Under the pieces are notes generated by a model. The model had not been told where the DNA came from, ran no database searches, and saw only the letters and a program-made list of their open reading frames with translations. Shown piece by piece: positions 1-37,190 of a stretch of 37,190 bases of DNA (the first letter of the stretch is position 1; each line of letters starts with the position of its first letter). The stretch comes from Candidatus Kuenenia stuttgartensis (lineage in GTDB: Bacteria > Planctomycetota > JAKEIC01 > DYIT01). The stretch spans positions 68,214-105,403 of the forward strand of contig DYIT01000002.1 of NCBI GenBank assembly GCA_020723505.1. The letters are read 5' to 3'. Made by a program: the position numbers and the translations under genes.

Positions 1-876
1 TACGTTAGAGAGCTTTCGGAACTTCTCCCAAGGGCAGCCAACCTCATCGAACGCATCGAGGAGATTCGGGATATCGGTTTGCCCAGCATACTGGAGGTCA
101 TCCAGGAGGGCATCGGGGAGAAACGCGCACACCGGCCGAGCACGCTGACAGTCGGGATGAAAGGTTCGCAGGAAAGAGCGTTCCGGGAGAGATTTACAGG
201 GTTGTCTTATCAACATCGAATGCACCCGGAAATTTCGAAATTCCCGCGAGAAATCGTCTACGACGGGGAAGCTCTTCAGGATGCCAACACGATTGATATC
301 CGCGATAGGGAGCTCGGTTGGGATTTCAACCCGGGATTCAAGGGCAGGCGACTCTGGCTCCAGGTCCAAGGAAGCGATCGCAGCGGCGTCAACGAGGCCG
401 AAATCAAGCGCATGGAGACGGTGGTTCGCAGTTTCTTGACATGGGCTGGGAAGAAAGGCCCGCCAGCGCGTTCTCTTCCGTCACAGTGGGAAGTGGCCTG
501 TATTACCTTCTACTTGAAGCAGGAGCGTGCAATTCAAGAAATGCTCCGGAGACTCGATCCTTCCGGAGGTCCGAGGCGATTCCGAACGGGTAATGTCGAT
601 ATCGTGTGCGGCACTGTCGACCGCTTCCAAGGCCGTGAGGCAGACCTTGTCGTTCTATCTATGCGCAACACAAACCGAATCGGGTTCCTGGACAGTATCA
701 ACAGGCTGAATGTGGCTGTCACGAGAGCCCGCCAGCAACTGGTGATCACCGGGAACGCCCTTTGGTTCTGCAATTGCCACATCTTTGAACTCAAGGAACT
801 AGCTGTTCAATCACGCGTCGACGAGGGAGCAAGAATGTACGATACAATTCGCCAACGTCCAAGGGGGGGACGATGA
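1..876 (+). CDS. Upf1-like SF1 DNA/RNA helicase, C-terminal part (5' truncated by window)
   Basis: The frame is open from base 1 with no start, so the gene begins upstream. The visible part is the second RecA-like domain of a superfamily 1 Upf1/DNA2-type helicase. It has a QHRMHP element (the YRMHP-type motif of this group), then motif V as TVDRFQGREADLVVLS and motif VI as NVAVTRARQQLVI. Such enzymes unwind DNA or RNA using ATP; the Walker A and DEAD-box-like motifs would lie upstream, out of view. The stop overlaps the next ATG (ATGA), so it is translationally coupled to five further genes. Family assignment is firm; the substrate and role are not known. Confidence 0.88.
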   Translation, partial: YVRELSELLPRAANLIERIEEIRDIGLPSILEVIQEGIGEKRAHRPSTLTVGMKGSQERAFRERFTGLSYQHRMHPEISKFPREIVYDGEALQDANTIDIRDRELGWDFNPGFKGRRLWLQVQGSDRSGVNEAEIKRMETVVRSFLTWAGKKGPPARSLPSQWEVACITFYLKQERAIQEMLRRLDPSGGPRRFRTGNVDIVCGTVDRFQGREADLVVLSMRNTNRIGFLDSINRLNVAVTRARQQLVITGNALWFCNCHIFELKELAVQSRVDEGARMYDTIRQRPRGGR

Positions 877-2570
877 AGACTGAACTTGTTGTACCGGATA
901 TCCACGTTGAGTGCTTCGCGGCTCTCGCAGAGACCTCCTGGTTTGAAAGGCGCCCCGAACTCCAGCTTCTATGCCACGCCGCGCATGCGGAGGGGGGCCT
1001 TCTCAATGAGGTGACGATAAAGAAAGTCCTCCCGGGCGTATCGGATGCAGGGGCAGTGAACATCCTTTCGTGGTGCAGAATGCTCAGAATCTGCGACGAC
1101 AAGGGCGGATTGACCAGCGCTGGTGAGGAAACGGCAGCTTCGGGAAACGCACCGATTCCAGAGCAGGGTGTTTATAAATTCTGGGCTGCTTCGCATCCTA
1201 TACTCGGCTCCCGTATCCTTCACCTGGAGAGATTGTCTTCCGACCCCGATGAACGTGTTGAATTTCTCCAACCGCTTCCGTTCGTCCCGGACCGAAATTG
1301 CATCTTCCCATCGGTAATTGATCCCACCATTCGTGTTACGCTCCGGTCGGTATGCTCGAACACGGCCCCCGATGACCAATCGGCCAGGTGTATCATTTTC
1401 GATAATCAATCGAACTGCAGCATCCGCTGGGTTCTGGATTTCAGCGAGGAGCGGAATTACTGGAGGCTGGAGGGAGGTCTCGATCTGGAAGGCAAGGGTG
1501 CGCTCCGTCAAGTGAAACATGAGAAGGAAAAGGTTGAGTTGAACCTGCGGGATCTGTTCGCGGACTGGGCGTTTCGCTATCTCGGCAGTGTCGGGCGCTG
1601 GGATTCGGCCAGCCGCCGCATCGCAATTCCGTTTTCAGGCCAGTCGGAAGCGGTCCAAGAGACCTTCCTCAAGACCTTGAAGATTCCATCGGCAGAGGTT
1701 CCCGGATTTGGCAAGTTCGAGGATGTCACTGTCGACGACATCCCGGTCGGCCCCGCCTCGTCTGAGGATGCCGAGCGATGGGCACGCGCACGCCTCGACC
1801 GTCGGATAGCATCGGATTCGACTTTCAAGACACGTTCAGACCTACGCAGTCTGTTTGCTTTTCTCGTCGTGGGAACCCCACTCGAACCGCACCAGCCGGT
1901 TCTCCCTGACCACTCGTCGTTCCTCGTTGAGCTGCGCAATCAGCCACGCGCGTTCTGGTCTGTCGCCGCGCCAGTCGATTTGAGCCCAAAGGAGTTGGAC
2001 TCGACAGAATTGGAACCTTTCGCAGTTGGGAAGCCGCCTTCTGCGAAACCCACCTCTCGTCGTGCCAATCGGGTTCAAATCCCATTCGGTAGCAAAGTGA
2101 GTATGGAGCGACTCGTAAAAACTATGGTTGCAGACCGCACTCCTGTCCGCGTCCTTCTTTGCGACCGTTACATTCGGGGTGCGAAGAACCTTGCTTGTCT
2201 CAATCTTTTGATTAAATCTCTGAGAGCTCTGAATCACCAAGTTGTAATAGAAGTAATTACGGACCCAGACTCGGAAGGAAGCGACAACATCGGTTTGATT
2301 CGCACCCTTGGGGCGAACCGAGCACGAACCTATGAGAACGCCTTTGGAAGTGGAAGGAAGAACCAGCCGCACGATCGATATCTGTTAATAATCGACGGAG
2401 AATCGAAACCACTCGCATGGCAAATGGGGAACAGCCCTCTGGACGCGGACCCGGGGACCGAACCGACTCCCACGACTCCCCTAATTTGGCGGGATTTCGC
2501 TGCCATGACGACTGAACCGGAAACTCTCCCACATGGGCTAGCACTCTTCTTCGGTGGAGGTGCTCGATGA
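873..2570 (+). CDS. Unknown 565-aa protein with C-terminal PLD-like HxR...GNS signature
   Basis: Begins in an ATGA overlap with the helicase and ends in an ATGA overlap with the next gene. I do not recognise a full-length family. The N-terminal ~130 residues look helical, possibly winged-helix-like. Residues ~410-525 alternate strands and helices and end with HDRYLLI (H500, R502) followed ~20 residues later by GNSPLD, which matches the H-x-K/R ... G-x-S/N signature of phospholipase-D-like domains, such as those of defence nucleases. Only one such motif is visible, so activity would need dimerisation or a partner; the next protein is a candidate. No signal peptide or membrane segment is seen, so it should be cytosolic. 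Confidence 0.7.
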   Translation: MKTELVVPDIHVECFAALAETSWFERRPELQLLCHAAHAEGGLLNEVTIKKVLPGVSDAGAVNILSWCRMLRICDDKGGLTSAGEETAASGNAPIPEQGVYKFWAASHPILGSRILHLERLSSDPDERVEFLQPLPFVPDRNCIFPSVIDPTIRVTLRSVCSNTAPDDQSARCIIFDNQSNCSIRWVLDFSEERNYWRLEGGLDLEGKGALRQVKHEKEKVELNLRDLFADWAFRYLGSVGRWDSASRRIAIPFSGQSEAVQETFLKTLKIPSAEVPGFGKFEDVTVDDIPVGPASSEDAERWARARLDRRIASDSTFKTRSDLRSLFAFLVVGTPLEPHQPVLPDHSSFLVELRNQPRAFWSVAAPVDLSPKELDSTELEPFAVGKPPSAKPTSRRANRVQIPFGSKVSMERLVKTMVADRTPVRVLLCDRYIRGAKNLACLNLLIKSLRALNHQVVIEVITDPDSEGSDNIGLIRTLGANRARTYENAFGSGRKNQPHDRYLLIIDGESKPLAWQMGNSPLDADPGTEPTPTTPLIWRDFAAMTTEPETLPHGLALFFGGGAR

Positions 2571-4642
2571 CAGCAATGAAGGGCGCAATCACCGAGATTG
2601 AGCTCACCGAGAAAATGGATCGCTCTTCGACGAGGGTATCCATGGCCTGGGTTCGAACTGCGTCTTCTCAGCCCAAGAAAGGCGCACCGTGGCAATTAGC
2701 CTTGTCGCAGCCTTCTAATTCGAATCGAATCGTTCCCTTCTGCCTGATAGGCGAGGATTGGAAAGCGCCGACTTCCGTCAGGTTTCCCTGGGGTGAAACC
2801 TTCTTAGCGATGCTTGGCCCCAGGCCCCCGTCAGATATCATCGAGGCGATGCTGGACGCCGCTGACCAGGGTGCCAGGGTCTATTTGCTTGCATCACCAG
2901 GATTTGCCAGCGACGGTAACGGCCCCGGCCTGCGGGACAGGAAAAGCGCACGAGTGCTTGTCCGAAGGGTGGATGGTTTGCCCTGTTCGGCTTGGCTCTC
3001 TCATCGGGGGAAGGAGGCCGATATCTTCCTGGGCGCGGATCAAAAGATGCCCCCGCGTTGGAGGTTGACACTATCCCCAAACCAAGCTGAAGCGTTTTAC
3101 CGGATATTCCTGCATTTGTTCTGGCATGAAGCCGAAGATGAATCCTTTACAGGTGAGGGACCCCTCAAGTTCCATGCGCCGTCTGAAAGGCCCTTCGATG
3201 CGCCCAGGCCTGGCCCTCGCTCATGCATACGCCTTCATTCGGAAGGCGAGGAGCCTTGGCCTAGAAAAGGTCAAGTCATGGTAGTTCGTAGAGGCGAAAT
3301 CCCGGATTTGCAGGGAATGAACGTTGTGCTCACGCCACCGGGAGGCATAGGGCAGAAAAATCTTGCCGCAAAAGTTAGCAGGGGCGTAAACGTCGCATGG
3401 GAAGAGACATGGCTTCCGGATTTGGTGTGGGAGGATTCAGGCGCGAGCCTCAAGCTCGAGTCGGCGAAATATCGGTTGGTCCTTGACCTAGACGAGCGCC
3501 AGACCTCGGCTCTGGGCCAGCTGCTTCAGACTGCGCTTGAACAGCCGACATGGCGTTTCCAACTCGACATTCCTCTTAGCAAGATCTCAGGAGATGTATG
3601 GCTTCCCGATTCAGAGAAAGCCACTTCCCCTGTTGCCGAGTTATCGCTCTCGTGTGCTCCGGTTGCAGTAGTCAGTTTAAAAGAGATGCCCGCTGCTATT
3701 CCCGCAAAGAAGCCAATCCCGCCGGTTCTGGCTCGGAGCGTTATGTGGCGATGGACGGTCGCGCCTCCCAGGTTGCCCGCAGGAGCAATGGAAGACCCGC
3801 TCGCCGCAGAGTGGCGGCGCTTGGACGACAGCATGAACCAAAGGCTGAAGCGAGTCCGCGAACGCCTCGATGCAATTCGTGAACACGAGGGAACAATCGG
3901 CAAAGCATTCAAACTTCTAGCGGGTTCTCTCCTTGGTTTCGGCCAGTCCCGCGAGAAACTTCTCAAAAGGCTAGATGAACTACAATCCACCACACCGTCT
4001 AAAGTCGGTCCGGAAGCTGCGCCGGATCTGCTCACGCGAGTTCGCGAAATAGAGCAGGAAACGGAAAGATTGGAAGGCAATCTCACCGAAGCCGAACGAA
4101 AGGCAAAGGAGGAGCAGGAACGCCAGAAACAGGAAGCCGAGTGGAAAGCGGGCCAGGAGAAAGCCCGCAGCGAGCTCGAGGCAATCGAAAAGGATGACCT
4201 CCCAAGGAATATCCAGGAGCGGTCGAAAAAGGAGGCTGAGATTGTCGGCCTCGGCGGGGAATCTCTGATACCCAAGGACATTGAGGCTCGCCGTCGAAAG
4301 CTCGAGAATGATCTCGAACGCGTGAGGAAGGTGATTGCGGGACTTGAGAACAAGAAGGCCAGTTTGAGGGATCGGATTGCCGTTCCGTTCGAATTTAATC
4401 CAGCGCGCCAAGTCCCTGTTTCTGGAGGTAAGAAAGGCAAGGAAGGAGGACGGTTCATTCCTCAGGCAACCCCCATCCCCGTGGACAACGTACCAGATGA
4501 AGCCTTGCCTGGCACGGGCCAGTTGTTTCTAGTGAAGGATCGTCGATATCTAGTCATTGAGCGATGGGAACAGCTCGATGCTGGCGAATCGGAAGCAGCA
4601 AGGTTGAAAGCAAATCTCGTTGCCCCAATGGAGGCTAAATGA
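2567..4642 (+). CDS. Large coiled-coil protein of unknown function (691 aa)
   Basis: ATGA-coupled on both sides. Residues ~65-200 have an alternating strand/helix pattern (GARVYLL, then a hydrophobic helix ending in FYRIFLHLFWHEA) that could be a degenerate PLD-like fold without the catalytic His-Lys pair. Residues ~410-620 are a long charged Glu/Lys/Arg/Gln-rich coiled coil, broken by a glycine-containing hydrophobic patch (KLLAGSLLGFG). The last ~50 residues form a small hydrophobic module (GTGQLFLVKDRRYLVIERW). No ATP-binding motif is seen, so it is not an SMC-type ATPase. A structural or scaffold role in the helicase complex is inferred from context. Confidence 0.65.
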   Translation: MTAMKGAITEIELTEKMDRSSTRVSMAWVRTASSQPKKGAPWQLALSQPSNSNRIVPFCLIGEDWKAPTSVRFPWGETFLAMLGPRPPSDIIEAMLDAADQGARVYLLASPGFASDGNGPGLRDRKSARVLVRRVDGLPCSAWLSHRGKEADIFLGADQKMPPRWRLTLSPNQAEAFYRIFLHLFWHEAEDESFTGEGPLKFHAPSERPFDAPRPGPRSCIRLHSEGEEPWPRKGQVMVVRRGEIPDLQGMNVVLTPPGGIGQKNLAAKVSRGVNVAWEETWLPDLVWEDSGASLKLESAKYRLVLDLDERQTSALGQLLQTALEQPTWRFQLDIPLSKISGDVWLPDSEKATSPVAELSLSCAPVAVVSLKEMPAAIPAKKPIPPVLARSVMWRWTVAPPRLPAGAMEDPLAAEWRRLDDSMNQRLKRVRERLDAIREHEGTIGKAFKLLAGSLLGFGQSREKLLKRLDELQSTTPSKVGPEAAPDLLTRVREIEQETERLEGNLTEAERKAKEEQERQKQEAEWKAGQEKARSELEAIEKDDLPRNIQERSKKEAEIVGLGGESLIPKDIEARRRKLENDLERVRKVIAGLENKKASLRDRIAVPFEFNPARQVPVSGGKKGKEGGRFIPQATPIPVDNVPDEALPGTGQLFLVKDRRYLVIERWEQLDAGESEAARLKANLVAPMEAK

Positions 4643-4854
4643 AAGAACAGAAGATTATCGTGAAGATTGAATCCGACGGGAAAATATCAGCAGAAGCCGA
4701 GGGGTTTGCCGGCGATACGTGTCTGGCGGAACTTGAGCGTCTGCTGGACGGCCTTGCCATCACATGGGTGGATGTCCGAAGAAAAACGGATGAAGGCGAT
4801 AAACTCCTGACGAAAAAGTCTAATAAGTCCGTGTCCAAGGAGACAAAGCGATGA
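4639..4854 (+). CDS. DUF2997-like small protein
   Basis: A 71-residue acidic/basic protein. Its N-terminal half (KIIVKIESDGKISAEAEGF, then an acidic helix CLAELERLLDG) matches the DUF2997 pattern of two strands with an internal DGK turn, a GF(x)G element and a Cys-containing helix. DUF2997 genes typically sit beside DUF1257 (Ycf35-like) genes, exactly as here. The biochemical role of the family is not established. Starts in an ATGA overlap with the coiled-coil gene and ends in an ATGA overlap with the DUF1257 gene. The C-terminal Lys/Ser-rich tail is lineage-specific. Confidence 0.75.
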   Translation: MKEQKIIVKIESDGKISAEAEGFAGDTCLAELERLLDGLAITWVDVRRKTDEGDKLLTKKSNKSVSKETKR

Positions 4855-5345
4855 GTTCATACATCACCCTTGCCATGCCCATTACCGATCAGGAGTGCCT
4901 CCTTTCGGCACTTGCCGAACTAGGATTCGGAGGAGATAAAATCGAGGTGCATGACGAGGCACAGGCGCTTGCAGGTTACCAAGGAGACTATCGCCAGCAA
5001 ATGGCACATATTATTATTCGGCGACAGTTCATCGGACCTTCTTCGAACGACATCGGATTCGAGCGGACCTCGACCGGTTTCAGGGCTCACGTTAGCGATT
5101 TCGACAGGCGCGTTTTAGGAACAGAATGGCTCGGTCGACTGAACGAGGTTTACAAGAAACACTATGGGCAGAAACTCGCGAGACTAGCCGAGGAAGAACG
5201 TCGCAGGATTGAAGAGGAACGCCGAAGATTGGTCGAGGCTCAAAGACAGGCCATCCATGTTAAGGCAAAGAAGATGGGTTACCGGGTAGAGGAGAAGCGG
5301 GAAGGTGAAAGCCTAAGATTGGTACTCGTGAAAAGGGTTTACTAG
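4851..5345 (+). CDS. DUF1257 / Ycf35-like protein
   Basis: A 164-residue protein with the usual layout of DUF1257: N-terminal strand and helix that detects or binds (ITDQECLLSALAELGF), a central region with repeated strands (AHIIIRRQFIG, DIGFERTSTGFRAHVSDFD), then helix EWLGRLNEVYKKHYGQKLARLAEEE. It ends with a charged helix and a basic strand (LRLVLVKRVY). Homologues occur in red-algal and cyanobacterial genomes as Ycf35 and in many bacteria next to DUF2997, usually with an AAA ATPase; here the NTPase is a helicase. Molecular function is unknown. ATGA overlap upstream; the next gene starts 1 bp after its stop. Confidence 0.78.
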   Translation: MSSYITLAMPITDQECLLSALAELGFGGDKIEVHDEAQALAGYQGDYRQQMAHIIIRRQFIGPSSNDIGFERTSTGFRAHVSDFDRRVLGTEWLGRLNEVYKKHYGQKLARLAEEERRRIEEERRRLVEAQRQAIHVKAKKMGYRVEEKREGESLRLVLVKRVY

Positions 5346-5346
5346 A

Positions 5347-5997
5347 ATGGGCTCCGAACCTGTGTTAAACATTGCGCACTGGATACCGCGATCTGCTGTA
5401 AACGGCCCTGGCGAGCGGTTTGTTCTATGGCTTCAAGGTTGTCCTTTGAGATGCGAGGGATGTTGGAATCCTGATACTTGGGACTTCACGACTCGTACAT
5501 TGATGACGATTGGCGATTTGGCGGACCGAGTACTGCAAACCAAAGGAATCGAAGGAATCACGCTCACTGGTGGAGAACCTACCATCCAGGCGGAAGCCCT
5601 AATTCCGTTACTTGAAAGACTCAGGGAGACTGAATTATCTGTGATGTTGTATTCTGGATTCAACCTCGAAGAATTACATTGGCCTGCTGCGCGGCAGCTG
5701 CTTGCACTCGCCGACTTGGCCGTGCTTGGTAGATTCGTATTGTCCGAGCGCGATCTCAACCTGAGGTGGAGGGGATCAAGAAATCAGCAACTGCTGCTCA
5801 TTTCAGAACGCTATGCCAATATTGATATAAACTCGGAAAGGAGCACCTTCGAAATCCATCTGGACAACACAGGTTGTACAGTCCTTACGGGATTTCCCGA
5901 TGATGCGTGGTTGGAAGACAACAAATTCTTCTATGATCAACGAGAGCAAGGAAATCTTGGTGGCCCAAAAGAGGCCGCCTTCACCTCTAAAAAATAA
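5347..5997 (+). CDS. Radical SAM protein, NrdG-like 4Fe-4S single-cluster family
   Basis: 216 residues. A compact radical SAM core with cluster-binding cysteines C32, C36 and C39 (GCPLRCEGCWNP, a CX3CX2C motif) and the SAM-binding GGE motif at 75-77 (TLTGGEP). The length and the W-N-P-x-T-W after the cluster resemble glycyl-radical-enzyme activases such as the anaerobic ribonucleotide reductase activase NrdG, but no glycyl radical enzyme lies next to it. It is fused by operon structure to helicase, DUF2997 and DUF1257 genes, so it probably acts on a partner within that system. The C-terminal ~60 residues are divergent. Family is clear; substrate unknown. Confidence 0.85.
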   Translation: MGSEPVLNIAHWIPRSAVNGPGERFVLWLQGCPLRCEGCWNPDTWDFTTRTLMTIGDLADRVLQTKGIEGITLTGGEPTIQAEALIPLLERLRETELSVMLYSGFNLEELHWPAARQLLALADLAVLGRFVLSERDLNLRWRGSRNQQLLLISERYANIDINSERSTFEIHLDNTGCTVLTGFPDDAWLEDNKFFYDQREQGNLGGPKEAAFTSKK

Positions 5998-6027
5998 TAA
6001 TTGAATTGCTTCTTCGGGAGAGGAACA

Positions 6028-6273
6028 GTGGGCAAGACGTACAAGTTCAAGTGGAGCGGAAACGTCACTGAAAAATTAGAGAAAGTCCGCGCCGCTGCTG
6101 TAAAAGATGGTGTCGATTTCCGCGGCGACGAGACCTGCGGGACCTTCGAGGGTAAGATATCCGGTTCGTATAGTATCGAAGGCGGCGAGGTCACGGTGAC
6201 AGTCACGAAGATACCCTGGTACGCTCCGTGGTCTGCGGTCGAATCAGGTTTGGAGAAATTCTTTTCGGAGTGA
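6028..6273 (+). CDS. Small protein of unknown function, possibly PHA-granule-region-like fold
   Basis: 81 residues from a GTG start, chosen because a GGGAGAGG ribosome-binding site (6016-6023) sits just upstream; a TTG at 6001 in frame has none. The order helix, then FRGDETCGTFEGKISGSYSI, then EVTVTVTKIPW and a final amphipathic helix resembles the small PHA_gran_rgn-type family, judged by pattern only. It follows the radical SAM gene after 30 bp in the same direction and may be the last gene of that operon. Function not known. Confidence 0.55.
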   Translation: MGKTYKFKWSGNVTEKLEKVRAAAVKDGVDFRGDETCGTFEGKISGSYSIEGGEVTVTVTKIPWYAPWSAVESGLEKFFSE

Positions 6274-6362
6274 TAAATTGGAATTCCGAATTATCAAGTT
6301 GGAGAAGGACTCTGAGTTTGACTCAAACGACCTGCATTCGCTACGCGCACGGCACAACTGCT

Positions 6363-6557
6363 TCACACCGCCCCAATCATCGCCTTGATGCCGCGCCTCA
6401 CAGGTTCGGGCATTTCACTCCACTTTTCGACGAGCAATTCCAGGATTCGCCGGAGTTCGGTCTGATCATGCAAGGCGGGCTGTAAGCCGGCGTCCCCGGG
6501 GCATGTAGACGCGACGTAACTGTCTGGTAAATAACGAGTTGAGGCGCAGGGCTTGGT
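6363..6557 (-). pseudogene. Decaying C-terminal protein tail, copy 1
   Basis: The minus-strand frame between two stops reads ...LHDQTELRRIL, then a W-x-x-(L/M)-P-(E)-(P)-V-(R)-R-x-I-x-A-M block and a stop at 6363-6365. The same block recurs at 7062, 10326 and 11295. Upstream of it the frame also contains the PIN stub (6573-6713). No start or RBS of its own is visible, so I read it as the surviving 3' end of a larger gene. Tails of this W..LP..V..AI.A(M/L)V type are, as I recall, common at the ends of integrase or other mobile-element proteins in planctomycete-like genomes; that identity is unproven. Confidence 0.55.
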
Positions 6558-6572
6558 TTAATTGGCTATTCC

Positions 6573-6713
6573 TTATTCTGCCATATGTTTTCTGACAAAC
6601 TCACGTGGGCGAAGGACCAGGACTCCCTCTCTGCCGGTGGCTGCCAGGAGATGCTTGTCGCCACTTATTATGCAAACGGCCTGCGCGGCGATTGCGCATT
6701 GGAAGAACTTGTC
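6573..6713 (-). pseudogene. PIN-domain toxin, C-terminal stub
   Basis: Directly after the AbrB-like stop codon and in the same frame, the minus strand encodes ~46 residues: DKFFQCAIAAQA, then IISGDKHLL and VLRPREFV, and a stop at 6573-6575. This is the C-terminus of a PIN ribonuclease (VapC-type), including the (T/S)GD acidic motif that binds metal and the closing PREF strand. The N-terminal ~90 residues with the first catalytic Asp are missing, so the toxin is dead. The intact antitoxin is immediately upstream. Confidence 0.75.
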
Positions 6714-6983
6714 TCAATTGCCTTTGCCCCTGACCTTCTTAATCGCTTTGCCGATGTCGGTACGTTTGAGGCCTGCGAGGCCGGCTTGCTTGCGCAGTCG
6801 TCTCTTCAGCTCGTCGTATTCCCGGATGGAGGGTGAAGAGATGAGCTTCAGCATCACTACGTCGTCCTGCCCGATGACCACGAACTTCGTTCCTGCTTCG
6901 AGGGAGAGTCTCTTCCGAATCGCCTCGGGGATGACCACCTGCCCGCGGGATGACATCTTCGTCGTGGCTATTGAATCCGCCAT
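6714..6983 (-). CDS. AbrB/MazE/SpoVT-family antitoxin
   Basis: 89 residues. The N-terminal swapped-hairpin DNA-binding domain is typical: TTKMSSRGQVVIPEAIRKRL, then LEAGTKFVVIGQDDVVMLKLI. The C-terminal helices (EYDELKRRLRKQAGLAGLKRTDIGKAI) would wrap the partner toxin. Members repress their own operon and neutralise a PIN toxin. Here only a toxin stub remains just downstream, so the antitoxin is orphaned; it may persist as a repressor or be on the way out. The start ATG at 6983 is preceded by GGAGAA. Confidence 0.88.
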   Translation of the reverse strand: MADSIATTKMSSRGQVVIPEAIRKRLSLEAGTKFVVIGQDDVVMLKLISSPSIREYDELKRRLRKQAGLAGLKRTDIGKAIKKVRGKGN

Positions 6984-7061
6984 GGTTCTTCTCCTTCATG
7001 GAATCTTACCAATAAGATTGTAACGCGATAATCCAGCTTTTTCCACTATGAAACCTCCCCC

Positions 7062-7241
7062 TCACAGCTCCCCCACCATCGCCGCGATCGCGCGCTTCAC
7101 GGAGTCGGGGAGATCACCCCACTTGGCAGCGAGCGTCGCGAGGATTCGCCGGAGTTCGTGCTGATCATGCAAGCAAGGCTGCAAGGGGCGCGATTCGGAG
7201 GGCGAGAAATCGCCGCAACTATTTGGCAGTACAATGAGTTG
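7062..7241 (-). pseudogene. Decaying C-terminal protein tail, copy 2
   Basis: The minus strand reads ...LQPCLHDQHELRRIL, then AAKWGDLPDSVKRAIAAMV and a stop at 7062-7064. It is clearly homologous to copy 1 (shared LQP.LHDQ.ELRRIL). The DNA just upstream (7176-7285) also matches 10575-10650 (GGCTGCAAGGGGC ... ACAATGAGTTGCG ... CCACAGCTTTCGA), so the duplicated unit is longer than the tail itself. No start codon or RBS fits a free-standing gene. Confidence 0.55.
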
Positions 7242-7285
7242 CGACGCGGGCTCGGCGGGGGGGCCACAGCTTTCGAGACCGCCCC

Positions 7286-7395
7286 AATCAACCTACCCAT
7301 CCCGCAGGTTGATTGCCCTGCGAAGCTCCTGCCCCGTCCGCGAAGCGAAGCAGGGCGATCGGCCGCTCCAACCGACCTCTCAGGTCGGTTGCCCT
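7286..7395. repeat. Two adjacent palindromic repeats ending in GCCCT
   Basis: Unit a (7286-7314) has arms AATCAACCT / AGGTTGATT. Unit b (7370-7390) has arms AACCGACCT / AGGTCGGTT. Each is followed at once by GCCCT and then (T/A)CGAAGCT. A third, diverged unit lies at 11747-11782. The arms differ in sequence but keep pairing and the ACCT...AGGT core, which suggests selection for, or mobility of, a hairpin as in REP elements. Confidence 0.6.
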
Positions 7396-7739
7396 ACGAA
7401 GCTTCAAGTCTAACACTTTAGCGAAGTAGGGTGCTGGCACCTCTCCTGATCCGGGGTGGCCTGGATGTCCCGGATCATACCATGCGCTTCGCGCATGAAG
7501 AGGGGATTCTATCCCGTGGAAATCGGCCATGCAAGCGCTTTGGTGCTGCAATGGGTTGCGCATGCGAGTCGGTAGAACCCGCCCCACCATCGCCCTCGTC
7601 CTCTAGTCCGCCGAGGTTCGCGGGAATCCTGCTTTTCCCGCCTTTTTGCTGCAAGCCTGACTGCAAGATCAGGAGGAAATCGCCGTGGAGATCGTCCCCG
7701 AACGGGGCGGTCTTTCGAAATGCAGACTCGTTGAGACAT
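7396..7739. other. Non-coding stretch downstream of the HEAT lipoprotein gene
   Basis: I see no supported gene. It contains an interrupted inverted repeat GATCCGGG ... CCCGGATC (about 7450-7479) and a hairpin CATGCGC-TTC-GCGCATG (about 7482-7498). The same CATGCGC/GCGCATG hairpin in a related flank recurs at 31732-31777. The GATCCGGG repeat could help terminate transcription. Confidence 0.4.
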
Positions 7740-10148
7740 TCATTCCAGGCGCGAGATGATTTCCCTTACAAGTCTGTCGAAAGGCACGTGCTCCAGGACT
7801 CTGCGAAGGGCCGGCAGCGAGGGCTTTCCTATCTTGAGGAGCGCGTCGAATGCAGGCCCTTTCCAGGCGCGATTGGACCAATTGTATTCGACCAGGTGCT
7901 CCGCAGCCGTTGCACCGCCTATTTCACTCAGCGCATCGAACGCATAGGTTCGACAATACTCGTCGTCAAGCATCCTCGCAAGCAGCCCGACAGCCCTTTC
8001 GTCGCCGAACTTGCCCAGGGAAATGACCGCCATGTCACGAACTTCAGGGTTCTTATCCATGGTCGCGTTTATCAACGCGAGAAAAGCCATCTCGCCCTTG
8101 TACCTTCCGAGTGCCCCTGCCGCTGCCGCACGGACATGCTCGTCTTGGTCAGCCAGCGCTCTTGCCAGAGGCCCTACAGCCCGGGAATCGCCGGTTTCCG
8201 CCAGCGCCCGCGCCGCCATTTCCGCCAGATCCGGGTCCCCCCTGCCAAGAGCCTCGATAAGGCCATCCACGGCTTCCTGGCCTTTGATTTTGCCAAGCGC
8301 TTCGCTTGCCGCGAATTGCACTTCCATGTCCTTTCTGACCAGAATCCCCAGGAGAGGCTGGACGGCCCTCCTGTCTCCTATTTCGCCGAGCGCTCTCGCG
8401 GCAGCTTTGCGCAGATTACTGTCGTCGGCATGCAAGGCTCGAACAAGCGGTTCGACTGCACTGCTGTCCCTGATATTGCCAAGCGCTCTGGCGGCTCCTT
8501 CGCTGACCCATGAATCCTCGTCGCCAAGCACTTCAATCAGCGGGCGAAGGGCTCGTGAATCGCCGATTTCCTCCAGGGCTCTGACGGCCATGCGTCTCAA
8601 ATGTGAATCTTCGCCTGCCAGCAACCCAAGCAGGGGTTCCACGGCTTCTCTGCTCCCCATTATGCCGAGAACTCTGCCCGCATATTCCCTAATATCTCGG
8701 TCTTCGAAGGATAACGCCTCAATGAGCGGCTCAACGGCCCTGGCGTCGTCCATCGCCTTGAGCACCTCGATGGCATCAATTTTCCCGGAAGCGCTTGATT
8801 CCTTGCTCAGCAGCACTCTTACGACAGGCCCCAGGACGGCATCGGCGCCCATCTTCTTCAGCGCCTCCGGCAGGATGCTTTGCATACCACGGCCTTCGCA
8901 TTTTCCAAAGGCGGCCACAAGCGCGTCGAGAGACCTCGAATTGCGTATTTCGCCAAGCGCACGGCCGGTGGAAACCTTGAGCTGCTGATCCTTTCCCTGC
9001 ATCACACGTGCAAGCAGCTCGATGGCTTTCGCGTCCCCTATTTCGCCCAGCGCCTTTGCCGCCCTCCTTCTCACTTCACGGCTCTGGTCGTCCAGCATCC
9101 TTGCCAGCGAGTCAACAGCTTTCGGGTCCTTCAGCTTCCCGAGCGCTTCGATAACAAGGATTCTTGTTTGTTCGCTGCCGTCTTCCAGAGCTGCGATGAG
9201 CACATCCGTGACGTTCGAATCGCCCATCATGCCAAGGGCCAGGACAACGTCCATGCGAACGGAGCCATCTTCGTCTTTGAGCGAAATCGCATGTGAATCA
9301 ATCGGCCTGGATCCCCTGATTTTCTCGAGGGATTCGATTACCGCACTGCGGACGTCCCGGCAACCGTCGTTTAGCGAATCCAACAGGGCCTGCACCTCCC
9401 CGGTCCCGCCCATCTGCCCAAGGGCCCAGGCGGCAATCTCGCGCGACCTCGGATCATCAGACTTCAGTTGTCCTTCGAGAACCTGAATCGCCTTTGTCCT
9501 GTCTATCATGACGATTGGTTCCAGCATGGACGAACCCCGTCTGGTCAACGCTTTCACAATCGGCCCAATCGCCCTGGCATCACCTATCTCTCCCAGGGTC
9601 CAGGCAGCGAGCATGCGGACTTCATCGTCCTTGTCAGAAAGCATATTCGAAAGGGGCTCGACCATGGCCGCATTCTTCATCTTCCTGAGCGCCAGGATTG
9701 CGGCATAGCGCACATCGGCATTGACGTCGCGCAATCTCTTCATCAAAGGCCCGACGGCTCTCCGGTCGGCTATATCCCCGAGGGCCTTTGCGGCCGCCTT
9801 TTTGACTTCATTGTCAAAGCTGCCGAGCGCCTTTGCCAGGGCTTCGGTCGCCCTTGCATCCTTGAGCTTCCCCAACGCGACAGCCGCGGCATGTCGCACA
9901 CTGTAATCACTGTCGCCCAGCGCATTAATCAAAGGACCCACAGCCCTGCAATCACCCATTCCGCCGAGAGCTTCCGCCGCGCTTTTCCGGGTTTCTTGGT
10001 TCAGCGCTCTGAGGTCCGCGAGCTTCGCGTCAAGGGCCATGCTTTTTTCATCAGAGCCACGGGAATTGCAGGCAGACAGGAAGACGAATGACAGAAGCAT
10101 GAGCATTGCATGGAGACACGGAAACCCGATGAATGCCTTGAGCTTCAT
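7740..10148 (-). CDS. Large HEAT/PBS-lyase-repeat lipoprotein
   Basis: 802 residues from the ATG at 10148. That start is preferred to an upstream in-frame ATG at 10229 because it puts a lipoprotein signal at the N-terminus: MKLK, hydrophobic stretch, LSAC lipobox with C27. The rest is an almost uninterrupted solenoid of more than twenty ~31-residue HEAT-like repeats of the type VRxxAAxALGxIGDxRAVxPLxxAL, as in PBS-lyase HEAT proteins. These act as protein-binding scaffolds rather than enzymes. It would be anchored to a membrane on the periplasmic or outer face. No partner is visible nearby. The last ~60 residues are more diverged repeats. Confidence 0.85.
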   Translation of the reverse strand: MKLKAFIGFPCLHAMLMLLSFVFLSACNSRGSDEKSMALDAKLADLRALNQETRKSAAEALGGMGDCRAVGPLINALGDSDYSVRHAAAVALGKLKDARATEALAKALGSFDNEVKKAAAKALGDIADRRAVGPLMKRLRDVNADVRYAAILALRKMKNAAMVEPLSNMLSDKDDEVRMLAAWTLGEIGDARAIGPIVKALTRRGSSMLEPIVMIDRTKAIQVLEGQLKSDDPRSREIAAWALGQMGGTGEVQALLDSLNDGCRDVRSAVIESLEKIRGSRPIDSHAISLKDEDGSVRMDVVLALGMMGDSNVTDVLIAALEDGSEQTRILVIEALGKLKDPKAVDSLARMLDDQSREVRRRAAKALGEIGDAKAIELLARVMQGKDQQLKVSTGRALGEIRNSRSLDALVAAFGKCEGRGMQSILPEALKKMGADAVLGPVVRVLLSKESSASGKIDAIEVLKAMDDARAVEPLIEALSFEDRDIREYAGRVLGIMGSREAVEPLLGLLAGEDSHLRRMAVRALEEIGDSRALRPLIEVLGDEDSWVSEGAARALGNIRDSSAVEPLVRALHADDSNLRKAAARALGEIGDRRAVQPLLGILVRKDMEVQFAASEALGKIKGQEAVDGLIEALGRGDPDLAEMAARALAETGDSRAVGPLARALADQDEHVRAAAAGALGRYKGEMAFLALINATMDKNPEVRDMAVISLGKFGDERAVGLLARMLDDEYCRTYAFDALSEIGGATAAEHLVEYNWSNRAWKGPAFDALLKIGKPSLPALRRVLEHVPFDRLVREIISRLE

Positions 10149-10710
10149 GACCTGATGAACACCTCTGGCATCGATACAGAACAGGGATTCACATGGACAA
10201 CTCTCTGTATTGTGTAACGATAAAAACAAAGGCAGGTTCTGAATAGTTGACGCAAATCCGGAGGATAAACCAGTCTCAGATTAGGCAAGGCCGGATGCCT
10301 GGAGTAACCGTCACCCGCACCTACCTCACAACTCCCCCATCATCGCCGCGATTGCGCGCTTCACGGAGGCGGGTAGTGATTGCCACTTGGCAGCGAGTGT
10401 CGCCAGGATTCGCCACAATCCTGATTTACCTGATGGCCTTGGCACCGGACGTCAGCCCTTGCACTTGCCCATACAACAAGGGCAACGCCGTGGTTTGCGA
10501 CCGTCCCGTGTCAAGGCCAAACTGATTCACCCGATTTAATCCTGGCTTTTCCTGGAAGGCATGATTCCCCATTATCGGCTGCAAGGGGCTGTCGAGACAA
10601 TGAGTTGCGCCGCTGGATCGGCGGGGGTGCCACAGCTTTCGAAACAGATTCTACTCGGGGAGGCGAAGTCCTGCAAGGGCAGGAGGTGCCGGCAGGCCGG
10701 GGTGTCAGGC
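10149..10710. other. Intergenic region with old repeat copies
   Basis: Apart from tail copy 3 (10326-10412) there is no supported gene. Bases ~10575-10650 match the repeat at 7176-7285, which lies beside tail copy 2, so a unit larger than the tail was duplicated and has since diverged. The HEAT gene and hicAB are divergently transcribed from this region. Confidence 0.5.
10326..10412 (-). pseudogene. Decaying C-terminal protein tail, copy 3
   Basis: The minus strand reads RILATLAAKWQSLP, then ASVKRAIAAMMGEL and a stop at 10326-10328. It is nearly identical to copy 2 over ~28 residues. The conserved upstream LHDQ.ELR part is already lost (WLG instead), so it is a shorter remnant. Confidence 0.55.
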
Positions 10711-10739
10711 TTGATTACGACATTCATGGGGGCTAAAAT
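10711..10739 (+). promoter_or_regulatory. Sigma-70-type promoter for hicAB
   Basis: TTGATT (10711-10716), a 17-bp spacer and TAAAAT (10734-10739), 39 bp before the HicA ATG. Both boxes are one or two bases from consensus and the spacing is ideal. Confidence 0.6.
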
Positions 10740-10778
10740 TCCATTACTGAGAAATAGGATCTGACTCTTAGGACGACC

Positions 10779-11036
10779 ATGAACCGCCGGAAGCTGCTGA
10801 AAAAGCTCTTGGAAGGTTCGACGAAGAACGTCTCCTTCGAGGAGATAGTTGACCTTGTCGTCGCCTTTGGATTCCATCTTGCACGAACCAGCGGAAGCCA
10901 CCACATATTCACGAGTCCAGCGGTCCGGGAACTCGTGAACCTGCAAGAAGTAAAGGGCGAAGCGAAACCGTATCAAATCCGGCAGTTTCTGCGTCTTGTC
11001 GAACGGTACAATCTGCGGCTGGAGGGGGAAACATGA
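10779..11036 (+). CDS. hicA: HicA mRNA-interferase toxin
   Basis: 85 residues. Somewhat longer than the ~60-residue core, with an N-terminal extension MNRRKLLKKLLEGSTKN. The double-stranded-RNA-binding-like fold is recognised by the FEEIVDLVVAFGFHLARTSGSHHIF block, where the histidine after G-S is the family's catalytic residue. HicA cleaves mRNA and is blocked by HicB. The stop overlaps hicB (ATGA), the normal toxin-first order. Of the three toxin-antitoxin modules in this stretch it is the only one that is intact. Confidence 0.88.
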   Translation: MNRRKLLKKLLEGSTKNVSFEEIVDLVVAFGFHLARTSGSHHIFTSPAVRELVNLQEVKGEAKPYQIRQFLRLVERYNLRLEGET

Positions 11037-11266
11037 CCGATTATCATATCAACATCTTCTATAGCGAAGAGGATGGCGGGTACATCGCGGACATCCCGGA
11101 CCTCGAATCGTGCTCGGCTTTCGGAGAGACGCCGGAGGAAGCGCTCAAGCAGCTGAATCGAGCCAAGAAAGCCTGGCTCGAAGCGGCCAGGAAAGAAGGC
11201 AAACCTGTCCCTTTGCCGAAATATTGTCCTCTAATCTACCAGGTTTCGAAGGTCAACTTGGGCTGA
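11033..11266 (+). CDS. hicB: HicB-type antitoxin
   Basis: 77 residues with the HicB partial RNase-H-like fold: INIFYSEEDGGYIADIPDLESCSAFGETPEEAL, then a helix of AKKAWLEAARKEGKPVPLP. It binds and neutralises HicA. There is no C-terminal ribbon-helix-helix or HTH DNA-binding domain, so this is the short form and autorepression may need another factor. Starts in an ATGA overlap with hicA. Confidence 0.88.
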   Translation: MTDYHINIFYSEEDGGYIADIPDLESCSAFGETPEEALKQLNRAKKAWLEAARKEGKPVPLPKYCPLIYQVSKVNLG

Positions 11267-11294
11267 CATCGCGCTTCTACTCTGCGACTTCCGA

Positions 11295-11330
11295 CTCACA
11301 GCTCCTCGATTATCGCCGCGATCGCGCGCT
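11295..11330 (-). pseudogene. Decaying C-terminal protein tail, copy 4 (minimal)
   Basis: Only the end of the repeat is left: KRAIAAIIEEL and a stop at 11295-11297. The match to copies 2 and 3 (KRAIAAMVGEL, KRAIAAMMGEL) is clear despite the short length. It sits 10 bp past the higA stop codon. Confidence 0.45.
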
Positions 11331-11340
11331 TGCTTGCAGC

Positions 11341-11646
11341 TCAGCTAGCCTTCTTGCAACGTCCGACTTCCTTTTCCAGCCTGCCCCCAAACCTGTCTCG
11401 CTCGACTTCGAGCTCGAAATCCATCTGGAGTCCGAGCCAGAAGCCCGGCGACATGTCGAAGTAATGCGCGAGCCTGAGAGCGGTATCGGCAGTTATCCTG
11501 CGCTTGCCGAGGACGATCTCGTTAATCCTGCGCGGTGGCACTCCGATGTCCCTTGCCAGCCGATTCTGGCTGAGACCCAGCGGTTCGAGGAACTCCGCGA
11601 GCAGAATCTCGCCGGGATGGATGGGATCCATTCTCTTCGCCGCCAT
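11341..11646 (-). CDS. higA: HigA-family antitoxin (XRE-type HTH)
   Basis: 101 residues from the ATG at 11646 (MAAKRMDPIHPGEIL). HigA homologues begin near this PIHPGE motif, and this start follows the higB stop by 8 bp. The HTH reads LGLSQNRLARDIGVPPRRINEIVLGKR, followed by the family's ADTALRLAHYFDMSPGFWLGLQ. It would repress its own operon and neutralise HigB. The toxin gene just upstream is only a stub, so this antitoxin is orphaned. Confidence 0.9.
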   Translation of the reverse strand: MAAKRMDPIHPGEILLAEFLEPLGLSQNRLARDIGVPPRRINEIVLGKRRITADTALRLAHYFDMSPGFWLGLQMDFELEVERDRFGGRLEKEVGRCKKAS

Positions 11647-11654
11647 GACGCACC

Positions 11655-11744
11655 TCAGTGATAGTCCACGATTTCCACTTCGAAGGCGTCTCCCTGACGC
11701 CACTCGAAGCAGACTCGGTACTGGTCGTTGATTCGGATGGCGAT
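11655..11744 (-). pseudogene. HigB toxin, C-terminal stub
   Basis: 29 codons in the higB reading frame end in IRINDQYRVCFEW, then VEIVDYH and a stop at 11655-11657, the classic C-terminus of RelE-fold HigB toxins. An in-frame TGA (11742-11744) closes the frame upstream and the palindromic repeat starts 3 bp further on (11747). About two thirds of the toxin is missing, including most of the RNase fold. Confidence 0.8.
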
Positions 11745-11746
11745 TC

Positions 11747-11782
11747 AGGGCGACCTTCCCAATCTCGAAGGTCGATTGCCCT
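11747..11782. repeat. Palindromic repeat at the higB break point
   Basis: AGGGCGACCTT ... AAGGTCGATTGCCCT forms a long hairpin: inner arms 11751-11757 and 11768-11774, outer AGGGC/GCCCT. It shares the ACC...GGT core and the trailing TTGCCCT with the two units at 7286-7395. It begins exactly where higB homology ends. Confidence 0.6.
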
Positions 11783-11788
11783 TTCTCG

Positions 11789-12133
11789 CTAGACTATGTT
11801 CAGGCCGCCGGATCCGTCCTTGCTGCCGTGAGCCGAACGCATGGCTGCGACAGCGGGCTTTGCCGTATCCTTGGGTTGGGAGCGCAGTCCTGCCTGCGCA
11901 GCGCTCTTCCCGGCATGCAGTGCGGCGGCAGCCGACTCCTTCAACTCGCGTTCGGCATCGAGCCAGTCCTGCCGATCCAGACCCGGACTGCAGCCCCTGT
12001 TCATGAACAGCTCATATGCGCGCCGGGCGATTTCATCGTGCGAAGGCGCCTGCGCCCCGACAGGGGCGGAAACGCTTTCCTGCTGTTCCGCCGAATCCTG
12101 GAAAGATTTCGGTCTGGTCCATGGTTTTTTCAT
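11789..12133 (-). CDS. DUF2934-containing protein
   Basis: 114 residues from the ATG at 12133, preceded by AGGAGGAG. An open frame continues upstream to 12334 but that part is low-complexity and lacks a ribosome-binding site. The middle (HDEIARRAYELFMNRGCSPG, then DWLDAERELKE) is a DUF2934 motif, a short helical element of unknown function. The flanks are Ala/Ser/Gln-rich and probably disordered. It is soluble with no signal peptide. Confidence 0.72.
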   Translation of the reverse strand: MKKPWTRPKSFQDSAEQQESVSAPVGAQAPSHDEIARRAYELFMNRGCSPGLDRQDWLDAERELKESAAAALHAGKSAAQAGLRSQPKDTAKPAVAAMRSAHGSKDGSGGLNIV

Positions 12134-12583
12134 CGAATCTCCTCCTATTTCTGCCGCCGGTCCGTGCGCCGCGGCGAAGAAAAAAAACGACCCGATTCCG
12201 CGCGTGCGTGCGCCGAACCGTGTCGGCTTACTCTTCAACAGGCCGTCCGGCACCGCCGAACCGCCTTTCATCCAGTCATCCGACGACTGAGCGATCTCCT
12301 CAAGCCTTGTTGATTTCCGCTCTGCTGGCATCAATCATATAGATTTCCGACAAGGATTGTAGACAATTCCCGTGGAAACCAGTTCAAATCAGAATCGAGA
12401 ATCACGAGGGATTGCCCGATTCCTGCGGTTTTGGCGGTGACACCTGTCGAGTTCCATTGTCTTTTCATGGGCGAAACCCTAGAATTGGATTCTGTGGACC
12501 CGCAGCAGCCACGGTGAAGGCGCCACTGGGGAAATCCCGGATAACTCCCGTGAGTTCTGCTTTCCCGGCGCTGGAGGAAAAAT
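12134..12583. other. Intergenic region between divergent genes
   Basis: No supported gene. This stretch must hold the divergent promoters of the DUF2934 gene and the NHL lipoprotein gene. I could not settle on convincing -35/-10 pairs. A CTGGAGGAAAAAT ribosome-binding site directly precedes the NHL start. Confidence 0.4.
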
Positions 12584-14137
12584 ATGCAGCCTCGTTTTGT
12601 TTTGACGACATCTGCAATCTCATTGGCGTTTTGCCTGGCGTCGTGCAGCAGCGACTACAAGCCCGACGAGAGCTTCACCTGGGGGAGCGGATCCCAGTTC
12701 GCGGCCCAGACGGGATTTGCAGAAGGCTGGATAGGCGGAGCCGCCGACGGGTGGCACCAGTACTCTGGAGCGCCTTTCAGCCTCAACACGAGCTCGTTCT
12801 ACCAGCCTGCGGACGTCTATGTCTCGAACAACGGCCACATCTACACAGCGGATTCCGGGAACCACCGTGTCTGCAGATGGGACGCATCGGGAGTTTTCGA
12901 AGGATGGATTGGCGGCGGCGTCTCCGGGTGGAACGCGACCTACGGGCCGGGCGGCAGCGGGGCTGACAGCAACAGTTTCAACGAGCCGTCCGGCGTGTGC
13001 CTCGACTCCTCCGGGAACATCTACGTGGCGGACAAGCAGAACAACAGGGTCTGCAAATGGGACGGCTTCGGTCAGTTCCAGGGATGGATTGGAGGAGGCG
13101 CCACAGGCTGGCAGGGGAACACAGCCCCGCCCTCAGGGAACGGGCAGGCCTGGTTCATCTGGCCTGTGGGTCTTTGGATTGACGGAGGCATGATTTACGT
13201 TGCCGACTCCAACAATCATCGAATCAGCAGGTGGGACCTGCAGGGCAATCCCCAGGGGTGGATTGGGGGGAGCGTCGACGGCTGGCAGTCGGCTGCAGGC
13301 GCCTGGACCGGGAGCGATGTCCGCAGTTTCAACTTCCCGATGGACGTCTGCGCGGGGCAGGACGGGTATTTATACGTAGCCGACATGATGAACAACCGGA
13401 TTTCCAGGTGGAACATCGCCTCGGGGGCGGCCGCCGGCTGGGTCGGCGGCGGATTCGATGGATGGCAGATGACCGGCCAGTCGCTATCGCCTACCGACAT
13501 GTCCGGGCATTTCAACATGCCCGCGGGAATCTTTGCCGCCGGGGCGAACCTGTTCGTATCCGACCGCGGCAACAACAGGATTCACGCCTGGGGGACCGAC
13601 GGCAAGGTTACAGGCTGGATTGGGGGCGGGTCAGACGGGTGGAAAAATTACTACGGCGCCGCCCAGTCCTCGGACATGAGGAGCTTCTTCGAGCCGCAGG
13701 GAATTTTCATGTCGCGCAGCTCGAGAATATACGCGGCCGATGTCCGAAACAACAGGATATCCAGATGGTCCAACGCGCCTTCCAGCAGCGACGACACGAT
13801 TCCGCCGGCGCAGATAACCGACCTGTCGGCAACCCCGCAGGGTACAGGCTCGGTTTCGCTGTCCTGGACCGCCACGGGCGACGACGGCTGGACCTGGCAG
13901 GCATCCGGATACGAGATTAGATTCTCCTATTCCCCGATTATTTCCGACGCGGATTTCAGCAGCGCCATGGAGTACCCCCAGAACATCCATCCCAACGCCC
14001 CGGGTTCCCCGGAGACGTTCATGCTGAACGGCCTCAATCCGGGCCAGCAGTGCTGGTTCGCAATCAGGATACTGGACGAGTTCTACAACCGTTCGCCCTG
14101 GATTGCCGTCGGGCCCGTAACCGTGCCCGCGGCATAA
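12584..14137 (+). CDS. NHL-repeat lipoprotein with C-terminal fibronectin type III domain
   Basis: 517 residues. Signal peptide with LASC lipobox (C21). Residues ~35-400 form about six blades of an NHL-type beta-propeller, each with IYVADxxNNRISRWD or a close variant and separated by a distinctive GWIGGGxxGW loop. Residues ~405-517 (PPAQITDLSATP, then SVSLSWTATGDDG) are a fibronectin type III domain. Such proteins are cell-surface binding platforms; no catalytic residues are apparent. The strong GGAGG ribosome-binding site supports the start. Whether it is six blades or five plus a cap is uncertain. Confidence 0.82.
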   Translation: MQPRFVLTTSAISLAFCLASCSSDYKPDESFTWGSGSQFAAQTGFAEGWIGGAADGWHQYSGAPFSLNTSSFYQPADVYVSNNGHIYTADSGNHRVCRWDASGVFEGWIGGGVSGWNATYGPGGSGADSNSFNEPSGVCLDSSGNIYVADKQNNRVCKWDGFGQFQGWIGGGATGWQGNTAPPSGNGQAWFIWPVGLWIDGGMIYVADSNNHRISRWDLQGNPQGWIGGSVDGWQSAAGAWTGSDVRSFNFPMDVCAGQDGYLYVADMMNNRISRWNIASGAAAGWVGGGFDGWQMTGQSLSPTDMSGHFNMPAGIFAAGANLFVSDRGNNRIHAWGTDGKVTGWIGGGSDGWKNYYGAAQSSDMRSFFEPQGIFMSRSSRIYAADVRNNRISRWSNAPSSSDDTIPPAQITDLSATPQGTGSVSLSWTATGDDGWTWQASGYEIRFSYSPIISDADFSSAMEYPQNIHPNAPGSPETFMLNGLNPGQQCWFAIRILDEFYNRSPWIAVGPVTVPAA

Positions 14138-14534
14138 ACTCTGTGCGCGCCGCTGGTAAAGCACTTTAAAAACCTTGTGGGAGCCGCCGGGAAAGCGCTT
14201 TTAAAAACCCTGTGGGAGCCGCCGGAAATGCCCTGTTCATCGAGGCGGCGATTTCACCCACCCTGCGTGTGCAGACCAGGGCGCCGGACTCCATTACTAT
14301 GCGCTCTATCAGCGTTTTCAGGAATCCTTCAGCGGTCTCCGCGTCGAATTCGCCATAAAATTAATCTGCACTCTTTAGTAAGACAAGAGGTTACGAAAGG
14401 ATTTGACAACGGATTTCGATTCCTTTTCAATGCTCCGTTTTGTTTTGAAGCAGGACCCAACAGGAGTCTTAGCGGACGTGTGGAAGACCCCATGCAAGGT
14501 GCCAATGGAAAATCATGTTTTGAGGAGATGCACG
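14138..14534. other. Intergenic region with short tandem repeat
   Basis: Bases 14158-14190 and 14192-14225 are two copies of a ~33-bp unit (AAAGCRCTT...AAAAACC, then TGTGGGAGCCGCCGG), followed by AAATG of a possible third. They lie ~20 bp past the NHL stop. Beyond them I see no gene until the hydrolase start. Confidence 0.55.
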
Positions 14535-15542
14535 ATGCTCGGGAACGAGAGAATGGTCATTGCAGCCGCCGTGTGCTTCCTTGCGATTTTCGCAGGGCAT
14601 TCTTCGATCGCGCAAGAGGGCGGTGAATCCCGCGGGTATCAGGAAGGCTTTTCCATGGCGCAAATCGCCACTTCCTATTTCGAGAAAGGCGAAGGACAGC
14701 CCATTATCCTGATTCATGGCTGGGGGGATTCCAAAGAGACGTGGCGCGCATGCGCGGACATCCTTTCAGCCCGTTTCCACGTCTACGCGTACGACCTTCT
14801 CGGGTTCGGGAAGTCCACATATCCCCTGGGCGCTTTCACGATTGAGGCATTCGTAGGGCAGTTGGAGCGATTCATCGAGGACCGGAAAATCGCCTGCCCG
14901 ATTCTGGTCGGCAACTCGATGGGAGCCCAGATAGCGCTCAAGTACGCCGTGGATTATCCGCACGAAGGTTCCAAGCCGCCCGACATCGCCGGCTTAGTCC
15001 TTGTCGACATCAGCGGCGGATCCAAGACTACGGAGGCCTTCGTTGCGACGTCCTCGAAGCTGGCGGGGTGTGCCAACGCACTCCACGGGGTCTGGGAAGA
15101 GAAAGAAACGCGTTCCGCAGTGCATGCTGCCCTGCTGGAAGTCATGTTCAACGACGATGCCGTCACTCCTGCCCTTGAGGAACGCCTGATTGACCAGTTC
15201 AGGACGCCCCAGGGCAGGCAAGCGATGCTGTGGACCGCCAAGCAGTTCAGGTACGACCAAACCTCCAGCTTTTCGGGTTTCGCATTCGTGAGGGGACGCA
15301 ACCCCATTCGCACTGACGCATCGGGAAAGGTCGTGGCCCCCATGCTCGTCCTCTGGGGCGCGCAGGATCCGTGGTTCCCGGCAGAGTCGGTGAAGGAAAT
15401 CGACGGCTCCATGGCGAGGTATAAGGCGTACAAATCCCGCATAATCGAGGGCTGCGGGCATCTTCCACAGATAGAGAAGCCCGCTGAAGTCTGCAATGCC
15501 ATCATGGATACCTTCGCGCCCGAGAGCGGAAAAAAAGACTAG
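14535..15542 (+). CDS. Exported alpha/beta-hydrolase
   Basis: 335 residues from the ATG at 14535, which has GAGGA just upstream and gives a clean signal peptide (MLGNERMVIAAAVCFLAIF, cut near SIAQ). A longer frame from a TTG at 14403 has neither. It shows the hydrolase landmarks: oxyanion-hole HGWGDS (H61-G62), nucleophile GNSMG with S128, acid in LWGAQDPWFP and catalytic His in GCGHLPQIEKP. The mature enzyme is periplasmic or secreted. Substrate cannot be read from sequence; esterase or dehalogenase-like activity is possible. Confidence 0.85.
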   Translation: MLGNERMVIAAAVCFLAIFAGHSSIAQEGGESRGYQEGFSMAQIATSYFEKGEGQPIILIHGWGDSKETWRACADILSARFHVYAYDLLGFGKSTYPLGAFTIEAFVGQLERFIEDRKIACPILVGNSMGAQIALKYAVDYPHEGSKPPDIAGLVLVDISGGSKTTEAFVATSSKLAGCANALHGVWEEKETRSAVHAALLEVMFNDDAVTPALEERLIDQFRTPQGRQAMLWTAKQFRYDQTSSFSGFAFVRGRNPIRTDASGKVVAPMLVLWGAQDPWFPAESVKEIDGSMARYKAYKSRIIEGCGHLPQIEKPAEVCNAIMDTFAPESGKKD

Positions 15543-15900
15543 CAGGATCCTGTTCGCAGGGGCACGGCGTGCCGTGCCCAACCGTCACTGTCGCAGGGTT
15601 CTAGCACGCCTACGCCCTTTCGGTGTTTTACTTCAAGATTAGCTGTAAGGTTTCCGAATCAACCCTGAATTCGGGCTGATCATCCTGGGTGTCAAGTGGA
15701 CCGGCCCGTGGGTTATAAAAACGCCCCGTTGCTCTTCCTGCCTGTCCATGCCGGTCGCTTGATTATCCACGACATCGGAATCGATATCGAGATCGGGCAG
15801 CCGCGCGACTTGCAGATAGGAGCCCTTAGCTTTGACGACCGGTGGGCCGACCTTGCGGAACTCGAAGCGGCAGAGGGTGTCAGTTCCGGTGGGCTAACTT
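15543..15900. other. Intergenic region between convergent genes
   Basis: Holds a hairpin GGGCACGG-CGTG-CCGTGCCC (15560-15579), 17 bp past the hydrolase stop, which may terminate transcription although it lacks a T-run. Bases ~15690-15895 are open in several frames and look vaguely protein-like, but I recognise no family and call no gene. Confidence 0.4.
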
Positions 15901-16455
15901 TCAGTCCTTCTGGTTGTCCGATAGGAATTGCAGGAACTCCTCAGTGCCTGTTGTTGAAGATACTGTCTGGAACAGTGCGTCCCTGATGGACTTTCCGCTT
16001 CTAGTAATCGATTTCGAGTACACTGCCTTCCCGTTGGCCATGAGTATGATTGAGGACATCAATTCCTTTGTGTCATCAGATATTGAAATACCATGTATGG
16101 TGACAATCAGTACGGCCGAAACAGCTTCGTTGGGCAAATCCTGAGGCACCACGACGAGACCCGCGGATTCAAGGCAGGCCTTGAAATTGGATTCGACCGC
16201 CAGAATCAACTGGCTTGAGGAGATTAGATCACCTTGGTTGCTCTTCAAATGTCCCTTTACCTGTCGCATGGAGAGTTTTACGACAAGTTTGACGGAGGTC
16301 CTCCCGTTGATCTTGGGCGCATCATAGGAGAAGGGAGTAACAGCAATATTATAAGTCCAGGGTGTTCTGCATGATCCAAAAAGAATCGTCAGTATCGACG
16401 CAATTGCGATGAAAGCCAAGCGATTCCTACTGAAGTATGCAAAGTGTCTTGTCAT
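15901..16455 (-). CDS. Small lipoprotein of unknown function
   Basis: 184 residues. N-terminal lipoprotein signal: basic MTRHFAYFSRNR, hydrophobic stretch, FGSC lipobox with C29. The mature part alternates strands (INGRTSVKLVVKLSM, then AVLIVTIHGISI) and resembles general LPS-assembly or secretion-type lipoproteins only in character; I do not recognise a family. A good sigma-70 promoter with an overlapping palindrome lies just upstream, so it is probably transcribed alone. Confidence 0.7.
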   Translation of the reverse strand: MTRHFAYFSRNRLAFIAIASILTILFGSCRTPWTYNIAVTPFSYDAPKINGRTSVKLVVKLSMRQVKGHLKSNQGDLISSSQLILAVESNFKACLESAGLVVVPQDLPNEAVSAVLIVTIHGISISDDTKELMSSIILMANGKAVYSKSITRSGKSIRDALFQTVSSTTGTEEFLQFLSDNQKD

Positions 16456-16494
16456 TGGAGATGCCCCGGTTGTCCCCCCCCGTGACCGTCAAGG

Positions 16495-16537
16495 ATCTGA
16501 AGTTTCAGATTATATTGTCTTACCCGGGCGAAATCAA
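16495..16537 (-). promoter_or_regulatory. Sigma-70 promoter with overlapping palindromic operator
   Basis: On the minus strand: TTGATT (16532-16537), 17-bp spacer, perfect TATAAT (16509-16514). A 16-bp palindrome ATCTGAA-GT-TTCAGAT (16495-16510) overlaps the -10 box edge and the start site, as a repressor operator would. It drives the lipoprotein gene ending at 15901. Confidence 0.6.
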
Positions 16538-16578
16538 TCGAACATAAGAACGCCCCCCCATCGCCCTATCTTCGACCA

Positions 16579-16978
16579 TATGCGTCTGGGGCCACGGCTC
16601 CGCGGGCTTGCCGTGGTCCTGGTACTCCCCGTCATGCTGATTCTGGTCTCCCATTCGCCCGCCGAACTCCTGCGCGCGGTTGGGGACGCGTTCGCACGCG
16701 AAAGGGAATCTCTCCCGGTTTCGAGGCTGATGGACGGCGCCGTGCTGCTGGCCTCGATGGGAAGATACGCGCTCGCGTCGGGCGTCATGGGCACGTTCTG
16801 GGCCTGTTGCGCAGGCCTGCAAGCGCTGGCGGTTTCGGACAGGGCGGTCGATGCGCATGCCGCGCTGATGATTTCCCCATGGGTCGGCCAGGCACTCTTC
16901 ATGCCAGCAGCAGGCTGCTTCCTCCGGTGGTTCGTCTTCGGCCCGCTGTCCGAAGCTCTCAAGCCAGAGGATATTTAG
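16579..16978 (+). CDS. Small membrane protein, possibly MotA/ExbB-related
   Basis: 132 residues from an ATG at 16579; an upstream start at 16409 would overlap the divergent promoter and gene. Hydrophobic helices lie near residues 8-26, 60-80 and 92-112. The last two (SGVMGTFWACCAGLQAL, then AALMISPWVGQALFMPAAG) loosely recall the G-T-(L/F)-x-G-L ... A-L-x-x-P pattern of MotA/ExbB channel proteins, but the cytoplasmic domain is missing. No partner gene is nearby. Could also be a chance frame. Confidence 0.4.
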
Positions 16979-17014
16979 CCCGGATAACTCACGATGGAAC
17001 ATGAATTATCCGGG
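16979..17014. repeat. Inverted repeat CCCGGATAA ... TTATCCGGG
   Basis: Perfect 9-bp arms separated by 18 bp, starting just past the TAG of the membrane protein frame. It may act as a terminator hairpin or be a dispersed intergenic repeat. Confidence 0.55.
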
Positions 17015-17366
17015 GGCCGGGCTTAGGCTGGGCGACGCACCCGCCGTCGCCTGGAGTGCTGGGGCGTGGGCTATGGCGGGCTTCGTCGCGTCGCCCCTAC
17101 GCCCTTCGGTCGTTCCCTCCCCCTTCGGTGTTTTCGGTGTCTTCGGTGGTTCCAGCGACTACGTAAACCGCTTCGAGTTCATCCCAGGCTCCAGGTACAT
17201 GCTCCGGCATCTTCCGCCATCTCTTGGCTTCCCGGACCCGCAGCGCGGTCCGGCATATTCGCATTCGGGGCATAACTCGCAGGCGGCAACGATTTAGACA
17301 AACCACGCGCCCGGGCACGCCATTCGCATGTATAATGCGCAAGCACTGTTTTCAGGAGATCTGCGG
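17015..17366. other. Intergenic region with TTCGGTGT-type repeats
   Basis: Bases ~17116-17155 are CCTTCGGTGTTTTCGGTGTC followed by TTCGGTGG, i.e. four short direct repeats of TTCGGTG. The complement (CCGAAGGCGCCGAAGACACC) recurs near 22610-22630. A TATAAT at 17331-17336 precedes the small ORF that follows; no -35 box is evident. Confidence 0.4.
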
Positions 17367-17474
17367 ATGGTCGTAAAGGCGACGCTTATCGCGATGGCTT
17401 TGCTGGTGGCGGTTCTGCTCTCACGCATCATTCTCCCCTTGCTGGCCAGGAAGGCGGGGAATCCGAAGCCTTGA
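17367..17474 (+). CDS. Possible 35-residue single-span membrane peptide
   Basis: ATG at 17367 with a CAGGAGAT ribosome-binding site 7 bp upstream and a TATAAT 30 bp upstream. It encodes a basic start (MVVK), one hydrophobic helix (ATLIAMALLVAVLLSRIILPLL) and a basic tail ending NPKP. The arrangement is that of a small membrane protein; function unknown. Confidence 0.4.
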   Translation: MVVKATLIAMALLVAVLLSRIILPLLARKAGNPKP

Positions 17475-17583
17475 CACCAGGGCGGAGGGCAGGGCGGATC
17501 CTGCTCAGACAACGAAGGAAGATGAAAAGTCCAGGCTCAATCAGGAACTCCCAGAACTCAGGAAAAGAACAAAGCTCGCAGCG

Positions 17584-18678
17584 TCACTTCCCTTCCCCGG
17601 GCTTCTCGCCGTCTCCTGCTTTTTCCTTCGCCTTACCTTTTATGAGCCAGACGTTGCCGCGCGTCTGGCGGCCGCGGGGCAGGTCCGGGTTTTTGAATGT
17701 GTAATTCGTCCCGGCGACGATGTCCGCGATTCCGTCATTGTTCAAGTCACAGACGAATACGCGCATCCTCATGCCGATGTCCAGCGGCAGGCCTCCTGCT
17801 TCGAGGTCTACGCCCAACGCGAACTTCATGCCCTTGTCTTCCCCGACGTTCGCGAAGAACTCAATCCTGCCGTCCTCTGTTCCGACGATGAGGTCGCGGC
17901 GGCCGTCGCAATCCCAGTCGAACAATACGGGCGAGGGCCTCGCCATGGACCCCGAGGATTCGAGCGCGATGCTCAGGCCTGACTTGAAGGCCGGTTCGGT
18001 CTTCGTACCGGCGTTCAAGAACACCTGAATCGTCGCATCCGCGTATCCGACGAGCAAGTCGCCATTCCCGTCCCCGTTCCAGTCGGCAAGGCTGATTTTC
18101 ACGTAGTCGACCGCGAATGAGTGGTTCCTGCCCTCCTGTTTCGCCTCGCCTTCCCCCTCCTCGCCCGAGCCGGCGGGGGGCTCCTCGCTGTTCAAGACCT
18201 TGCCGTCGACGAGGAGCGGCTTGCCGGCAGCCAGCTCAGGCATGCCCTCGGCTCTCGTATCCAGGTAAATCCATACCCTGCCCTTGCTGTCTCCCGCCGC
18301 GAGGTCCTTCCTGCCGTCTCCGTTCATGTCCGCTACGAGCGGATGCGATCCGCAGCATCAGCAGAACGAGAGCGAAATTTCCTCGCCGCCCGCCTTGAGG
18401 AAGATGAAGCCGTCGAACTTCGGCGCCGCGTCCTCTCCGACGTTGCGGTAGAACCTGATTTTTCCGTCCTTGTACTGGCCTGCAATCAGGTCCTTCTTCC
18501 CATCGCAGTCCCAGTCCACTATCACGGGGACCAGGTCGCCGAGTTCCACGTCGATTGGGCTCCCGCCCGACTCGATTTTAACGGGTTCCGCAAGCTCCGG
18601 AGGGCCGGCCCATGCCGCCTGCCACGCGGCGGCCGAGGCCAAGACGGTTGCGCAGAGAAGCCTCAACTTGTCAGACAT
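17584..18678 (-). CDS. Exported FG-GAP/VCBS-repeat protein with in-frame UGA (candidate selenoprotein)
   Basis: The two frames 18678-18361 and 18357-17584 are continuous apart from one TGA (18358-18360). Read through, they give 364 residues: signal peptide (AAAWQAAWA), then four or five FG-GAP repeats of the type DWDCDGKKDLIAGQ, VADMNGDGRKDLAAGD, DWNGDGNGDLLVGY, DLNNDGIADIVAGT, with calcium-binding Asp/Asn loops. The UGA is residue 107 in F-C-UGA-C-C-G-S-H-P, inside the first complete repeat junction. Just after the UGA the mRNA can form UCCGCU-CGU-AGCGGA (18329-18343), with the loop about 20 nt from the UGA, as in bacterial SECIS elements. AGGAGGA precedes the ATG at 18678. The alternative is a nonsense mutation or sequencing error. 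Confidence 0.65.
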
Positions 18679-18985
18679 GCCGTCCTCCTGCAAGAGCCGC
18701 CCGGCGCCGCATTCCCGCCAGTCCGCGGACTGCGGCGGAGAGCTTGAACACGAGTATATGCATTACTTCTGAAGATGATAAGGATTCACTCGGGGAAAGC
18801 CATTACTTTGATTCTCCTGGCCGCTCCCGCCGAAGACAGCCTCAAGGCCGGCGAGAGCGGTCAGGAGAATCAGCATGGGCATGATTCTACCCGCGAGCGG
18901 GAAAAGTGCCAATTTCCGGGATTCAGGGTATAAAATCCTTCTGTCGGGCGTATGTACGGGTAGGAGACAGTGAAAGGGCCTTGTC
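18679..18985. other. Intergenic region between divergent genes
   Basis: Upstream region of the FG-GAP gene (leftward) and the sigma factor fusion (rightward). A TATAAA at 18929-18934 with GTGCCA 17 bp upstream is a weak candidate promoter for the fusion gene. No gene is seen. Confidence 0.35.
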
Positions 18986-20977
18986 ATGGCCGGGAACGGA
19001 GCAGGAAATCTCGAAGAAATGCTGGTTAGGCACCTGCAGGACATCGTGACCCTGTGCAACCGCATGTTCGAGAAACGGCACGACGCCGAGGATGCGGCGC
19101 AAAGGGCCACCCTCGAGGCGCTGCGCGCGCTGCCGTCCTATGATCCGGCGAGGCCGTTCAGGCCGTGGATTCTGAAGGTCGCGCTCAACGCGGCAAGGGA
19201 CGCCATCAGGACAAGGGTCAGGATTGCGCGAAAGGAGAAGGAAATGCCCGACGACGTGCCTGCCCCCGTAGCCAAGGGGCTTGAGGAACAGGAAAGGGAC
19301 GAAGTCGTCAGGAGAGCCATCGCCGGACTGCCGGAAGAGATTGGCCTTCCCCTGGTGCTCCACTATTTCCACAGACTCACTCAGTCCGAGATAGCCGAGA
19401 TTGCGGATTGCAGCCAGAAGACCGTGCATATGCGCATCGAACGCGGGCTCGGCATGCTTCAGCAGAAGCTTGCGCCTGCTTCGATGTACGGCGTCCCGGT
19501 GCTGGCTGTCCTGCAAAAGGGATCATTCGATGCCGTGCCACGCTCGCTCACGTCGCTGGTATCCGCTGGTCTGGCATGCGGCGGATCGGCGGCCGCCATA
19601 TCCGGAGGAGCGGTCGCCGCGGCCGCGGGAGGAACCCTGCTCAAGGCGAAGCTCCTCGCAGGAGCGCTGTTCCTGACCGCCGCTTCGTTTTCAGCCGGAG
19701 TGGCGGTGACCGGCGTTGCGACAGAGCCGGACGCCCGCAGCCCGGCTGCTTCCTCATCAGGCGTCGAAATTCCCGAGGCCAAGGGCGAACCTGCTCTGGG
19801 GGCAGCCGGGGCGGCTTTGCCGGACGGGTTCCGGGACCCTTCAGACATCCGGAATGCCGGGGAATTAAGCGGACCTGGTTCTGCTCATGCGACCGCAGCC
19901 CGCGGACTGCTTCCCGCGGGGAACCGGGCGCAAGACGGCGCTGACAGGTCCGAAACGAAAAGCCTTGACGAGAAGCTGCACGACGCAGTCCACAGGGGCG
20001 ACCTTGATGCGATATCCGCGCTCCTCGTCCAGGGTGCGGACATACATTCGGTCGTGAGAGGCGCAACGCCGCTGACCGTAGCAGTGCAGCAGAACCATGC
20101 CGCGGCGGCAGAACTCCTGCTCTCGCGGGGATCAAGACCCAACGACACCAACGATATGGGCTGGACGGTCCTCATGTCTGCCGTCAGGCTTGGTCGAGAC
20201 CGGATTGCCAAATCGCTTCTCGATCATGGCGCTGACGTGCACAGGACGATCAAGGACGGCTTCTGGAACGCGCTGGCACTCGCAATCGAAGAGGGCAACT
20301 CTGAAATGGAGCGCGAACTCAGGTCCAGAGGGGCTGCGCTGGCGCCCGGCAAGGAGGCCACGATACGCCTTTTGCATGCCGCCAAGGCGGGCGACGTCAC
20401 GCTGGCAGGCCAGTGCATTTCTTCGGGCGCGGACGTGAACGCGAAGAACTACTGGGATTACCCGATACTCACTGAGGCCGCATACGGCAAGCGCCCGGAG
20501 ATGGTCAGGTTCCTGATAGAGCGTGGAGCGGAAGTCAACCCGAAAGAAGCGGGCTATACACCTCTGTTCGCGGCTGTGTACGATTCGGAATCCGCGGCCG
20601 GAGAAGCCCTCGAACTGCGCATGGAAGTAATCCGTATCCTTCTAGATGCGGGCGCGAGCATGGATCTCCCGGGCGGATACTGGAACCACGGAAAGACCCC
20701 GCTCGAATGGGCGCTGGAGAACGGCGAGACCGGAATACTCGAGCTCTTCCTTGCGCGCGGCGCAAGCCCGGACACCGTGCTCGCCGATGACACGCTGCGC
20801 AGTCCGGCGCTCGTCTCCGCCGCAAGCCGCGGAAACCTCGCGATGGTCGAACTGCTCCTCAGGCACGGGGCCGATCCGAACGGCCGCGACTCCAACGGGT
20901 TGACGCCTCTCGCGGCGGCTGAGTCGAACGGATTCGCCCGGGTTGCCGAGGTGATTAAAAACGCCGGCGGGAAATGA
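18986..20977 (+). CDS. ECF sigma factor fused to membrane segment and ankyrin repeats
   Basis: 663 residues. Residues ~7-80 are sigma region 2 (EDAAQRATLEALRAL at the -10-binding helix, then PFRPWILKVALNAARD). Residues ~110-163 are region 4 with its HTH (LTQSEIAEIADCSQKTVHMRIERG). A disordered/Ala-Gly-rich stretch leads to a membrane span at ~220-246 (KLLAGALFLTAASFSAGVAV), then a Pro/Ser linker and about nine ankyrin repeats from ~330 to 660 (e.g. MVELLLRHGADPNGRDSNGLTPLA). The sigma part would be cytoplasmic and the ankyrins periplasmic. Large C-terminal fusions of ECF factors are known from Planctomycetota. The ankyrin domain may sense a ligand; no separate anti-sigma gene is nearby. Confidence 0.85.
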   Translation: MAGNGAGNLEEMLVRHLQDIVTLCNRMFEKRHDAEDAAQRATLEALRALPSYDPARPFRPWILKVALNAARDAIRTRVRIARKEKEMPDDVPAPVAKGLEEQERDEVVRRAIAGLPEEIGLPLVLHYFHRLTQSEIAEIADCSQKTVHMRIERGLGMLQQKLAPASMYGVPVLAVLQKGSFDAVPRSLTSLVSAGLACGGSAAAISGGAVAAAAGGTLLKAKLLAGALFLTAASFSAGVAVTGVATEPDARSPAASSSGVEIPEAKGEPALGAAGAALPDGFRDPSDIRNAGELSGPGSAHATAARGLLPAGNRAQDGADRSETKSLDEKLHDAVHRGDLDAISALLVQGADIHSVVRGATPLTVAVQQNHAAAAELLLSRGSRPNDTNDMGWTVLMSAVRLGRDRIAKSLLDHGADVHRTIKDGFWNALALAIEEGNSEMERELRSRGAALAPGKEATIRLLHAAKAGDVTLAGQCISSGADVNAKNYWDYPILTEAAYGKRPEMVRFLIERGAEVNPKEAGYTPLFAAVYDSESAAGEALELRMEVIRILLDAGASMDLPGGYWNHGKTPLEWALENGETGILELFLARGASPDTVLADDTLRSPALVSAASRGNLAMVELLLRHGADPNGRDSNGLTPLAAAESNGFARVAEVIKNAGGK

Positions 20978-21070
20978 CGGGGAATCTTCGGCTTTTCCTC
21001 TGACCGGATCCTGATGCGAAATGCACCGTCCCTTCCCCTGATCCAACCTTGACGGATAGGAGGCTTTGAA

Positions 21071-22471
21071 ATGAAGAAAGCTTTTGAATGCCCGGGGGCT
21101 GCGCCGGCGATCATCGCCGCGATATTCGTCATCCACGGGGCTGCATATGGCGGGGCACCAGTGCGCGAGGACGCGCCGTTGTCCTCGGGCGAGGCCGGCA
21201 GGCAAATCCTGGAATTCGTCTCGGGCGCAGAAGCCGCCGGATTCTCTGGCGCGGTTCTCGCGGCAAGGCGCGGGCAGGTCGTGGCAGCCGGAGGCGCCGG
21301 CTTCGCCGACCTTGCCGGGAAGCAGCCTGTCACGCCGGTCACCCTGTTCGAAATCGCTTCCGCGTCGAAACCCATAACCGCCTGCGCAGTCATGAGGCTG
21401 GTGCAGGACAGGCGCATCGGCCTGGACGACGGAATTAGCCGATGGATTAAGGGAATTCCCACCTCCTGCCGTGCGATAACGGTGCGCCATCTCCTGCAGC
21501 ACACATCCGGTATTCCGGGGACGAATTGCGAAGGGGGAGGAGACGATCTCGATGCGGTCCTGCCGTCTTTCCTGCAGAGCGGTCCGGCCCATAAGCCGGG
21601 CACTCGCTGGGAATACTGGAACCAGGGATATGCCATCCTGAGCGAAATCATCGCAAGGGCGGCGGGAAAGCCCTACACGGACTACTGCAAGTCAGCCCTG
21701 TTCGGGCCTGCTGGGATGAAATCGACCGTTTTCACCGGCGACCCGGCACCGAAAGGCGCCGCCGTGGCTACTGGGCAATCCTCAAGGGGCGAACCCAGGT
21801 CCGCGCTCGAACATCCGTACGGCAGCTACGGCTTCCAGTACCGAGGCATGGGGGGCGTAGTGACGAACGTCTGGGACCTGTGGCGCCTGGACAGGGCCCT
21901 GGCAGGCGACAAGGTCCTGGGCAAGCCCGCGAAATCCGAGATGTTCAAGCCTGGGCTCGAGGACTACGCGATAGGCTGGTTCGTCAGGAAGAACCAGCAG
22001 GGCAGGCTTGTTCAGTCGCACACCGGGAGCGTCCGGGGATTCCTGAGCGACATCCGCCGCTATCCTGAAGAGGAAGGCTGCGTTTTCGTGCTGTGCAACC
22101 GCGACGACGCGCCCGTGGAATATGTCGCCCAGGCGGTCGAGGAAATCCTGTTCGGCGAGTCGCGGACAATCCAAAGCCCTCCGAAAGCCCTCGATTCCAC
22201 GATGGTCAAGGACCTTGTCGGCGAGTACGCGGATCCGAAGGGCACCAGGCTCTTCGTTTCTTCCGACGGCAAGGTGACAAGGGTGCTCATCGACTGGGCC
22301 GGCGACGAATACCCGTCGAGCAGGGCGATATTGGGAAAGGATTCCTCCGGCGACCTGGTTCTTTATGAATGGAGCACATCGCTTAAAATCAGGATTGAGC
22401 GCAACGGGCAGGACAAAGGCCGCGTGAAGAGCCTCTCCATCGAAGGGCATGCCTATAAGAGAACGGAATAA
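21071..22471 (+). CDS. Exported class-C beta-lactamase-like serine hydrolase
   Basis: 466 residues, GGAGG ribosome-binding site just ahead of the ATG. A signal peptide precedes ~residue 29. It has the penicillin-binding-like motifs: SxxK at S97-A-S-K100, YxN at Y182-W-N184 and an HTG (SHTGSVRGF) in the third position. These are beta-lactamase class C / D-aminopeptidase / esterase enzymes, often of broad or unknown specificity. The last ~110 residues (after ~355) look like the beta-rich C-terminal extension of this family. It stands 90 bp downstream of the sigma-ankyrin gene. Confidence 0.88.
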   Translation: MKKAFECPGAAPAIIAAIFVIHGAAYGGAPVREDAPLSSGEAGRQILEFVSGAEAAGFSGAVLAARRGQVVAAGGAGFADLAGKQPVTPVTLFEIASASKPITACAVMRLVQDRRIGLDDGISRWIKGIPTSCRAITVRHLLQHTSGIPGTNCEGGGDDLDAVLPSFLQSGPAHKPGTRWEYWNQGYAILSEIIARAAGKPYTDYCKSALFGPAGMKSTVFTGDPAPKGAAVATGQSSRGEPRSALEHPYGSYGFQYRGMGGVVTNVWDLWRLDRALAGDKVLGKPAKSEMFKPGLEDYAIGWFVRKNQQGRLVQSHTGSVRGFLSDIRRYPEEEGCVFVLCNRDDAPVEYVAQAVEEILFGESRTIQSPPKALDSTMVKDLVGEYADPKGTRLFVSSDGKVTRVLIDWAGDEYPSSRAILGKDSSGDLVLYEWSTSLKIRIERNGQDKGRVKSLSIEGHAYKRTE

Positions 22472-22902
22472 CGCTGCAATCGCATAAAACACGCCATTTC
22501 AGGGGAATTCTCGAAGAATAGCCATGCGGAAACACGAGAAACCTCTTGCGCAGAAAGCCATGACTTCAGGTGCAATATTAAAGGGCGAAGAAAATTAGGA
22601 TTCACAACCGAAGGCGCCGAAGACACCGAGACGGGGCTAGTACAGGCTGTTTATTTTCGAGGCAGAGCGCGCAGCGCCGGTATGGGGGCCGGCATGCGTG
22701 CCTCGATTCCTGATTTGCGCAAGGATTGCATCACGGTTCCGCACCACGCGGCGTCTTGTCACAGTCCGCATGCTTCCGGATTTGTTTCTTTTCTGCATCT
22801 CCCGCGGGGCAAATCCATGCCGAGTTCGTCTATAATCCTCCGGTCCGATGATTCCGGACACAGATGATCCTGGTCGGGCCTAACCCGTTTCGAGGACTTG
22901 TC
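22472..22902. other. Intergenic region
   Basis: No supported gene. It contains the motif CCGAAGGCGCCGAAGACACC (about 22610-22629), complementary to the TTCGGTGTC repeats near 17116-17155. A TATAAT at 22831-22836 lies 70 bp before the next start, without a recognisable -35 box. Confidence 0.4.
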
Positions 22903-23889
22903 ATGAACTTCCGAATCGCGCTGGTGTTCACGCTCATGTTTACCGCCCTCGCCGCCGCCGAGGAGCCGCAGAAGGGCCCCGACTCCGCATGGGCGGGCTG
23001 CTGGCGCAACGACGACGAGGGGCCATCCATGATCCGGATTGATCCGGACCGCGTGCTTTTCTCAATCTCAGGCAACATCATGGCCGGGAAGATCCTGGCG
23101 GTCCGGCCGGAGGGCTTGCGCATCCGCTTCCAGGGCGTCCCGGCGATGCTGGAACTCCGCAGGGAGGGAGAGGACCTGGTAGTCTTGCTGCGCATGCCCG
23201 AGGCGCAGGATCCGGGCGAGCCGAAAAAGTGCAGGAAGCTTGCGGAGACTCCGGCGGAACTTGATTTGAAGCCCCTCGCGCTCGGGCCTTCCGATCCGCC
23301 GGCTCCGGAGCGGGCAGGGGAGATTCGGAAGGAAATGGAGGCGCGGTCGAAGAAGGACCAGGAGGTCCGCGCATGGCTGTTCAGGGACCCCCAGGCTTAT
23401 ATGAAAGACCCATCGATCATCGCCAGGATGCAGGAAGTCGACCGGGACAACACCTCATATCTCAAGAAGACCCTGACTGAAGTCGGCTGGCTCGACGCGG
23501 AGCGGTTCGGAAAGCAGACCGCCTCTGCGGCCTTCCTCATCGTCCAGCACAGCGGCGACCTGCCGCTCATGATGGCGGCGCTTCCGTGCATCGAGAAGGA
23601 CCTCAAGGCGAAGCGCATCGACGCGCAGGAATACGCTCTGCTGTACGATCGGTGCAGGATGATGCTGGGCGAGAAGCAGAGATATGGATCCCAGATGATG
23701 CCGGGCAAGGGCGGCAGACTCCGCGTACTGCCCCTCGAGGACCGATCGAAGGTCGAGGAGTTCCGCAAGGAAATCGGGCTCATGCCGCTGTCCGACTACC
23801 TCAAGATGGCGGGAATGGGCAAGGAGCCGGAGTTCATGGAGGAAGAGGAGGAAGGGAAGAAAGCAGAGAAGGACGAGGGGAAATCTTAG
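22903..23889 (+). CDS. Secreted protein of unknown function
   Basis: 328 residues from the ATG at 22903 (CGAGGAC upstream); an earlier in-frame ATG at 22864 would bury the signal peptide. Signal MNFRIALVFTLMFTALAAA, cut near AAA-EEP. The mature part starts with a strand-rich ~90-residue domain (WAGCWRNDDEGPSMIRIDPDRVLF) and continues with a helical region (EVRAWLFRDPQAYMKD, then ARMQEVDRDNTSYLKKTL) that resembles the DUF6624-type helical pattern of secreted proteins. It ends in an acidic, Glu/Lys-rich tail. No catalytic motif recognised. Confidence 0.72.
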   Translation: MNFRIALVFTLMFTALAAAEEPQKGPDSAWAGCWRNDDEGPSMIRIDPDRVLFSISGNIMAGKILAVRPEGLRIRFQGVPAMLELRREGEDLVVLLRMPEAQDPGEPKKCRKLAETPAELDLKPLALGPSDPPAPERAGEIRKEMEARSKKDQEVRAWLFRDPQAYMKDPSIIARMQEVDRDNTSYLKKTLTEVGWLDAERFGKQTASAAFLIVQHSGDLPLMMAALPCIEKDLKAKRIDAQEYALLYDRCRMMLGEKQRYGSQMMPGKGGRLRVLPLEDRSKVEEFRKEIGLMPLSDYLKMAGMGKEPEFMEEEEEGKKAEKDEGKS

Positions 23890-23931
23890 TCACTTCGCGG
23901 GATGACCGCCCTGCAAGCGCACCTCACTCCG

Positions 23932-23961
23932 CATTTCAGCAATTGCACAATTGCTGAAATG
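23932..23961. repeat. Perfect 30-bp palindrome
   Basis: CATTTCAGCAATTG-CA-CAATTGCTGAAATG: 14-bp perfect arms with a 2-bp centre, much more AT-rich than its surroundings. There is no T-run after it. It lies 43 bp past a gene end. It could be an operator, a recombination site or a bidirectional terminator stem. Confidence 0.7.
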
Positions 23962-24397
23962 CTCGAGACGATCGCGACCGGTCATAGGCCGAAGGATATT
24001 TCCACGGCTTTGCCCGATGCGTCCCTGCCGAATTCCACGGTCTTCTCCACGCGCCGGCCGTCCATGAAATTCTACTGAAAAACGCTGAAAAAAAGCTCCA
24101 TATGTATTCCCTCAGAATTGCGGGAATTTGTTTGACATGAAGAACCGTGATGGTGTAACTAGGAGTCCAGGGTCTAATAAATAACCGATTGAGGCAATTC
24201 CCATGAGTCGGGAACCGTTTAAACATCGCAGGTGAGCCGGCGCCGCGCCTGAGGGGCGCCGTGCGTCCCTCAAAGCGATATAGCGGTCCGGCCGGCTCAT
24301 CCTCGAACAACTGCACCATTCCGCCTCCAGCGGCCGTTCCGCAAGCGCCGGTTCATCCTCGAACAGACCGTCAGTTTTCATTTTTCGGAGGATGAAC
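23962..24397. other. Intergenic region and possible structured leader
   Basis: No convincing gene. On the minus strand 23982-24065 reads FMDGRRVEKTVEFGRDASG and ends at a TGA; it looks like the end of a lost protein. Bases 24230-24370 are GC-rich with several dyads (GGCGCC ... GGCGCC) and two copies of CCGG(C/T)TCATCCTCGAACA, so a long folded leader before the rhodanese gene is possible. Confidence 0.35.
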
Positions 24398-26404
24398 ATG
24401 AGCCCAGACACCCGTTTTATGTCCCGACTATGCGCCGCAGTCCTTTGCGCGGCGCTGGCCGCGGCCGCCGGCTGCACGAAGGAGGACGACGAAGACCCGC
24501 CGCCTCCCGACAACCCGGCCGCGAGCCTTCTCTGGAGCGCATCGACGCTGACCGACCAGATTGCCGGCAATTCCGTGGTAGTCCTCGACTGCCGCACCAC
24601 GGCATACAACACCAACGGGACCACCTACATACCCTATGACGTGGAGCACATCACCGGATCATACTGGTTCGATTTCAACCTATTTGGCGATCCCTATGTG
24701 ACAAACCAGGCCGGCATAACCTCGAGGCTGCAGGAGCTAGGGATTACCACTTCCACGAGGATATGCCTCTACGACGCCGGCATCGCCAATCCCCAGGGAA
24801 AGGTCTTCTACAACCTCGAGAGGCAGGGATGCACGGACGTTCACATACTCGACGGCGGATTCTCCGTCTGGAAGACCGCGGGAGGCCTTACGTCCACGAC
24901 CGCCACAACGCTACCGACCGCGTCCGTCTTCACGCCGGTCATCGACGACACATGCCACTACACTCTCACGGAGATGAAAACCGCGTACGACGCCGTTGCG
25001 GGCGGAGACACGAGCTACGCGTTGATAGACTACCGCGAGGCGCCCCTGTACTGGGGTCAGACGATATGCCCCGACGCGGTCCGGCACGGCCGCATGCCGA
25101 ATGCGAATCTGCTCGCATGGCAGGATTACTTCGATTCATCGACAAGCCTGTTCAAGACGAAGTCCGAGCTTGAGACCCTGACGACCGGAGCGGGGGGGAG
25201 CTCCTCCAAGACGAACGTGCTCATATGCAACAAGGGGTGGCGCACTGGAATCGCGTATTTCGTCCTCCGGCACATGGGCTGGCCGAAGTCGCAAATCCGG
25301 CACTATGTGGGCGGCATACGCGAATGGGCGGCCCAAACCCCCGCGACGTATCCGATGGTCACGGAAGGTTGCTACAACCGGGGCGTATCCATGCCTCCCG
25401 CAACGTCGGCCTCGAGGCGCTTGGCAGGATGCTCGGCCCAGATAGGCAACACCGTCTATTGCATAGGCGGTTATACCGCCAACACGACGGGAGGAGTCCA
25501 TTCCGCGCTGGTCCAGGCCTACGACATAGCCGCCGACACGTGGACCGACCTGACGTCGATGCCCGAGGCGATGGCGTTCTCCGCGGCAGCGGCGGTCGGC
25601 ACGAACATCTACGTCTTCGGCGGCCTCGACTCCACGAACACCGTGCGATCAACGGTCTATGTGTTCGACACCACCGCGGCCGCCGGCTTGGGCGCATGGG
25701 ACAACGGGCTAGTCGAGACCGCCCTCCCTGCGGCCAGGTTCAGCTTCGCGGCGACGGCAGTGGGGAGCACGATATATCTCGGCGGCGGCCTGACATCGAC
25801 GACGACGACGCTGGCAGCCAACTATTCCGACACATTCTACGCATATAACACGGTTTCCCACACCTACAACACGACCCTGCCTGTGCTTCCGGGAAGCCAT
25901 GGGAGGAGATGCCACGCTTTCACGGCCGACGGCACGAACGTCTATCTCGTGGGCGGGTTCTGGTACGACGAACTCGCCCCCGGGGGCGGCAACGCGTGCA
26001 AGAAGGACCTCGACGACTTCTACGTACTCGACACTACGAGCCCGACCGCCTGGACGGCCCTCGCAACCATGCCGGGCAAGGTGGCCGGGCATGGCGCAGT
26101 TGTCGTGACCGGAACGCCCAACAGGATCTTCGTGCCCGGCGCCTGGTGCATGCTCGGCACCAAAGCCGATGTCTACCAGTACAACATCGCCACGAACACG
26201 TGGGTGACGAAGCTCAAGAACACGCGTAGCGCCATGATAGGCTGGCCGCGGTACTGGTATTTCCTCGGCGCGAGCGGAACCGACATCGCCGTCATCGGCG
26301 GGTATTCGGCCGGGACCGGGAACATACTTACGACGCCTAACGCCGGAACGACGCATTACAACCAGACGTACGTATACGACTTGACCAATACGTTCGACAA
26401 TTGA
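24398..26404 (+). CDS. Lipoprotein with tandem rhodanese domains and Kelch repeats
   Basis: 668 residues from the second ATG (24398): GGAGG directly abuts the first one (24392) but lies 6 bp before this one. Lipobox AAGC with C26. Residues ~40-165 are a rhodanese domain whose catalytic position is Asp (LYDAGIANPQGK, D126), so it is inactive. Residues ~185-315 are a second rhodanese domain with an intact loop CNKGWRTG and catalytic C277. Residues ~330-668 are about five Kelch blades (IYVFGGLDS, VYLVGGFWY, IAVIGGYSA). The tandem-domain layout is that of thiosulfate/3-mercaptopyruvate sulfurtransferases, which bind sulfur or selenium as persulfide/perselenide. It precedes two candidate selenium genes. 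Confidence 0.85.
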   Translation: MSPDTRFMSRLCAAVLCAALAAAAGCTKEDDEDPPPPDNPAASLLWSASTLTDQIAGNSVVVLDCRTTAYNTNGTTYIPYDVEHITGSYWFDFNLFGDPYVTNQAGITSRLQELGITTSTRICLYDAGIANPQGKVFYNLERQGCTDVHILDGGFSVWKTAGGLTSTTATTLPTASVFTPVIDDTCHYTLTEMKTAYDAVAGGDTSYALIDYREAPLYWGQTICPDAVRHGRMPNANLLAWQDYFDSSTSLFKTKSELETLTTGAGGSSSKTNVLICNKGWRTGIAYFVLRHMGWPKSQIRHYVGGIREWAAQTPATYPMVTEGCYNRGVSMPPATSASRRLAGCSAQIGNTVYCIGGYTANTTGGVHSALVQAYDIAADTWTDLTSMPEAMAFSAAAAVGTNIYVFGGLDSTNTVRSTVYVFDTTAAAGLGAWDNGLVETALPAARFSFAATAVGSTIYLGGGLTSTTTTLAANYSDTFYAYNTVSHTYNTTLPVLPGSHGRRCHAFTADGTNVYLVGGFWYDELAPGGGNACKKDLDDFYVLDTTSPTAWTALATMPGKVAGHGAVVVTGTPNRIFVPGAWCMLGTKADVYQYNIATNTWVTKLKNTRSAMIGWPRYWYFLGASGTDIAVIGGYSAGTGNILTTPNAGTTHYNQTYVYDLTNTFDN

Positions 26405-26482
26405 AGCGATTCTCCAACAAGGCTTGGCCGCCGCTTTCGTGAAAACGAGGCGGCGGCCGGGCGTCATTGAGCGAATTTTGAA

Positions 26483-27667
26483 ATGACCATGCGAATTCTG
26501 GCTGCGGCCGCATTGCTGGCCGCCGGGCTTGCGGTCGTCGCGGCCCAGCCGGCTCGCGCGGCGGACGCCTGAGGCAACGACCCCGGTTGCGTGACAACGC
26601 CCGCCGGCAGCGGCGGCGGAGGATACGCGGCTGGAACCGGCACGTTGTCGGAATCGTCCACTGGATCCATGTTCAGCGTCGGTATCGGGTGGACTTTCAC
26701 GGAAACCGAAACCGCCAGATACCACACCATCCCTGTCAGCGTGCAGGTCAGGCCGCTCGACTGGGCTATCTTCTCAATCCAGGTCCCCTTCACTTCGGTG
26801 TCCGGCAAGGAGACCTACTACGACCAAATCCTCGTAGGCGGCATACCGACCCTCAGGGAGACCGTGCTCTCTTATTCGAACGGCGGAATCGGCGACCTGG
26901 CGATATCCGCCTGGGCGGACTGCGCCCGTCTCCTTGGCCTTGTCCTGGGCGGCGGAGCGGGGAAAGCGGGCGAGACGAAAGCCGGTCCCCCCGGGAGCGC
27001 GGCGGGCGGAGGGGGCGCAGCGTCAGCGGGCTCGGCTGATCCTTTCGCCGGCGTCGGCCGGCCGATGCTCCTCATCGGGGCGGGAATCAAGCTTCCGACC
27101 GGGGAGCACGACGCAAGGGACGCGGATAAGTACGCGTTCGACAGGTCGAAGTCGCTCACAGGCGAATACAGCGAATCCGACGGAATCCTGCCGGTAGGAT
27201 ACGAACTGGGGTCCGGAACGACCGACTTCCAGTTCGGCGCGGCCTACCAGCAGCGTTTCTGGAGATTCGTGCTTTCGGGGGGGATCGCCTGTCAACTCTC
27301 GGGGGGCTCGAACAGCGTGGGGTACGAGCGGTCCGACATTGCGTCGCTCTCCATTGCCGTCAAATTCGTGCCGTTCTCTTCCGCGGGGGAGCTCGAGGCG
27401 TCGGTTCGCGCGGGCCTGAGCGGCATCATAGCGCTCGCCAGGGACATCGACCACTCGGAGAACACCGCTCTTCTGGGCAGGCAGGAACGGGGGCCTTTGA
27501 GCGGGTCAGGCAGGGATTACGCTTTCGCGGATATCGGAGCAGGCGTCGATTTCCTCGGCAACTTCAGTTTCGGGCTGGGGGCGAGGTTCCAGCTGAACGA
27601 GACCTCGGGCTCCTCGGCGAGCGCGTTCAAATACCAGTTCATCTGCACAATCGGCGCGCGCTTCTGA
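26483..27667 (+). CDS. Outer-membrane barrel-type protein with in-frame UGA after the signal peptide (candidate selenoprotein)
   Basis: An ATG at 26483 (or 26489) opens a classic signal peptide (MTMRILAAAALLAAGLAVV, cut near ARA-ADA). One codon later comes TGA (26570-26572), after which the frame runs on to 27665. Read through it gives 394 residues with UGA as residue 30, in A-D-A-UGA-G-N-D-P-G-C. The rest alternates hydrophobic strands and ends in an aromatic C-terminal strand (FICTIGARF), the signature of outer-membrane beta-barrels of the transporter/porin kind. Without readthrough the barrel would lack an export signal. A weak GUUG-CGUGA-CAAC hairpin lies ~17 nt past the UGA. It sits 78 bp past the rhodanese gene. 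Confidence 0.6.
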
Positions 27668-27817
27668 TTAAGGCTGTTCGCGAAGGACCTCGAACCACGG
27701 GTCGTCCGGGCGTGAACTGCCTGGAACTGGAGTTCAGAAGAACGGTTGATCCCGCTGGAGAATCAAGACCGGGTATTTTACTTAGGAGTGCATAATCAAG
27801 GTTTGAAAGGACCGGCA

Positions 27818-28957
27818 ATGGCGAACGACCATGCAGGACCGGGACGGCGATGGGACGTGCCGTACATTGTGAGCTCCGCTGCGATAGCCGCCATCGGCGT
27901 GCTCCTGATGAAGGGGGTCATGGAGAAGCTGTTCGGCATGACGGGCAATCCGCCGAACATGGGGCTTTGCATGAACTGCTTCCTTAGGGACATCGCCGGA
28001 TCAATCGGTCTCCACAAGGCCGACGTGGCATGGTATTTCAGGCCGGAAATCCCGGGTCTCGTCCTGGGGGCCTACCTCGCGTCGCTGCTCTTCCGGGAGC
28101 ACAGGCCGCAGGGCGGGCAGAACGGGCTGATTCGGTTCACGTTCGGCGCGTTCATGGGCGCAGGAGCCATGATGTTCCTCGGATGCACGACGAGGATGGG
28201 GCTTCGGCTCGGCGGGGGTGATTTCAACGCGCTGGTCGGATTCGCGGGGTTCGCGGCGGGGATCTACGCTGGCACGATATTCATCAGGAACGGCTTCTCG
28301 GCAGGCGACAAGAAGGATCTGCCGGTGGTGAACGGGGTTATCTTCCCGTTCGTTGCCGCGCTGTTCCTTGCCCTGTTCATCATCTTCGGGCCGGAGATTT
28401 TCAAGTATTCCGAGAAGGGCCCGGCTTCGATGCGCGCTCCGATTGCTGTCGCGATTGGCGCCGGAGTGCTCGCGGGCGGATTGGCCCACTGGGGGCGTTT
28501 CTGCTTCATGCGGCCGTTCCGGGATCTCTTCCTCATGAAGAGCGGGCGGCTGTTCGGAGGCCTGCTGGTGTTCATCCTTGTCGCGACGGCGCTCAACCTG
28601 GCGTTCGGCGAGTACCGGCCCGGCTTTTCGAACCAGGAGGACCGCATGGCGCACGCCAAGGTCCTCTGCAACCTGCTCGGGATGTTCACAGTAGGGCTCG
28701 CGGCCGTGTTCCTGGACGGCTGCCCCATACGGCAGGTCGTAAGGGCGGGCGCGGGCGACACGGACGCGGCAGTGACGGTCATGGGCATGATGGCGGCGCT
28801 GTCCATTTCCGACAACTTCGGCATCACATGCTCGCCCAAGGCCCAGCCGTTCTCGGCGGGCGTGGCCGTGAGCATAGGAATAGCGTGCATGATTACGCTC
28901 GCATTCTTCCATACGGACCTTTTCTGGAAATTGAAGGGCAAAGCGAAGAAGATATGA
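27818..28957 (+). CDS. yedE: YedE-family selenium transporter
   Basis: 379 residues from the ATG at 27818 with GAAAGGA upstream. Multi-spanning inner-membrane protein of the YeeE/YedE group. It carries the hallmarks of the selenium branch rather than the thiosulfate one: GNPPNMGLCMNCFLRDIAGS, then GLHKADVAWYFRPEIPGLVLG, GAMMFLGCTTRMGLRLGGGD and a C-terminal LDGCPIRQVVRAG. The conserved cysteines form the path thought to carry the chalcogen. YedE genes are a recognised genomic marker of selenium use. It stands between two genes with in-frame UGA codons. Confidence 0.9.
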   Translation: MANDHAGPGRRWDVPYIVSSAAIAAIGVLLMKGVMEKLFGMTGNPPNMGLCMNCFLRDIAGSIGLHKADVAWYFRPEIPGLVLGAYLASLLFREHRPQGGQNGLIRFTFGAFMGAGAMMFLGCTTRMGLRLGGGDFNALVGFAGFAAGIYAGTIFIRNGFSAGDKKDLPVVNGVIFPFVAALFLALFIIFGPEIFKYSEKGPASMRAPIAVAIGAGVLAGGLAHWGRFCFMRPFRDLFLMKSGRLFGGLLVFILVATALNLAFGEYRPGFSNQEDRMAHAKVLCNLLGMFTVGLAAVFLDGCPIRQVVRAGAGDTDAAVTVMGMMAALSISDNFGITCSPKAQPFSAGVAVSIGIACMITLAFFHTDLFWKLKGKAKKI

Positions 28958-29033
28958 GGGAAGGGCGAAGCCCCTGCCGGGCCGGCGGGGGATGCGAGGT
29001 AATGGCAAGATACACTTCATAAGGAATGAGACC

Positions 29034-30350
29034 ATGTCGAAGGAACACGAATCCCTGATGAAGGATTTGGGCGTCAACGTCGAGCTTCACGACAAGCTAA
29101 TCGCCCACGCGGACCGTCTGCATGACTCGACCTGCGGCAGGCAGAAGAACCGGCCGCGGGAGATGGCGCGCTTCGACGCGGCCGTAAGGGCGAGCCACGG
29201 CGGCAGGGTGAAGGAGATATACGAATATCGCAAGGCAGGGGGCAAGTCCATAGGGACGTTCTGCATCTACGTCCCGGACGAGATTGCGCTGGCGGCGAAA
29301 GTACTTCCCATTCCGCTCTGCGGGGGCTCGGGCTGGCCGGTGGACTACGCCGACAAGATGTTCCCGCGCGACATCTGCCCTCTGGTGAGGTCGACATTCG
29401 GCATGTCGTTCAGCGGGACGTGACCCTACAAGAAGCTCAAGGATTTCGCCGTTGGCGAAACCACATGCGACGCGAAGAAGAAGGCGTGGGACCTCCTTGG
29501 ATTCAAGGTCATGGAAGTGCCGCAGAAGAAAAACCAGGTCGACGCGGATTTGTGGCGGGGGGAGATCGCCGCGTTCCGGGATGCGGTCGAAGGCCTGTCG
29601 GGGGCAAAGGTGACGAAGGAACGTCTTGCGGACTCAATCAGGCTCGTGAACCGGAAAAGGAGGGCGCTCGGGGCGGTGAATGCGTTCCGCAGGCTCGAGG
29701 AGCCGCCGATAAGCGGGCTGGATGCGCTGCTCGTCTCGCAGGCGGCGCTCAACATGGACGTGAAGGCGTTCTGCGAGGCAGCGGAGGCCCTGGCCGGCGA
29801 GCTCGAGGACAGGGCGAGGCGCGGGATTTCGGCCTACGAGGCGCCCGGGCCGAGGGTGATGATTGCAGGCACGCCTTCGCCGATGGGGAACGCCAAAGTC
29901 CATTACGTTGTCGAATCGTCGGGCATGCGGATTGTGGCGGACGAGTCGTGCACGGGCGTGAGATATTACCGGGACCTCGTGGACGAGTCGCCTTCCGACC
30001 TTGGCGGGATGGTTCGCGCCGTTGCGGACAGGTATTTCAAAATCGACTGCGCATGCTTCTCGCCGAACAAGGAGCGCTTCGACAACGCCGCGGCGCTGGC
30101 GAAGGAGTACCGCGTGCAGGGGGTGGTGCACAACATCCTCCAGTTCTGCCACGGCTTCAACGTGGAATCCAAGGCGCTGGAGAACGCGTTGGCGGCGTCC
30201 GGGATTCCTTCGCTCAAGATTGTGACGGACTATTCCGAGGAGGACATCGAACAGCTCAAAGTGAGGGCGGAGACCTTCTGCGAGCTCCTGAAGGCAGGGC
30301 GGCAGGCGGCGGGCGCGGCTCCGCAGGCCGCGCAAGGGAAGGCCGGCTGA
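29034..30350 (+). CDS. Double-cubane-cluster / 2-hydroxyacyl-CoA dehydratase-family protein with in-frame UGA (candidate selenoprotein)
   Basis: The frame from ATG 29034 (AAGGAA upstream) to 30350 has one TGA (29421-29423); read through it is 438 residues, normal for the family. N-terminal half: FCIYVPDEIALAAKVLPIPL, then C115 in DICPLVRS, residue 130 = UGA in MSFSGT-UGA-PYKKLKDF, and C145 in GETTCDAKKK. Relatives with a double-cubane [8Fe-9S] cluster have Cys where the UGA is. C-terminal half has the activity-domain motifs (ADESCTGVRYYRDLV, CACFSPNKERF, ILQFCHGFNVE). A strong hairpin UUUCGCC-GUU-GGCGAAA (29444-29460) has its loop 27 nt past the UGA. These enzymes carry out low-potential two-electron reductions. 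It follows the selenium transporter by 76 bp. Confidence 0.8.
29444..29460 (+). promoter_or_regulatory. Candidate bacterial SECIS hairpin
   Basis: Perfect 7-bp stem TTTCGCC/GGCGAAA with a GTT loop, 27 nt from the in-frame TGA at 29421-29423. As I recall the bacterial SECIS consensus, it asks for a 3-14-nt loop with G among its first two bases, 16-37 nt after UGA; this hairpin satisfies it. It lies inside the coding region, as bacterial SECIS elements do. Confidence 0.6.
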
Positions 30351-30534
30351 AAGTGACCGGCCGCGGCCGTGCGCCGCGACATGACGTCAGTTGATAGTAT
30401 GATTCCGCTTAACCGGAAGCGGAACGACGCTGAAACCCCGTTTGGATTGATGTCCCCAGATTCCCGTCACCCAGCCCGGACTTTTCCGGAACCAAGGATG
30501 TCTGTTGATTCCGGATGGTCGGGGTCATGGACGG
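30351..30534. other. Intergenic stretch after the dehydratase-like gene
   Basis: No gene is supported here. It contains short GC-rich dyads only, and leads directly into the inverted-repeat element. Confidence 0.4.
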
Positions 30535-30640
30535 CGTCATTCCGGCGAAAGCCGGAATCCAGTTCTCCTGTTCGCTTGAAAACAACCACGGGCTGCATAT
30601 TCACGCATGTCTGCCTGGATTCCCGTTTCGATGGAATGAC
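30535..30640. mobile_element. Small terminal-inverted-repeat element (MITE/REP-like)
   Basis: Begins GTCATTCCGGCGAAAGCCGG and ends CTGGATTCCCGTTTCGATGG plus AATGAC. The ends are ~26-bp imperfect inverted repeats around ~53 bp. The GTCATTCC...GGAATGAC type is a very widespread intergenic repeat in diverse bacteria. No coding capacity. Confidence 0.7.
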
Positions 30641-30658
30641 AAACAAGAAAGCTGTGCA

Positions 30659-30910
30659 CTAGAAGCAAGAGCCGTCTTTACTGTGATTTCGGCTGCGTTT
30701 CCGGGCCTTGAAAACCGGTTTCAGGTTCTCGATGTTCTGCTTCATGACCGAGATGTAGTCGCCTTTCTCCGGCTGATTCCCGCAGGGGCGGAAAACCACG
30801 ATCCCGACACCGAGATTCTTCAGCAACTTCGCTGCGATTTCAGGCGAAGGCTCATCCTCCCAAATCATCCATTTGGCGGCGTGGTCTTTGAGGATGTCCG
30901 CGCTCAGCCG
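30659..30910 (-). pseudogene. Metal ABC transporter substrate-binding protein (ZnuA-like), C-terminal remnant
   Basis: About 83 codons: LSADILKDHAAKWMIWEDEP, then AAKLLKNLGVGIVVFRPCG and DYISVMKQNIENLKPVF before a stop at 30659-30661. This is the last third of a ZnuA/TroA-type metal-binding protein, with the usual D-Y-(I/L)-x-x-M-x-x-N ending. A stop precedes the fragment and the N-terminal lobe with its histidine ligands is absent. Confidence 0.65.
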
Positions 30911-30930
30911 TCAGCCCGGGGGCGGCGTTG

Positions 30931-31116
30931 TCATCGACCAGAATCGTTATCCGCAAATCCCGGAGCGATTTCCCTGAGTCCCTTCGGATAGCGACGCGCC
31001 AGGTCGATGTAGAGGTCCTTGGCCCAATGGGTCATGTCCCGGTTCTTCTCGGACACTTCGCCGATGACCCGGGCAGGGACGCCTACCGCACATACACCTG
31101 CAGCCTTTCGCCTGCC
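30931..31116 (-). pseudogene. Hexapeptide-repeat acyltransferase / gamma-carbonic-anhydrase-like, C-terminal remnant
   Basis: In another minus frame: GVPARVIGEVSEKNRDMTHW, then AKDLYIDLARRYPKGLREI and a stop at 30931-30933. The GVPARVIG...Y..LA.RY ending is typical of left-handed-beta-helix acyltransferases of the gamma-carbonic-anhydrase kind. The repeat body is missing. It abuts the ZnuA-like remnant in a different frame, so two unrelated genes were fused by deletion. Confidence 0.55.
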
Positions 31117-31140
31117 ATATCCTATCCACCGCGTTTTTAC

Positions 31141-31172
31141 TTGACAATTATAAGCATATGTTCATAATATGC
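31141..31172 (+). promoter_or_regulatory. Strong promoter with dyad, upstream of DUF134 gene
   Basis: Perfect TTGACA (31141-31146), then an AT-rich -10 region (CATAATAT, spacing 16-18 bp). A dyad GCATAT-N7-ATATGC (31154-31172) overlaps the -10 and would suit a dimeric regulator, such as the DUF134 protein encoded just downstream. An AAAGGAGG ribosome-binding site follows at ~31189. Confidence 0.65.
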
Positions 31173-31199
31173 ACTAGGAAAGACGAGAAAGGAGGACAA

Positions 31200-31835
31200 A
31201 TGCCCCGGCCGTGCTGCTGCAGGAGGATAGCCTTGAAGCCCGCATGCACCAGTTTCGGGCCGCGGGGCGGGCCTTCGGGGAAAGGCGGGCAGATCGTGCT
31301 CGCGCTAGACGAGTTGGAGGCGCTGCGGCTTGCCGACCTCGAGGGGCTGTACCAGGAGGAGGCTGCGCGAAAGATGGGCGTTTCCCGGCCCACGTTCGCG
31401 CGTATAGTGGAATCTGCGCGGAGCAAGGCGGCCCGCATGCTCGTGTTCGGCGAGGCGCTGAGAGTGGCGGGCGGCAACGTCGAGTACGAGGGATCCGCGC
31501 CCCGCAGGTGCCCGTCATGCAGGCGCGAAGGCGCACAGAGCGGAGGTTTGTGCTGCGCCTGCAGGAGCAGGACGGCTGGGAAGGAAGAACCGCGGTGCGG
31601 CCGGAAAGACCCGGCCCTGGAACAAGGAAAGAAACGGCGCCGCTCCGGAGGGCTTGCGCCCGCCGGCAAGAAGGCTGCTCTATCGTCACTTCGTGAAAAT
31701 ATTAATGTGGAAATTGAAAAGAAAATTCCGGTTCCCGGGTCATTACTCATGCGCGAGGCGCATGGAATAACCCGGAAGAGCCTGAATTGTGTCCTGTTTG
31801 ATTCCGGCTCGTCCGGGTTAGGAGGAATGACATGA
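31200..31835 (+). CDS. DUF134-family regulator with zinc-ribbon and extended tail
   Basis: 211 residues from the ATG at 31200 (AAAGGAGG 4 bp upstream). N-terminal MPRPCCCRRI and LALDELEALRLADLEGLYQEEAARKMGVSRPTFARI form the DUF134 sigma-70-region-4-like HTH. Then a Cys cluster (CPSCRREGAQSGG, CCAC) may bind zinc or another metal. Typical DUF134 proteins are ~100-130 residues; here ~100 more follow, and the palindromic repeat at 31732-31777 lies inside that tail. The stop overlaps the next start (ATGA). DUF134 genes commonly pair with NifX-like genes, as here. Confidence 0.82.
   Translation: MPRPCCCRRIALKPACTSFGPRGGPSGKGGQIVLALDELEALRLADLEGLYQEEAARKMGVSRPTFARIVESARSKAARMLVFGEALRVAGGNVEYEGSAPRRCPSCRREGAQSGGLCCACRSRTAGKEEPRCGRKDPALEQGKKRRRSGGLAPAGKKAALSSLRENINVEIEKKIPVPGSLLMREAHGITRKSLNCVLFDSGSSGLGGMT
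31732..31777. repeat. Palindromic repeat inside the DUF134 reading frame
   Basis: Imperfect inverted repeat TTCCCGGGTCATTACTCATG ... CATGGAATAACCCGGAA around a GCGC-GAG-GCGC core. A related unit (CCCGGATCATACCATGCGC-TTC-GCGCATG) lies at ~7473-7498. It adds about 15 codons to the reading frame without breaking it. Confidence 0.55.
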
Positions 31836-32215
31836 AACTTTGCATCCCGGTTACCGAAGACAAAGGAATAAAAAGTCCCGTTTGCGGCCATTTCGGGTCA
31901 GCGGCTTTGTTCATGGTCGTGGAAACCGACACAGGCTCGTGCAGGGCAATACCCAACCGCAACCTCCATCACCAGCACGGAATGTGCATGCCGCTGGCGT
32001 CCCTCGAGGGCGAGGACATCGACGGCATAATCGCCGGCGGAATCGGCATGGGCGCGCTCATGAAGATTCAGGCCGCGGGGCTCAAGGTCTTCATCGCGGA
32101 GCAGCCTACGGTGGAAGAGGCGGTAGCGTCCTACAAGGCGGGTACCCTGGCCGAGGCCACCCCCGGCAACGCTTGCCACGGGCACGGGCCTCACGGCCAC
32201 GGGCCTTGCGGGTAG
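31832..32215 (+). CDS. NifX/NifB-C-terminal-like dinitrogenase-cofactor-type protein
   Basis: 127 residues. RNase-H-like fold of the dinitrogenase FeMo-cofactor biosynthesis family: MKLCIPVTEDKGIKSPVCGHFG at the start, then EDIDGIIAGGIGMGALMKIQ and GLKVFIAE. Members bind Fe-S or metal-cofactor precursors; most are found outside nitrogen fixers. The C-terminus HGHGPHGHGPCG is a His-rich metal-binding tail. Coupled to DUF134 by ATGA, which probably regulates it. Confidence 0.88.
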   Translation: MKLCIPVTEDKGIKSPVCGHFGSAALFMVVETDTGSCRAIPNRNLHHQHGMCMPLASLEGEDIDGIIAGGIGMGALMKIQAAGLKVFIAEQPTVEEAVASYKAGTLAEATPGNACHGHGPHGHGPCG

Positions 32216-32301
32216 ATTTCCAAAGGCAGCCGCCATGAAGAAGGAGAAGGAAAAGAGCGGAGGCGGCCCTTGAAAGCCTGGATTGCGTTTTCGTAGCGGA
32301 C

Positions 32302-32667
32302 TTGTCAGGCATAGACTGGCTTGCGCTGGCAGCGGCCGTGGGGCTGATTGCTTTGAGTTCCGCGCTGCTGGGCCTTTTCATCGCGGTGTCGGTGCGGGAA
32401 ATCTTCGAGGCGCAGACGTTTTCGAACTTCTTCCGCTTCCCCATGCTCTTTCTCTGCGGCCTGTTCTTCCCGATTGAACAGCTTCCGGTCGCGTTGAGGC
32501 CGCTTTCCTACGCGTTGCCGCTCACCTACGGCGCCGATATCCTGCACGCCGCCGCAGGGCATGGTTCCCGCATGCCGCTCGCCCTCGACTTCCTCCTGCT
32601 CTTGCTCTTCTGCGCAGCGCTTTTCGCATCGAGCATCGTGAATGTCCGGCGCAAGTGGATTCAGTAA
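32302..32667 (+). pseudogene. ABC-2-type permease, C-terminal fragment
   Basis: About 120 residues: helix LALAAAVGLIALSSALLGLFIAV, then FRFPMLFLCGLFFPIEQLP (the ABC-2 signature), LSYALPLTYGADIL and a last hydrophobic helix. The family is normally ~250 residues with six helices; only the last three are left. The frame stays open upstream without a start or ribosome-binding site, so it is truncated. No ATPase gene is adjacent. Confidence 0.7.
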
Positions 32668-32668
32668 G

Positions 32669-33664
32669 TCACTTCCTGCCGGAAGATGAGTCATCCGAAG
32701 AATCGTCATCCTTGCCTTTTTCGCCGTGATTGGTCCCGAAGAACGCGGCGCGGTGGAAGTAGAAAAAAGAGTCACCCATGGCGTCCATGACCGCTTTGGG
32801 ATTGTGGTCGACGCCAGGCAGGACCTCGAAAGCATGCGGGATTTGAAGGCGGGTCAGTCGCATGTGGAAGAGGCGGTTGTTTTGCAGCGTCTCGTCGCGG
32901 TCGCCGATGATTTGCCTGACGAGGGTTCTTCCGCGAATGGAATCAGCGTTCGACCCGGCCAGTTCCCACGGGCTCTGCTTCCTGAAATACTCCTGGTCGT
33001 CCCCATACACGGCTTTCATAAGCCGCCTTGCTCCTTCGGGATCGGCGCGCGGCGTCTCATCCGGCTTGAACTCCTTCTGCAAGGGGCCGCCCCCAAGGAT
33101 GGAGACCGCGCCGAACAGATCGTGGTGCTTGAAACCGAGCCTGGCCGCCCCGTAGCCGCCCATGCTGAATCCCTCGAGCATCCGCCCGTCCCTCGACGCG
33201 ATCGTCCTGAAGGAGGCGTCCACGAACGGGAGCAGCTCCTTTACCAGAATGGTCTCTACAGGCGTCCTCCCGTCCTTGGAGTCGCACCACATTCCCTCCT
33301 TGAGGCCGTTCGGGAAGACGACCAGCATCGCAGGGGCCTTCCCTTCGCGGACGGCTTCGTCGAATCGCGACGCCAGCTCGGGCACGCCGCTCAGCCCTCC
33401 GCCTGATCCGTGCAGCCAGTAGAGCACCGGGAATCTGCGATCCTTCTCCGAATCGTACTGCGCGGGCGTGTAGATGAAAAAGCTGACCTTTGATTTCGCC
33501 GCCTTGCTTTCGAAGATGACCCTCGTGACGCGCGGCGCCCGGACTTCCGGCGTGACCCATTCTGGCGTGGGAGCGGGATCGGGCGGCCGGTCTTCACTTC
33601 GAGCCGCAGCAGGGCAACAGAAGACGATAATCATGAACGCCGGCAGCGGAATAATGTGTTTCAT
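32669..33664 (-). CDS. Exported esterase (esterase D / feruloyl-esterase-like)
   Basis: 331 residues from the ATG at 33664, which places a signal peptide first (MKHIIPLPAFMIIVFCCPAA); an upstream start at 33754 would not. It has VLYWLHGSGGG (oxyanion), nucleophile GFSMGGYGAARLG and a C-terminal His in LPGVDHNPKAVMD. This is the Ser-hydrolase layout of the esterase D/Fes/feruloyl-esterase group that cleaves esters in the periplasm or outside. The tail is acidic and Ser-rich (DDDSSDDSSSGRK). Divergent from the VOC gene that starts at 33794. Confidence 0.87.
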   Translation of the reverse strand: MKHIIPLPAFMIIVFCCPAAARSEDRPPDPAPTPEWVTPEVRAPRVTRVIFESKAAKSKVSFFIYTPAQYDSEKDRRFPVLYWLHGSGGGLSGVPELASRFDEAVREGKAPAMLVVFPNGLKEGMWCDSKDGRTPVETILVKELLPFVDASFRTIASRDGRMLEGFSMGGYGAARLGFKHHDLFGAVSILGGGPLQKEFKPDETPRADPEGARRLMKAVYGDDQEYFRKQSPWELAGSNADSIRGRTLVRQIIGDRDETLQNNRLFHMRLTRLQIPHAFEVLPGVDHNPKAVMDAMGDSFFYFHRAAFFGTNHGEKGKDDDSSDDSSSGRK

Positions 33665-33793
33665 GTTCAATCCACCGAAAACCGGGTCTCGCCCTGGATA
33701 CCGGGAGTCGCCGGAATGATCGATTCCATGATACAATATCTGCATGTCCGGCAAAGGGGTGAGGAGAATTCAGAAGCTTTCAGGAGAGGAGCG

Positions 33794-34150
33794 ATGGGCA
33801 ATCATCTGTGCCACTGGGAACTGATGGTGAGCGACATGAAGAAGTCCAAGGCGTTCTACGGGAAAGTATTCGACTGGAAGTTCGACGACAGCAGCATGCC
33901 CGGCTACACGTTAATCAATGCAGGCAAGGATCCAGGCGGTGGGATGATGGCGAAACCCCCGCAGGCGCCCTGCTGCGCCCTGAGCCAGTACTTCCTCGTG
34001 GATGACGTGGACAAGACGCTGGCCAAGGCGACCAAGGCGGGAGCCAAGGTCGTAGTCCCCAAGACCGAGATTCAGAAGGTCGGGTGGTTCGCCATGTTCA
34101 CGGATCCGGACGGAATCTGCGTCGGGATTTTCAAGAACCTCCCTTCATAG
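33794..34150 (+). CDS. VOC-superfamily (glyoxalase-like) protein
   Basis: 118 residues, AGGAGAGGAG just upstream of the ATG at 33794. Typical VOC single-domain protein: HWELMVSDMKKSKAFYGKVFDWKF, then a middle loop and AMFTDPDGICVGIF. Members bind a metal and diverse small molecules (glyoxalase, dioxygenase, resistance proteins). Specific substrate unknown. Its 3' end overlaps that of the opposite YaiI gene by 20 bp. Confidence 0.88.
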   Translation: MGNHLCHWELMVSDMKKSKAFYGKVFDWKFDDSSMPGYTLINAGKDPGGGMMAKPPQAPCCALSQYFLVDDVDKTLAKATKAGAKVVVPKTEIQKVGWFAMFTDPDGICVGIFKNLPS

Positions 34151-34601
34151 CTCTGATTGCCGCGCCGACGACCTTGTCCAGGCTCTGAAGGAAGCGCGAA
34201 CGGTCCTGCTTCGTGAAAGGCGCGGGACCGCCGGTTATCAGGCCGAGATCACGGCTGTGGGACATGAGATTCCGGTCCGCCACGGCTTCGCCGATTGAGT
34301 CCTCGGTGAATATCCTGCCTTTGGGCCCCAGCACGAGCGCCCCTTTGGCGACGCAGCGGGCTGCGAGGGGGACGTCGGCCGAAACCACGACGTCGTTCTC
34401 GGCCGCATGCCCGGCAATCCAGTCGTCGGCGGCGTCGAAATCCCCGCCCACCACCACGAGCTCAATCCCTTCCCTGTCGGGTACGTGCATCCTCGAATTC
34501 GCCACCAGGACGACTTTGAGCAAGTATCGTTTAGCCACCCGGAAGACTTCATTCTTGACCGGGCAGCCGTCCGCGTCGACAAATATCGTCGGCTTTTGAA
34601 T
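34131..34601 (-). CDS. YaiI/YqxD (UPF0178) family protein with probable ATT start
   Basis: 156 residues. N-terminal KPTIFVDADGCPVKNEV and, later, VVSADVPLAARCVAKGALVLGPKGRIFT are family hallmarks; the fold is PIN/NYN-like and the function is unknown. Homologues start two or three residues before KP(T/K)IFVDAD. Here there is no ATG/GTG/TTG at that point, but an ATT (34599-34601) sits 8 bp past GGAGG, so ATT initiation is proposed. The alternative is a much longer N-terminal extension (open to ~34979) that has no family resemblance. Confidence 0.8.
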   Translation of the reverse strand: MQKPTIFVDADGCPVKNEVFRVAKRYLLKVVLVANSRMHVPDREGIELVVVGGDFDAADDWIAGHAAENDVVVSADVPLAARCVAKGALVLGPKGRIFTEDSIGEAVADRNLMSHSRDLGLITGGPAPFTKQDRSRFLQSLDKVVGAAIRAMKGGS

Positions 34602-35253
34602 GTCCCGCTCCTCCCGTCGATTCGGGGGGAGCCATGGCCTGAAAAGGCCTGCTCGGCCGATAGCCCCGCCCACCAGTCCCAAGAGCAACTCAATCCTGAC
34701 TATCTTACCATTTGAAGACGGATTACATAACGCAGCCGAGCCGCAACCCAGCGCTGAAGAGTCGGGCGCGGAGCCGGTCGGGCCGGCAACCGGCAAGGGA
34801 GTCGTGGGGTTTTGGAAGGACTTGCAAGACGGTGAAATCGCCCGACGGCACATCAGAGAAAATTTAAGCGCCCGTCGCCCGAAGATTCCGGACTCTTCGC
34901 CCCGGGTTTGCCTGATTGTCGGCACGAGCCGCCCACGCAAGGGGTTTGTGTGCAAATCTCCCATGTGTGGTTTGCGCACGACCGGACCATGCAGTCAGAA
35001 AGTCAAGGCCCCGACAGACCGGAACCGGATTTTGCTTTTTTGGCCCACGGCGCCGGTAATTCAGCCATAACTCATTAAATTTCATGGATTTGAGATGCAG
35101 CACCGGGCCATCCCGCATCATGCGTCCTGCACGGCTGTTTCAACCTTAACATGGCGTGGAAATTGCTAATCAGCATCTGATGTCTCAAACGTCCGGGCCG
35201 GTCGGATACCCGGGCTTCGAGACCAAGAACGGCAAGTCTTGGGGGAGTTGGAA
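34602..35253. other. Intergenic region
   Basis: About 650 bases with no recognised gene. Frames on both strands are partly open but show no family resemblance or ribosome-binding site. The 3' part leads into the ferredoxin gene, whose GGGGGAG ribosome-binding site is at ~35241-35247. Confidence 0.4.
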
Positions 35254-35940
35254 ATGAACGATTCGGAAGCGGCAACTCTCAGAGGCGGAGTGCAGGATCA
35301 TGGGCCGGGGGAAACCGGGCATGCGGAATGCGGATTCGCAGGGTCGGCGGTCTCTGACGCGCATCGCGAATCCGGCGCGCGTGGTGCAGCGCAGCTGAAG
35401 GAGACGGCGACATCGGCCGGGAGGATTGCGGCGGCACCGTCCGTATCCGGCGTCCAGTCCGTGCAAGGCGGTACGATGCGAATCCGCCGCCGCGTCCAGG
35501 CGGACGCAAAGGATATCGGGCGGGTCCTCAAGAAGATTCTCGATCTGCCGGTGCCGCCCGTCGCAAGGTGCAGGCTGCTTTCCTCGGGTTTTTCCGCGAC
35601 TCACATGCTGAACGTCTCGGTGCGCCTCGAGGGATCAAGGGCCTGCCTCGGTTGCGGCAACTGTATCGACGTCTGCGGCCTTCTTTCACGCGAACCCAAG
35701 AGGCTGAATCGGACGGCGCAGAGGTCGTCGATGGCTCTCGAGACCATGGTCGAAAAGGACTGCGACAGGTGCGACAACTGCGTCCTCGCCTGCCCCCAGG
35801 TCGACACGACCATCAAGCACCACATCGTATCCGGCAAGATGGTGGAGCAGATGGAGAGGCTTCTGGAAATGGCTTCGGCGGACGAAACCGACTGGTTCGA
35901 CTGGCACGCCGGGGCGGAAACCGGTCTGGACGGGGAGTAG
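35254..35940 (+). CDS. Ferredoxin-like 2x[4Fe-4S] protein with long N-terminal extension
   Basis: 228 residues from the ATG at 35254 (GGGGGAG upstream). The first ~75 residues are low-complexity (Gly/Ala/Ser-rich). Then RIRRRVQADAKDIGRVLKKIL and two clusters: CLGCGNCIDVCGLL and CDRCDNCVLACPQ, each CX2CX2CX3C. It would pass electrons to or from the flavoprotein complex encoded downstream. First gene of a three-gene (or longer) operon cut by the window end. Confidence 0.82.
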   Translation: MNDSEAATLRGGVQDHGPGETGHAECGFAGSAVSDAHRESGARGAAQLKETATSAGRIAAAPSVSGVQSVQGGTMRIRRRVQADAKDIGRVLKKILDLPVPPVARCRLLSSGFSATHMLNVSVRLEGSRACLGCGNCIDVCGLLSREPKRLNRTAQRSSMALETMVEKDCDRCDNCVLACPQVDTTIKHHIVSGKMVEQMERLLEMASADETDWFDWHAGAETGLDGE

Positions 35941-35979
35941 GCGCAATCCGGCGCATCGCCGGGAAGGAAAGCTGCTGAC

Positions 35980-36654
35980 ATGAGCGAAGTCGAGATCTCC
36001 ATAATGGGCGACATGGTCAAGGTTCCCGAGTCCCTGACCATAATTCAGGCGCTGGAGCATGCGGGCTATCGGCTGGTGCACGGGGTGGGCTGCAGGGGGG
36101 GATTCTGCGGCGCCTGCGCGACCGTGTTCCGCCGCGCGGGCGATTCGACTCTGCGGTTCGGGCTAGCCTGCCAGACCGTGGTCGAGAACGGGATGACTCT
36201 CGCGATGATTCCGTTCTATCCCGGCCACAGGCCCGAATACCGCATCGAGGACCTTTCGGCCGACGGCGACCAGGTCCTGGAGATCTATCCGGAGCTGGTG
36301 AAGTGCTTCGGATGCAACACGTGCACGAAGTCGTGCCCGCAGGGGATAGACGTGCTGGCGTCGGTATCGGCCGTTCTCAGGGGCAGGCTGGAGGATGCGG
36401 CCGACCTCTCGTTCGACTGCATCGCATGCGGTCTCTGCGCGTCGAGGTGCCCTGCGGAGCTCGTGAAGCACAACGTGACCCTGTTGAGCCGCCGCCTCTA
36501 CGGCAGGAACCTGGTGCGGAGGTCGGCGCATCTGGAGAAGAGGCGTGCGGAAATCCGGGAGGGGGTCTTCGACGGCGCATTAGGGGAATTGAAGGCCTCG
36601 CCGGTGGAGGCGCTGAAGAAGCGCTATGAGGCGCGAGTCGTAGAAGCGGATTGA
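35980..36654 (+). CDS. Fumarate reductase / succinate dehydrogenase iron-sulfur subunit-like protein
   Basis: 224 residues. N-terminal plant-type [2Fe-2S] domain with CRGGFCGACATVF (CX4CX2C) and a later Cys (GLACQTVVE). C-terminal domain with CFGCNTCTKSCPQG and CIACGLCASRCPAE, two [4Fe-4S]-type motifs. This is the layout of FrdB/SdhB, and of TfrB from thiol:fumarate reductase; the extra cluster and absence of membrane subunits so far favour a soluble reductase. Followed 11 bp later by the flavoprotein subunit gene. Confidence 0.85.
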   Translation: MSEVEISIMGDMVKVPESLTIIQALEHAGYRLVHGVGCRGGFCGACATVFRRAGDSTLRFGLACQTVVENGMTLAMIPFYPGHRPEYRIEDLSADGDQVLEIYPELVKCFGCNTCTKSCPQGIDVLASVSAVLRGRLEDAADLSFDCIACGLCASRCPAELVKHNVTLLSRRLYGRNLVRRSAHLEKRRAEIREGVFDGALGELKASPVEALKKRYEARVVEAD

Positions 36655-36665
36655 GGAGGATGCGC

Positions 36666-37190
36666 GTGTCGTATGCGGCGGATTTCCAGAGCAGTCTCAA
36701 GGCGGTCGAGGAGAGCAGGGCCGTCAGGCTTGCGCAGAAGTTCACGCCCTTGAGCAGCCAGGAGAGGACGGCGATTCTCAAGGCGTTCCATCCCGACTTC
36801 CGCGACGACGCCGCGAGGCAGGTCCGGGTCGGGCCCAACAGGGGCGAGCGCGTCCTCACGGAGCTTGCAGACGTGCTCGAGCGGAAGCCGATAATTCGCG
36901 AAGGCGAAGTTGATCCCGGCAAGCCCGACTACGAGGCCGACGTGCTGGTGGTGGGCGGAGGCGGGGCGGGCTGCGCGGCGGCCCTGGAGGCTTCGAAAGC
37001 GGGGGCGAGGGTGGTTCTCGCGACGAAGCTGCGGATCGGGGACGCGAACACCGTCATGGCCCAGGGCGGGATCCAGGCCGCCGACAAGGAGAACGACACC
37101 CCGGCGCTCCACTACGTGGACGTGATGGGCGGAGGCGGATTCCACAACGACCCGTCCCTTGTCGAGAGGCTGGTGCTCGACGCTCCGGAC
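36666..37190 (+). CDS. Fumarate reductase / succinate dehydrogenase flavoprotein-like subunit, N-terminal part (runs off window)
   Basis: The frame is open to the last base. A GTG at 36666 is the better start: GAGGAGG lies 6 bp before it, whereas it directly abuts the ATG at 36660. After ~80 N-terminal residues comes the FAD-binding Rossmann motif ADVLVVGGGGAGCAAALEAS and the AQGGIQAA element near the flavin, as in FrdA/SdhA/aspartate oxidase. Together with the two upstream FeS genes it forms a reductase complex of the thiol:fumarate or succinate:quinone family; which one cannot be told from this fragment. Confidence 0.85.
   Translation, partial: MSYAADFQSSLKAVEESRAVRLAQKFTPLSSQERTAILKAFHPDFRDDAARQVRVGPNRGERVLTELADVLERKPIIREGEVDPGKPDYEADVLVVGGGGAGCAAALEASKAGARVVLATKLRIGDANTVMAQGGIQAADKENDTPALHYVDVMGGGGFHNDPSLVERLVLDAPD

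Follow-up and report, generated by a model that had tools for sequence, protein, structure and literature searches.

The Gene and Its Neighbours in the Window

The window, meaning the whole 37,190-nt stretch of DNA that was analysed, belongs to a 4.95 Mb genome bin of 207 contigs with an estimated contamination of 4.4%. On its minus strand lies a gene for a protein built of FG-GAP repeats, and the frame of this gene contains a single TGA at codon 107 (Table 1). The plus-strand frame over the same positions was rejected as a gene. The initial annotation held that the two halves are one frame and one repeat protein divided by one TGA, and this is upheld, as follows. Pfam matches the protein with PF13517 (E = 5.5e-20) and PF01839 (E = 5.6e-13), both above gathering, and FG-GAP repeats are found on both sides of the TGA. 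Besides TGA107, the gene has no in-frame TAA or TAG and no further stop or frameshift. The local context of the codon is SLSFC-U-CCGSHPLVADMNGDG; that is, Cys residues flank the UGA (F-C-U-C-C-G), just as had been annotated.

Two more UGA genes lie on the plus strand. The earlier count of three such genes in 13 kb is right, but the statement that all of them have Cys contexts is inexact, since the other two UGAs have no adjacent Cys. Both of these genes look real. The UGA of the 2-hydroxyglutaryl-CoA dehydratase D-like gene, in the context SGT-U-PYKK, is aligned with Cys in the own-genome paralogue L175, in L166 and in L168; three others have Asn at this site. About 27 nt downstream of the UGA lies a 7-bp hairpin with the loop GUU. 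No such protein appears in Table 1 of a 2026 review of prokaryotic selenoproteins (PMC13188914). The exported beta-barrel-like ORF has no Pfam match. Its one homologue, L192 of genome G011, is 37% identical and reads AADQ-U-GPGG at the same place, and the ORF is possibly a third selenoprotein of the window. A YeeE/YedE-type Sulf_transp protein (PF04143) is encoded between the two, and the three genes possibly form one sulfur/selenium-related cluster. Elsewhere on the plus strand is a gene for a 663-residue protein in which ECF-type sigma regions are fused to ankyrin repeats (PF04542, PF08281, PF12796).

Table 1. Features of the FG-GAP gene and of other genes in the window.
Feature	Position	Strand	Remarks
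Putative selenoprotein gene, whole	17584..18678	-	364 residues with TGA107 read as Sec; final stop TGA 17586-17584
Start ATG	18678	-	Read from sequence
Shine-Dalgarno AGGAGG	18684-18689	-	Read from sequence
Probable signal peptide, residues 1-24, MSDKLRLLCATVLASAAAWQAAWA	18607..18678	-	Read from sequence, no signal-peptide predictor
Predicted Sec codon TGA, residue 107	18358..18360	-	Homologue comparison
Cys108, partner in vicinal Sec-Cys pair	18355..18357	-	Cys in 80/80 UC rows
FG-GAP blade 1 DxDxDG loop, DWDCDGKKDL	18487..18516	-	
FG-GAP blade 2 DxDxDG loop, DMNGDGRKDL	18301..18330	-	Directly after the Sec-Cys loop
FG-GAP blade 3 DxDxDG loop, DWNGDGNGDL	18055..18084	-	
FG-GAP blade 4 DxDxDG loop, DWDCDGRRDL	17890..17919	-	
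FG-GAP blade 5 DxDxDG loop, DLNNDGIADI	17719..17748	-	
Putative SECIS hairpin TCCGCT-CGT-AGCGGA, 6-bp stem	18329..18343	-	Starts 14 nt downstream of UGA, loop 20 nt after UGA
Competing hairpin GCGGAT-CGC-ATCCGC	18339..18353	-	In sequence, not conserved in family
Gene for ECF-type sigma/ankyrin protein	18986-20977	+	
Exported beta-barrel-like ORF	26483-27667	+	TGA 26570-26572, right after signal peptide (AADA-U-GNDPGC)
YeeE/YedE-type Sulf_transp gene	27746-28957	+	
2-Hydroxyglutaryl-CoA dehydratase D-like gene (PF06050)	28992-30350	+	TGA 29421-29423; SGT-U-PYKKLKDFAVGETTCD

The UGA Column, the Downstream Hairpin and the Sec Machinery

A paralogue in the same genome (L008, contig C181), 55% identical to the window protein, has its sole TGA at the identical column, where it reads GUCIG against CUCCG. 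A scan of the genome contigs and 99 relatives found tens of homologues in which a single TGA occurs, again at that column, and 62 extracted homologues have a TGA there. Of the 392 genomes sampled from the phylum, 89 have the UGA-type gene, and the UGA-bearing records come from Planctomycetota, Phycisphaerae, Sumerlaeota, WOR-3/Stahlbacteria, Fermentibacteria/Sabulitectum/Aegiribacteria, Armatimonadota, Fibrobacterota/Chitinivibrionales and Nitrospirae. The queries of the homologue searches held C at the Sec site, so Cys homologues, which would score at least as well as Sec versions, were not disfavoured. In a 135-row alignment of the propeller domain, the site reads UC in 80 rows, GC in 25, CC in 11, GU in 6 and CU in 1, with a few others. 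Cys follows Sec in every UC row, and the flanks are conserved on both sides of the site. The motif had been described as C-x-C-C; this must be given up, because only U107 and C108 are family-wide, and the motif is a vicinal Sec-Cys pair.

The pair itself varies among relatives. In the Nitrospirae homologues L020, L024, L030, L035, L037 and L050, it is the second residue of the pair that is Sec (G-U-x-G), and L019 has C-U. Sec can therefore occupy either position. A large clade has Gly-Cys at the site (L023, L027, L029, L031, L032, L034, L036, L039 and others), and its members mostly lack the SECIS hairpin. This suggests that, in the Gly-Cys clade, the first position was lost or given a different role. 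With Gly at the first position there, not every relative requires the Sec/Cys pair.

Replacement of Sec by Cys is seen in several groups. Six homologues from the same phylum (L152-L157, family f25) read YCCVG[AG]QPRFVDL, and no tRNA-Sec match was found in their six genomes, several of which are single-contig or closed. L151, in genome G187, is a Cys version (GCCIG) although its genome has tRNA-Sec, and four Bacteroidota rows read CC in the final alignment. On a quick maximum-likelihood tree made with the site masked, exchange between UC and CC needs three changes, in the f25 clade, in G187 and in the Bacteroidota.

The hairpin after the UGA had been annotated as a 6-bp stem with the loop CGU at a SECIS-like distance. 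It is present as described, and it fits the published limits of bacterial SECIS elements as given in PMC13188914. Folding of the window hairpin alone is unremarkable (z = -1.17, with equally good folding in 30 of 200 shuffles), and the case for it is made from covariation in the family only, the window z-score being left out. In the 52 UC sequences compared, 85.3% of stem cells are paired, as against 20-41% when the register is slid by 1-3 columns. Stem cells in which both bases have changed number 37, compared with 12.7 ± 3.2 in shuffled alignments, and none of 500 shuffles matched either the observed count of double changes or the covariation score. The third base of a Pro codon covaries with the second base of the next codon, for Val or Ala (p = 7e-8): CCA occurs with a T-centred codon (GTG) 41 times and CCG with T twice, whereas CCA never occurs with GCG and CCG does so 8 times. 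Judged from the codons, this is a synonymous change compensating a non-synonymous one. In this register, each of the 51 countable UC members has 5-6 of the 6 stem positions paired; most homologues without Sec have 1-4, that is, the pairing is mostly lost. The overlapping second hairpin that had been pointed out does exist, but the family does not keep it as a competing structure. In the Nitrospirae GU members, the hairpin is in a different register. A simple scan found G at the third loop position in L012, L013 and L099. Since the same column recurs in the paralogue and in tens of homologues, and since the hairpin covaries, the TGA is beyond chance.

The genome of the window has the genes needed for Sec insertion: tRNA-Sec (71.3 bits, anticodon TCA), SelB (350.7 bits), SelA (544.5 bits) and SelD (347.5 bits), the last with a UGA of its own in CAGUAGKMAP. 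These lie on contigs of the bin other than the window contig, a caveat that is lessened by closed genomes carrying UGA copies: G367, a single contig, has two along with tRNA-Sec, and G386, also a single contig, has several. Two SelB-like proteins of the window's bin score above the cut-off (contigs C89 and C55); L004 is full length, and L005 adjoins selD. The presence of two may reflect duplication or contamination. Over the 392 genomes, tRNA-Sec is present in 80 of the 89 with a UGA-type gene and in 147 of the 303 others (Fisher p = 2e-13). The nine UGA genomes in which it was not found are mostly drafts, but one of them, G030, is estimated to be 92% complete.

The proposal of a selenoprotein made in the initial annotation is thus supported by the UGA column, the Cys homologues, the SECIS covariation and the full Sec machinery of the genome. 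What had been named as able to refute it is absent, for homologues do carry Cys at the site and neither frameshifts nor signs of decay are seen. We infer that UGA107 almost certainly inserts Sec. This inference is drawn from sequence comparison, without protein-level or reporter evidence.

A Propeller with a Probable Vicinal Sec-Cys Pair and Its Proposed Redox Context

An AlphaFold2 model of the window protein, made with 31 homologues, has a pLDDT of 88.2 and a pTM of 0.86. Foldseek matches it to integrin alpha, the BBSome, KICSTOR ITFG2, CRTAC1 and secreted esterases, with TM-scores of 0.35-0.44 and E-values down to 3e-8. TM-scores in this range are consistent with fewer blades than the matched propellers have, and the mature protein is apparently a small, five-bladed FG-GAP beta-propeller. 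It would share fold, DxDxDG loops and secretion with FG-GAP/VCBS-repeat proteins (PF13517, PF01839), bacterial integrin-alpha-like propellers among them, and differ from integrins, which have seven blades. A vicinal Sec-Cys pair in the entry loop of blade 2 is mentioned in none of the descriptions of these proteins. Calcium binding by the window protein is only predicted, from DxDxDG motifs that are conserved in the alignment, with no metal data.

Judged by sequence, U107-C108 belongs to the loop that immediately precedes blade 2's first strand, on the opposite side from the DxDxDG loop. This position was taken from the secondary-structure string and FG-GAP topology and not from model coordinates. 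In propellers, the face around the mouth of the channel is the usual location of active sites, and from this we infer that the pair is at that face. Secretion is likewise inferred; export is supported by the T9SS sorting domains at the ends of some WOR-3 and Fermentibacteria members (L018, L041).

Sequence context links the propeller to carriers of reducing power at a minority of loci, seven in number. A C-terminal DsbD_N domain is in the same ORF in L094 and L105, Sec versions from relatives in the phylum, and in L073, a Cys version from Butyricimonas that is also flanked on both sides by AhpC-TSA/thioredoxin-like genes. In the Bacteroidota loci L088, L071 and L089, DsbD_N is in the next gene, and AhpC-TSA/thioredoxin-like (TlpA-type) domains are encoded in the following gene of L088 and in the same gene of L089. 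The seventh, L111 (G007, contig C38), is an 850-residue ORF in which a redoxin/TlpA domain with WUGPC (U302) precedes a UC propeller (U510); with its two UGAs, it is a candidate double selenoprotein. L178 has only a DsbD_N motif (YQACDEQRC) that Pfam does not match. No DsbD_N or thioredoxin-type partner was found beside the window gene or beside its paralogue L008, and a search for recurrent neighbours over 59 loci gave mostly lineage-specific synteny. The propeller is not itself homologous to the DsbD N-terminal domain or the TlpA redoxins (PF11412, PF08534, PF00578), yet these domains are fused to or adjoin several propeller members, which suggests a shared electron pathway.

Since seven loci link the propeller to DsbD_N or thioredoxin-like domains, an extracytoplasmic oxidoreductase is the best reading. 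That is, we propose a secreted propeller selenoprotein in which a vicinal Sec-Cys pair is the redox site, and we put the probability of this at roughly 0.8. The steps would be as follows. SelB, directed by the hairpin just downstream, would deliver Sec-tRNA to UGA107 to give the 364-residue protein, which would be exported to the periplasm or the surface and whose mature part would fold as a propeller. The U107-C108 pair would cycle between a selenolate/thiol and a selenenylsulfide. Its electrons would come from an extracytoplasmic partner of the DsbD_N or thioredoxin-like (TlpA/redoxin) type and would then pass to an oxidised substrate of unknown identity. The selenenylsulfide chemistry, the direction of electron flow and the substrate are inferences. 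A redox role in which the pair exchanges electrons with DsbD_N/TlpA-type carriers appears probable. It is tempting to go further and see in the family an ancient, widespread and uncatalogued secreted Sec-Cys propeller that is the terminal acceptor or donor of a DsbD/TlpA extracytoplasmic reducing pathway, and we regard this as somewhat better than an even bet.

A parallel is offered by mammalian TrxR, whose C-terminal Gly-Cys-Sec-Gly forms a selenenylsulfide. Adjacent Cys and Sec residues flanked by Gly recur in many propeller members as G-U-C-x-G. The order in the propellers is reversed (Sec-Cys), the fold is unrelated and the site is not C-terminal, so that the likeness is one of analogy only.

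The main rival to a redox role is that the protein is a genuine Sec protein in which the pair acts as a binding site on the propeller surface, for a soft metal or metalloid (Hg, As, Cu or Se species) or for a ligand, or has a part in adhesion or structure. Vicinal thiols do bind soft metals, and FG-GAP propellers mostly serve for binding or adhesion; the sequence and fold matches in the PDB are integrins, BBS and KICSTOR subunits and secreted esterases, not oxidoreductases. Against this are the DsbD_N and thioredoxin-like fusions and neighbours, which occur in two distant groups and include one fusion with a WUGPC active site. In addition, Sec is usually catalytic wherever its role is known (PMC13188914). 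We consider a non-redox pair unlikely, though it cannot be dismissed.

Explanations without Sec, Novelty and Implications

Explanations that do without Sec fare far worse. An in-frame UGA could be reassigned to Trp or Gly, or be read at random by a suppressor tRNA, and within one gene a frame open under TGA=W or TGA=G looks alike. Yet UGA also serves as the normal stop of the window gene, as it does in 25 of the 62 extracted members, the residue that replaces Sec in the column is C, in other clades G, and never W, the SECIS is conserved and a complete sel system is present. Code reassignment is very improbable and was rejected on this comparative evidence.

The UGA might instead be a true, regulated stop, giving a short protein of 1.5 blades and a separately translated C-terminal piece. 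Some truncated product is to be expected, since release factor 2 competes for Sec UGA codons in bacteria. However, about 1.5 blades are too few to close an FG-GAP propeller, conservation of the protein sequence continues past the stop, and genomes without tRNA-Sec have Cys in its place; the comparative evidence led to the rejection of a regulated stop, which has next to nothing left in its favour. Finally, a lone TGA in a draft bin with the contamination given above could be an assembly error, or the gene could be decaying into fragments, but the same column is found in the 55%-identical paralogue and in about 100 genes from independently assembled genomes, the frame has no other interruption and the flanks are conserved on both sides, so that decay or error, rejected on the conserved UGA column, is scarcely credible.

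With Sec insertion as the preferred reading, it remains to place the protein among known selenoproteins. The 2026 review catalogues 119 prokaryotic selenoprotein families and subfamilies, most of the characterised ones with a thioredoxin-like fold (PMC13188914). Its Table 1 has no FG-GAP, VCBS or propeller family, and the word "propeller" is absent from it. Deep-Sep (PMC12013277) adds no FG-GAP or propeller selenoprotein family. NCBIfam has no model that matches the selenoprotein domain above cut-off, only sorting tails in some relatives. Searches of the literature for a selenoprotein with FG-GAP or VCBS repeats returned only unrelated papers, with supplementary tables and most subscription papers outside their scope. 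"Undescribed" here means absent from the searchable literature and catalogues only, and an earlier unnamed listing, for example among the planctomycete candidates in the supplement of PMC4807772, cannot be excluded.

The family shares with the catalogued bacterial selenoproteins the UGA with a downstream SECIS, SelA/SelB/SelD/tRNA-Sec and the existence of Cys homologues (PMC13188914). Vicinal Cys and Sec are also found in CU/UC-motif selenoproteins such as HgcA, SaoL, SaoC and KCU-star (Table 1 of the same review); the folds and families of these differ from the propeller, and their order is mostly C-U. By every sequence criterion tested, the propeller protein is a selenoprotein, and it is a new family on an unusual fold.

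Standard annotation pipelines would end these genes at the UGA. Since the family occurs in roughly one quarter of the genomes sampled from the phylum, counts of selenoproteins in Planctomycetota and in several candidate phyla are probably too low. The role of Sec is directly testable, given the closed multi-copy genomes G386 and G367 and the natural Cys-Cys versions in genomes without tRNA-Sec. With this family, Sec is assigned to a beta-propeller, which is not among the folds of the 2026 catalogue, and is connected with extracytoplasmic DsbD_N and thioredoxin-like domains. If the proposal is true, cells would employ selenium in extracytoplasmic redox reactions, on a fold from which no Sec is known.

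Follow-up and report, generated by a model that had tools for sequence, protein, structure and literature searches.

The window, a stretch of 37,190 nt, contains a run of four plus-strand genes separated by gaps of 76–186 bp, in the order rhodanese–Kelch protein, outer-membrane-like protein, YedE and a double-cubane-cluster protein (DCCP) whose coding sequence is interrupted by a TGA predicted to specify selenocysteine (Sec) (Table 1). The reading frame extends from ATG 29034 as far as TGA 30348–30350 with TGA 29421–29423 as the sole interruption, and the start is supported by an RBS-like AAGGA upstream as well as by two UGA-bearing orthologues, L060 and L061, that begin at the equivalent Met. 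In a profile search the read-through product scores 390.6 bits against NF040772 (‘double-cubane-cluster-containing anaerobic reductase’), above the curated cut-off of 350, and 323 bits against PF06050, and it matches 6ENO/7YYL over the whole length (E ~1e-103 by phmmer, 1e-174 by profile). By these matches the ORF is a member of the DCCP family, which confirms the first-pass annotation in its account of a 438-residue family member split by one in-frame TGA. The codon stands in the context SFSGT-U-PYKKLKDF, flanked by C115 and C145, and its column corresponds to the Cys of ‘RICPYFQV’ in 6ENO (chain-sequence position 129). Elsewhere in the window, a palindromic dispersed-repeat-like stretch lies downstream of the gene at 30530–30560 (TTCCGGCGAAAGCCGGAATCC), one frame of which reads VIPAKAGIQ, a peptide frame that recurs in locus L052 (9315–9833) of the same genome; at 31158–32215 a DUF134 protein is followed by a protein with a dinitrogenase iron-molybdenum cofactor (NifX-like) domain, and two ferredoxin-type iron-sulfur proteins (HdrC/fumarate-reductase-B-like) are encoded at 35239–36654, near the contig end.

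Table 1. Features of the Sec-DCCP locus, in window coordinates
Feature	Position	Strand	Basis or remark
Exported tandem rhodanese + Kelch protein	24392..26404	+	PF00581, Kelch
Outer-membrane-protein-like gene	26591..27667	+	Same gene run; place matches counterpart in L087
YedE, putative selenium transporter	27746..28957	+	TIGR04112, 349.6 bits (cut-off 200); 76 bp upstream of Sec-DCCP
Sec-containing DCCP gene (predicted)	29034..30350	+	438 aa, Sec at 130; profile and structure-sequence matches
In-frame TGA, predicted Sec codon (residue 130)	29421..29423	+	TGA also in L060 and L061; Cys in nearest homologues
bSECIS-like hairpin GG-A(bulge)-TTTCGCC-GTT-GGCGAAA-CC	29441..29462	+	Folding, synonymous-site conservation; presence alone not diagnostic
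Cys77, presumed cluster ligand	29262..29264	+	Conserved in NF040772 members and BzdN
Cys115, presumed cluster ligand	29376..29378	+	NF040772 members and BzdN alignments
Cys145, presumed cluster ligand	29466..29468	+	NF040772 members and BzdN alignments
Cys306, presumed cluster ligand	29949..29951	+	NF040772 members and BzdN alignments
Cys339, presumed cluster ligand	30048..30050	+	NF040772 members and BzdN alignments
Cys372, presumed cluster ligand (QFC motif)	30147..30149	+	12-row alignment, BzdN comparison

Scanning the GTDB contigs of 84,980 species with one fixed pattern, TGA-N30-(A/G)E(T/N)TCD(A/G)KK, which would overlook a UGA placed at another Cys column or followed by a different 3′ sequence, we obtained two matches. 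Each is a full-length orthologue whose TGA occupies the same codon. These are L060, from Fibrobacterota MAG CSMAG_2808, and L061, from Chitinivibrionales MAG PL23a_bin.29; both belong to Fibrobacterota, a phylum different from that of the window genome, and their identity with the window protein is 67% and 65%, respectively, against 77% between the two. Sec-type DCCPs are known from these three genomes only. Matches were found in 13 of all 168 Fibrobacterota genomes searched, a set that does not include the window genome, and the other Fibrobacterota matches had no internal stop, save one distant paralogue with a TAA. Within the window's own phylum, 392 genomes were covered and the TGA pattern occurred in none besides the window genome, and scans of viral contigs returned neither a TGA match nor relatives. 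A TGA on another contig of the window genome (G000:C195), considered as a further case, was rejected as the terminal stop of its gene. The tree unites the three Sec proteins in a single clade (100/100) nested among Cys-bearing proteins; Cys-Pro-Tyr is found at column 130 in each of the eleven nearest homologues besides these, and C130-P131-Y132 is invariant in the 12-row alignment. The protein part after the UGA is under strong purifying selection, with pN of 0.15–0.24 vs pS of 0.79–1.03. An ordinary stop, whether from a pseudogene, a sequencing error or a division into two separate proteins, could draw on the downstream ATG 29511, which starts a 279-aa ORF, but the TGA is common to three independent assemblies from two phyla, purifying selection acts on both sides of it, and it falls on a Cys column in a genome with Sec machinery. 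We give this reading practically no credence, and the two further TGA orthologues together with purifying selection led us to reject pseudogene, split gene and sequencing error alike.

All four of selA, selB, selC and selD are present in the window genome (4.95 Mb in 207 contigs, 89% complete, 4.4% contamination): a tRNA-Sec with anticodon UCA scores 71.3 bits (cut-off 47), SelA 544.5 bits and SelD 347.5 bits, and two SelB genes lie above the cut-off with a third just below. The SelD gene carries an in-frame TGA of its own, which falls in the catalytic site CAG-U-AGK, and it is therefore very probable that this genome decodes UGA as Sec outside the DCCP gene too. Alongside the one tRNA-Sec detected, the three selB-like genes (G000:C89:26278-28161, C55:9739-10866 and C170:23440-25287) could represent paralogues or contamination. 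A tRNA-Sec(UCA) was found in the genomes of both L060 and L061; of these Fibrobacterota genomes, G295 has two SelB genes that exceed the cut-off, and the SelB-like match in G294 (196 bits) is incomplete and falls below it. The G295 selB genes (G295:C244:31447-33590 and G295:C6:8636-12088) each have their own tRNA-Sec (UCA) nearby, so that this genome possibly holds two Sec-decoding systems. Such duplicated tRNA-Sec/SelB loci, along with the several SelB-like genes of the window genome, could mean that decoding is unusual and that UGA is read as Cys or Trp through a suppressor tRNA or an altered genetic code. We consider this very improbable: UGA also terminates genes in the window genome, ORF 29034–30350 included, the set of SelA, SelB and tRNA-Sec(UCA) is complete, and SelD has Sec at its classical site.

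The perfect 7-bp hairpin with a GUU loop reported in the first-pass annotation is present (TTTCGCC 29444–29450, GTT 29451–29453, GGCGAAA 29454–29460, extended outwards by GG/CC pairing beyond a bulged A), and the 27 nt given there as its distance from the UGA applies to the start of the loop, the 7-bp stem itself beginning at 20 nt. Its MFE is −11.1 kcal/mol, and z is −3.6 over the 30 nt of the hairpin, weakening to −1.8 over 50 nt. A check against bSECIS rules (loop 3–9 nt, stem 4–16 bp, G in the first two loop positions, spacing 16–37 nt, MFE ≤ −7.5; PMC13188914) showed that the window hairpin satisfies them all, with a 3-nt loop, a 7-bp stem, G first and 27-nt spacing, a full fit that among the three Sec genes is seen in the window gene alone, as the L060 and L061 hairpins reach an MFE of only −5.8 and −6.7 and miss the energy rule. 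In a control, several Cys homologues also folded hairpins that pass these rules, which makes the presence of the hairpin weak evidence, and we rejected it as proof of a SECIS by itself. Codon conservation across species is stronger: same-residue codons are identical in all three Sec genes at 5/7 hairpin positions vs 30/237 elsewhere (Fisher P = 8e-4), and the hairpin codons are conserved even though GC3 is 0.84 in the window gene and 0.40–0.44 in L060/L061. Synonymous-codon randomisation of the three Sec genes singly gave P = 0.007, 0.05 and 0.13, a further reason not to take the hairpin as proof on its own, and we drew on its codon conservation between species alone. Where the window hairpin has its outer GG/CC pair, L061 has AG/CU. 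Taken together, the machinery, the Sec-type SelD, the two further UGA orthologues, purifying selection, the hairpin codons and the Cys of the nearest homologues strongly support decoding of UGA 29421–29423 as selenocysteine, which on this comparative evidence we regard as almost certain; SelB and tRNA-Sec would read the codon, with the hairpin 27 nt downstream serving as SECIS.

The HGD-D/DCCP superfamily is the home of the [8Fe-9S] double-cubane enzymes. From its family, the window protein very likely adopts the DCCP fold, with [8Fe-9S] held by six Cys, and would draw its energy from an activase (DCCP reductase) that hydrolyses ATP and whose gene lies elsewhere in the genome; with the decoding step included it is still very likely that the gene encodes a selenoprotein version of DCCP. 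In the alignments, the only Cys columns common to the window DCCP and BzdN are six, 77, 115, 145, 306, 339 and 372, and the [8Fe-9S] cluster of BzdN has six cysteine ligands (PMC11971306). At column 130 BzdN has Phe; among more distant DCCPs a clade of 11 has Asn there while retaining the other six Cys, and others have Ala, Tyr or His. An alignment of the family at the UGA column, proposed in the first-pass annotation, thus showed Cys in the eleven nearest homologues and 6ENO; further DCCP-like proteins carry Asn, Tyr, His or Ala. Since the six Cys shared with BzdN suffice, and BzdN has Phe and some DCCPs Asn, residue 130 probably does not serve as a ligand to cluster iron. The topology, with a helix following C115 and a strand preceding C145, would place it at the domain end away from the cluster. 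AlphaFold models built from the single sequence and from a three-row alignment (mean pLDDT 35 and 39.5) were too poor to place residue 130 and were discarded.

These comparisons do not support the first-pass proposal that selenium lies at or next to the [8Fe-9S] cluster. A Sec selenolate bound to cluster iron, or in van der Waals contact with it, would tune a nitrogenase-like cofactor, and residue 130 does stand between the presumed ligands Cys115 and Cys145; moreover, Cys130 is often accompanied by Cys341, two residues from presumed ligand 339. This association fails, however, in the Fibrobacterota Cys clade, where Cys130 occurs with Ile341, and we consider such contact unlikely given the all-Cys ligation of BzdN with its Phe at column 130, the six other Cys kept by the Asn-clade DCCPs, and the helix (~116–127) and ensuing strand (~137–143) that would put residue 130 roughly 18–20 Å from Cys115/145. 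A similarly doubtful variant has Sec130 touching or ligating [8Fe-9S] in some state, or bringing a perselenide, for ATP-driven super-reduction of selenium/sulfur compounds; were Sec130 to touch the cluster, the result would be a selenium-tuned, nitrogenase-like cofactor. We favour, with some confidence, a Sec130 that takes the place of a non-ligand Cys and would use its selenol for redox chemistry or to transfer chalcogen rather than to bind iron.

The gene adjoining the Sec-DCCP is the only yedE of the window genome, and its match to TIGR04112, a ‘putative’ transporter family, upholds the earlier description of this neighbour as a selenium transporter. Rhodanese sequences recur as well: the rhodanese part of the rhodanese–Kelch protein matches (E = 1e-13) the rhodanese beside the Sec-DCCP in L087, a G295 locus with the order Sec-DCCP, exported tandem rhodanese, outer-membrane-like protein. 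The outer-membrane-like gene of the window matched no Pfam family and has no detectable sequence similarity to its positional counterpart in L087; on the short contig of L060 no selenium genes were seen. Several activases (TIGR00241) score above the cut-off in the window genome, none of them adjoining the Sec-DCCP. In G295 an activase (G295:C9) lies inside a yedF-yedE-tusA-like cluster and is 66% identical to the activase beside a fused DCCP of the window genome. This second, Cys-type fused DCCP is present in all three Sec-DCCP genomes, the copies of the window genome and G295 being 71% identical.

Loci L052:3676-8974 (G000:C44) and L087:6134-10879 share a gene set comprising a methyltransferase, a protein of the HGD-D type and an 866-aa protein in which two HGD-D domains are fused, with a DCCP at its end; an activase comes next in the window genome, and in G295 the set adjoins the Sec-DCCP. 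A Cys-type DCCP of the window genome (L051:6597-10366, 475 bits) has a reductive-dehalogenase-like iron-sulfur protein on its upstream side, and an apparent cobalt-type ECF transporter follows it.

The YedE, activase-cluster and rhodanese neighbours, along with selenium links in the literature, lead us to favour, tentatively, a role in selenium/sulfur assimilation, in which the protein may carry out ATP-driven reduction of a selenium or sulfur compound imported via YedE and the exported rhodanese. Among those links, Zhang and co-workers associated 2-hydroxyglutaryl-CoA dehydratase-like and activase genes with selenium genes (PMC5322559), and another paper lists DCCP and DCCP reductase as putative selenium-metabolism genes (PMC10418091). 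We hold it no less conceivable, though short of an even chance, that Sec is decoded with no special tie to selenium metabolism and simply improves on a Cys whose role is to protect or tune an anaerobic reductase of some organic substrate: the nearest relatives use Cys, DCCPs reduce acetylene, azide and hydrazine (PMC11971306), and neighbours vary by genome, L060's short contig having no selenium genes. Against this stand the YedE adjoining the Sec-DCCP in the window, the G295 activase in its yedF-yedE-tusA-like cluster, the rhodanese beside the gene in two phyla, and the literature tying DCCP to selenium clusters.

The closest known system, the DCCP of Carboxydothermus hydrogenoformans (6ENO, 7YYL), resembles the window protein in its full length, its six presumed ligand Cys and its C-P-Y motif, and differs in having Cys where the window protein has the predicted Sec130. 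BzdN of class I benzoyl-CoA reductase (8S02) and HadC (3O3M) share the HGD-D fold family, and BzdN is also like DCCP in its [8Fe-9S] on six Cys, but both lack Cys or Sec at column 130, work with partner subunits on CoA esters and match with far lower scores. A Sec-bearing nitrogenase component I alpha (TIGR01862, RxU motif; PMC13188914) likewise combines UGA/Sec with a complex iron-sulfur cofactor family, although its sequence family is unrelated to DCCP and it is known from GenBank annotation only. The selenium-linked clusters of DCCP and DCCP reductase (PMC10418091, PMC5322559) contain the same enzyme pair, and the passages cited mention no UGA in the DCCP gene. Neither the HGD-D nor the DCCP family is among the 119 prokaryotic selenoprotein families of a 2026 compilation (PMC13188914), whose table includes families cited to two papers by Haft and co-workers and whose text contains neither PF06050 nor NF040772. 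A link of DCCP to selenium metabolism had already been drawn, and the selenoprotein form is absent from that catalogue.

As far as the 2026 catalogue and the literature searched show, the predicted Sec-DCCP would be the first selenoprotein of the HGD-D/DCCP superfamily. In replacing Cys with Sec, nature singles out residue 130 as chemically important, though it is outside the six presumed iron ligands. To our knowledge, the archetype DCCP has no known physiological function, and the neighbours of the Sec-DCCP strengthen the idea that DCCPs act in selenium/sulfur handling.
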